DNA of 64,000 nucleotides from Urechis unicinctus. Taxonomy: Eukaryota > Annelida > Polychaeta > Xenopneusta > Urechidae. The translations under genes and the position numbers were made by a program. Positions 1-64,000 of this stretch are shown one piece after another. The stretch covers positions 1 through 64,000 of the forward strand of contig JAXDRA010000340.1 of NCBI GenBank assembly GCA_034190875.2. The letters are read 5' to 3'. Numbering within the stretch: the stretch's first letter is position 1; each line of letters opens with the position of its first letter. The notes under the pieces are model-generated. The model searched no databases. It had not been told where the DNA came from and worked only from the letters and a program-made list of their open reading frames with translations.

Positions 1-740
1 TAAGCGTGCATATATATCCTTATACTCACGTAAAGGTGCCTTTTCGTGCGTGTACGTGCCTATAAGGACTTAAATGTGCGTATAAGTGCGTGTTCGTACT
101 CGTGCGTATGTGTGCGTTAATTTCCGTCTATGCGTGCGAATACTTACATGTTTGTGCATCTAAATGCGTATTTGTTCGTATATTTGCATATATATACGTA
201 TGCGTACGTTTTTGTATGCGTGCGTTTATTTCCGTATGCGTGCAAATACTTACATGTTTGTGCATCTACATGCGTATATGCTCGTATATTTGCATATATG
301 TACGTATGCGTACTTTTTTGTATGCGTGCGTTTATTTCCGTATGCTTGCAAAAACTTACATCTTTGTGCGTATTTGTTCGTATTATTGCATATATGTACC
401 TATGCGTCCGTTTTTGTATGCGTGCGGCTATTTCCGTATGCGTGCTAATACTTGCTTCTTCGTATATGTGCGGATATTTCTGATTTGTACATACGTTTAC
501 GTGCGGATTTAACCGTATTGTACATACATATACGTGCGTATATATCCGTATACTTACGTATAGGTGCCTTTTCGTTCGTGATCGTTCCTATACGGAATTA
601 AATGTGCACATAAGTGCGTGTTCGTACTCGTGCGTATGCGTGCGTTAATTTCCGTATGCGTGCGAATACTTACTTGTTTGTACATCTACAAACGTATATG
701 ATCGTATATTTGCATATATGTACGTATGCGTACGTTTTTG
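1..740 (+). repeat. Well-preserved array: one 528-bp unit and the start of a C' unit
   Basis: A C module (aagcg form) starts at position 2, followed by A, M1, M3 and B; the next header, a C', starts at 530. Spacing and sequence match clean units elsewhere in the window. No sign of a gene. Confidence 0.9.
17..68 (+). other. 8-bp inverted repeat inside module C
   Basis: TCCTTATA (17-24) and TATAAGGA (61-68) are exact reverse complements 36 bp apart and enclose the near-palindrome aaaggtgccttt (32-43). The arms are present in clean full-length C modules. In C' (545-552 and 589-596) they read TCCGTATA and TATACGGA at the same spacing. Confidence 0.85.
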
Positions 741-3700
741 TATGCGTGCTGCGTTTATTTCCGTATGCAATACTTACAACTTGGTGCGTCTATGCGTATA
801 CTTTTAAATTTGCATATAGTGTACCTATAGTACGTATTGTTATGTACAGCTGCGTTTAAATGCCTTGCAAAAACTTATCTTTGTGTACGTATTGTTCGTG
901 TTTCGCGTCGTATGCGTCCGTTTTTGTATGCGTGCGTTTATTTCCGTATGCGTGCTAATACTGACATGTTGAGCATCTACATGTGCGTCGTATATTGGCA
1001 TATTGTACGATTTATGCGTACGTTTGCGTGCGTACGTGCGTATTTCCGTATACGCTAGGTGCCGAATACGTATATCGTTTCCTATACGAATCGTATGTGC
1101 AACATAAGTACGTATGCGGACGTGCCTTGTATGCGTGCGTTAATTCCGTATTGCGTGCGAATACTTCTATGTTTGTTGCATCTACATGGCGTATATGTTC
1201 GTATATATTGCATATATACCTTGGTTCTTTTGTATGCGTGCGGTATATTCCGTATGCTTCGCAAATAACTTACAATGTAGATGTGCCATCTACATTCGTG
1301 ATTTTTACATATTTACGCACAGATTACGTATGCGTACGTGCATACGTATGCGTGCGTATATTATCCGTATGCTCATGTAAAGGGGCCTTTTCCGTTACTT
1401 GTAGTGCCTATAAGGACTTAAATGTGCGTTTATGTGCGTGTTTGTACGTTTGGAGCGTATGCCGTGCGTTTATTTCCGTATGCGTGCGAATACTTACATC
1501 GTTTGTGCATCTACATGCGTATTTGTTCGTATATTTGCATATAGGTACGTATGCTTACGTGTTTGCTATGCGTGGCGTTTATTTCCGTATGGCGTGCAAT
1601 ACATGCTTCTTTCTTCGTATTATGTGCGGATATTTCGATTTGTACATTACGGTTACGATGCGGAATTTAACCCGTATTGTGCATACGTATGGCGTGCATA
1701 TATATCCTTATTACTCACGTTAAAGGTGCCTTTTTGTGCGTGTACGTTCCTATAAGGACTTAAATGTGCGTATAAGTGCGGTGTTCGTACTCGTGCGTAT
1801 GCGTGCGTTAATTTCCGTTTGCGTGCGAATACTTACTTGTTTGTACATTCTACATCTACGTATATGATCGTATATTTGCATATATGTACGTATGCGTACG
1901 TTTTTGGTATGCGTGCGTTTATTTCCGTATGCTGCTGATACTTGGTTCTTCGTTTATGTGATGGATATTTCTGATATTGTACATAACTTTTAGTGCGGAT
2001 TTAACAGCTATTGTGTCAGACGTATGCGTGCATATCCTTATACTCACGTAAAGGGCCTGTTTCCTGCTTGCCTATAAGACTTAAGTGTGCCGTATAATAC
2101 GTCCTTTTGCGTAGCGGCGTTAATTTCCGTTTTGCGTGCTAATACTTACTTGACTGTAAATGTTAAGTATTATCGTTATTTTATATCGTACCTATGCGTA
2201 CGTTAATTTTCGTATGCGTGCGTGTTACTTCCGTCTGCGTGCCTTATACTTTTCTTTTTCGTAATGTGCGATATTATGTGACGTGAAACATACGTTCGTT
2301 GCGCTATGTGTTGCGTTATTTCCGTATGCGTGCATATAATATCCGTTTTAACTGTAAAGTGCCTTTCGTAGCGTGTGCGTATTGTGCCTACGTATATGTG
2401 CGTATATGTCACGTACTCACGTACGGTTGCGGATGCGTGCGTATTTCCGTATGCGTGAAAAAGACTTACATGTTTGTGCATCTAAATGCGTTTGTAGTTC
2501 GTATTTTGCATATATATACGTAATGCGTACGTTTTTGTATGCGTGCGTTTTATTTCGTATGCGGTGCAAAATACTTACATGTGTTGTACATCTACAAACG
2601 CGTATATGATCGTATATATTTGCATATATGTACGTATGGCGTACGTTTTTGTAGGCGTTGCGTTTAGTTTCCGTATGCTTGCAAATACTTAACATCTTAT
2701 GTGTATATGTTAGACGATTATTGCATAAATTGCTACCTATGCGTTTTCGGTTTTGTATGGGTGCGGCTATTTCCGTATGCGGTGCAAAATACATACATGT
2801 TTGTCGATCTACATGGGCGTTATTTGTTCAGCTATTTGCATTTGTACACAAGTATACGTACGTATTTATATACGTGCGTTTACACACGTTATCCGTGCCC
2901 TCTGACTCCCCCCGGATATACTTACGTATAGGTGCCTTTTTCGTCGTGATCGTCCTTATATGTGCCAAAATGTGCATATAAGTGGCGCGGTTTCGTACTC
3001 GTGCGTATGCGTGCGTTAATTTCCGTAATGCGTGCGAATACTTACATGTTTGTGCTCTTTCTGCGTATTTGTTCGTATATTTGCATATATGTACGTATGC
3101 GTACGTTTTTGTATGGCGTGCGTTTATTTCCGGTATGCGTGCTATAATACTTGACATGTTTGTGCATATACATGCGGATATTTTTTGGTATATTTGCATA
3201 TATTTACGTATGCGGATTTTTTACCGTATTGTATGCGTAAAGTGCGTTATTTCCGTATGCTTGTTAAATACTTACATCTTAGTGCGTATTTATTCTTAAT
3301 TTGCATATAAGTACGTATGCCGTACGTTTTTGTATGGCTTGCGTTTATTTCCGGTATGCGTGCTAATAATTATCTGTTTTGTTGCATTTACATGCGTATA
3401 TTGTTCGTATTTATTGCATATATGTTACGCGTTGCGTCCGTTTTGTATGCCGTGCGGCTATTTCCGTATTGCGCGCTAATACATGCCTTCTTCGTATATG
3501 TGCGGATATTTCTGGATTTGCACATACGTTTACGTGCGGATTAATCGTATTGTGCATTACGTATGCGGGACAGATATATTCCTTACGTACATCACGTAAA
3601 GGTGCCTTTTCGTGCGTTGTACGCTGCCTATAAGGACTAAAATGTGCGTATAAGTGCGTGTTCCGTACTCGTTGCGTATGCGTGCGACCGTTAATTTCCG

Positions 3701-6700
3701 TTTTGCGGTGCGAATACTACTTGTCTTTTGTGAAATCTAAATACGTATATGATCGTATATTTGCATATATTGTACGTATGCGTACGTTTTTGGATGCGTG
3801 CGTTTATTTCCGTATGCGCGTGCTAATACTTTCCTTTTTCGTATATGTGCGGATATTTCTGATTGAACATACGTTTACGTTGCGGGATTTAACCGTAATT
3901 TGTGCATACGTATGCGTGCGGATATATATCCTTATGACTCACGTAAAGGGGCCTTTTCGTGCGTGTACGTTGCCTATAAGGACTTAAATGTGGCGTAATA
4001 AGTAACTTGCGTGTTCGTGTACTCGTGCGTATGCGTGCGTTAATTTCGTTATGCGTGCGAATACTTACCATGTATTTGTGCCTCTAAATGCGGTGATATT
4101 GTTCGTATATGTTGCAATATATGTAACGTATGCGTACGTTTTTGTATGCGTGCGTTTATTTCCGTATGAGTGCTAAATACTTCTTTGTGAGTACATGTAC
4201 GGATTATTATGGATTTGTACCATACGGTTCCGACTTGCGGATTTAACCGTATTGTGGCATTACGTATGCGTGCATATATATCCTTAGTACTCACGTAAAG
4301 CGGCCTCGTGTGTATTGTCCGTATAAGGTGATTTGTACATACGTTATAAGTGCTGTTCGTACTCGTATATGCGTGCGGTTTAATTTCCTTTAGCGTTGCG
4401 AATACTTACTTGTTTGTACTTATGTATGCGCCTTTCGTTCGTGTTCGATTCCTATGCGGATTAATGTGCACATATGGTGTCGACTCCGTTGGCGTATGCG
4501 GTGCGTTAATTCCGTATTGCGTGCTGAATACTTACTGTTTGTGGCATCTAAATGCGTATTTGTTTCGTATATTTGCATATATAATACGTATGCGTTAACG
4601 TTTTGTATGGCGTGCGTTTATTTCCGTATGCGTGCAAAAGTTACAATGTTACGTTCGTGATAGTTCGGATTACGGGAATTAAAGGGCACAGACGGGCGTG
4701 TTCGTACTCGTTTTGTATGCGTGCGTTTATTTCCGTATGCGTGCTAAATACTTATCTTGTTTGTGGCGTATTGTTCGTACGATATTTGCATAGATATGTA
4801 CGTATGCGTACGTTTTTGTATGCGTGCGTTTATTTCCGTATGCGTGCGATTATACTTTCTTCTTCGTATATGTGCGGATATTTCTGATGTTGTACATAAG
4901 TTTACGTGCGGTTATTTAACGTCGTATTGTACTCATACGTATGCGTGCGTATATATCCGTTATACTTACGTATAAGTGCCTTTTCGATACGCGTGTACGT
5001 GCCTATAACGGACCTTAAATGTGCGTATAAGTGCGTGATTCGTACTCGTGCGTATGCGCGTGCGTTAATTCCGTATGCTTGCGAATACTTACATCCTTTG
5101 TGCATCTGCGTATTTGTTCGTATATATTTGCATATATGTACGTATGCGTACGTTTTGTGTATGCGTGCGTTTATTTCCGTATGGCGGTAATACTTGTTTT
5201 TTCGTATATGTGCGGATATTTCATATATTACGTGTACATACGTTTTTTGTATTCGTTATGTGGTTATTTATTTCCGTATGCTTGCAAATACTTACATCTT
5301 AGTGTCGTATATATCCTTATATTTGCATATGACTTAAAGGTGCCTTTTTCGTGCGTTTACGTGCCCTTATAAGGGACTTAAGGATGTGCGTAGATAAGTG
5401 CGTGTTCGTATTCTTGCATTATGTAACCTATGCGTTTAATTTCCGTATGCGTGCGGGAATACTTACATGTTGCGTGCTAATACATCTTCTGCGTATTTTG
5501 TTCGTCTATTGCATGTAAATACGTTTATGCGTAATCGTTTGTGCATGTATGGCGTGCGGCTATTTCCGTATGCGTTCACGACATGCCTGCTTCTTCGTGT
5601 ATGTGCGGACGTAAATTTCGGTATTGCACCTACGTTTACTCGTGCGTCTGATTGTGTTTAACCGTTTTTTGTGAATACGTAATTGTTTGTGCGTATTATT
5701 CGTATATTTTGCATATATGTACGTATGGCGTGCGTTTTTTGTATGCGTGCGTTATTGCCGTATGCGTGCTGATACTTGCTCTTCTTCGTATATGTGCGGA
5801 TATTTCTGTTTGTACATACGTTTTTCGTGCGATTTACCGTTTGTACATACAGTATGCGGTGCGTAATATCCCTATACTCACGTAAGGTGCCTTTCGTACT
5901 GTACGTCTATAAGGACTTAAATGTGCGCTATAAGTGGCGTTGTTCGTACTCGTGCGTATAGCATGCGCTTATGTTCCGTATGCGTGCGAATACTAACATG
6001 TTTTGTGCATCTACATGCGTATTTGCGTATATTTGCATATGTTACGTATGCGAACGTTTTTGTATGCGTGCGTTTTATTTCCGTATGCGTGCGTAAATAC
6101 TTTTCTTTTGCGTATATATGCGGATATTTCTGATTTGTACATACGGGTTTACGTGCGGATTTACCGTATTGTGCATACGTATGCGTGCATATATATCCTT
6201 ATACCTCACGTAAAGGTGCTTTTCGTGCGTGTGCGCGTGCTATATAGGACTTAATACGTGTGCGTAATGTGTCGTATAAGTGCGTGTTCGTACTCGTGCG
6301 TATGTGTGCGTTAATTTCCTATGCGTGCGAATACTTACATGTTTGTACATCTACATGCGTATATGATCGTATATTTGCATATATATACGTATGTCGTACG
6401 TTTTTGTATGCGTGCGTTTATTTCCGTATGCGTGCAAATACTTTACTTTTTGTACATCTACATGCGTCTATTTCGTATATTTGCATATTTTACGTATGCG
6501 TCTCCCTTTTTTGTATTGTGCATACGTTGATTTCCGTATGCGTGCAAATACTTCACGTAAAGGGCTGATTTCGTTCGTGTACTTGCATAAAGGACTGTAA
6601 ATGTCGTATAAATAGGTTGCGTTCGTACTCCGTTGCAATATGCGTGCGTATATTTCCGTATGCTTGCGAATCTTATTGTTTGCATCTTAGTATCGTATTT

Positions 6701-7640
6701 CTTCCCATATTTGCATATATGTACGTATATATGCGTACGTACTTTGTATGCGTGCGTTTATTTCCGATGCGGTGCATAAATAATTAATGTTTTGTGCATG
6801 TTACATGCGTATTTGTTCGTAATATTTGCATATATGTACGTATGCGTACGTTTTTGTATGCGTGCGTTTTATTTTTCCGTATGCGTGCTAATACATACTC
6901 TTCGTATATGTGTGCGGATTTATTTCTTGCATATATGTACGTATGCGTACGTTTTTGTAACCGTAATTGCGTTTATTTCCGTATGCATGCAAATACTTAC
7001 ATCGTTAGGTGCCTATTTATTGCGTATACGAGGTTGCATATATGTACCTAGGCGTCGTATAAGTTTTTGTACTCTCTGCGTGCGTGCGTTTAATTTCCGT
7101 ATGCGTTGCAAATACTTACATGTTTGGTGCATCTTCATGCGTATTTGTCGTATATTTGCATATATATACGTATGCGTACGTTTTTGTATGCGTGTGCGTT
7201 TATTTCCGTATGCGTGCAAATACTTACATTTTTTGTATACGTGCGTATTTTGGTTGTATAATTTGAATACATGTACGTATGCGTACGTTGTTGGATTTAT
7301 AACCGTTTTCATTTACGTATGCTTGAAAATATCCTTAAATCTTACAGGTGGTATTTGCTTAAATTTGCCTATAGGATACGTGTGCGTACGTGTTTCGTAC
7401 TCGTGCGTAGGCTTGCGTTAATTTCCGTATGCGTGCTAATAACTTATATGTTTTGTACATCCTACAAGGCGTATATATGATCGTATTATTGCATATATGT
7501 AGGTATGCGTACGTTTTTTTGTATGCGTGCGTTTATTTCCGTATGCGTTGACTAATACATGCTTCTTCGTATATGGGCCGTTATTTCTGATTTGTACATA
7601 CGTTTTACGTGCGGATTTAATCGTATTTGTTGCATACGCT
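741..7640 (+). repeat. Strongly disturbed part of the array
   Basis: C-type headers can still be placed (about 1348, 1689, 2024, 2326, 3912, 4266, 4941 and 6181), and the 324-bp rhythm is visible (for example 1348 to 1689 to 2024), but single-base insertions and deletions occur every few tens of bases, for example ttaattccg for ttaatttccg and gtatgccgtgcg for gtatgcgtgcg. Modules near 2040-2420, 2820-2920 and 7260-7400 are hard to align. The excess of indels over substitutions suits uncorrected long-read error at least as well as biological decay. No gene is visible. Confidence 0.85.
2897..2915 (+). other. Short C-rich insertion foreign to the repeat
   Basis: Within a C' module the normal atccgtatacttacg is interrupted after atccgt by gccctctgactccccccgg. 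This 19-bp stretch is not found in any module and is the only clearly non-repeat sequence I could pick out. The surrounding 100 bp is disturbed too. Confidence 0.75.
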
Positions 7641-10600
7641 ATGGCGTGCAATATATATCCTTATACTCACGTAAAGGTGCCTTAATCGTGCGTGTACGTG
7701 CCTATAATGACTTAAATTTGCGTATAAGTGCGTGTTCGTAACTCGTGCGTATGCGTGCGTTAATTTCCGTATGCGTGCGAATACTTACTTGTTTGTGCAT
7801 CACATGCGTATTTGTTCGTATATTTGCATATATATACGTGCGTTCGTGCGCGTACGTTTTGTATGCGTGCAGTTTATTTCCGTATGCGGTACTGATACTT
7901 TTCTTTTCGTATATGTGCCGATAGTTTCTGATTTGTACATACGTTTACGTGCGGATTTAATCGTATTGTGCATACGTATGCGTGCATATATCCTTATACT
8001 CACGTAAAGGTGCCTTTTCGTGCGTGTACGTGCCTATAAGGACTTAAATGTGTCGTATAAGTGCGTGTTCGTACTCCCGTGCGTATGCTGCGTTAATTTT
8101 CCGTGGGTGCGTGCGAATACTTACTTGTTTGTAATCTAACATACGTATATGATCTATATATTTGCATATATGTACGTATGCGTACGTTTTTATATGCGTG
8201 CGTTTTATTTCCGTATGCGTGCTAATACTTTCTTTTTCGTATATGTGCGGATATTTCTGATTTGTACATACGTTTACGTGCGGATTTAACCGTATTGTTG
8301 TGCATACGTATGCGTACATATATATCCTTATACTCACTTCAAAGGTGCCTTTTTCGTGCGGTGTACGTGCCTATAAGGACTTAAATGTGCGTATAAGTGC
8401 GTGTTCGTACTCGTGCGTATGCGTGCGTTAATTTTCCGTATGCGTGCGAATACTTACATGTTTGTGCATCTAAATGCGTATTTGTTCGTATTATTTGCAT
8501 ATATTACGTATGCGTACGTTTTTTGTATGCGTGCGTTTATTTCCGTATGCGTGCAAATACTTACATGTTTTGTGCATCACTACATGCGTATTTGCTCGTA
8601 TATTTGCATATATGTACGTATGCGTACGTTTTTGTATGCGTGCGTTTATTTCCGTGTATGCTTGCAAAACTTACATCTTTGTGCGTCTTTGTTCGTATAT
8701 TTGCATATATGTACCTATGCGTCCGTTTTTGTTATGCGTGCGGCTAGTTTCCGTATGCGTGCTAATACTTGCTTCTTCGTATATGTGCGGATATTTCTGA
8801 TTGTACATACGTTTACGGTGCGGATATTTAACCGTATTGTACATACATATACGTGCGTATATATTCCGTAATACTTACGTACGTGCCTAGGTGCCTTATC
8901 GTCGTGCGTGATCGTGTTCCTATTACGGAATTAAATAATGTGCACCATAAGTGCGTGTTCGTATATTTGGCAATATACTCGTGCGTATGCGTGCGTTTAT
9001 TTCCGTATGCTGCAATACTTAATTTTGTTTGTACATCTACAAACGTATATGATCGTATATTTGCATATATGTACGTATGCATACGTTTTTGTATGCGTGC
9101 GTTTATTTCCGTATGCGTGCAAATACTTACATGTTTGTGCATCTACATGCGTATTTTTTGGTATATTTGCATATATGTACGTATGCGTACGTTTTTGTAT
9201 GCGTGCGTTTATTTCCGTATGCTTGCAAATACTTACATCTTAGTGCGTATTTATTCTTATATTTGCATATATGTACGTATGCGTACGTTTTTGTATGCTT
9301 GCGTTTATTTCCGTATGCGTGCTAATAATTATATGTTTGTGCATTTACATGCGTATTTGTTCGTATTATTGCATATATGTACCTATGCGTCCGTTTTTTG
9401 TATGCGTGCGGCTATTTCCGTATGCGTGCTAATACATGCTTCTTCGTATATGTGCGGTTATTTCTGATTTGTACATACGTTTACGTGCGGATTTAATCGT
9501 ATTGTGCATACGTATGCGTGCATATATATCCTTATACTCACGTAAAGGTGCCTTTTCGTGGGCGTGTGTACGTGCCTATAAGGACGTAAATGTGCGTATA
9601 AGTGCGTGTTCGTCGTACTCGTGCGTATGCGTGCGTTAATTTCCGTTTGCGTGCGAATACTTACTTGTTTGTACATCTACATACGTATATGATCGTATAT
9701 TTGCATATATGTACGTATGCGTACGTTTTTGTATGCGTGCGTTTATTTCCGTATGCGTGCTGATACTTTCTTTTCGTCGTATATGTGCGGATATTTCTGA
9801 TTTGTACATACGTTACGTGCGGATTTAAACCGTATTGTGCATACGTATGCGTGCATATATATCCTTATACTCACGTAAAGGTGCCTTTTCGTGCGTGTAC
9901 GTGCCTATAAGGACTTAAGTGTGCGTATAAGTGCGTGTTCGTACTCGTGCGTAAGCGTGCGTTAATTTCCGTTTGCGTGCGAATACTTACTTGTTTGTAC
10001 ATCTAAACACGTATATGATCGTATATTTGCATATATGTACGTATGCGTACGTTTTTGTATGCGTGCGTTTATTTCCGTATGCGTGCTAATACTTTCTTTT
10101 TCGTATATGTGCGGATATTTCTGATTTGAACATACGTTTACGTGCGGATTTAACCGTATTGTGCATACGTAGGCGTGCATATATATCCTTATACTCACGT
10201 AAAGGTGCCTTTTCGTGCGTGTACGTGCCTATATAAGGACTTAAATGTGCGTATAAGTGCGTGTTTCGTACTCGTGCGTATGTGCGTGCGTTAATTTCCG
10301 TATGCGTGCGAATACTTACATGTTTTGTGCATCTAAATGCGTATTGTTCGTATATTTGCATATATATACGTATGCGTACGTTTTTGTATGCGTGCGTTTA
10401 TTTCCGTATGCGTGCAAATACTTACATGTTTGTGCATCTACATGCGTATTTTTTGGTATATTTGCATATATGTACGTATGCGTACGTTTTTGTATGCGTG
10501 CGTTTATTTCCGTATGCTTGCAAAAACTTACATCTTTGTGCGTATTTATACGTATTATTGCATATATGTACCTATGCGTCCGTTTTTGTATGCGTGCGGC

Positions 10601-11160
10601 TATTTCCGTATGCGTGCTAATACTTGCTTCTTCGTATATGTGCGGATATTTCTGATTTGTACATACGTTTACGTGCGGATTTTAACCGTATTGTACATAC
10701 ATATACGTGCGTATATATCCGTATACTTACGTATAGGTGCCTTTTCGTTTCGTGATCGTTCCTATACGGAATTAAATGTGCACATAAGTGCGTGTTCGTA
10801 CTCGTGCGTATGCGTGCGTTAATTTCCGTATGCGTGCGAATACTTACTTGTTTGTGCATCTAAAATGCGTATTTGTTCGTATATTTGCATATATGTACGT
10901 ATGCGTACGTTTTTGTTTATGCGTGCGTTTATTTCCGTATGCGTGCAAAATACATGTTTTTGTGCATCTACATGCGTATTTGCTCGTATATTTGCATATC
11001 TGTACGTATGCGTACGTTTTGTATGCGTGCGTTTATTCCGTATGCTTGCAAAAAACTTACATTCTTTGTGCGTATTGTTCGTATTATTGCATATATGTAC
11101 CTATGCGTCCGTTTTTGTATGCGTGCGGCTATTTGTATGCGTTGCTAATACTTCTTCGTA
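7641..11160 (+). repeat. Mostly clean array block
   Basis: Headers start near 7978, 8310, 8849 (C'), 9514, 9847, 10171 and 10703 (C'). The spacings of 324-333 are core units; the longer ones are filled by M1, M2, M3 and M4. The stretch from 8870 to 9020 and the end of the block carry scattered indels. Confidence 0.88.
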
Positions 11161-12317
11161 TATGTGCGGATATTTCTGATTGTTCGTACGTTTACGTGCG
11201 TATTTAACCGTATTGTACTACATATACGTGCGTATATATGCGTATACTTACGTATAGGTGCCTTTTCGTTCGTGACACGTTCCTATTGTTCGTATTAAAT
11301 GTGCACATAAGTGCGTGTTCGTACTCGTGCGTATGCGTGCGTTAATTTCCGTATGCGTGCGAATACTTACTTGTTTGTACATCTACAAACGTATATGATC
11401 GTATATTTGCATATATGTACGTATGCGTACGTTTTTGTATGCGTGCGTTTATTTCCGTATGCGTGCAAATACTTACATGTTTGTGCGTATTTGTTAAATA
11501 TATATTTGCATATATGTACGTATGCGTACGTTTTTGTATGTGCGTTTCCGTATGCGTGCCAATACTTACACTTGTTTTCGTATCTACATGCGATATGCTC
11601 GTATTTTGCATAATATGTACGTATGCGTACGTTTTTTGTATGCGTGCGTTTATTTCCGTATGCGTGCTAATACGTTCTATGTTTGTGCATTTAGTGCGTA
11701 TTTGTTCGTATTATTGCATATATGTGCCTGTATGCGTACTTTTTGTGGTATGGCGCTTTTCGTATACCGTCGTTGTATGCGTGCATATAACGTACTTACA
11801 TGCTTCTATCGCGTATATGTGCCGTTATCGTTCGTGATGTGTACATGCGTTTAAACGAGCGGATTGCGTGCGTATTACTGTGCGCTAATATACGTACATC
11901 TACGTGCGTTGCATTATATATCATATATGTAACGTATGCGTACATTTGTATGCGTAAGGTGCCGTATTTCTAATGCGTGCAGATTTCTGTTTGTGCTTAC
12001 GTGCGGACTTACCGTATTGTGCATACGTAATGCGTGCATATATATCCTTACTCACGTAAAGTTGCCTTTTCGTACGTGTGCGTGCCTTATGCGTGCGTTT
12101 ATTTACGTTCGTATGCGTGCAAATACTTACGAATACTTTTGCATCTATCTATACACGTATATGATCGTATATTTGCATATATGTACGTATGCGTACGTTT
12201 TTGTATGCGTGCGTTTTATTTCCGTATGCGTGCTAATACTTTCTTTTTCGTATATGTGCGGATATTTCTGATTTGTACATACGTTTACGTGCGGATTTAA
12301 CCGTATTGTGCATACGT
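11161..12317 (+). repeat. Disturbed array block
   Basis: Modules are recognisable from 11224 to 11690. Between about 11690 and 12030 the order breaks up into short fragments of module sequence. A near-normal C header returns at about 12029, and the clean array resumes at 12318. Confidence 0.82.
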
Positions 12318-13870
12318 ATGCGTGCATATATATCCTTATACTCACGTAAAGGTGCCTTTTCGTGCGTGTACGTGCCTATAAGGACTTAAAATGTGCGTAT
12401 AAGTGCGTGTTCGTACTCGTGCGTATGTGTGCGTTAATTTCCGTATGCGTGCGAATACTTACATGTTTGTGCATCTAAATGCGTATTTGTTCGTATATTT
12501 GCATATATATACGTATGCGTACGTTTTTGTATGCGTGCGTTTATTTCCGTATGCGTGCAAATACTTACATGTTTGTGCATCTACATGCGTATTTGCTCGT
12601 ATATTTGCATATATGTACGTATGCGTACGTTTTTGTATGCGTGCGTTTATTTCCGTATGCTTGCAAAAACTTACATCTTTGTGCGTATTTATACGTATTA
12701 TTGCATATAGGTACCTATGCGTCCTTGTTTTGTGCATCTACATGCGTGCGGCTATTTCCGTATGCGTGCTAATACTTGCTTCTGCTTCTTCTTCGTATAT
12801 GTACGGATATTTCTGATTTGTACATACGTTTACGTGCGGATTTAACCGTATCGTACATACATATACGTGCGTATATATCCGTATACTTACGTATAGGTGC
12901 CTTTTCGTTCGTGTACGTTGCCTATACGGAATTAAATGTTGCGTATAAGTGCGTGTTCGTACTCGTGCGTATGCCGTGCGTTAATTTCCGTATGCGTGAG
13001 AATACTTACATGTTTGTGCATCTAAATGCGTATTTGTTCGTATATATTTGCATATATGTACGTATGCGTACTTTTTGTATGCGTGCGTTTATTTCCGTAT
13101 GCGTGCAAATACTTACATGTTTGTGCATCTACATGCGTATTTGCTCGTATATTTGCATATATGTACGTATGCGTACGTTTTTGTATGCGTGCGTTTATTT
13201 CCGTATGCGTGCAAAAACTTACATGTTTGTGCATTTACATGCGTATTTGTTCGTATTATTGCATATATGTAACCTATGCGTCCGTTTTTGTATGCGTGCG
13301 GCTATTTCCGTATGCGGTGCTAATACTTGCATACTAAATGCTTCTTCGTATATGTGCGGATATTTTCTGATTTGTACATACGACTTTACGTGCGGATTTA
13401 ACCGTATTGTGCATACTATGCGTGCATCTATATCCTTATACTCACGTAAAGGTGCCTTTTCGTGCGTGTACGTGCCTATACGGACTTAAATGTGCGTATA
13501 GTGCGTGTTCCGTACTCGTGCGTATGCGTGCGTTAATTTCCGTATGCGTGCGAATACTTACTTGTTTGTACATCTACAAACGTATATTGTTCGTATTATT
13601 TGCATATATGTACGTATGCGTACGTTTTTGTATGCGTGCGTTTTATTTCCGTATGCGTGCTAATACTTGCTTTTGTCGTATATGTCGCGGATATTTCTGA
13701 TTTGTACATACGTTTTACGTGCGGATTTAACCGTATTGGTACATACTATACGTGCGTATATATCCGTATACCTCACGTAAAGGTGCCTTTTCGTTCGTGT
13801 ACGCCTATACGGAATTACGTATGCTATAGTGCGTTTCGTACATCGTGCGTATGCGTGCGTTAATTTCCGT
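12318..13870 (+). repeat. Mostly clean array block
   Basis: Headers start at 12318 (C), 12863 (C'), 13418 (C arm joined to a C' 3' arm) and 13748 (C'). The first two units carry M1-type and M3-type modules between A and B. The block ends at the G run. Confidence 0.87.
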
Positions 13871-13874
13871 ATGC

Positions 13875-13888
13875 GGGGGGGGGGGGGG
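13875..13888 (+). repeat. Run of 14 consecutive G
   Basis: Inside an A module the normal gtatgcgtgcgaatactt is replaced by gtatgc, 14 G, then tgaagaaaaatactt. It is the only long homopolymer of G or C in the window. Its isolation in a disturbed block makes a sequencing or assembly artefact quite possible. Confidence 0.95.
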
Positions 13889-16800
13889 TGAAGAAAAATA
13901 CTTACTTGTTTGTACATCTATACGTTATATGATCGTATATTTGCATATGTACGTATGCGTACGTTTTTTTGTATGCGTGCGTTTATTTCCGTATGCGTGC
14001 TAATACTTTCTTTTTCGTACTATGTGCGGATATTTCGCGTGATTTGACATACGCAATAGTGCGGATTTTACGTGCGACATTTACGGCGTTTAACCGTATT
14101 GTGCCACGTAATATGCGTTGCCGTATGTATGCCTATACTACGTAAATGTGCGTATTTATCATTGTGTACGTGCCTATAGGATTTCCGTATCGCGTGCGTA
14201 TAAACATCGTGTTCGTACTCCGTTTCGTATATTTGCGTTAATTCCGTATGCGTGCGTTTTGTACTTAATTATTTACATGTTCGTGCTAATACTTATGCGT
14301 ATTTGTAGCGTATATTTTGCATATACATACGTTTGCGTGCGTTTTTGTAATGCGTGCGTTTATTTCCGTATGCGTGCAAATACTTACATGTTTGTGCCTC
14401 TACATGCGTATTTGTTCGTATATTTGCATATATGTACGTAGCGCGTACGTTTTGACCGTATGTATTGCGTTTTATTTCCGTATGCCGTGCAAATACTTAC
14501 ATTTTGTGCGTATTTGTTCGTATTATTGCATATATTGTACGTATGCGTCCGTTTTTGTATGCGTGCGTACTATTTCCGTATGCGTGCTAATACCTTGCTT
14601 TTTCGTATATGTGAGGATATTTTGATTTGTACATACGTTTACGTGCGGATTTAACCGTATTGTGCTACATATACGTGCGTATATATCCGTATACTCACGT
14701 ATCGGTGCCTTTTCGTTCGTGTGATCGTTCCTATACGGAATTTAAATGTGCAACATAAGTGCGTGTTTTTACTCGTGCGTATGCGTGCGTTTTAATTTCC
14801 GTATGCGTGAAGAATACTTACTTTTGTGTACATTCTACAATACGTTTATGATCGTATATTTGCATATAGGTACTATGCGTACTTTTTTTTATGCGTGCGT
14901 TTATTTCCTATGCGTGCAAATACTTACATGTTTTGTGCATCTACATCGTATTTGTTGGTATATTTGCATATATGTACGTATGCGGTGCGTTTTTGTATGC
15001 GTGCGTTTATTTCCGTATGCTTGCAAATACTTACATCTTAGTGCGTATTATTCTTAAATTTGCATATATGTACGTATGCGTTACGTTTTTTTGTATGCGT
15101 GCGTTTATTTCCGTATGCGTGCTAATAATTACATGTTTGTGCATTTACATGCGTATTTGTTCGTATATTTTGCATATATGTACGTATGCGTACGTTTTTG
15201 TATGCGTGCGGTTTATTTCCGTATGCGTGCTAATACTTGCCTTCTTTCGTATATGTGCGGATATTTCTGATTTGTACATACGTTTACGTGCGGATTTAAC
15301 CGTATTGTGCATACGGTAAAGCGTGCATATATATCCTTATACTCACGTAAAGGTGCCTTTTTTTCGTGCGTGTACGTGCCTATAAGGACTTAAATGTGCG
15401 TATAAGTGCGTGTTTCGTACTCGTGCGTATGCGTGCGTTAATTTCCTTATGCGTGCGAATACTTACACATGTTTTTTGTACATCTACATGCGTATTTGAT
15501 CGTATATTTGCATATAATGTACGTATGCGTACGTTTTTTGTATGCGTGCGTTTATTTCCGTATGCGTGCTAATACTTACTTTTTGTTATGTGCGGATATT
15601 TCTGATTTGCTCGTATTTACGTGCATTTAATATTGTGCATACGTATGCGTGCGTCCTTTAACTGTAAAGGTGCCTTTATTCGCGTGCGTGTACGTGCCTA
15701 TAAGGACTTAAGTTGCGTATGCGTGCGTGTTCGACTAACGTGTATGTCAGCGTGCGTTTTAATTTGTATGCGTGCGAATACTTTGTTTTACATCTAAAAC
15801 ATGCTTATATGATCATATATTTGCCTATGTACGTTATGCGTACGTTTTTGTATGCGTGCGTTTATTTCCGTATGCGTTGCTAATACTTGCTTCTTTCTTC
15901 GTATATGTGCGGATATTTCTGATTTGTACATACGTTTACGGTGCGGATTTAACCGTATTGTGCATACGTATGCGTGCGTATATATCCTTATACTCACGTA
16001 AAGGTGCCTTTTCGTGCGTGTACGTGCCTATAACGGACTTAAATGTGCGTATAAGTGCGTGTTCGTACTCGTGCGTATGCGTGCGTTTAATTTCCGTATG
16101 CGTGCGAATACTTACATGTTTGTATCATCTAAATGCGTACGTATGCGTTCGTATATTTGCAATATATATACCCCGTATGCGCGCAAATACTTGGTTTTTC
16201 GTATGCGATATTTTTATTTCCGTATGCGTGCAAATACTTACATGTTTTGTGCATCTACATCACGTGTCTTTTTGGTATGTATTGCCTATAATGACTTATG
16301 TACGTATTCGTAATTTTGTATGCGTGCGTTTATTTCCATATGCGTGCAAAATCTATCTTTACATCTAGTGTGCGTATTTATTCGTATAATTGCATATATG
16401 TACCTTATGCGTACGTTTTGTATGCGTTGCGTTTATTTCCGTATGCGTGCTAATACTTTTTTTTTTCGTATATGTGAGAATATTTTCTGATTTGTACATA
16501 CGTTTACGTGCGGATTTAACCGTATTGTGCATACGTATACGTGTGCGTATATATCCTTATACTGGCATTAATAGGTGCCTTTTCGTGCGTGTAACGTCCT
16601 ATAAGGAATTAAATGTGCGTATACGTGCGTGTTCGTACTCGTGCGTAGACGTGTGCGTTAATTTCCGTATGCGTGCGAATACTTACATGTTTTTGTGCAT
16701 CTACATGCGTATTTGTTCGTATATTTGCATATATATACGTATGCGTACGTTTTTTGTATGCGTGCGTTTATTTCCGTATGCGTGCAAATACTTACATGTT

Positions 16801-17649
16801 TGTGCATCTACATGCGTATTTGTGCTCGTATTTTGCATATATGTACGTATGCGTACGTTTTTTGTATGCGTGCGTTTTATTTCCGTATGCTTGCAAAAAA
16901 CTTACATCTTTGTGCGTATTTGTTCGTATTTTGCATATATGTACCTATGGCGTTCCGTTTTTGTATGCGTGCGGCTATTTCCGTATGCGTGCTAATACCT
17001 GCTTCTTCGTATATGTGCCGGATATTTCCTGATTTGTACATACGTATTTTACGTGCGGATTTAACCGTATTGTACATACATATAGCGTGCGTATATATCC
17101 GTATACTCACGTATAGGTGCCTTTTCGTCGTGATCGTTCCTATACGGAATTAAATGTGCACATAAGTGCGTGTTCGTACTCGTGCGTATGCGTGCGTTAA
17201 TTTCCGTATGCGTGCGAAATACTTACTTGTTTGTACATCTACATGCGTATATGTTCGTATATTTGCATATATGTACGTATGCGTACGTTTTTGTATGCGT
17301 GCGTTTATTTCCGTATGCGTGCAATACTTTACATGTTTGTGCATCTACAAATGCGTATTTTGATTTGGTATATTTGTACATATATGTACGTATGCGTACG
17401 TTTTTTGTATGCGTGCGTTTATTTCCGTATGCTTGCTAAAATACATACTTTCTTAGTGCGTATTTATAAGGAACGTATATTTGCATATATGTACGTGTTG
17501 CGTACGTTTTGTATGCTTGCGTTTATTTCCGTATGCGTGCTAAAAACTTATCGTGTTTGTGCATCTACATGCGTATTTGTTTCGTATTATTGCATATATG
17601 TACCGTATGCGTACGTTTTTGTATGCGTGCGGCTATTTCCGTATGCGTG
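13889..17649 (+). repeat. Moderately disturbed array block
   Basis: Headers can be placed near 14671 (C'), 15319, 15645, 15970, 16537 and 17082 (C'). The part from 14020 to 14330 is broken into short module fragments. The rest follows normal module order with indels scattered through it. Confidence 0.84.
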
Positions 17650-18216
17650 CTAATACTTGCTTCTTAGTGCATGTATTGTCGTATATTTCTATTTGTACAT
17701 ACGTATACGTGCGTTTTTAACCGTATTGCGGTTAAGTTTGCGTGCATATGCGTGCATCACTTACAGTCCTTATATGTATTTGTCCCTAAAGGACTTTAAA
17801 TGTGCGTTTAAGTGCGTTCGTATTACGTGCGTATGCGTGCGTTTATTTCCGTAAATGTGCGCGAATACTTGCGTGTTTGTGCAACGTATTTCGTATGCAC
17901 ATGCGTTGCGTAAATGTTGTGCGATTTTTGATACTTTTGCTTGCGTATATACTTACAATCTTAGTTGCTATTTATGCTTACGTGCATATTATTACGTATG
18001 CGTACGTGTGCGTATGCTTGCGTTAATTTCCGTATTGTGCTTATACGTATGCGTGCGTATTTGTTTATTATTGCATATATGTACGTATGCGTCCCGTTTT
18101 TGTATGCGTGCGGCTATTTCCGTGCGTGCTAATACTTGCTTCTTCGTATATGTGCGGATTTTATTTCTGATTTGTACATACGTTACGTGCGGATTTAACC
18201 GTATTGTGCATTACGT
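17650..18216 (+). repeat. Most decayed stretch of the array
   Basis: Only short module words survive, such as ttaaccgtattg, aaaggacttt, aaatgtgcg and gcgtgcgtttatttccgta. No complete module can be read until a B module with a clean tail near 18120-18210. No gene or foreign element can be recognised in it. It stands just before the long clean block. Confidence 0.75.
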
Positions 18217-21200
18217 ATGCGTGCATATATATCCTTATACTCACGTAAAGGTGCCTTTTCGTGCGTGTGTACGTGCCTATAAGGACTAAATGTGCGTATA
18301 AGTGCGTGTTCGTACTCGTGCGTATTTGTGCGTTTAATTTCCGTATGCGAGCGAATACTTTACATGTTTGTGCATCTACATGCGTATTTGTTCGTATATT
18401 TGCATATTATACGTATGCGTACGTACTTTTTTTTATGCGTGCGTTTATTTCCGTATGCGTGCAAATACTTACATGTTTGTGCATCTACATGCGTATTTTT
18501 TTGGTATATTTGCATATATGTACGTATGCGTACGTTTTTGTATGCGTGCGTTTATTTCCGTATGCTTGCAAATACTTACATCTGTTAGTGCGTATTTATT
18601 CTTAAATTTGCATATATGTACCTATGCGTCCGTTTTTGTATGTGTGCGTTTATTTCCTTATGCGTGCAAATACTTACATGTTTGTGCATCTTACATGCGT
18701 ATTTGTTCGTATATTTGCATATATATACGTATGCGTACGTTTTTGTATGCGTGCGTTTGTTATTTCCGTATGCGTGCAAATACTTACATGTTTTGTGCAT
18801 CTACATGCGTATTTTTTGGTATATTTGCATATATGTACGTATGCGTACGTTTTTGTATGCGTGCGTTATTTCCGTATGCTTGCAAATACATGTTTGTGCA
18901 TCTACATGCGTATTTGCCTCGTATATTTGCATATATGTACGTATGCGTACGTTTTTGTATGCGTGCGTTTATTTCCGTATGCTTGCAAATACTTACATCA
19001 TCTTAGTGCGTATTTATTCTTATATTTGCATATATGTACGTATGCGTACGTTTTTGTATGCGTGCGTTTATTTCCGTATGCGTGCTAATAATTATATGTT
19101 TGTGCATTTACATGCGTATTTGTTCGTATTATTGCATATATGTACCTATGCGGCACGTACGTTTTTTGTATGCGTGCGGCTATTTCCGTATGCGTGCTAA
19201 TACTTGCTTCTTCGTATATGTGCTGATATTTCTGATTTGTACATACGTTTACGTGCGGATTTAACCGTATTGTGCATACGTATGCGTGCATATATATCCT
19301 TATACTCACGTAAAGGTGCCTTTTCGTGCGTGTACGTGATATAAGGACGTAAATGTGCGTATAAGTGCGTGTTCGTACTCGTGCGTATGCGTGCGTTAAT
19401 TTCCGTATGCGTGCGAAATACTTACTTGTTTGTGCAATCTACATACGTATATGATCGTATATTTGCATATATGTACGTATGCGTACGTTTTTGTATGCGT
19501 GCGTTTATTTCCGTATGCTTGCGTACTTACATCTTAGTGCGTATACGTAATGTCGTATATTTTCTGTTATTGTTACGTATGCGTACGCGTACGTGCTGTG
19601 CGTTTATTTCCTGATTTATTATTGTTTGTACATTTACATGCGGATTTGTTCGTATTATTGCATATATGTACCTATGCGTCCGTTTTTTGTATGCGTGCGG
19701 CTATTTCCGTAGGCGTGCTATACTTGCTTCTTCGTATATGTGCTGATATTTCTGATTTGTACATACGTTTACGTGCGGATTTAACCGTATTGTGCATACG
19801 TATGCGTGCATATATATCCTTATACTCACGTAAAGGTGCCTTTTCGTGCGTTTACGTGCCTATAAGGACGTAAATGTGCGTATATAGTGCGTGTTCGTAC
19901 TCGTGCGTATGCGTGCGTTAATTTCCGTATGCGTGCGAATACTTACATGTTTGTACATCTACATGCGTATATGTTCGTATATTTGCATATATGTACGTAT
20001 GCGTACGTTTTTGTATGCGTGCGTTTATTTCCGTATGCGTGCAAATACTTACATGTTTGTGCATCTACATGCGTATTTTTTCGTATATTTGCATATATGT
20101 ACGTATGCGTACGTTTTTTGTATGCGTGCGTTTTATTTCCGTATGCTTGCAAAATACTTACATCTTAGTGCGTATTATTCGTAATTTGCATATATGTACC
20201 TATGCGTCCGTTTTTGTATGTGTGCGTTTATTTCCTTATGCGTGCAAATACTTACATGTTTGTGCATCTACATGCGTATTTGGTCGTATATTGGCATATA
20301 TATACGCATGCGTACGTTTTTGTATGCGTGCGTTTATTTCCGTATGCGTGCAAATACTTACATGTTTGTGCATCTACATGCGTATTTTTTGGTATATTTG
20401 CATATATGTACGTATGCGTACGTTTTTGTATGCGTGCGTTTATTTCCGTATGCTTGGAAATACTTACATCTTAGTGCGTATTTATTCTTATATTTGCATA
20501 TATGTACGTATGCGTACGTTTCTGTATGCTTGCGTTTATTTCCGTATGCGTGCTAATAATTATATGTTTGTGCATTTACATGCGTATTTGTTCGTATTAT
20601 TGCATATATGTACCTATGCGTCCGTTTTTGTATGCGTGCGGCTATTTCCGTATGCGTGCTAATACATGCTTCTTCGTATATGTGCCGTTATTTCTGATTT
20701 GTACATACGTTTACGTGCGGATTTAATCGTATTGTGCATACGTATGCGTGCATATATATCCTTATACTCACGTAAAGGTGCCTTTTCGTGCGTGTACGTG
20801 CCTATAAGGACGTAAATGTGCGTATAAGTGCGTGTTCGTACTCGTGCGTATGCTTGCGTTAATTTCCGTATGCGTGCGAATACTTACTTGTTTGTACATC
20901 TACATACGTATATGATCGTATATTTGCATATATGTACGTATGCGTACGTTTTTTGTATGCGTGCGTTTATTTCCGTATGCGTGCTGATACTTTCTTTTTC
21001 GTATATGTGCGGATATTTCTGATTTGTACATACGTTTACGTGCGGATTTAACCGTATTGTGCATACGTATGCGTGCATATATATCCTTATACTCACGTAA
21101 AGGTGCCTTTTCGTGCGTGTACGTGCCTATAAGGACTTAAGTGTGCGTATAAGTGCGTGTTCGTACTCGTGCGAATGCGTGCGTTAATTTCCGTTTGGGT

Positions 21201-24149
21201 GCGAATACTTACTTGTTTGTACATCTACAAACGTATATGATCGTATATTTGCATATATGTACGTATGCGTACGTTTTTGTATGCGTGCGTTTATTTCCGT
21301 ATGCTTGCAAATACTTACATTTTTGTGCATCTACATGCGTATTTGCTCGTATATTTGCATATATGTACGTATGCGTACGTTTTTGTATGCGTGCGTTTAT
21401 TTCCGTATGCTTGCAAAAACTTACATCTTTGTGCGTATTTGTTCGTATTATTGCATATATGTACGAATGCGGACGTTTTTGTATGCGTGCGTTTATTTCC
21501 GTATGCGCGCAAATACTTGGTTCTTCGTTTATGTGCGGATATTTAGGTATTGCACATACGCATAAGTGCGGATTTAACAGCTTTGTACATACATATACGT
21601 GCGTATATATCTTTATGCTCATGTATAGGTGCTTTTCGTACGTGTACGTTGCCTATAATGACTTAAATGTGCGTATTATTGCATTTTGTAATCGTGCGTA
21701 TGCGTGCGTTAATTTCCGTATGCTTGCAAATACTTACATCTTTGTGCATCTACATGCGTTATGTTCGTATTATTGCATATATGTACGTATGCGTCCGTTT
21801 TTGTATGCGTGCGGTTATTTCCGTATGCGTGCTAATACTTTCTTCTTCGTATATGTGCGGATATTTCTGATTTGTACATACGTTTACGTGCGGATTTAAC
21901 CGTATTGTACATACATATACGTGCGTATATATCCGTATACTCACGTATAGGTGCCTTTTCGTGTGTGTACGTGCCTATAAGGACTTAAATGTGCGTATAA
22001 GTGCGTGTTCGTACTCGTGCGTATGCGTGCGTTAATTTCCGTATGCGTGCGAATACTTACTTGTTTGTGCAACTACATTGCGTATTTGTTCGTATATTTG
22101 CATATATGTACGTATGCGTACGTTTTTGTATGCGTGCGTTTTTTATTTCCGTATGCTTGCAAATACTTACATCTTAGTGCGTATTTTATTCTTATATTTG
22201 CATATATGTACGTATGCGTACGTTTTTGTATGCTTGCGTTTATTTCCGTATGCGTGCTAATAATTATATGTTTGTGCATTTACATGCGTATTTGTTCGTA
22301 TTATTGCATATATGTACCTATGCGACCGTTTTTGTATGCGTGCGGCTATTTCCGTAGGCGTGCTAATATACTTGCTTCTTCGTATATGTGCTGATATTTC
22401 TGATTTGTACATACGTTTTACGTGCGGATTTAACCGTATTGTGCATACGTATGCGTGCATATATATCCTTATACTCACGTAAAGGTGCCTTTTCGTGCGT
22501 GTACGTGCCTATAAGGACGTAAATGTGCGTATAAGTGCGTGTTCGTACTCGTGCGTATGCGTGCGTTAATTTCCGTATGCGTGCGAATACTTACTTGTTT
22601 GTACATCTACAAACGTATATGATCGTATATTTGCATATATGTACGTATGCGTACGTTTTTGTATGCGTGCGTTTATTTCCGTATGCGTGCTGATACTTTC
22701 TTTTTCGTATATGTGCGGATATTTCTGATTTGTACATACGTTTACGTGCGGATTTAACCGTATTGTGCATACGTATGCGTGCATATATATCCTTATACTT
22801 ACGTAAAGGTGCCTTTTCGTGCGTGTACGTGCCTATAAGGACTTAAATGTGCGTATAAGTGCGTGTTCGTACTCGTGCGTGTGCGTGCGTTAATTTCCGT
22901 TTGCGTGCGAATACTTACTTGTTTGTACATCTACAAACGTATATGATCGTATATATTTGCATATATGTACGTATGCGTACGTTTTTTGTATGCGTGCGTT
23001 TATTTCCGTATGCGTGCTAATACTTTCTTTTTCGTATATGTGAGGATATTTCTGATTTGTACAAACGTTTACGTGCGGATTTAACCGTATTGCGCATACG
23101 TAAGCGTGCATATATATCCTTATACTCACGTAAAGGTGCCTTTTCGTGCGTGTACGTGCCTATAAGGACTTAAATGTGCGTATAAGTGCGTGTTCGTACT
23201 CGTGCGTATGCGTGCGTTAATTTCCTTATGCGTGCGAATACTTACTTGTTTGTGCAACTACATGCGTATTTGTTCGTATATTTGCATATATGTACGTATG
23301 CGTACGTTTTTGTATGCGTGCGTTTATTTCCGTATGCTTGCAAATACTTACATCTTAGTGCGTATTTATTCTTATATTTGCATATATGTACGTATGCGTA
23401 CGTTTTTTGTATGCGTGCGTTTATTTCCGTATGCGTGCTAATAATTATATGTTTGTGCATTTACATGCGTATTTGTTCGTATTATTGCATATATGTACCT
23501 ATGCGTCCGTTTTTGTATGCGTGCGGCTATTTCCGTATAGGCGTGCTAATACTTGCTTCTTCGTATATGTGCTGATATTTCTGATTTGTACATACGTTTA
23601 CGTGCGGATTTAACCGTATTGTGCATACGTATGCGTGCATATATATCCTTATACTCACGTAAAGGTGCCTTTTCGTGCGTGTACGTGCCTATAAGGACGT
23701 AAATGTGCGTATAAGTGCGTGTTCGTACTCGTGCGTATGCGTGCGTTAATTTCCGTATGCGTGCGAATACTTACTTGTTTGTACATCTACAAACGTATAT
23801 GATCGTATATTTGCATATATGTACGTATGCGTACGTTTTTGTATGCGTGCGTTTATTTCCGTATGCGTGCTGATACTTTCTTTTTCGTATATGTGCGGAT
23901 ATTTCTGATTTGTACATACGTTTACGTGCGGATTTAACCGTATTGTGCATACGTATGCGTGCATATATATCCTTATACTTACGTAAAGGTGCCTTTTCGT
24001 GCGTGTACGTGCCTATAAGGACTTAAATGTGCGTATAAGTGCGTGTTCGTACTCGTGCGTATGCGTGCGTTAATTTCCGTATGCGTGCGAATACTTACTT
24101 GTTTGTACATCTACAAACGTATATGATCGTATATTTGCATATATGTACG
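18217..24149 (+). repeat. Clean array block upstream of the inversion
   Basis: Headers start at 18217, 19282, 19802, 20744, 21069, 21595 (C''), 21917 (C/C' hybrid), 22451, 22775, 23102, 23631 and 23955. Unit lengths are 1065, 520, 942, 325, 526, 322, 534, 324, 327, 529 and 324 bp. A small rearranged patch lies at 19510-19620. The block stops inside an A module at the inversion junction. Confidence 0.92.
24136..24149 (+). repeat. 14-bp direct repeat at the left edge of the inverted segment
   Basis: The sequence tgcatatatgtacg ends the forward array here and is repeated exactly at 26109-26122, where the forward array resumes. Taking out the inverted segment and one copy of the repeat restores an A module in perfect register. 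The same 14 bp occurs in most A and M modules, so the duplication shows that the two edges are in phase; it is not a unique target site. Confidence 0.9.
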
Positions 24150-24862
24150 ATGCACAAACATGTAAGTATTTGCACGCATACGGAAATAAACGCACGCATA
24201 CAAAAACGAACGCATACGTATATATATGCAAATATACGAACAAATACGCATGTAGATGCACAAACATGTATGTATTTGCACGCATAAGGAAATAAACGCA
24301 CACATACAAAAACGGACGCATAGGTACATATATGCAACTGTAAGAATAAATACGCACTAAGATGTAAGTATTTGCAAGCATACGGAAATAAACGCACGCA
24401 TACAAAAACGTACGCATACGTACATATATGCAAATATACCAAAAAATACGCATGTAGATGCACAAACATGTAAGTATTTGCACGCATACGGAAATAAACG
24501 CACGCATAAAAAAAGTACGCATACGTATATATATGCAAATATACGAACAAATACGCATGTAGATGCACAAACATGTAAGTATTCGCTCGCATACGGAAAT
24601 TAACACTCACATACGCACGAGTACGAACACGCACGTATACGCACATTTACGTCCTTATAGGCACGTACACGCACGAAAAGGCACCTTTACGTGAGTATAA
24701 GGATATATATGCACGCTTACGTATGCACAATACGGTTAAATCCGCACGTAAACGTTTGTACAAATCAGAAATATCCTCACATATACGAAAAAGAAAGTAT
24801 TAGCACGCATACGGAAATAAACGCACGCATACAAAAACGTACGCATACGTACATATATGCAA
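24150..24862 (-). repeat. Left arm of a 713-bp inverted repeat
   Basis: This arm is the reverse complement of 26109-26821. By eye I saw about four substitutions and at least one 1-base indel (7 against 8 bases in a T run). The arms share unusual features such as a caaatacatacatg start of one M1 module, ttcttacagttgc, and a cgttcg in place of cgtacg. The 1,246 bp between the arms is also array sequence in reverse orientation. Confidence 0.9.
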
Positions 24863-24939
24863 ATATACGATCATATACGTTTGTAGATGTACAAACAAGT
24901 AAGTATTCGCACGCAAACGGAAATTAACGCACGCACACG

Positions 24940-24941
24940 CA
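24940..24941 (-). other. Deletion junction inside the inverted segment
   Basis: Reading the minus strand, a B module stops after gtgctgatat and joins directly to gcgtgtgcgtgcg, the start of an A module. The rest of B and a whole C header are missing. Header spacing on the minus strand (25414 to 24718, 696 bp) is about 154 bp short of the 850 bp expected for a 526 + 324 pair. I saw no other clean copy with this junction. Confidence 0.85.
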
Positions 24942-26108
24942 TATCAGCACATATACGAAGAAGCAAGTATTAGCACGCCTACGGAAATAGCCGCACGCAT
25001 ACAAAAACGGACGCATAGGTACATATATGCAATAATACGAACAAATACGCATGTAAATGCACAAACATATAATTATTAGCACGCATACGGAAATAAACGC
25101 ACGCATACAAAAACGTACGCATACGTACATATATGCAAATATAAGAATAAATACGCACTAAGATGTAAGTATTTGCAAGCATACGGAAATAAACGCACGC
25201 ATACAAAAACGTACGCATACGTACATATATGCAAATATACGAACAAATACGCATGTAGTTGCACAAACAAGTAAGTATTCGCACGCATAAGGAAATTAAC
25301 GCACGCATACGCACGAGTACGAACACGCACTTATACGCACATTTAAGTCCTTATAGGCACGTACACACACGAAAAGGCACCTATACGTGAGTATACGGAT
25401 ATATACGCACGTATATGTATGTACAATACGGTTAAATCCGCACGTAAAACGTATGTACAAATCAGAAATATCCGCACATATACGAAGAAGCAAGTATTAG
25501 CACGCATACGGAAATAGCCGCACGCATACAAAAACGGACGCATACGTACATATATGCAATAATACGAACAAATACGCACAAAGATGTAAGTATTTGCAAG
25601 CATACGGAAATTAACGCACGCATACGCACGATTACAAAATGCAATAATACGCACATTTAAGTCATTATAGGCACGTACACGTACGAAAAGCACCTATACA
25701 TGAGCATAAAGATATATACGCACGTATACGTATGTACAAAGTTGTTAAATCCGCACTTATGCGTATGTGCAAATCAGAAATATCCTCACATATACGAAAA
25801 AGAAAGTATTAGCACGCATACGGAAATAACCGCACGCATACAAAAACGTACGCATACGTACATATATGCAAATATACGATCATATACGTTTGTAGATGTA
25901 CAAACAAGTAAGTATTCGCACGCAAACGGAAATTAACGCACGCACACGCACGAGTACGAACACGCACTTATACGCACATTTAAGTCCTTATAGGCACGTA
26001 CACGCACGAAAAGGCACCTTTACGTGAGTATAAGGATATATATGCACGCATACGTATGCACAATACGGTTAAATCCGCACGTAAACGTATGTACAAATCA
26101 GAAATATC

Positions 26109-26821
26109 TGCATATATGTACGTATGCGTACGTTTTTGTATGCGTGCGTTTATTTCCGTATGCGTGCTAATACTTTCTTTTTCGTATATGTGAGGATATT
26201 TCTGATTTGTACAAAAGTTTACGTGCGGATTTAACCGTATTGTGCATACGTAAGCGTGCATATATATCCTTATACTCACGTAAAGGTGCCTTTTCGTGCG
26301 TGTACGTGCCTATAAGGACATAAATGTGCGTATACGTGCGTGTTCGTACTCGTGCGTATGTGTGTGTTAATTTCCGTATGCGAGCGAATACTTACATGTT
26401 TGTGCATCTACATGCGTATTTGTTCTTATATTTGCATATATATACGTATGCGTACTTTTTTTTATGCGTGCGTTTATTTCCGTATGCGTGCAAATACTTA
26501 CATGTTTGTGCATCTACATGCGTATTTTTTGGTATATTTGCATATATGTACGTATGCGTACGTTTTTGTATGCGTGCGTTTATTTCCGTATGCTTGCAAA
26601 TACTTACATCTTAGTGCGTATTTATTCTTACAGTTGCATATATGTACCTATGCGTCCGTTTTTGTATGTGTGCGTTTATTTCCTTATGCGTGCAAATACA
26701 TACATGTTTGTGCATCTACATGCGTATTTGTTCGTATATTTGCATATATATACGTATGCGTTCGTTTTTGTATGCGTGCGTTTATTTCCGTATGCGTGCA
26801 AATACTTACATGTTTGTGCAT
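26109..26821 (+). repeat. Right arm of the 713-bp inverted repeat
   Basis: Forward partner of 24150-24862. It begins exactly at the right inversion junction and runs through A, B, C (header at 26252) and the first modules of a long-form unit. Homology with the left arm ends where the left junction cuts off that arm. Its first 14 bp are the direct repeat shared with 24136-24149. Confidence 0.9.
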
Positions 26822-27396
26822 CTACATGCGTATTTTTTGGTATATTTGCATATATGTACGTATGCGTACGTTTTTGTATGCGTGCGTTTATTTCCGTATG
26901 CTTGCAAATACTTACATGTTTGTGCATCTACATGCGTATTTGCTCGTATATTTGCATATATGTACGTATGCGTCCGTTTTTGTATGCGTGCGTTTATTTC
27001 CGTATGCTTGCAAAAACTTAAATCTTTGTGCGTATTTGTTCGTATTATTATTGCATATATGTACGTATGCGTACGTTTTTGTATGCGTGCGTTTATTTCC
27101 GTATGCGTGCAAATACTTACATGTTTGTGCATCTACATGCGTATTTGCTCGTATATTTGCATATATGTACGTATGCGTACGTTTTTGTATGCGTGCGTTT
27201 ATTTCCGTATGCTTGCAAAAACTTACATCTTTGTGCGTATTTGTTCGTATTATTGCATATATGTACCTATGCGTCCGTTTTTGTATGCGTGCGGCTATTT
27301 CCGTATGCGTGCTAATACATGCTTCTTCGTATATGTGCCGTTATTTCTGATTTGTACATACGTTTACGTGCGGATTTAATCGTATTGTGCATACGT
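26252..27396 (+). repeat. Long-form unit, 1,145 bp
   Basis: Header C (aagcg form), then an A module with the gcgagcgaatactt tag, then a series of M modules including ggtatatttg forms, one M2 with ttcttacagttgc, one with a gtgtgcgtttatttcctta start, several gctcg forms and M3, closing with B carrying gccgttatt. The same order recurs at 35262-36414 (1,153 bp). Shortened versions are at 18217, 31788, 37061, 38336, 48929, 55638 and 61186. Confidence 0.88.
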
Positions 27397-29299
27397 ATGC
27401 GTGCATATATATCCTTATACTCACGTAAAGGTGCCTTTTCGTGCGTGTACGTGCCTATAAGGACGTAAATGTGCGTATAAGTGCGTGTTCGTACTCGTGC
27501 GTATGCTTGCGTTAATTTCCGTATGCGTGCGAATACTTACTTGTTTGTACATCTACATACGTATATGATCGTATATTTGCATATATGTACGTATGCGTAC
27601 GTTTTTGTATGCGTGCGTTTATTTCCGTATGCGTGCTGATACTTGCTTCTTCGTATATGTGCGGATATTTCTGATTTGTACATACGTTTACGTGCGGATT
27701 TAACCGTATTGTACATACATATACGTGCGTATATATCCGTATACTCACGTATAGGTGCCTTTTCGTGTGTGTACGTGCCTATAAGGACTTAAATGTGCGT
27801 ATAAGTGCGTGTTCGTACTCGTGCGTATGCGTGCGTTAATTTCCTTATGCGTGCGAATACTTACTTGTTTGTGCAACTACATGCGTATTTGTTCGTATAT
27901 TTGCATATATGTACGTATGCGTACGTTTTTTTGTATGCGTGCGTTTATTTCCGTATGCTTGCAAATACTTACATCTTAGTGCGTATTTATTCTTATATTT
28001 GCATATATGTACGTATGCGTACGTTTTTGTATGCTTGCGTTTTATTTCCGTATGCGTGCTAATAATTATATGTTTGTGCATTTACATGCGTATTTGTTCG
28101 TATTATTGCATATATGTACCTATGCGTCCGTTTTTGTATGCGTGCGGCTATTTCCGTAGGCGTGCTAATACTTGCTTCTTCGTATATGTGCTGATATTTC
28201 TGATTTGTACATACGTTTACGTGCGGATTTAACCGTATTGTGCATACGTATGCGTGCATATATATCCTTATACTCTCACGTAAAGGTGCCTTTTCGTGCG
28301 TGTACGTGCCTATAAGGACGTAAATGTGCGTATAAGTGCGTGTTCGTACTCGTGCGTATGCGTGCGTTAATTTCCGTATGCGTGCGAATACTTACTTGTT
28401 TGTACATCTACAAACGTATATGATCGTATATTTGCATATATGTACGTATGCGTACGTTTTTTTGTATGCGTGCGTTTATTTCCGTATGCGTGCTGATACT
28501 TTCTTTTTCGTATATGTGCGGATATTTCTGATTTGTACATACGTTTACGTGCGGATTTAACCGTATTGTGCATACGTATGCGCGTGCATATATATATCCT
28601 TATACTTACGTAAGGTGCCTTTTCGTGCGTGTACGTGCCTATAAGGACTTAAATGTGCGTATAAGTGCGTGTTCGTACTCGTGCGTGTGCGTGCGTTATT
28701 TCCGTTTTTGCGTGCGAATACTTACTTGTTTGTACATCTACAAACGTATATGATCGTATATTTGCATATATGTACGTATGCGTACGTTTTTGTATGCGTG
28801 CGTTTATTTCCGTATGCGTGCTAATACTTTCTTTTTCGTATATGTGACGGATATTTCTGATTTGTACAAACGTTTTACGTGCGGATTTAACCGTATTGTG
28901 TGCATACGTAAGCGTATATGTGATATATATCCTTATACTCACGTAAAGGTGCCGTTTCGTGCGTGCGTGCATGCCTATAAGGACACGTTAAATGTGCGTA
29001 TAAGGTGCGTGTTCGTACTGCGTTCGTGCGTATGCGTGCGTTAATTTCCGTATGCGTGCGAATACTTACATGTTTGTGCATCTACATGCGTATTTGTTCG
29101 TATATTTGCATATATATACGTATGCGTACGTTTTTTTATGCGTGCGTTTATTTCCGTATGCTTGCAAATACTTACATGTTTGTGCATCTACATGCGTATT
29201 TTTGGTATATTTGCATATATGTACGTATGCGTACGTTTTTGTATGCGTGCGTTTATTTCCGTATGCTTGCAAATACTTACATCTTAGTGCGTATTTATT
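27397..29299 (+). repeat. Clean array block after the inversion
   Basis: Headers at 27397, 27721 (hybrid C'), 28250, 28578 and 28910 give spacings of 324, 529, 328 and 332 bp, ending in a shortened long-form unit. Small T-run length changes appear, for example at 27926 and 28458. Confidence 0.9.
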
Positions 29300-30085
29300 C
29301 TTACAGTTGCATATATGTACCTATGCGTTTTTGTATGTTGCGTTTATTTCCTTATGCGTGCAAATACATATGTTTGTGCATCTACATGCGTATTTGTTCG
29401 TATATTTTGCATATATTGTATGCGCGTTTTTTGTATGCGTGCGTTTATTTCGGTATGCGTGCAAATACTTTACATGTTTATGCATCTACATGCGTATTTT
29501 TTGGTATATTTGCATATATGTACGTATGCGTACGTTTTTGTATGCGTGCGTTTATTTCGTATGCTTTTGTACTACATACGTATTTTTATATTTGTATGTA
29601 CGTATGCGTCCGTTTTTTTTTATGCGTGCGTATTGTGCATACGTATGCGTGCATATATATCGTTTTATACTCACGTAAATTGCCGTTTGCGTGTACGTGT
29701 GCATATAAGGATTTGCTCGTATTTATAATGTGCGTATATGCGTGCGTTTATTGCGTGTTGCAAAAACTTCGTGTGCGTATTTGTTCGTATTATTGCATAT
29801 ATGCCTATGCGTCCGTTTAATTTCCGTATGCGTGCGCCGTTATTACTTACTAATGTTTGTACGTATGCGTGCATATATCTACTCACGTAAAGGTGCCTTT
29901 TACGTATATGTGCGTGTTCGTCGTATATTTGCATATATGTTTGTACATCTACGTATTGCGTTTTTTTTGTATGCGTGCGTTTATTTCCGTATGCGTGCTG
30001 ATACTTTCTTTTTCGTATATGTGCGGATTTCTGATTTGTACATACGTTTTTTACGTGCGGATTTTTAACCGTATTGTGCATACGT
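29300..30085 (+). repeat. Disturbed island in the array
   Basis: The long-form unit that starts at 28910 loses register after about 29310. Headers at 29645 and 29865 are damaged and only 220 bp apart. Module fragments joined out of order are frequent from 29560 to 29980. A normal header returns at 30086. Confidence 0.82.
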
Positions 30086-30927
30086 ATGCGTGCATATATA
30101 TCCTTATACTCACGTAAAGGTGCCTTTTCGTGCATGTACGTGCCTATAAGGACTTAAGTGTGCGTATAAGTGCGTGTTCGTACTCGTGCGTATGCGTGCG
30201 TTAATTTCCGTTTGCGTGCGAATACTTACTTGTTTGTACATCTACATGCGTATTTGCTCGTATATTTGCATATATGTACGTATGCGTACGTTTTTGTATG
30301 CGTGCGTTTATTTCCGTATGCGTGCAAATACTTAAATTTGTGCATCTACATGCGTATTTGCTCGTATATTTGCATATATGTACGTATGCGTACGTTTTTG
30401 TATGCGTGCGTTTATTTCCGTATGCTTGCAAAAACTTACATCTTTGTGCGTATTTGTTCGTATTATTGCATATATGTACGTATGCGTACGTTTTTGTATG
30501 CGTGCGTTTATTTCCGTATGCGTGCTAATACTTTCTTTTTCGTATATGTGCGGATATTTCTGATTTGTACATACTTTTACGTGCGGATTTAACCGTATTG
30601 TGCATACGTAAGCGTGCATATATATCCTTATACTCACGTAAAGGTGCCTTTTCGTGCGTGTACGTGCCTATAAGGACTTAAATGTGCGTATAAGTGCGTG
30701 TTCGTACTCGTGCGTATGTGTGCGTTAATTTCCGTATGCGTGCGAATACTTACTTGTTTGTACATCTACAAACGTATATGATCGTATATTTGCATATATG
30801 TACGTATGCGTACGTTTTTGTATGCGTGCGTTTATTTCCGTATGCGTGCAAATACTTACATGTTTGTGCATCTACATGCGTATTTGCTCGTATATTTGCA
30901 TATATGTACGTATGCGTACGTTTTTGT

Positions 30928-31023
30928 ATGCGTGCGTTTATTTCCGTATGCTTGCAAAAACTTACATCTTTGTGCGTATTTGTTCGTATTATTGCATATA
31001 TGTACCTATGCGTCCGTTTTTGT
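30928..31023 (+). repeat. Module M3, reference copy (96-bp expansion module)
   Basis: A 96-bp module reading gcttgcaaaaacttacatct, then ttgtgcgtatttgttcg, then tattattgcatatatgtacc and tatgcgtccg. It normally comes last before a B module that starts with gcggctatttcc. Because M3 and M4 share their 3' half, one probably arose from the other by recombination (inference). Confidence 0.88.
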
Positions 31024-33144
31024 ATGCGTGCGGCTATTTCCGTATGCGTGCTAATACTTGCTTCTTCGTATATGTGCGGATATTTCTGATTTGTACATAC
31101 GTTTACGTGCGGATTTAACCGTATTGTACATACATATACGCGTGTATATATCCGTATACTTACGTATAGGTGCCTTTTCGTTCGTGATCGTTCCTATACG
31201 GAATTAAATGTGCACATAAGTGCGTGTTCGTACTCGTGCGTATGCGTGCGTTAATTTCCGTATGCGTGAGAATACTTACTTGTTTGTACATCTACATACG
31301 TATATGATCGTATATTTGCATATATGTACGTATGCGTACGTTTTTGTATGCGTGCGTTTATTTCCGTATGCGCAAATAATACTTGGTTCTTCGTTTATGT
31401 GCGGATATTTAGGTATTTGCACATACGCATAAGTGCGGATTTAACAGCTTTGTACATACGTATACGTGCGTATATATCTTTATGCTCATGTATAGGTGCT
31501 TTTCGTACGTGTACGTGCCTATAATGACTTAAATGTGCGTATTATTGCATTTTGTAATCGTGCGTATGCGTGCGTTAATTTCCGTATGCTTGCAAATACT
31601 TACATGTTTTTGTGCATGCGTTTGTTCGTATTATTGCATATATGTACGTATGCGTCCGTTTTTGTATGCGTGCGGCTATTTCCGTATGCGTGCTAATACT
31701 TGCTTCTTCGCATATGTGAGGATATTTCTGATTTGTACATACGTTTACGTGCGGATTTAACCGTATTGTGCATACGTAAGCGTGCATATATATCCTTATA
31801 CTCACGTAAAGGTGCCTTTTCGTGCGTGTACGTGCCTATAAGGACTTAAATGTGCGTATACGTGCGTGTTCGTACTCGTGCGTATGTGTGCGTTAATTTC
31901 CGTATGCGAGCGAATACTTACATGTTTGTGCATCTACATGCGTATTTGTTCGTATATTTGCATATATATACGTATGCGTACGTTTTTTTATGCGTGCGTT
32001 TATTTCCGTATGCGTGCAAATACTTACATGTTTGTGCATCTACATGCGTATTTTTTGGTATATTTGCATATATGTACGTATGCGTACGTTTTTGTATGCG
32101 TGCGTTTATTTCCGTATGCTTGCAAATACTTACATCTTAGTGCGTATTTATTCTTACAGTTGCATATATGTACCTATGCGTCCGTTTTTGTATGTGTGCG
32201 TTTATTTCCTTATGCGTGCAAATACTTACATGTTTGTGCATCTACATGCGTATTTGTTCGTATATTTGCATATATGTACGTATGCGTTCGTTTTTGTATG
32301 CGTGCGTTTATTTCCGTATGCGTGCAAATACTTACATGTTTGTGCATCTACATGCGTATTTTTTGGTATATTTGCATATATGTACGTATGCGTACGTTTT
32401 TGTATGCGTGCGTTTATTTCCGTATGCTTGCAAAAAACTTGTTTGTACATCTTTGTGCGTATTTGTTCGTATTATTGCATATATGTACCTATGCGTCCGT
32501 TTTTGTATGCGTGCGGCTATTTCCGTATGCGTGCTAATACTTGCTTCTTCGTATATGTGCCGATATTTCTGATTTGTACATACGTTTACGTGCGGATTTA
32601 ACCGTATTGTGCATACGTATGCGTGCATATATATCCTTATACTCACGTAAAGGTGCCTTTTCGTGCGTGTACGTGCCTATAAGGACTTAAATGTGCGTAT
32701 AAGTGCGTGTTCGTACTCGTGCGTATGCGTGCGTTAATTTCCGTATGCGTGCGAATACTTACTTGTTTGTACATCTACAAACGTATATGATCGTATATTT
32801 GCATATATGTACGTATGCGTACGTTTTTGTATGCGTGCGTTTATTTCCGTATGCGTGCAAATACTTACATGTTTGTGCATCTACATGCGTATTTGCTCGT
32901 ATATTTGCATATATGTACGTATGCGTACGTTTTTGTATGCGTGCGTTTATTTCCGTATGCTTGCAAAAACTTACATCTTTGTGCGTATTTGTTCGTATTA
33001 TTGCATATATGTACCTATGCGTCCGTTTTTGTATGCGTGCGTTTATTTCCGTATGCGTGCTAATACTTTCTTTTTCGTATATGTGCGGATATTTCTGATT
33101 TGTACATACGTTTACGTGCGGATTTAACCGTATTGTGCATACGT

Positions 33145-33564
33145 AAGCGTGCATATATATCTTTATACTCACGTAAAGGTGCCTTTTCGTGCGTGTACGT
33201 GCCTATAAGGACTTAAATGTGCGTATAAGTGCGTTTTCGTACTCGTGCGTATGTGTGCGTTAATTTCCGTATGCGTGCGAATACTTACATGTTTGTACAT
33301 CTACAAACGTATATGATTGTATATTTGCATATATGTACGTATGCGTACGTTTTTGTATGCGTGCGTTTATTTCCGTATGCTTGCAAAAACTTACATCTTT
33401 GTGCGTATTAGTTCGTATTATTGCATATATGTACGTATGCGTACGTTTTTGTATGCGTGCGTTTATTTCCGTATGCGTGCTAATACTTTCTTTTTCGTAT
33501 ATGTGCGGATATTTCTGATTTGTACATACGTTTACGTGCGGATTTAACCGTATTGTGCATACGT
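33145..33564 (+). repeat. 420-bp unit, first copy of a very recent tandem duplication
   Basis: The unit C+A+M3-like+B of 420 bp (324 + 96) is followed at 33565 by a unit with the same rare tags: ctttatactcacg in place of ccttatactcacg, and gcgttttcgtactcg in place of gcgtgttcgtactcg. From about 33025 to 33296 the sequence is identical to the stretch 420 bp downstream. Confidence 0.9.
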
Positions 33565-36414
33565 AAGCGTGCATATATATCTTTATACTCACGTAAAGGT
33601 GCCTTTTCGTGCGTGTACGTGCCTATAAGGACTTAAATGTGCGTATAAGTGCGTTTTCGTACTCGTGCGTATGTGTGCGTTAATTTCCGTATGCGTGCGA
33701 ATACTTACATGTTTGTGCATCTAAATGCGTATTTGTTCGTATATTTGCATATATATACGTATACGTACGTTTTTGTATGCGTGCGTTTATTTCCGTATGC
33801 GTGCAAATACTTACATGTTTGTGCATCTACATGCGTATTTGCTCGTATATTTGCATATATGTACGTATGCGTACGTTTTTGTATGCGTGCGCGTTATTTC
33901 CGTATGCTTGCAAAAAACTTACATCTTTGTGCGTATTTGTTCGTATTATTGCATATATGTACCTATGCGTACGTTTTTGTATGCTCGCGGCTATTTCCGT
34001 ATGCGTGCTAATACTTGCTTCTTCGTATATGTGCGGATATTTCTGATTTGTACATACGTTTACGTGCGGATTTAACCGTATTGTACATACATATACGTGC
34101 GTATATATCCGTATACTTACGTATAGGTGCCTTTTCGTTCGTGATCGTTCCTATACGGAATTAAATGTGCACATAAGTGCGTGTTCGTACTCGTGCGTAT
34201 GCGTGCGTTAATTTCCGTATGCGTGAGAATACTTACTTGTTTGTACATCTACATACGTATATGATCGTATATTTGCATATATGTGCGTATGCGTACGTTT
34301 TTGTATGCGTGCGTTTATTTCCGTATGCGCGCATATACTTGGTTCTTCGTTTATGTGCGGATATTTAGGTATTGCACATACGCATAAGTGCGGATTTAAC
34401 AGCTTTGTACATACATATACGTGCGTATATATCTTTATGCTCATGTATAGGTGCTTTTCGTACGTGTACGTGCCTATAATGACTTAAATGTGCGTATTAT
34501 TGCATTTTGTAATCGTGCGTATGCGTGCGTTAATTTCCGTATGCTTGCAAATACTTACATCTTTGTGCATGCATATATTTGTTCGTATTATTGCATATAT
34601 GTACGTATGCGTCCGTTTTTGTATGCGTGCGGCTATTTCCGTATGCGTGCTAATACTTGCTTCTTCGTATATGTGCGGATATTTCTGATTTGTACATACG
34701 TTTACGTGCGGATTAACCGTATTGTACATACATATACGTGCGTATATATCCGTATACTCACGTAAGGTGCCTTTTCGTGTGTGTACGTGCCTATAAGGAC
34801 TTAAATGTGCGTATAAGTGCGTGTTCGTACTCGTGCGTATGCGTGCGTTAATTTCCTTATGCGTGCGAATACTTACTTGTTTGTGCAATCTACATGCGTA
34901 TTTGTTCGTATATTTGCATATATGTACGTATGCGTACGTTTTTGTATGCGCATGCGTTTATTTCCGTATGCTTGCAAATACTTACATCTTAGTGCGTATT
35001 TATTCTTATATTTGCATGTATGTACGTATGCGTACGTTTTTGTATGCTTGCGTTTATTTCCGTATGCGTGCTAATAATTATATGTTTGTGCATTTACATG
35101 CGTATTTGTTCGTATTATTGCATATATGTACCTATGCGTCCGTTTTTGTATGCGTGCGGCTATTTCCGTAGGCGTGCTAATACTTGCTTCTTCGTATATG
35201 TGCTGATATTTCTGATTTGTACATACGTTTACGTGCGGATTTAACCGTATTGTCCATACGTATGCGTGCATATATATCCTTATACTCACGTAAAGGTGCC
35301 TTTTCGTGCGTGTACGTGCCTATAAGGACTTAAATGTGCGTATAAGTGCGTGTTCGTACTCGTGCGTATGCGTGCGTTAATTTCCGTATGCGAGCGAATA
35401 CTTACATGTTTGTGCATCTACATGCGTATTTGTTCATATATTTGCATATATATACGTATGCGTACTTTTTTTTATGCGTGCGTTTATTTCCGTATGCGTG
35501 CAAATACTTCCATGTTTGTGCATCTACATGCGTATTTTTGGTATATTTGCATATATGTACGTATGCGTACGTTTTTGTATGCGTGCGTTTATTTCCGTAT
35601 ATGCTTGTAAATACTTGCATCTTAGTGCGTATTTATTCTTACATTTGCATATATGTACCTATGCGTCCGTTTTGTTGTATGCGTGCGTTTATTTCCTTAT
35701 GCGTGCAAATACTTACATGTTTGTGCATCTACATGCGTATTTGTTCGTATATTTGCATATATGTACGTATGCGTACGTTTTTGTATGCGTGCGTTTATTT
35801 CCGTATGCGTGCAAATACTTACATGTTTGTGCATCTACATGCGTATTTTTTGGTATATTTGCATATATGTACGTATGCGTACGTTTTTGTATGCGTGCGT
35901 TTATTTCCGTATGCTTGCAAATACTTACATGTTTGTGCATCTACATGCGTATTTGCTCGTATATTTGCATATATGTACGTATGCGTCCGTTTTTGTATGC
36001 GTGCGTTTATTTCCGTATGCTTGCAAAAACTTACATCTTTGTGCGTATTTGTTCGTATTATTGCATATATGTACGTATGCGTACGTTTTGTATGCGTTGT
36101 ATGCGTGCGTTTATTTCCGTATGCGTGCAAATACTTACATGTTTGTGCATCTACATGCGTATTTGCTCGTATATTTGCATATATGTACGTATGCGTACGT
36201 TTTTGTATGCGTGCGTTTATTTCCGTATGCTTGCAAAAACTTACATCTTTGTGCGTATTTGTTCGTATTATTGCATATATGTACCTATGCGTCCGTTTTT
36301 GTATGCGTGCGGCTATTTCCGTATGCGTGCTAATACTTGCTTCTTCGTATATGTGCGGATATTTCTGATTTGTACATACGTTTACGTGCGGATTTAACCG
36401 TATTGTACATACAT

Positions 36415-36520
36415 ATACGTGCGTATATATCCGTATACTTACGTATAGGTGCCTTTTCGTTCGTGATCGTTCCTATACGGAATTAAATGTGCACATAAGT
36501 GCGTGTTCGTACTCGTGCGT
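36415..36520 (+). repeat. Module C', reference copy (106 bp)
   Basis: A diverged form of the unit header. It opens atacgtgcgtatatatccg, continues tatacttacgtataggtgcc, then gttcgtgatcgttcctatac and ggaattaaatgtgcacataag. Both arms of the inverted repeat have changed together relative to C (tccgtata ... tatacgga), so pairing is kept. Full C' copies start at about 530, 10703, 12863, 31136, 34093, 36415, 45652, 46256, 52636, 58064 and 63341. Hybrids joining half of C' to half of C start at 21917, 27721, 34734, 51448, 53273 and 58707. Confidence 0.9.
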
Positions 36521-36626
36521 ATGCGTGCGTTAATTTCCGTATGCGTGAGAATACTTACTTGTTTGTGCATCTACATACGTATATGATCGTATATTTGCAT
36601 ATATGTACGTATGCGTACGTTTTTGT

Positions 36627-36738
36627 ATGCGTGCGTTTATTTCCGTATGCGCGCAAATACTTGGTTCTTCGTTTATGTGCGGATATTTCGGTATTGCACA
36701 TACGCATAAGTGCGAATTTAACAGCTTTGTACATACGT
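36627..36738 (+). repeat. Module B2, reference copy (112 bp)
   Basis: A second type of closing module, reading cgcaaatacttggttcttcg, tttatgtgcggatatttcgg, tattgcacatacgcataagt, gcggatttaacagctttg. It follows an A module whose start reads atgcgtgagaatactt, and it is followed directly by C'' in every clean copy I examined. B2 is close in length to B but differs at many sites, so it represents an old split within the array. Confidence 0.9.
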
Positions 36739-36842
36739 ATACGTGCGTATATATCTTTATGCTCATGTATAGGTGCTTTTCGTACGTGTACGTGCCTATA
36801 ATGACTTAAATGTGCGTATTATTGCATTTTGTAATCGTGCGT
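36739..36842 (+). repeat. Module C'', reference copy (104 bp)
   Basis: A third header subfamily. It reads tatatctttatgctcatg, tataggtgcttttcgtac, gcctataatgacttaaatg, then tattattgcattttgtaatc in place of the usual end. Copies start at 21595, 31462, 34417, 36739, 44301, 45976, 46580, 51771, 52961 and 58393, and at 25727 on the minus strand inside the inversion. The 8-bp inverted repeat of C is only partly kept here: one mismatch and one G-T pair. Confidence 0.9.
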
Positions 36843-39800
36843 ATGCGTGCGTTAATTTCCGTATGCGTGCGAATGCTAACATCTTTGTGCACCTACATGC
36901 GTATTTGTTCGTATATTTGCATTTATGTACGTATGCGTACGTTTTTGTATGCGTGCGTTTATTTCCGTATGCGTGCTAATACTTTCTTTTTCGTATATGT
37001 GAGGATATTTCTGATTTGTACATACGTTTACGTGCGGATTTAACCGTATTGTGCATACGTATGCGTGCATATATATCCTTATACTCACGTAAAGGTGCCT
37101 TTTCGTGCGTGTACGTGCCTATAAGGACTTAAATGTGCGTATAAGTGCGTGTTCGTACTCGTGCGTATGTGTGCGTTTAATTTCCGTATGCGTGCGAATA
37201 CTTACTTGTTTGTGCATCTACATGCGTATTTGTTCGTATATTTGCATATATGTACGTATGCGTACTTTTTGTATGCGTGCGTTTATTTCCGTATGCGTGC
37301 AAATACTTACATGTTTGTGCATCTACATGCGTATTTTTTTGGTATATTTGCATATATGTACGTATGCGTACGTTTTTTGTATGCGTGCGTTTATTTCCGT
37401 ATGCTTGCAATACTTACATCTTTGTGCGTATTTATTCTTACAGTATTATTGCATATATGTACCTATGCGTCCGTTTTTGTATGCGTGCGTTTATTTCCGT
37501 ATGCGTGCAAATACATACATGTTTGTGCATCTACATGCGTATTTGTTCGTATATTTGCATATATACGTATGCGTTCGTTTTTGTATGCGTGCGTTTATTT
37601 CCGTATGCGTGCAAATACTTACATGTTTGTGCATCTACAGGTGCCTTTTTTGGTATATTTGCATATATGTACGTATGCGTGTTCGTTTTTGTATGCGTGC
37701 GTTTATTTCCGTATGCTTGCAAAATACTTACATGTTTGTGCATCTACATGCGTATTTTTCGTATATATTTGCATATATGTACGTATGCGTACGTTTTTGT
37801 ATGCGTGCGTTTATTTCCGTATGCGTGCAAAAACTTTTCGTGCATCTTTGTGCGTATTTGTTCGTATTATTGCATATATGTACGTATTACGTTTTTTGTA
37901 TGCGTGCGGCTATTTCCGTATGCTTATAATACTTGCTTCTTCGTATATCACGTATTTCTGATTTGTACGTACGTTTACGTGCGGATTTAACCGTATTGTG
38001 CATACGTATGCGTGCATATATATCCTTATACTCACGTAAAGGTGCCTTTTCGTGCGTGTACGTGCCTATAAGGACTTAAGTGTGCGTATAAGTGCGTGTT
38101 CGTACTCGTGCGAATGCGTGCGTTAATTTCCGTTTGCGTGCGAATACTTACTTGTTTGTACATCTACAAACGTATATGATCGTATATTTGCATATATGTA
38201 CGTATGCGTACGTTTTTGTATGCGTGCGTTTATTTCCGTATGCGTGCTAATACTTTCTTTTTCGTATATGTGCGGATATTTCTGATTTGTACATACGTTT
38301 TTTACGTGCGGATTTAAACCGTATTGTGCATACGTATGCGTGCATATATATCCTTATACTCACGTAAAGGTGCCTTTTCGTGCGTGTACGTGCCTATAAG
38401 GACTTAAATGTGCGTATAAGTGCGTGTTCGTACTCGTGCGTATGCGTGCGTTTATTTCCGTATGCGTGCAAATACTTACATGTTTGTGCATCTACATGCG
38501 TATTTGTTTCGTATATTTGCATATATGTACGTATGCGTACTTTTTTTGTATGCGTGCGTTTATTTCCGTATGCGTGCAAATACTTACATGTTTGTGCATC
38601 TACATGCGTATTTTTTGGTATATTTGCATATATGTACGTATGCGTACGTTTTTTGTATGCGTGCGTTTATTTCCGTATGCTTGCAAATACTTACATCTTT
38701 AGTGCGTATTTATTCTTATTATTTGCATATATGTACCTATGCGTCCGTTTTTGTATGTGTGCGTTAATTTCCGTATGCGTGCAAATACTTACATTTTTTG
38801 TGCATCTACATGCGTATTTGTTCGTATATTTGCATATATATACGTACGTATGCGTACGTTTTTGTATGCGTGCGTTTATTTCCGTATGCGTGCAAATACT
38901 TACATGTTTGTGCATCTACATGCGTATTTTTCGTATATTTGCATATATGTACGTATGCGTACGTTTTTTGTATGCGTGCGTTATTTTCCGTATGCGTGCA
39001 AATACTTACATGTTTGTGCATCTACATGCGTATTTGTTCGTATATTTGCATATATGTACGTATGCGTACGTTTTTTGTATGCGTGCGTTTATTTCCGTAT
39101 GCGTGCAAATACTTACATGTTTTCGTATATGTGCGTATTTTTCGGTATATGTGCATATATGTACGTATGCGTACGTTTTTTGTATGCGTGCGTTTACGTC
39201 CGTATGCGTGCAAATACTTACATGTTAGGTGCATTTACATGCGTATTTGCTCGTATATTTGCATATATGTACGTATGCGTGCGTCGTTTTTTGTATGCGT
39301 GCGTTTATTTCCGTATGCTTGCAATAACTTACATCTTTGTGCGTACATGCGTATTGTTCGTATTATTGCATATATGTACGTATGCGTCCGTTTTTGTATG
39401 CGTGCGGCTATTTCCGTATGCGTGCTAATACTTGCTTCTTCGTATATGTGCGGATATTTCTGATTTGTACATACGTTTACGTGCGGATTTAACCGTATTG
39501 TGCATACGTATGCGTGCGTATATATCCTTATATACTCACGTAAAGGTGCCTTTTCGTGCGTGTACGTGCCTATAAGGACTTAAATGTGCGTATAAGTGCG
39601 TGTTCGTACTCGTGCGTATGCGTGCGTTAATTTCCGTATGCGTGCGAATACTTACGTTTTGTTTGTATTCTACATACGTATATGTTCGTATATTTGCATA
39701 TATGTACGTATGCGTACGTTTTTGTATGCGTGCGTTTATTTCCGTATGCGTGCAAATACTTACTTTCTTTTTCGTATATGTGCGGATATTTCTGATTTGT

Positions 39801-41020
39801 ACATACGTTTACGTGCGGATTTAAACGTATTGTGCATACGTATGCGTGCATATATATCCTTATACTCACGTAAAGGTGCCTTTTCGTGCGTGTACGTGCC
39901 TATAAGGACTTAAATGTGCGTATAAGTGCGTGTTCGTACTCGTGCGTATGCGTGCGTTAATTTCCGTATGCGTGCGAATACTTACTTGTTTGTACATCTA
40001 CAAACGTATATGTTCGTATATTTGCATATATGTACGTATGCGTACGTTTTTGTATGCGTGCGTTTATTTCCGTATGCGTGCTAATACTTTCTTTTTCGTA
40101 TATGTGCGGATATTTCTGATTTGTACATACGTTTACGTGCGGATTTAACCGTATTGTGCATACGTATGCGTGCATATATATCCTTATACTCACGTAAAGG
40201 TGCCTTTTCGTGCGTGTACGTGCCTATAAGGACTTAAATGTGCGTATAAGTGCGTGTTCGTACTCGTGCGTATGCGTGCGTTAATTTCCGTATGCGTGCG
40301 AATACTTACTTGTTTGTACATCTACATGCGTATTTGTTCGTATATTTGCATATATGTACGTATGCGTACGTTTTTTTGTATGCGTGCGTTTATTTCCGTA
40401 TGCGTGCTAATACTTTCTTTTTCGTATATGTGCGGATATTTCTGATTTGTACATACGTTTACGTGCGGATTTAACCGTATTGTGCATACGTATGCGTGCA
40501 TATATTTCCTTATACTCACGTAAAGGTGCCTTTTTTGTGCGTGTACGTGCCTATAAGGACTTAAATGTGCGTATAAGTGCGTATGCGTACTCGTGCGTAT
40601 GCGTGCGTTTAATTTCCGTATGCGTGCGAATACTTACATGTTTTTGCATCTAAATGCGTATTTGTTCGTATATTTGCATATATATACGTATGCGTACGTT
40701 TTTGTATGCGTGCGTTTATTTCCGTATGCTTGCAAATACTTACATCTTTTGTGCGTATCTACATGCGTATTTGCTCGTATTTGCATATATGTACGTATGC
40801 GTACGTTTTTGTATGCGTGCGTTTATTTCCGTATGCTTGCAAATACTTACATCTTTGTGCGTATTTGTTCGTATTATTGCATATATGTACCTATGCGTCC
40901 GTTTTTGTATGCGTGCGGCTATTTCCGTATGCGTGCTAATACTTGCTTCTTCGTATATGTGCGGATATTTCTGATTTGTACATACGTTTACGTGCGGATT
41001 TAACCGTATTGTGCATACGT

Positions 41021-41104
41021 ATGCGTGCATATATATCCTTATACTCACGTAAAGGTGCCTAAGGACTTAAATGTGCGTATAAGTGCGTGTTCGTACTCGT
41101 GCGT
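41021..41104 (+). repeat. Truncated C module (84 bp)
   Basis: The header reads acgtaaaggtgcctaaggac, with 22 bp missing between the two gtgcct words of a normal C. That removes part of the 3' arm of the inverted repeat. The unit is otherwise regular. Confidence 0.9.
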
Positions 41105-41236
41105 ATGTGTGCGTTAATTTCCGTATGCGTGCGAATACTTACTTGTTTGTGCATCTACATACGTATTTGTTCGTATATTTGCATATATGTACGTATGCGT
41201 ACGTTTTTGTATGCGTGCGTTTATTTCCGTATGCGT

Positions 41237-44200
41237 GCAAATACTTACATGTTCTTGTTTGTATATGTACATGCGTATTTCGTATATTTGCATATATGTA
41301 CGTATGCGTGCGGTTTTTGTATGCGTGCGTTAACGTTCCGTATGCTTGCACAACGTACTTACATGTTTTGTGCGTATTTGTTCGTATTTTGCATATATGT
41401 GCTATGCGTACCGTTTTCGTATGCGTGCGTTTATTTCCGTATGCGTGCTAATACTTACTTGTTTGTGCGGATCTACATCGTATTTGTTCGTATATTTGCA
41501 TATATGTACGTATGCGTACGTTTTGTGTATGCGTGCGTGTTTATTTCCGTATGCGTGCAAATACTTACATGTTTGTGCATGTACATGCGTATTTTTCGTA
41601 TATTTGCATATATGTACGTATGCGTACGTTTTTTGTATGCGTGCGTTTATTTCCGTATGCGTGCGAATACTTACATGTTTGTGCATCTACATGCGTATTT
41701 GTTCGTATATTTGCATATATGTACGTATGCGTACGTTTTTGTATGCGTGCGTTTATTTCCGTATGCGTGCTAATTACTTGCTTTCTTGTTTTTCTTCGTA
41801 TATGTGCGGATATTTCTGATTTGTACATACGTTTACGTGCGGATTTAACCGTATTGTGCATACGTATGCGTGCATATATATCCTTATACTCACGTAAAGG
41901 TGCCTTTTCGTGCGTGTACGTGCCTATAAGGACTTAAATGTGCGTATAAGTGCGTGTTCGTACTCGTGCGTATGCGTGCGTTAATTTCCGTATGCGTGCG
42001 AATACTTACTTGTTTTGTACATCTACAAACGTATATGATCGTATATTTGCATATATGTACGTATGCGTACGTTTTTGTATGCGTGCGTTTATTTCCGTAT
42101 GCGTGCTAATATTTGCCTTTCTGCATTTGTATGCGTATTTGTTGCGGATATTTTGCATTTGTACATACGTTTACGTGCCGATTTAACCGTATTGTGCGTT
42201 TATTTCCGTATGCGTGCATATATGCTTGTATGTACATGCGTGCTATATATACATACGTATTTGGTCGTTTCGTGCGTGTACGTGCCTATAAGTACTTAAA
42301 TGTGCGTATAAGTGCGTGTTCGTTCGTGCGTATGCGTGCGTTTATTTCCGTATGCGTGCGAATACTTACTTGTTTTGTACATCTACATGCGTATATTTTT
42401 CGTATATTTGCATATATGTATTACGTATTGCGTACGTTTTTCTTATGCGTGCGGTTTATTTCCGTATGCGTGCAATATATTATACATACGTGCGTTATAT
42501 CTCTACGTGCGTATTTTCGTCGTATATTTGCATATATGTACGTATGCGTACGTTTTTGTATGTGCGTATGCGTGCGTTAATTTCCGTATGCGTGCGAATA
42601 CTTATATGTTTGTGCATCTACATGCGTATTTGTTCGTATATTTGCATATATGTACGTATGCGTACGTTTTTTGTATGCGTGCGTTTATTTCCGTATGCGT
42701 GCTAATACTTTCTTCTTCGTATATGTGCGGATATTTCTGATTTGTACATACGTTTACGTGCGGATTTAACCGTATTGTGCATACGTATGCGTGCATATAT
42801 ATCCTTATACTCACGTAAAGGTGCCTTTTCGTGCGTGTACGTGCCTATAAGGACTTAAATGTGCGTATAAGTGCGTGTTCGTACTCGTGCGTATGCGTGC
42901 GTTAATTTCCGTATGCGTGCGAATACTTACTTGTTTGTACATCTACAAACGTATATGATCGTATATTTGCATATATGTACGTATGCGTACGTTTTTGTAT
43001 GCGTGCGTTTATTTCCGTATGCGTGCAAATACTTTCTTTTTCGTATATGCATCTACATGCGTATTTCTGATTTGTATTTGCATATATGTACGTATTTAAC
43101 CGTTTGTGCATACGTATGCGTGCATATATTTCCGTATACTCTTGCAAAAACTTTTCGTGCGTGTACGTGCCTATAAGGACTTAAATGTGCGTATAAGTGC
43201 GTGTTCGTACTTTTGCGTATGCGTGCGTTAATTTCCGTATGCGTGCGAATACTTACTTGTTTGTACATCTACAAACGTATTTGTTCGTATATTTGCATAT
43301 ATATACGTATGCGTACGTTTTTGTATGCGTGCGGCGTATTTCCGTATGCGTGCTAATACTTTGCTTTTTCGTATATGTGCGGATATTTCTGATTTGTACA
43401 TACGTTTACGTGCGGATTTAACCGTATTGTGCATACGTATGCGTGCATATATATCCTTATACTCACGTAAGGTGCCTTTTCGTACGTGTACGTGCCTATA
43501 AGGACTTAAATGTGCGTATAAGTGCGTGTTCGTACTCGTGCGTATGTGTGCGTTAAATTTCCGTATGCGTGCGAATACTTACATGTTTGTGCATCTAAAT
43601 GCGTATTTGTTCGTATATTTGCATATATGTACGTATGCGTACGTTTTTGTATGCGTGCGTTTATTTCCGTATGCGTGCAAATACTTACATGTTCGTGCAT
43701 CTACATGCGTATTTGCTTCTTATATTTGCATATATGTACGTATGCGTACGTTTTTGTATGCGTGCGTTTATTTCCGTATGCTTGCAAATAACTTACATGT
43801 TTACATCTTTGTGCGTATTTGTTCGTATTATTGCATATATGTACCTATGCGTCCGTTTTTGTATGCGTGCGGCTATTTCCGTATGCGTGCTAATACTTGC
43901 TTCTTCGTATATGTGCGGATATTTCTGATTTGTACATACGTTTTACGTGCGGATTTAACCGTATTGTACATACGTATACGTGCGTATATATCCTTATACT
44001 CACGTATAGGTGCTTTTTTCGTGTACGTGTTCCTATACGGACTTAAATGTGCGTATAAGTGCGTGTTCGTACTCGTGCGTATGCGTGCGTTAATTTCCGT
44101 ATGCGTGCGAATACTTACATGTTTGTGCATCTACATGCGTATTTGTTCGTATATTTGCATATATGTACGTATGCGTACGTTTTTGTATGCGTGCGTTTAT

Positions 44201-45135
44201 TTCCGTATGCGTGCAAATACTTGGTTTTTCGTTTATGTGCGGATATTTTGTATTTGTATACATACGCATAAGTGCGGATTTAACAGCTTTGTACATACGT
44301 ATACGTGCGTATATTTCCTTATGCTCACGTAAAGGTGCTTTTCGTATACGTGCTATAATGACTTAAATGTATAGCGTGCATTTTCGTTCGTGCGTATGCG
44401 TGCGTTATTTCCGTATGCGTGCGAATGCTAACTTCTTGTGTGCACCTACATGCGTATTTGTTCGTATATTTGCATTTATGTACGTATGCGTACGTTTTTG
44501 TATGCGTGCGTTTATTTCCGTATTGCGTGCTAATACTTTCTTCTGCGTATATGTGCGTATATTTCTGATTTGTACATACGTTTATTGCGGATTTGCGTAT
44601 TGTGCATACGTATGCGTGCATATATGTATGCGTACGTGCGTTTGCCTTTTCCGTGTACGTGCCTATAAGGACTTAAATGTGCGTATAAGTGCGTGTTCGT
44701 ATCGTTTTGTATGCGTGCGTTAATTTCCGTATGCGTGCGAATACTTACTTTTTGTGCATCTACATGCGTATTTGTTCGTATATTTGCATATATGTACGTA
44801 TGCGTACGTTTTTGTATGCGTGCGTTTATTTCCGTATGCTCACGTAGGTGCATGTTTCGTGCATGTACGTGCGTATTTGGACGTATATTTGCATATATGT
44901 ACGTATGCGTACGTTTTTGTATGCGTGCGTTTATTTCCGTATGCGTGCGAATAAACTTGTTTGTACATCTTGTGCGTATTTGTTCGTATTATTTGCATAT
45001 ATGTACGTATGCGTACGTTTTTGTATGCGTGCGTTTATTTCCGTATGCGTGCTAATACTTTCTTTTCGTATATGTGCGGATATTTCTGATTTGTACATAC
45101 GTTTACGTGCGGATTTAACCGTATTGTGCATACGT
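41237..45135 (+). repeat. Mosaic array block with disturbed islands
   Basis: Clean headers at 41866, 42787, 43439, 43976 (hybrid), 44301 (C'') and 45136 alternate with damaged ones near 42205, 43116 and 44612. Islands of scrambled module words lie at about 41240-41470, 42100-42540, 43040-43160 and 44340-44900. No gene is visible. Confidence 0.85.
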
Positions 45136-46899
45136 AAGCGTGCATATATATCCTTATATACTCACGTAAAGGTGCCTTTTCGTGCGTGTACGTGCCTATA
45201 AGGACTTAAATGTGCGTATAAGTGCGTGTTCGTACTCGTGCGTATGCGTGCGTTAATTTCCGTATGCGTGCGAATACTTACATGTTTGTGCATCTAAATG
45301 CGTATTTGTTCGTATATTTGCATATATATACGTATGCGTACGTTTTTGTATGCGTGCGTTTATTTCCGTATGCGTGCGTTTGTGCATCTACATGCGTATT
45401 TGCTCGTATATTTGCATATATGTACGTATGCGTACGTTTTTGTATGCGTGCGTTTATTTCCGTATGCTTGCAAAAACTTACATCTTTGTGCGTATTTGTT
45501 CGTATTATTGCATATATGTACCTATGCGTCCGTTTTTGAATGCGTGCGGCTATTTCCGTATGCGTGCTAATACTTGCTTCTTCGTATATGTGCGGATATT
45601 TCTGATTTGTACATACGTTTACGTGCGGATTTAACCGTATTGTACATACATATACGTGCGTATATATCCCGTGCCTACGTATAGGTGCCTTTTCGTTCGT
45701 GATCGTTCCTATACGGAATTAAATGTGCACATAAGTGCGTGTTCGTACTCGTGCGTATGCGTGCGTTAATTTCCGTATGCGTGAGAATACTTACTTGTTT
45801 GTACATCTACATACGTATATGATCGTATATTTGCATATATGTACGTATGCGTACGTTTTTGTATGCGTGCGTTTATTTCCGTATGCGCGCAAATACTTGG
45901 TTCTTCGTTTATGTGCGGATATTTCGGTATTGCACATACGCATAAGTGCGGATTTAACAGCTTTTGTACATACGTATACGTGCATATATATCTTTATGCT
46001 CATGTATAGGTGCTTTTCGTACGTGTACGTGCCTATAATGACTTAAATGTGCGTTAATTTCCGTATGCTTGCAAATACTTACATCTTTGTGCGTATTTGT
46101 TCGTATTATTGCATATATGTACGTATGCGTCCGTTTTTTTTGTATGCGTGCGGCTATTTCCGTATGCGTGCTAATACTTGCTTCTTCGTATATGTGCGGA
46201 TATTTCTGATTTGTACATACGTTTACGTGCGGATTTAACCGTATTGTACATACATATACGTGCGTATATATCCGTATACTCACGTATAGGTGCCTTTTCG
46301 TTCGTGATCGTTCCTATACGGAATTAAATGTGCACATAAGTGCGTGTTCGTACTCGTGCGTATGCGTGCGTTAATTTCCGTATGCGTGAGAATACTTACT
46401 TGTTTGTACATCTACATACGTATATGATCGTATATTTGCATATATGTACGTATGCGTACGTTTTTGTATGCGTGCGTTTATTTCCGTATGCGCGCAAATA
46501 CTTGGTTCTTCGTTTATGTGCGGATATTTCGGTATTGCACATACGCATAAGTGCGGATTTAACAGCTTTGTACATACGTATACGTGCGTATATATCTTTA
46601 TGCTCACGTATAGGTGCTTTTCGTACGTGTACGTGCCTATAATGACTTAAATGTGCGTATATTGCATTTTGTATCGTGCGTATGCGTGCGTTAATTTCCA
46701 TATGCGTGCGAATGCTAACATCTTTGTGCACCTACATGCGTATTTATTCTTATATTTGCATATATGTACGTATGCGTACGTTTTTGTATGCGTGCGTTTA
46801 TTTCCGTATGCGTGCTAATACTTTCTTCTGCGTATATATGCGGATATTTCTGATTTGTACATACGTTTACTTGCGGATTTAACAGTATTGTGCATACGT
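45136..46899 (+). repeat. Doubled C'/C'' cassette region
   Basis: A 516-bp unit (45136) is followed by two successive C'/C'' cassettes with headers at 45652, 45976, 46256 and 46580. The first C'' unit is only 280 bp because its header is cut short: cttaaatgtgcg joins directly to ttaatttccg. Confidence 0.9.
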
Positions 46900-47965
46900 A
46901 TGCGTGCATATATATCCTTATACTCACGTAAAGGTGCCTTTTCGTGCGTGTACGTGCCTATAAGGACTTAAATGTGCGTATAAGTGCGTGTTCGTACTCG
47001 TGCGTATGCGTGCGTTAATTTCCTTATGCGTGCGAATACTTACTTGTTTGTGCAACTACATGCGTATTTGTTCGTATATTTGCATATATGTACGTATGCG
47101 TACGTTTTTGTATGCGTGCGTTTATTTCCGTATGCTTGCAAATACTTACATCTTAGTGCGTATTTATTCTTATATTTGCATATATGTACGTATGCGTACG
47201 TTTTTGTATGCTTGCGTTTATTTCCGTATGCGTGCTAATAATTATATGTTTGTGCATTTACATGCGTATTTGTTCGTATTATTGCATATATGTACCTATG
47301 CGTCCGTTTTTGTATGCGTGCGGCTATTTCCGTAGGCGTGCTAATAATACTTGCTTCTTCGTATATGTGCTGATATTTCTGATTTGTACATACGTTTACG
47401 TGCGGATTTAACCGTATTGTGCATACGTATGCGTGCATATATATCCTTATACTCACGTAAAGGTGCCTTTTTCGTGCGTGTACGTGCCTATAAGGACGTA
47501 AATGTGCGTATAAGTGCGTGTTCGTACTCGTGCGTATGCGTGCGTTAATTTCCGTATGCGTGCGAATACTTACTTGTTTGTACATCTACAAACGTATATG
47601 ATCGTATATTTGCATATATGTACGTATGCGTACGTTTTTGTATGCGTGCGTTTATTTCCGTATGCGTGCTGATACTTTCTTTTTCGTATATGTGCGGATA
47701 TTTCTGATTTGTACATACGTTTACGTGCGGATTTAACCGTATTGTGCATACGTATGCGTGCATATATATCCTTATACTCACGTAAAGGTGCCTTTTCGTG
47801 CGTGTACGTGCCTATAAGGACTTAAATGTGCGTATAAGTGCGTGTTCGTACTCGTGCGTGTGCGTGCGTTAATTTCCGTTTGCGTGCGAATACTTACTTG
47901 TTTGTACATCTACAAACGTATATGATCGTATATTTGCATATATGTACGTATGCGTACGTTTTTGT

Positions 47966-48061
47966 ATGCGTGCGTTTATTTCCGTATGCTTGCAAATACT
48001 TACATCTTAGTGCGTATTTATTCTTATATTTGCATATATGTACGTATGCGTACGTTTTTGT
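47966..48061 (+). repeat. Module M2, reference copy (96-bp expansion module)
   Basis: A 96-bp relative of M1 that lacks about 10 bp in the middle. It reads gcttgcaaatacttacatct then tagtgcgtatttattctta. It is typically followed by M4, as here, so M2+M4 behaves as a fixed pair of 202 bp. In the long-form units the segment ttcttacagttgc or ttcttaaatttgc replaces ttcttatatttgc. Confidence 0.9.
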
Positions 48062-48167
48062 ATGCTTGCGTTTATTTCCGTATGCGTGCTAATAATTATA
48101 TGTTTGTGCATTTACATGCGTATTTGTTCGTATTATTGCATATATGTACCTATGCGTCCGTTTTTGT
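48062..48167 (+). repeat. Module M4, reference copy (106-bp expansion module)
   Basis: This module opens with atgcttgcgtttatttcc and carries gctaataattatatgtttg, then gcatttacatgcgtatttg, then tattattgcatatatgtacc and tatgcgtccg. It is followed by a B module with the ggctatttcc start. Copies are at about 9300, 20530, 22230, 28030, 35045, 47215, 51235, 53690, 56350, 56990, 57845, 59125 and 61945. Confidence 0.88.
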
Positions 48168-48603
48168 ATGCGTGCGGCTATTTCCGTAGGCGTGCTAATA
48201 CTTGCTTCTTCGTATATGTGCTGATATTTCTGATTTGTACATACGTTTACGTGCGGATTTAACCGTATTGTGCATACGTATGCGTGCATATATATCCTTA
48301 TACTCACGTAAAGGTGCCTTTTCGTGCGTGTACGTGCCTATAAGGACGTAAATGTGCGTATAAGTGCGTGTTCGTACTCGTGCGTATGCGTGCGTTAATT
48401 TCCGTATGCGTGCGAATACTTACTTGTTTGTACATCTACAAACGTATATGATCGTATATTTGCATATATGTACGTATGCGTACGTTTTTGTATGCGTGCG
48501 TTTATTTCCGTATGCGTGCTGATACTTTCTTTTTCGTATATGTGCGGATATTTCTGATTTGTACATACGTTTACGTGCGGATTTAACCGTATTGTGCATA
48601 CGT

Positions 48604-51600
48604 ATGCGTGCATATATATCCTTATACTCACGTAAAGGTGCCTTTTCGTGCGTGTACGTGCCTATAAGGACTTAAATGTGCGTATAAGTGCGTGTTCGTA
48701 CTCGTGCGTGTGCGTGCGTTAATTTCCGTTTGCGTGCGAATACTTACTTGTTTGTACATCTACAAACGTATATGATCGTATATTTGCATATATGTACGTA
48801 TGCGTACGTTTTTGTATGCGTGCGTTTATTTCCGTATGCGTGCTAATACTTTCTTTTTTCGTATATGTGAGGATATTTCTGATTTGTACATACGTTTACG
48901 TGCGGATTTAACCGTATTGTGCATACGTAAGCGTGCATATATATCCTTATACTCACGTAAAGGTGCCTTTTCGTGCGTGTACGTGCCTATAAGGACTTAA
49001 ATGTGCGTATACGTGCGTGTTCGTACTCGTGCGTATGTGTGCGTTAATTTCCGTATGCGAGCGAATACTTACATGTTTGTGCATCTACATGCGTATTTGT
49101 TCGTATATTTGCATATATATACGTATGCGTACTTTTTTTGTATGCGTGCGTTTATTTCCGTATGCGTGCAAATACTTACATGTTTGTGCATCTACATGCG
49201 TATTTTTTGGTATATTTGCATATATGTACGTATGCGTACGTATGTATGCGTTTTTGTATGCGTGCGTTTATTTCCGTATGCTTGCAAATACTTACATCTT
49301 AGTGCGTATTTATTCGTAAATTTGCATATATGTACCTATGCGTCCGTTTTTGTATGTGCGTTTATTTCCGTATGCGTGCGTGCAAATACTTACATGTTTG
49401 TGCATCTACATGCGTATTTGTTCGTATATTTGCATATATATACGTGTGCGTACGTTTTTTTGTATGCGTGCGTTTATTTCCGTATGCGTGCAAATACTTA
49501 CATGTTTGTGCATCTACATGCGTATTTTTTGGTATATTTGCATATATGTACGTATGCGTACGTTTTTGTATGCGTGCGGTTATTTCCGTATGCTTGCAAA
49601 TACTTACATGTTTGTGCATCTACATGCGTATTTGCTCGTATATTTGCATATATGTACGTATGCGTACGTTTTTGTATGCGTGCGTTATTTCCGTATGCGT
49701 GCAAATACTTACATGTTTGTGCGTATATTGTTCGTATTATTTGCATATATGTACGTATGCGTACGTGCGCGTTGTATGTCCGTGCGTTTATTTCCGTATG
49801 CGTGCTAATACTTACTAATACTTTTTTTCGTATATGTGCGGATATTTCTGATATTGTACATACGTTTTTTACGTGCGGATTTAACCGTATTGTGCATACG
49901 TATGCGTGCATATATATCATGTTACTCACGTAAAGGTGCCTTTTCGTGCGTGTACGTGCCTATAAGGACTTAAATGTGCGTATAAGTGCGTGTTCGTACT
50001 CGTGCGTATGCGTGCGTTAATTTCCGTATGCGTGCGAATACTTACATGTTTGTACATCTACATGCGTATTGATCGTATATTTGCATATATGTACGTATGC
50101 GTACGTTTTTGTATGCGTGCGTTTATTTCCGTATGCGTGCTAATACTTTCTTTTTCGTATATGTGCGGATATTTCTGATTTGTACATACGTTTACGTGCG
50201 GATTTAACCGTATTGTGCATACGTATGCGTGCATATATATCTTATACTCACGTAAAGGTGCCTTTTCGTGCGTGTACGTGCCTATAAGGACTTAAATGTG
50301 CGTATAAGTGCGTGTTCGTACTCGTGCGTATGCGTGCGTTAATTTCCGTATGCGTGCGAATACTTACATGTTTGTGCATCTACAATGCGTATATTGTTCG
50401 TATATTTGCATATATGTACGTATGCGTACGTTTTTGTATGCGTGCGTTTATTTCCGTATGCGTGCAAATAATACTTTTTTTTGCATCTACATGTGCGTAT
50501 TTTTCGTATATTTGCATATATGTACGTATGCGTACGTTTTTGTATGCGTGCGTTTATTTCCGTATGCGTGCATATAATACTTACATCGTTAGTGCGTTTT
50601 TTGCGTATATGTGCCTATTTGACATATATGTGCGTGCGTATGCGTGTTTTTTGTATGCGTGCGTTTATTTCCGTATGCGTGCAAATACTTACATGTTTGT
50701 GCATCTACATGCGTATTTGTCGTCGTATATTTGCATATATATGTACGTATGCGTACGTTTTTGTATGCGTGCGTTTATTTCCGTATGCGTGCAAATACTT
50801 ACATGTTTGTGCATCTACATGCGTATTTGTTCGTATATTTGCATATATGTACGTATGCGTACGTTTTTGTATGCGTGCGTTTATTTCCGTATGCGTGCAA
50901 ATACTTACATGTTTGTGCATCTACATGCGTATTTGTCGTATATTTGCATATATGTACGTATGCGTACGTTTTTGTATGCGTGCGTTTATTTCCGTATGCG
51001 TGCAAATACTTACACATTTTGCGTATTTGTTCGTATATTGCATATTGTACGTATGCGTATTTTTCGTTATTTCGTATTTGCATATATGCGTACGTGCGTA
51101 TATACGTATGCGTACGTTTTTGTATGCGTGCGTTTATTTCCGTATGCGTGCAAATACTTACATGTTTGTGCATGTACATGCGTATTTGCTCGTATATTTG
51201 CATATATGTACGTATGCGTACGTTTTTGTATGCTTGCGTTTATTTCCGTATGCGTGCTAATAATTATATGTTTGTGCATTTACATGCGTATTTGTTCGTA
51301 TTATTGCATATATGTACCTATGCGTCCGTTTTTGTATGCGTGCGGCTATTTCCGTATGCGTGCTAATACTTGCTTCTTCGTATATGTGCGGATATTTCTG
51401 ATTTGTACATACGTTTACGTGCGGATTTAACCGTATTGTGCATACGTATGCGTGCGTATATATCCTTATACTCACGTATAGGTGCCTTTTCGTTCGTGAT
51501 CGTTCCTATACGGAATTAAATGTGCGTATAAGTGCGTGTTCGTACTCGTGCGTATGCGTGCGTTAATTTCCGTATGCGTGCGAATACTTACTTGTTTGTA

Positions 51601-52094
51601 CATCTACATACGTATATGATCGTATATTTGCATATATGTACGTATGCGTACGTTTTTGTATGCGTGCGTTTATTTCCGTATGCGTGCAAATACTTGGTTC
51701 TTCGTTTATGTGCGTATATTTCGGTATTGCACATACGCATAAGTGCGGATTTAACGCTTTGTACATACGTATGCGTGCGTATATATCTTTATGCTCACGT
51801 ATAGGTGCTTTTCGTACGTGTACGTGCCTATAATGACTTAAATGTGCGTATTATTGCATTTTGTAATCGTGCGTATGCGTGCGTTAATTTCCGTATGCGT
51901 GCGAATACTTACTTGTTTGTACATCTGCGTATTTGTTCGTATTTTGCATATATGTACGTATGCGTACGTTTTTTGTATGCGTGCGTGCGCGTTTATTTCC
52001 GTATGCGTGCTAATACTTTCTTCTTCGTATATGTGCGGATATTTCTGATTTGTACATACGTTTACGTGCGGATTTAACCGTATTGTGCATACGT
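48604..52094 (+). repeat. Array block with the longest unit
   Basis: Headers at 48604, 48929 (long form, 973 bp), 49902, 50225 (1,223 bp, the longest unit in the window), 51448 (hybrid) and 51771 (C''). The 1,223-bp unit holds a run of M1-type modules and the longest accidental reading frame. Disturbed patches lie at 49690-49860, 50460-50640 and 51005-51110. Confidence 0.88.
50765..50870 (+). repeat. Module M1, reference copy (106-bp expansion module)
   Basis: M1 sits between A and B in long units and is repeated up to several times. It carries gcaaatacttacatgtttg, then gcatctacatgcgtatttg, then the shared tgcatatatgtacg segment. I counted A 21, T 46, G 22 and C 17 in this copy, with 9 CpG dinucleotides where about 3.5 would be expected. 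It has no TAA, TAG or TGA in any forward frame. Subtypes read gtatttgttcg, gtatttgctcg or gtattttttggtat. Confidence 0.92.
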
Positions 52095-55000
52095 AAGCGT
52101 GCATATATATCCTTATACTCACGTAAAGGTGCCTTTTCGTGCGTGTACGTGCCTATAAGGACTTAAATGTGCGTATAAGTGCGTGTTCGTACTCGTGCGT
52201 ATGTGTGCGTTAATTTCCGTATGCGTGCGAATACTTACATGTTTGTGCATCTAAATGCGTATTTGTTCGTATATTTGCATATATATATACGTATGCGTAC
52301 GTTTTTGTATGCGTGCGTTTATTTCCGTATGCGTGCAAATACTTACATGTTTGTGCATCTACATGCGTATTTGCTCGTATATTTGCATAAATGTACGTAT
52401 GCGTACGTTTTTGTATGCTTGCGTTTATTTCCGTATGCGTGCTAATAATTATATTGTGCATTTACGTCTTTGTGCGTATTTGTTCGTATTATTGCATATA
52501 TGTACCTATGCGTCCGTTTTTGTATGCGTGCGGCTATTTCCGTATGCGTGCTAATACTTGCTTCTTCGTATATGTGCGGATATTTCTGATTTGTACATAC
52601 GTTTACGTGCGGATTTAACCGTATTGTACATACATATACGTGCGTATATATCCGTATACTTACGTATAGGTGCCTTTTCGTTCGTGATCGTTCCTATACG
52701 GAATTAAATGTGCACATAAGTGCGTGTTCGTACTCGTGCGTATGCGTGCGTTAATTTCCGTATGCGTGAGAATACTTACTTGTTTGTACATCTACATACG
52801 TATATGATCGTATATTTGCATATATGTACGTATGCGTACGTTTTTGTATGCGTGCGTTTATTTCCGTATGCGCGCAAATACTTTCTTTCTTCGTTTATGT
52901 GCGGATATTTCGGTATTGCACATACGCATAAGTGCGGATTTAACAGCTTTGTACATACGTATACGTGCGTATATATCTTTATGCTCATGTATAGGTGCTT
53001 TTCGTACGTGTACGTGCCTATAATGACTTAAATGTGCGTATTATTGCATTTTGTAATCGTGCGTATGCGTGCGTTAATTTCCGTATGCTTGCAAATACTT
53101 ACATCTTTGTGCGTATTTGTTCGTATTATTGCATATATGTACGTATGCGTCCGTTTTTGTATGCGTGCGGCTATTTCCGTATGCGTGCTAATACTTGCTT
53201 CTTCGTATATGTGCGGATATTTCTGATTTGTACATACGTTTACGTGCGGATTTAACCGTATTGTACATACATATACGTGCGTATATATCCGTATACTCAC
53301 GTATAGGTGCCTTTTCGTTCGTGATCGTTCCTATAAGGACTTAAATGTGCGTATAAGTGCGTGTTCGTACTCGTGCGTATGCGTGCGTTAATTTCCGTAT
53401 GCGTGCGAATACTTACTTGTTTGTACATCTACAAACGTATATGATCGTATATTTGCATATATGTACGTATGCGTACGTTTTTGTATGCGTGCGTTTATTT
53501 CCGTATGCGTGCAAATACTTACATGTTTGTGCATCTACATGCGTATTTTTTGGTATATTTGCATATATGTACGTATGCGTACGTTTTTGTATGCGTGCGT
53601 TTATTTCCGTATGCTGCAATAAATACTTACGTGCTTAGTGCGTATTTATTCTTATATTTGCATATATGTACGTATGCGTACGTTTTTTTGTATGCTTGCG
53701 TTTATTTCCGTATGCGTGCTAATAATTATATGTTTGTGCATTTACATGCGTATTTGTTCGTATTATTGCATATATGTACCTATGCGTCCGTTTTTGTATG
53801 CGTGCGGCTATTTCCGTATGCGTGCTAATACATGCTTCTTCGTATATGTGCCGATATTTCTGATTTGTACATACGTTTACGTGCGGATTTAATCGTATTG
53901 TGCATACGTATGCGTGCATATATATCCTTATACTCACGTAAAGGTGCCTTTTCGTGCGTGTACGTGCCTATAAGGACGTAAATGTGCGTATAAGTGCGTG
54001 TTCGTACTCGTGCGTATGCGTGCGTTAATTTCCGTTTGCGTGCGAATACTTACTTGTTTGTACATCTACATACGTATTTGATCGTATATTTGCATATATG
54101 TACGTATGCGTACGTTTTTGTATGCGTGCGTTTATTTCCGTATGCGTGCTGATACTTTCTTTTTCGTATATGTGCGGATATTTCTGATTTGTACATACGT
54201 TTACGTGCGGATTTAACCGTATTGTGCATACGTATGCGTGCATATATATCCTTATACTCACGTAAAGGTGCCTTTTCGTGCGTGTACGTGCCTATAAGGA
54301 CTTAAATGTGCGTATAAGTGCGTGTTCGTACTCGTGCGTATGCGTGCGTTAATTTCCGTATGCGTGCGAATACTTACTTGTTTGTGTACATCTACAAACG
54401 TATATGATCGTATATTTGCATATATGTACGTATGCGTACGTTTTTGTATGCGTGCGTTTATTTCCGTATGCGTGCTAATACTTTCTTTTTCGTATACATG
54501 CGTATTTTTTGTATATTTGTACATACGTTTACGTGCGGATTTAACGTATTTTGCATACGTATGCGTGCATATATTTCCTTATACTTGTAAATACTTGCCT
54601 TCTCGTGCGTGTACGTGCCTATAAGGACTAAATGTGCGTATAAGTGCGTGTTCGTATCGTGCGTATGTGTGCGTTAATTTCCGTATGCGTGCGTACTTAT
54701 GTTTGTGCATGCGTTTATTTCCGTATGCGTTTGTATGCGTGCGTTTATTTAATGCGTAAATACTTATGTTGTGTACATGCGTATTTTCTGTATATTTGCA
54801 TATATGTACGTATGCGTATGTGCGTTTATTTGCATATATGTACCTATGCGTCCGTTTTTGTATGCGTGCGGCGTTTTTGTATGCGTTTTCCGTATGCGTG
54901 CTAATACTTGCTTCTTCGTATATGTGCGGATATTTCTGATTTGTACATACGTTTACGTGCGGATTTAACCGTATTGTGCATACGTATGCGTGCATATAAT

Positions 55001-57526
55001 CCTTATACTCACGTAAAGGTGCCTTTTCGTGCGTGTACGTGCCTATAAGGACGTAAATGTGCGTATAAGTGCGTGTTCGTACTCGTGCGTATGCGTGCGT
55101 TAATTTCCGTATGCGTGCGAATACTTACTTGTTTGTACATCTACATACGTATATGATCGTATATTTGCATATATGTACGTATGCGTACGTTTTTGTATGC
55201 GTGCGTTTATTTCCGTATGCGTGCTGATACTTTTTCTTTTTCGTATATGTGCGGATATTTCTGATTTGTACATACGTTTACGTGCGGATTTAACCGTATT
55301 GTGCATACGTATGCGTGCATATATATCCTTATACTCACGTAAAGGTGCCTTTTTTTCGTGCGTGTACGTGCCTATAAGGACTTAAATGTGCGTATAAGTG
55401 CGTGTTCGTACTCGTGCGTATGCGTGCGTTAATTTCCGTTTGCGTGCGAATACTTACTTGTTTGTACATCTACAAACGTATATGATCGTATATTTGCATA
55501 TATGTACGTATGCGTACGTTTTTGTATGCGTGCGTTTATTTCCGTATGCGTGCTAATACTTTCTTTTTCGTATATGTGCGGATATTTCTGATTTGTACAT
55601 ACGTTTACGTGCGGATTTAACCGTATTGTGCATACGTAAGCGTGCATATATATCCTTATACTCACGTAAAGGTGCCTTTTCGTGCGTGTACGTGCCTATA
55701 AGGACTTAAATGTGCGTATAAGTGCGTGTTCGTACTCGTGCGTATGCGTGCGTTAATTTCCGTATGCGAGCGAATACTTACATGTTTGTGCATCTACATG
55801 CGTATTTGTTCATATATTTGCATATATATACGTATGCGTACTTTTTTTTATGCGTGCGTTTATTTCCGTATGCGTGCAAATACTTACATCTTAGTGCGTA
55901 TTTATTCTTAAATTTGCATATATGTACCTATGCGTCCGTTTTTGTATGCGTGCGTTTATTTCCGTATGCTTGCAAATACTTACATCTTAGTGCGTATTTA
56001 TTCTTAAATTTGCATATATGTACCTATGCGTCCGTTTTTGTATGCGTGCGTTTCTTTCCTTATGCATGCAAATACTTACATGTTTGTGCATCTACATGCG
56101 TATTTGTTCGTATATTTGCACATATATACGTATGCGTACGTTTTTGTATGCGTGCGTTTATTTCCGTATGCGTGCAAATACTTACATGTTTGTGCATCTA
56201 CATGCGTATTTTTTGGTATATTTGCATATATGTACGTATGCGTACGTTTTTTGTATGCGTGCGTTTTATTTCCGTATGCTTGCAAATACTTACATCGTTA
56301 GTGCGTATTTATTCTTATATTTGCATATATGTACGTATGCGTACGTTTTTGTATGCTTGCGTTTATTTCCGTATGCGTGCTAATAATTATATGTTTGTGC
56401 ATTTACATGCGTATTTGTTCGTATTATTGCATATATGTACCTATGCGTCCGTTTTTGTATGCGTGCGGCTATTTCCGTATGCGTGCTAATACATGCTTCT
56501 TCGTATATGTGCGGTTATTTCTGATTTGTACATACGTTTACGTGCGGATTTAACCGTATTGTGCATACGTATGCGTGCATATATATCCTTATACTCACGT
56601 AAAGGTGCCTTTTCGTGCGTGTACGTGCCTATAAGGACGTAAATGTGCGTATAAGTGCGTGTTCGTACTCGTGCGTATGCGTGCGTTAATTTCCGTATGC
56701 GTGCGAATACTTACTTGTTTGTACATCTACAAACGTATATGATCGTATATTTGCATATATGTACGTATACGTACGTTTTTGTATGCGTGCATTTATTTCC
56801 GTATGCGTGCAAATACTTACATGTTTGTGCATCTACATGCGTATTTTTTGGTATATTTGCATATATGTTCGTATGCGTACGTTTTTGTATGCGTGCGTTT
56901 ATTTCCGTATGCTTGCAAATACTTACATCTTAGTGCGTATTTATTCTTATATTTGCATATATGTACGTATGCGTATATTTTTGTATGCTTGCGTTTATTT
57001 CCGTATGCGTGCTAATAATTATATATTTGTGCATTTACATGCGTATTTGTTCGTATTATTGCATATATGTACCTATGCGTCCGTTTTTGTATGCGTGCGG
57101 CTATTTCCGTATGCGTGCTAATACATGCTTCTTCGTATATGTGCCGTTATTTCTGATTTGTACATACGTTTACGTGCGGATTTAACCGTATTGTGCATAC
57201 GTATGCGTGCATATATATCCTTATACTCACGTAAAGGTGCCTTTTCGTGCGTGTACGTGCCTATAAGGACTTAAGTGTGCGTATAAGTGCGTGTTCGTAC
57301 TCGTGCGTATGCGTGCGTTAATTTCCGTTTGCGTGCGAATACTTACTTGTTTGTACATCTACAAACGTATATGATCGTATATTTGCATATATGTACGTAT
57401 GCGTACGTTTTTGTATGCGTGCGTTTATTTCCGTATGCGTGCTAATACTTTCTTTTTCGTATATGTGCGGATATTTCTGATTTGTACATACGTTTACGTG
57501 CGGATTTAACCGTATTGTGCATACGT
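52095..57526 (+). repeat. Super-repeat cycle 1, twelve units, 5,432 bp
   Basis: Unit starts are 52095, 52636 (C'), 52961 (C''), 53273 (hybrid), 53910, 54234, 54561, 54986, 55311, 55638 (long form), 56571 and 57203. Lengths are 541, 325, 312, 637, 324, 327, 425, 325, 327, 933, 632 and 324 bp. The order, header types and many single-base tags match the next cycle unit by unit. The seventh unit (54561-54985) is badly decayed. Confidence 0.88.
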
Positions 57527-60500
57527 AAGCGTGCATATATATCCTTATACTCACGTAAAGGTGCTTTTCGTGCGTGTACGTGCCTATAAGGACTTAAATG
57601 TGCGTATAAGTGCGTGTTCGTACTCGTGCGTATGTGTGCGTTAATTTCCGTATGCGTGCGAATACTTACATGTTTGTGCATCTAAATGCGTATTTGTTCG
57701 TATATTTGCATATATATATACGTATGCGTACGTTTTTGTATGCGTGCGTTTATTTCCGTATGCGTGCAAATACTTACATGTTTGTGCATCTACATGCGTA
57801 TTTGCTCGTATATTTGCATATATGTACGTATGCGTACGTTTTTGTATGCTTGCGTTTATTTCCGTATGCGTGCTAATAATTATATGTTTGTGCATTTACA
57901 TGCGTATTTGTTCGTATTATTGCATATATGTACCTATGCGTCCGTTTTTGTATGCGTGCGGCTATTTCCGTATGCGTGCTAATACTTGCTTCTTCGTATA
58001 TGTGCGGATATTTCTGATTTGTACATACGTTTACGTGCGGATTTAACCGTATTGTACATACATATACGTGCGTATATATCCGTATACTTACGTATAGGTG
58101 CCTTTTCGTTCGTGATCGTTCCTATACGGAATTAAATGTGCACATAAGTGCGTGTTCGTACTCGTGCGTATGCGTGCGTTAATTTCCGTATGCGTGAGAA
58201 TACTTACTTGTTTGTACATCTACATACGTATATGATCGTATATTTGCATATATGTGCGTATGCGTACGTTTTTTTGTATGCGTGCGTTTATTTCCGTATG
58301 CGCGCAAATATACTTTCTTTCTTCGTTTATGTGCGGATATTTCGGTATTGCACATACGCATAAGTGCGGATTTAACAGCTTTGTACATACGTATGCGTGC
58401 GTATATATCTTTATGCTCATGTATAGGTGCTTTTCGTACGTGTACGTGCCTATAATGACTTAAATGTGCGTATTATTGCATTTTGTAATCGTGCGTATGC
58501 GTGCGTTAATTTCGTATGCTTGCAAATACTTACATCACATTTGTGCGTATTATCGTATATATTGCATATATGTACGTATGCGTCCGTTTTTGTATGCGTG
58601 CGGCTATTTCCGTATGCGTGCTATATACTTGCTTCTTCGTATATGTGCGGATATTTCTGATTTGTACATACGTTTACGTGCGGATTTAACCGTATTGTAC
58701 ATACATATACGTGCGTATATATCCGTATACTCACGTATAGGTGCCTTTTCGTTCGTGATCGTTCCTATAAGGACTTAAATGTGCGTATAAGTGCGTGTTC
58801 GTACTCGTGCGTATGCGTGCGTTAATTTCCGTATGCGTGCGAATACTTACTTGTTTGTACATCTACAAACGTATATGATCGTATATTTGCATATATGTAC
58901 GTATGCGTACGTTTTTGTATGCGTGCGTTTATTTCCGTATGCGTGCAAATACTTACATGTTTGTGCATCTACATGCGTATTTTATTGGTATATTTGCATA
59001 TATGTACGTATGCGTACGTTTTTGTATGCGTGCGTTTATTTCCGTATGCTTGCAAATACTTACATCTTAGTGCGTATTTATTCTTATATTTGCATATATG
59101 TACGTATGCGTACGTTTTTGTATGCTTGCGTTTATTTCCGTATGCGTGCTAATAATTATATGTTTGTGCATTTACATGCGTATTTGTTCGTATTATTGCA
59201 TATATGTACCTATGCGTCCGTTTTTTTTTGTATGCGTGCGGCTATTTCCGTATGCGTGCTAATACATGCTTCTTCGTATATGTGCCGATATTTCTGATTT
59301 GTACATACGTTTACGTGCGGATTTAATCGTATTGTGCATACGTATGCGTGCATATATATCCTTATACTCACGTAAAGGTGCCTTTTCGTGCGTGTACGTG
59401 CCTATAAGGGACGTAAATGTGCGTATAAGTGCGTGTTCGTACTCGTGCGTATGCGTGCGTTAATTTCCGTATGCGTGCGAATACTTACTTGTTTGTACAT
59501 CTACATACGTATATGATCGTATATTTGCATATATGTACGTATGCGTACGTTTTTTTGTATGCGTGCGTTTATTTCCGTATGCGTGCTGATACTTTCTTTT
59601 TCGTATATGTGCGGATATTTCTGATTTGTACATACGTTTTTACGTGCGGATTTAACCGTATTGTGCATACGTATGCGTGCATATATATATCCTTATACTC
59701 ACGTAAAGGTGCCTTTTCGTGCGTGTACGTGCCTATAAGGACTTAAGTGTGCGTATAAGTGCGTGTTCGTACTCGTGCGTATGCGTGCGTTAATTTCCGT
59801 TTGCGTGCGAATACTTACTTGTTTGTACATCTACAAACGTATATGATCGTATATTTGCATATATGTACGTATGCGTACGTTTTTTTTGTATGCGTGCGTT
59901 TATTTTTCCGTATGCGTGCTAATACTTTCTTTTTCGTATATGTGCGGATATTTCTGATTTGTACATACGTTTACGTGCGGATTTAACCGTATTGTGCATA
60001 CGTAAGCGTGCATATATATCCTTATACTCACGTAAAGGTGCTTTTTCGTGCGTGTACGTGCCTATAAGGACTTAAATGTGCGTATAAGTGCGTGTTCGTA
60101 CTCGTGCGTATGTGTGCGTTAATTTCCGTATGCGTGCGAATACTTACATGTTTGTGCATCTACATGCGTATTTGTTCGTATATTTGCATATATATACGTA
60201 TGCGTACGTTTTTGTATGCGTGCGTTTATTTCCGTATGCGTGCAAATACTTACATGTTTGTGCATCTACATGCGTATTTGCTCGTATATTTGCATATATG
60301 TACGTATGCGTACGTTTTTGTATGCGTGCGTTTATTTCCGTATGCTTGCAAAAACTTATCTTTGTGCGTATTTGTTCGTATTATTGCATATATGTACCTA
60401 TGCGTCCGTTTTTTTGTATGCGTGCGGCTATTTCCGTATGCGTGCTAATACTTGGTTCTTCGTATATGTGCCGATATTTCTGATTTGTACATACGTTTAC

Positions 60501-62478
60501 GTGCGGATTTAACCGTATTGTGCATACGTATGCGTGCATATATATATCCTTATACTCACGTAAAGGTGCCTTTTCGTGCGTGTACGTGCCTATAAGAACG
60601 TAAATGTGCGTATAAGTGCGTGTTCGTACTCGTGCGTATGCGTGCGTTAATTTCCGTATGCGTGCGAATACTTACTTGTTTGTACATCTACAAACGTATA
60701 TGATCGTATATTTGCATATATGTACGTATGCGTACGTTTTTGTATGCGTGCGTTTATTTCCGTATGCGTGCTAATACTTTTTTTTTCGTATATGTGCGGA
60801 TATTTCTGATTTGTACATACGTTTACGTGCGGATTTAACCGTATTGTGCATACGTATGCGTGCGTGCATATATATCCTTATACTCACGTAAAGGTGCCTT
60901 TTCGTGCGTGTACGTGCCTATAAGGACTTAAATGTGCGTATAAGTGCGTGTTCGTACTCGTGCGTATGCGTGCGTTAATTTCCGTTTGCGTGCGAATACT
61001 TACTTGTTTGTACATCTACATGCGTATATATGATCGTATATTTGCATATATGTACGTATGCGTACGTTTTTGTATGCGTGCGTTTATTTCCGTATGCGTG
61101 CTAATACTTTCTTTTTCGTATATGTGCGGATATTTCTGATTTGTACATACGTTTACGTGCGGATTTAACCGTATTGTGCATACGTAAGCGTGCATATATA
61201 TCCTTATACTCACGTAAAGGTGCCTTTTCGTGCGTGTACGTGCCTATAAGGACTTAAATGTGCGTATAAGTGCGTGTTCGTACTCGTGCGTATGCGTGCG
61301 TTAATTTCCGTATGCGTGCGAATACTTACATGTTTGTGCATCTACATGCGTATTTATTTCGTATATTTGCATATATATACGTATGCGTACGTTTTTGTAT
61401 GCGTGCGTTTATTTCCGTATGCGTGCAAATACGTTATATTTCTTAGCGTTTGCATCTACATGCGTATTATGATTATTCGTATTTGCATATATGTACGTAT
61501 GCGTACGTTTTTGTATGCGTGCGTTTATTTCCGTATGCTTGCAAATACTTACATCTTAGTGCGTATGCGTATTGTTCGGAAATTTGCATATTGCATATAT
61601 GTACGTATGCGTCCGTTTTTGTATGCGTGCGTTTATTTCCTTATGCGTGCAAATACTTACATGTTTGTGCATCTACATGCGTATTTGTTCGTATATTTGC
61701 ACATATATACGTATGCGTACGTTTTTTTGTATGCGTGCGTTTATTTCCGTATGCGTGCAAATACTTACATGTTTGTGCATCTACATGCGTATTTTTTGGT
61801 ATATTTGCATATATGTACGTATGCGCGTACGTTTTTGTATGCGTGCGTTTATTTCCGTATGCTTGCAAATACTTACATCTTGTACATGCGTGCGTATTTA
61901 TTCTTATATTTGCATATATGTACGTATGCGTTTTTTTTTGTATGCTTGCGTTTATTTCCGTATGCGTGCTAATAATTATATGTTTGTGCATTTACATGCG
62001 TATTTGTTCGTATTATTGCATATATGTACCTATGCGTCCGTTTTTTGTATGCGTGCGGCTATTTCCGTATGCGTGCTAATACATGCTTCTTCGTATATGT
62101 GCGCCGTTATTTCTGATTTGTACATACGTTTACGTGCGGATTTAATCGTATTGTGCATACGTATGCGTGCATATATATCCTTATACTCACGTAAAGGTGC
62201 CTTTTCGTGCGTGTACGTGCCTATAAGGACGTAAATGTGCGTATAAGTGCGTGTTCGTACTCGTGCGTATGCGTGCGTTAATTTCCGTATGCGTGCGAAT
62301 ACTTACTTGTTTGTACATCTACATACGTATATGATCGTATATTTGCATATATGTACGTATGCGTACGTTTTTGTATGCGTGCGTTTATTTCCGTATGCGT
62401 GCTGATACTTTCTTTTTCGTATATGTGCGGATATTTCTGATTTGTACATACGTTTACGTGCGGATTTAACCGTATTGT

Positions 62479-62490
62479 GCATACGTATGC
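62479..62490 (+). promoter_or_regulatory. 12-bp perfect palindrome at the B/C border (reference copy)
   Basis: GCATACGTATGC reads the same on both strands and spans the B/C border. It recurs at most C headers with the atgcg start, and is broken in the aagcg form (GCATACGTAAGC) and in C' (acatacatatac). It could serve as a site for a dimeric protein, but nothing in the sequence proves that it is bound. The label of regulatory site is tentative. Confidence 0.4.
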
Positions 62491-62592
62491 GTGCATATAT
62501 ATCCTTATACTCACGTAAAGGTGCCTTTTCGTGCGTGTACGTGCCTATAAGGACTTAAATGTGCGTATAAGTGCGTGTTCGTACTCGTGCGT
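62487..62592 (+). repeat. Module C, reference copy (unit header, 106 bp)
   Basis: This is the most diverged of the three core modules and the best landmark for the start of a unit. It opens with atgcgtgcatatatatcc, continues through tactcacgtaaaggtgcc and cctataaggacttaaatg, and ends in ttcgtactcgtgcgt. It contains an 8-bp inverted repeat (tccttata ... tataagga, 36 bp apart) and the near-palindrome aaaggtgccttt. A common variant opens with aagcg instead of atgcg, as at 62811, 57527, 52095, 33145 and 26252. Unlike M1 it carries stop triplets (in the taagga, ttaaat and ataagt segments), so C modules terminate most accidental reading frames. Confidence 0.93.
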
Positions 62593-62698
62593 ATGCGTGC
62601 GTTAATTTCCGTTTGCGTGCGAATACTTACTTGTTTGTACATCTACAAACGTATATGATCGTATATTTGCATATATGTACGTATGCGTACGTTTTTGT
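62593..62698 (+). repeat. Module A, reference copy (106 bp)
   Basis: This is the second core module, always directly after C. It opens with atgcgtgcgttaatttccg and ends with the segment shared by A and all M modules, tgcatatatgtacgtatgcg followed by tacgtttttgt. The middle is variable: tacatctacaaacgtatatg, a catacg form, or gcatctaaatgcgtatttg. These forms recur at matching places in different super-repeats and work as lineage tags. The ttaattt segment separates A from the M modules, which read gtttattt. Confidence 0.92.
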
Positions 62699-62810
62699 AT
62701 GCGTGCGTTTATTTCCGTATGCGTGCTAATACTTTCTTTTTCGTATATGTGCGGATATTTCTGATTTGTACATACGTTTACGTGCGGATTTAACCGTATT
62801 GTGCATACGT
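62699..62810 (+). repeat. Module B, reference copy (112 bp, closes the unit)
   Basis: This is the third core module. It starts like M (atgcgtgcgtttatttccg) and then diverges into tgctaatactttctttttcg, atgtgcggatatttctgat, acgtttacgtgcggattta and accgtattgtgcatacgt. It is 6 bp longer than the other core modules. Variants with gcttcttcg, gctgatatt, gccgatatt or gccgttatt at the same place tag sublineages. The B/C border usually makes the perfect 12-bp palindrome GCATACGTATGC. Confidence 0.92.
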
Positions 62811-64000
62811 AAGCGTGCATATATATCCTTATACTCACGTAAAGGTGCCTTTTCGTGCGTGTACGTGCCTATAAGGACTTAAATGTGCGTATAAGTGCGT
62901 GTTCGTACTCGTGCGTATGTGTGCGTTAATTTCCGTATGCGTGCGAATACTTACATGTTTGTGCATCTAAATGCGTATTTGTTCGTATATTTGCATATAT
63001 ATACGTATGCGTACGTTTTTGTATGCGTGCGTTTATTTCCGTATGCGTGCAAATACTTACATGTTTGTGCATCTACATGCGTATTTGTTCGTATATTTGC
63101 ATATATGTACGTACGTGCGTGCGTTTTTTTGTATGCGTGCGTTTATTTCCGTATGCTTGCAAAAACTTACATCTTTGTGCGTATTTGTTCGTATTATTGC
63201 ATATATGTACCTATGCGTCCGTTTTTGTATGCGTGCGGCTATTTCCGTATGCGTGCTAATACTTGCTTCTTCGTATATGTGCGGATATTTCTGATTTGTA
63301 CATACGTTTACGTGCGGATTTAACCGTATTGTACATACATATACGTGCGTATATATCCGTATACTTACGTATAGGTGCCTTTTCGTTCGTGATCGTTCCT
63401 ATACGGAATTAAATGTGCACATAAGTGCGTGTTCGTACTCGTGCGTATGCGTGCGTTAATTTCCGTATGCGTGCGAATACTTACTTGTTTGTACATCTAC
63501 ATACGTATATGATCGTATATTTGCATATATGTACGTATGCGTACGTTTTTGTATGCGTGCGTTTATTTCCGTATGCTTGCAAATACTTACATCTTAGTGC
63601 GTATTTATTCTTAAATTTGCATATATGTACGTATGCGTCCGTTTTTGTATGCGTGCGTTTATTTCCTTATGCGTGCAAATACTTACATTTTTGTGCATCT
63701 ACATGCGTATTTGTTCGTATATTTGCATATATATACGTATGCGTACGTTTTTGTATGTGTGCGTTTATTTCGTATGCTTTCAAATACTTACATCTTAGTG
63801 CGTATTTTATTTGCATATATTTGCGTTTTATATGTACGTATGCGTACGTTTTTGTATGCTTGCGTTTATTTCCGTATGCGTGCTAATAATTATATGTTTG
63901 TATGCGTTTACATGCGTATTTGTTGTATTATTTGCATATATGTACCTATGCGTCGTTTTTTGTATGCGTGCGGCTATTTCCGTATGCGTGCTAATACATG
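62811..64000 (+). repeat. Start of a third super-repeat cycle, cut by the window end
   Basis: Unit 1 (62811, 530 bp) carries the same aagcg header, tatgtgtgcg A start and gcatctaaatgcg tag as 52095 and 57527, and is followed by C' at 63341. The C' unit then differs: M2-type modules follow A where B2 is expected, so this cycle is not a simple copy. The last ~230 bp is disturbed. Confidence 0.8.

Follow-up and report, generated by a model that had tools for sequence, protein, structure and literature searches.

A stretch of 1,959 bp in a satellite array of Urechis unicinctus is oriented against all of its surroundings, and alignment suggests that insertion describes it better than inversion in place. 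This two-kilobase piece appears to have entered the array backwards, probably while DNA was being repaired or replicated. The reading that we favour, and hold to be reasonably probable from sequence comparison, is that a copy of about 2 kb of another satellite unit was inserted backwards into an intact unit by a repair-mediated duplication. The sequence shows that the joined flanks run on as paralogous units do, that the source type is colinear with the piece, that a gap of 479 bp lies within it and that each of the three joins has a single occurrence. The window is the whole stretch of 64,000 nucleotides analysed here; where stated, the complete contig (C230, 73,717 bp) was scanned, and units of the same satellite on C12 and C16 were used for comparison. 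The features are as follows.

23436-24149, plus strand: left flank, which joined to 26123-26822 makes up a single uninterrupted array unit, 99.1% identical to C12
24136-24149, plus strand: left copy of the 14-bp overlap TGCATATATGTACG, A-module sequence
24150-26108, minus strand: reversed insert of 1,959 bp, the reverse complement of a C12-type satellite stretch (like C12:49440147-49442582) without 479 bp
24150-24941, minus strand: insert piece X2, which holds the left arm of the 713-bp inverted repeat and matches the C12 stretch L011:1789-2582
24150-24861, minus strand: left arm of the 713-bp inverted repeat
24932-24950, minus strand: internal join between X1 and X2, with a 479-bp deletion relative to C12; its 19-mer occurs once in the assembly with at most 1 mismatch
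24942-26108, minus strand: insert piece X1, matching the C12 stretch L011:147-1309, with its local counterpart at 22393-23578
25794-26117, minus strand: left arm of a hairpin with a shorter loop over the right junction, whose 324-bp arms (91%) lie 68 nt apart
26109-26122, plus strand: right copy of TGCATATATGTACG, A-module sequence
26109-26821, plus strand: right arm of the 713-bp inverted repeat, in the forward array
26123-26822, plus strand: right flank of the interrupted unit, part of the joined-flank match
26186-26509, plus strand: right arm of the shorter-loop hairpin, pairing with 25794-26117

The extent of the reversal given in the preliminary description was borne out. Across the whole of C230, 300-bp windows in which A exceeds T start only at 24001-25801, and reverse B-module anchors are confined to 24727-26060 (6 reverse versus 217 forward), which leaves 24150-26108 as the one reversed piece of the contig. 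Within the window, 333 forward and 10 reverse anchors of the A type and 189 forward and 6 reverse anchors of the B type were counted; the earlier figure of about 130 units was not reproduced as such. Scans of this satellite over 27.6 kb on C12 and 8 kb on C16, 35.6 kb in total, showed no other reversed piece. C230 looks like satellite from end to end, and comparison of its ends with the C12 block gave no convincing overlap that would place the two side by side.

The interrupted unit is recognizable once the insert is taken out. When the flanks were joined without the insert and with one copy of the 14-mer (714 + 700 bp), they aligned contiguously with an intact C12 unit over 1,414 bp at 99.08%, so that apart from the insert the repeat runs on unbroken. 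This unit-level comparison also confirms that the forward array resumes in phase. Among the matches listed, 170 of 200 random in-phase joins had a spanning match, seven of them at ≥ 97% and none at ≥ 98.5%, and 10 of 207 intact pieces reached 98.5%; the comparison used a large word size and at most 60 matches per query and sequence, and weak spanning matches may be missed. The empty site is reconstructed from paralogous units and not from an allele, since a left-flank-specific 28-mer is confined to C230. The 14-bp direct repeat noticed earlier is present at both edges, but it is an ordinary word of the A module: TGCATATATGTACG, an alternating purine-pyrimidine sequence, occurs 190 times without mismatch in the window, 184 times on the plus and 6 times on the minus strand. 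That it stands at both edges therefore reflects phase, and a role as a special recognition site was rejected.

The insert itself consists almost wholly of array sequence, as only 46 of its 1,939 21-mers are absent from both C12 and the forward part of C230 outside the insert. Its alignment to C12 (L011:147-2582) pairs 1,954 bases, six of them mismatched, and is interrupted by eight gaps of one base and by one of 479 bp. This last gap marks a third join at 24941/24942, which the first reading had missed. The donor type is C12-like, with several C12 units tied; the C16 comparison covered 8 kb of an array whose matches run from 59,238,258 to 59,281,392. X1 (~1,168 bp) is 99.4% identical to C12 versus 93.8% to the phase-equivalent local stretch 22393-23578, and other nearby pieces match parts of it better than that stretch does (95.4% over 965 bp; 96.9% over 749 bp). 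At the left join, a 20-mer has one exact occurrence in the assembly and one more at one mismatch, which by reading is ordinary array on the reverse strand; at the right join, a 24-mer occurs once, allowing up to one mismatch. Microhomology at the three new joins is 0-1 bp, and no filler was seen in the junction sequences. Of the features that could mark a repair event (microhomology of 2-9 nt, filler, a deletion or a target site duplication, TSD), the edges carry a TSD-like overlap of 14 bp. Neither the left nor the right junction sequence contains poly(A) or poly(T), and a templated insertion of the LINE type (class 1) was rejected, as the TSD-like overlap is not accompanied by a poly(A) tract.

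The left part of the insert had been proposed to be a reverse copy of the sequence directly to its right, made when replication or repair changed to the opposite strand and then returned. Within the window, 26109-26821 is indeed the top match to 24150-24861 (99.3%, four mismatches and one gap), ahead of 31634-32347 (98.2%). C12 units outside the window equal it at 99.3%, with five column differences each for the neighbour and for C12_9857; a distant unit hence ties with the adjacent one and does not surpass it. Over its outer 366 bp the arm is 100% complementary to the right neighbour; one column separates it there from the best C12 unit. At two sites just beyond the arm (24936 and 24916), three of the five C12 units and two other C230 units share the allele of the insert, which the local flank lacks, and among 12 aligned sequences no allele was common to the insert and the local flank alone. 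That the arm ends exactly at the junctions is automatic, as the pairing of a reversed piece with the flanking tandem array can reach no further than the junction. When random C12 pieces were reversed at the actual target site, an arm of ≥ 690 bp resulted at ≥ 99% in 9 of 100 cases and at ≥ 98% in 32. With 200 random donors and targets, such arms were found at 95% in 64, at 98% in 18 and at 99% in 13, but this simulation allowed donor and target to overlap and the argument rests on the 100 C12 donors. With the C12 tie, the 93.8% local identity of X1 and these simulated arms, a local copy of the right neighbour was rejected as a specific claim; the opposite polarity and the 14-bp step back fit a strand switch and return, whereas the neighbour as its template is not specifically supported. 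Read-through of such a copy into the left flank was likewise rejected: by unit phase the insert covers that flank, but X1 is only 93.8% identical to its local counterpart.

Under a repair-mediated duplication, the target would have been an intact array unit at the TGCATATATGTACG site, in which a staggered break was opened, its ends were filled in and an array fragment or copied patch was joined in, duplicating 14 target bases with no loss of target sequence. Against this stands that the overlap is a very common module word and that a template switch could yield the same; that the joins show 0-1 bp of microhomology versus the 2-9 nt counted as a signature by Pace et al. 2009 (PMC2671141); that several C12 units tie as donor; and that the right neighbour, unlike any of the C12 units compared, matches the outer 366 bp without a difference. 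A switch of template during replication is a possible, less probable origin. The nascent strand would leave at 24149, copy the opposite strand of a homologous unit (on the sister, the homologue or in a shifted register) over 2 kb with one skip, and return 14 bp behind. The identity of the outer 366 bp to the right neighbour is compatible with this, and a return point preceding the departure point is known under the four-point model, as far as the model is set out in the part of PMC7954356 used here. In unit coordinates the source also spans the target site, with ~700 bp ahead and ~1,735 bp behind (two alignments), but with C12 units spaced at ~2.75 kb (joined-flank matches at L011:402 and 3154) a source of 2.4 kb will usually do so by chance. 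As a reverse complement of nearby sequence, the 712-bp arm (99.3%) is tied with C12 and the remaining 1,168 bp are much closer to C12, so the template of X1 was not the present local sequence; the near-absence of microhomology at the joins further argues against a switch.

An assembly or library artefact is improbable. A chimeric read could go unnoticed in an all-satellite contig of 73.7 kb, and all three joins are single occurrences in the assembly; yet two near-blunt joins plus an internal one, with return in phase, would be an unusual mis-overlap where the repeats are so alike, and a read that simply folds back would fail to rejoin the forward array. That a forward segment was simply inverted, losing a little sequence at each end, is very unlikely. 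Inversions are described inside satellite arrays (in the passages available of PMC11062924), and the piece read forward is only roughly 70 and 25 bases off the module phase at its ends, an offset that small end losses might explain, but flanks that are 99.1% continuous without the segment and share a 14-bp overlap would then be a coincidence.

Repair-mediated duplications and inverted satellite blocks are already known kinds of rearrangement, and the scar is clear but fairly ordinary. The duplications described in the consulted part of PMC2671141 likewise consist of a genomic copy placed in a repeat copy at a break, with inverted and chimeric examples, whereas here donor type and target belong to the same satellite. 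A table in that source lists TSDs at 6 of 39 tail-free breakpoints with a donor within 5 kb and at 7 of 12 interchromosomal breakpoints (TSDs of 4-21 nt), and the largest inserts are 619 bp for the proximal and 3,424 bp for the distant class, compared with 1,959 bp here. The four-point model, in the portion of PMC7954356 consulted, similarly produces reverse-complement copies between nearby points and thereby inverted repeats, but those events are short-range, unlike the kilobase source found here, which is mostly not best matched by local sequence. Reversed blocks within tandem arrays are also known from alpha-satellite (PMC11062924, PMC9859433), with few inversions within human HOR units according to the text seen of the latter; the sized example there is 3.2 Mb, as opposed to 2 kb with a recognizable empty site. 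The macro-dyad symmetries of Tribolium (basic unit about 110 bp), as excerpted from PMC13081366, share the opposite orientation of satellite subarrays and the hairpin potential, but they are recurrent, span several kb and have conserved inversion sites, whereas we found a single 2-kb event in 73.7 kb with each join present once. Templated insertions (TSIP) as defined in the accessible part of PMC5110952 fall into class 1, with target duplication, and class 2, with end-joining features; the present insert resembles them in being templated and fits neither class cleanly, having a 14-bp duplication without a poly(A) tract at the joins.

The backwards insert is a rare case in which one insertion scar within satellite DNA can be followed at single-base resolution, with target, source type, duplication and internal deletion all distinguishable, and it exemplifies the movement of units within or between arrays. 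As one case in one assembly, it says little on rates or function. No function of the insert is indicated. The window contains no Rfam match at gathering thresholds and no tRNA. A 1,092-bp part of the array had no match in plasmids, and an exact 42-base array word is absent from the bacterial and archaeal (genome_contigs) and viral (viral_contigs) collections. More speculatively, and with little probability, satellite-derived DNA such as excised circles or repair patches might re-enter arrays at TGCATATATGTACG in either orientation with a short duplication. Such insertions would then be a recurring source of array growth and inverted blocks, and those in forward orientation would be nearly invisible.

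Both the inverted repeat and its capacity to form a hairpin follow from the insertion. The 713-bp arms of the proposed hairpin are near-perfect (99.3%), but it is not the only one possible, as the 324-bp arms with 68-nt spacing over the right junction illustrate. Other local inverted pairs are 23732-24149 with 24524-24941 (95%) and 23889-24149 with 25857-26117 (98%, 261 nt).

Contig C230 (JAXDRA010000340.1; 73,717 bp) looks like satellite DNA over its whole length, as judged by composition, k-mers and module anchors, and combines repeat periods of ~106 bp and ~324 bp in a mosaic (our own names for these repeats being A and A+B, respectively). Searches of the window gave no tRNA and, at gathering thresholds, no Rfam family. 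The array runs backwards between 24150 and 26108, as first described, and this is the sole reversed block in C230 according to base-composition windows and module anchors. The same two approaches revealed no reversed block in the 27.6-kb block of this satellite on contig C12 or in 8 kb of contig C16; position 13596 of the C12 block has a lone reverse A-anchor match, with no A>T windows accompanying it. The features are:

24150-26108, minus strand: reversed insert, 1,959 bp
24150-24941: X2, left part of the insert
24942-26108: X1, right part of the insert
24150-24861: arm, pairing with the right neighbour 26109-26821
24136-24149 and 26109-26122: 14-mer at the two edges

Judged from the assembled sequence, the event is best read as an insertion, not an inversion. 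The insert and one 14-mer were removed by script and the joined flanks were compared with the rest of C230 and with C12. The resulting 1,414 bp has a contiguous match in C12 (1,403 identities in 1,416 columns, 99.08%), so that the interrupted array unit is complete, with the array resuming 14 bp back. Among random joins at the same module phase (n = 200), 170 gave a spanning match, of at least 95% in 23, at least 97% in 7 and at least 98.5% in none; for intact pieces of equal length (n = 207), 188 gave a spanning match and the corresponding counts were 68, 38 and 10, with 5 at 99% or more. A longer join (L1500|R1500) aligns full-length to C12 at 95.6%, and to 47301-49815 at 96.4% over 2,498 bp. 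Matches to the joined flank lie at 27272, 47301 and 59544, with two more in C12 stretch L011, and higher-order units of ~2.6-2.8 kb seem to recur in C230 (22650-29566 and 47301-49815 of the window) and in C12.

Turned forward, the insert is colinear with C12:49440147-49442582 (L011:147-2582): of 1,954 aligned bases 6 are mismatched, and the alignment has eight gaps of a single base and one of 479 bp (L011:1310-1788). The internal join at this 479-bp gap probably formed with or after the insertion, since it occurs nowhere else in the assembly (1.19 Gb, 926 contigs searched) at ≤ 1 mismatch. X1 is 99.4% identical to the L011 unit, 99.1% and 97.6% to a second and third C12 unit, 98.3% to a C16 unit (from the 8 kb compared) and 95.8% to its closest match among the C230 units. 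Its identity to the phase-equivalent left-flank stretch 22393-23578 is 93.8%, and parts of it are closer to other nearby stretches (21434-22397, 95.4% over 965 bp; another, 96.9% over 749 bp).

For X2, the preliminary description proposed copying from the right neighbour. The outer 366 bp of the insert are indeed identical to that neighbour, the best C12 unit differing at 1 column, but at both 24936 and 24916 the insert shares its allele with three of the five C12 units and with a further two C230 units, and differs from the local flank. X2 is 99.1-99.4% identical to three C12 units; when 12 sequences were aligned together, X2 showed 7 column differences to the local flank and 5, 7 and 8 to C12_9857, C12_16488 and C12_7103, respectively, and no allele is common to the insert and the local flank alone. 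A 26-mer carrying an ACAG variant has perfect matches in the insert, the right neighbour, two further C230 units and three C16 places, but the five C12 matches listed all contain a single mismatch; in an additional C12 unit, the G of this variant stands beside a two-base indel. The donor is thus best described as a unit of C12 type, which may be located in C12, C16, C230 or an unassembled stretch.

The arm pairs with the right neighbour at 99.3% identity, as reported before, but its 713-bp length is uninformative because the junctions fix both ends. For 183 C230 pieces of 713 bp, the median identity to the top-scoring match elsewhere is 96.1%, and this match lies ≤ 3.5 kb away for 19/183 pieces in C230 and 16/67 in C12. 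When random C12 pieces were reversed at the actual target (n = 100), arms of at least 690 bp arose in 68 cases at 95%, 32 at 98% and 9 at 99%; random donors at random targets (n = 200), where some donors may overlap the target, gave 64, 18 and 13.

The left join shares 1 bp (24149 also pairs), as does the internal join, and the right join shares 0 bp, with ATAT on both sides one base away. The 14-mer does stand at both edges, yet it belongs to the ordinary A-module sequence, and the window contains 190 perfect copies of it. A 14-bp target overlap and the absence of poly(A) at the insert joins fit a staggered break in the array, into which an array fragment would have been captured or copied; TSDs of 4-21 nt are tabulated by Pace et al. 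2009 (PMC2671141) for 6/39 proximal and 7/12 interchromosomal tail-free cases. The pattern is also compatible with a template switch to a homologous array in which synthesis returned to a position behind the one it had left, and such events match a description in PMC7954356. No second allele of the left flank was found in the assembly, a left-flank-specific 28-mer being found in C230 alone.

The reversed insertion is well resolved as assembled and ordinary in kind. Inversions within primate satellite arrays are described in PMC11062924 and PMC9859433, comparable to the reversed block in the C230 satellite, whereas the inverted satellite subarrays of Tribolium (PMC13081366) are recurrent and the C230 block is single. 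The inverted repeat is predicted to be capable of pairing as the suggested hairpin, but a shorter-loop alternative spans the right junction (324-bp arms, 91%, 68 nt between). A DNA fold of 25780-26520 gave -335 kcal/mol, where 20 shuffles averaged -105, as would be expected from a long inverted repeat.

On C12, the satellite forms a block of 27,625 bp (49,434,687-49,462,311; L010-L013) with a 100-N gap on each side, so that the chromosomal array is probably incomplete. It also occurs on C16 in minus orientation (11 variant matches, 59,238,258 to 59,281,392), and C230 may belong to the C12 or C16 array as an unplaced piece. C1:15940001-15980000 (L018-L021) contains the array word TGCATATATG in either orientation (in L019, for example, 29 times forward and 11 times reverse), and TATGCGTGCG words are scarce there; this repeat is apparently different or diverged, with mixed orientation.

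Over the whole window, alternating pyrimidine-purine runs of at least 10 hold 43% of bases (18-19% in controls, three first-order Markov sequences) and runs of at least 20 hold 13% (1.4%). This alternation suggests Z-DNA or cruciform potential, or an origin from a simple YR repeat. The longest run is 41 bp versus 32-35 bp in controls (examples at 44601-44641 and 51079-51117), and run parity is partly maintained across hundreds of bases.
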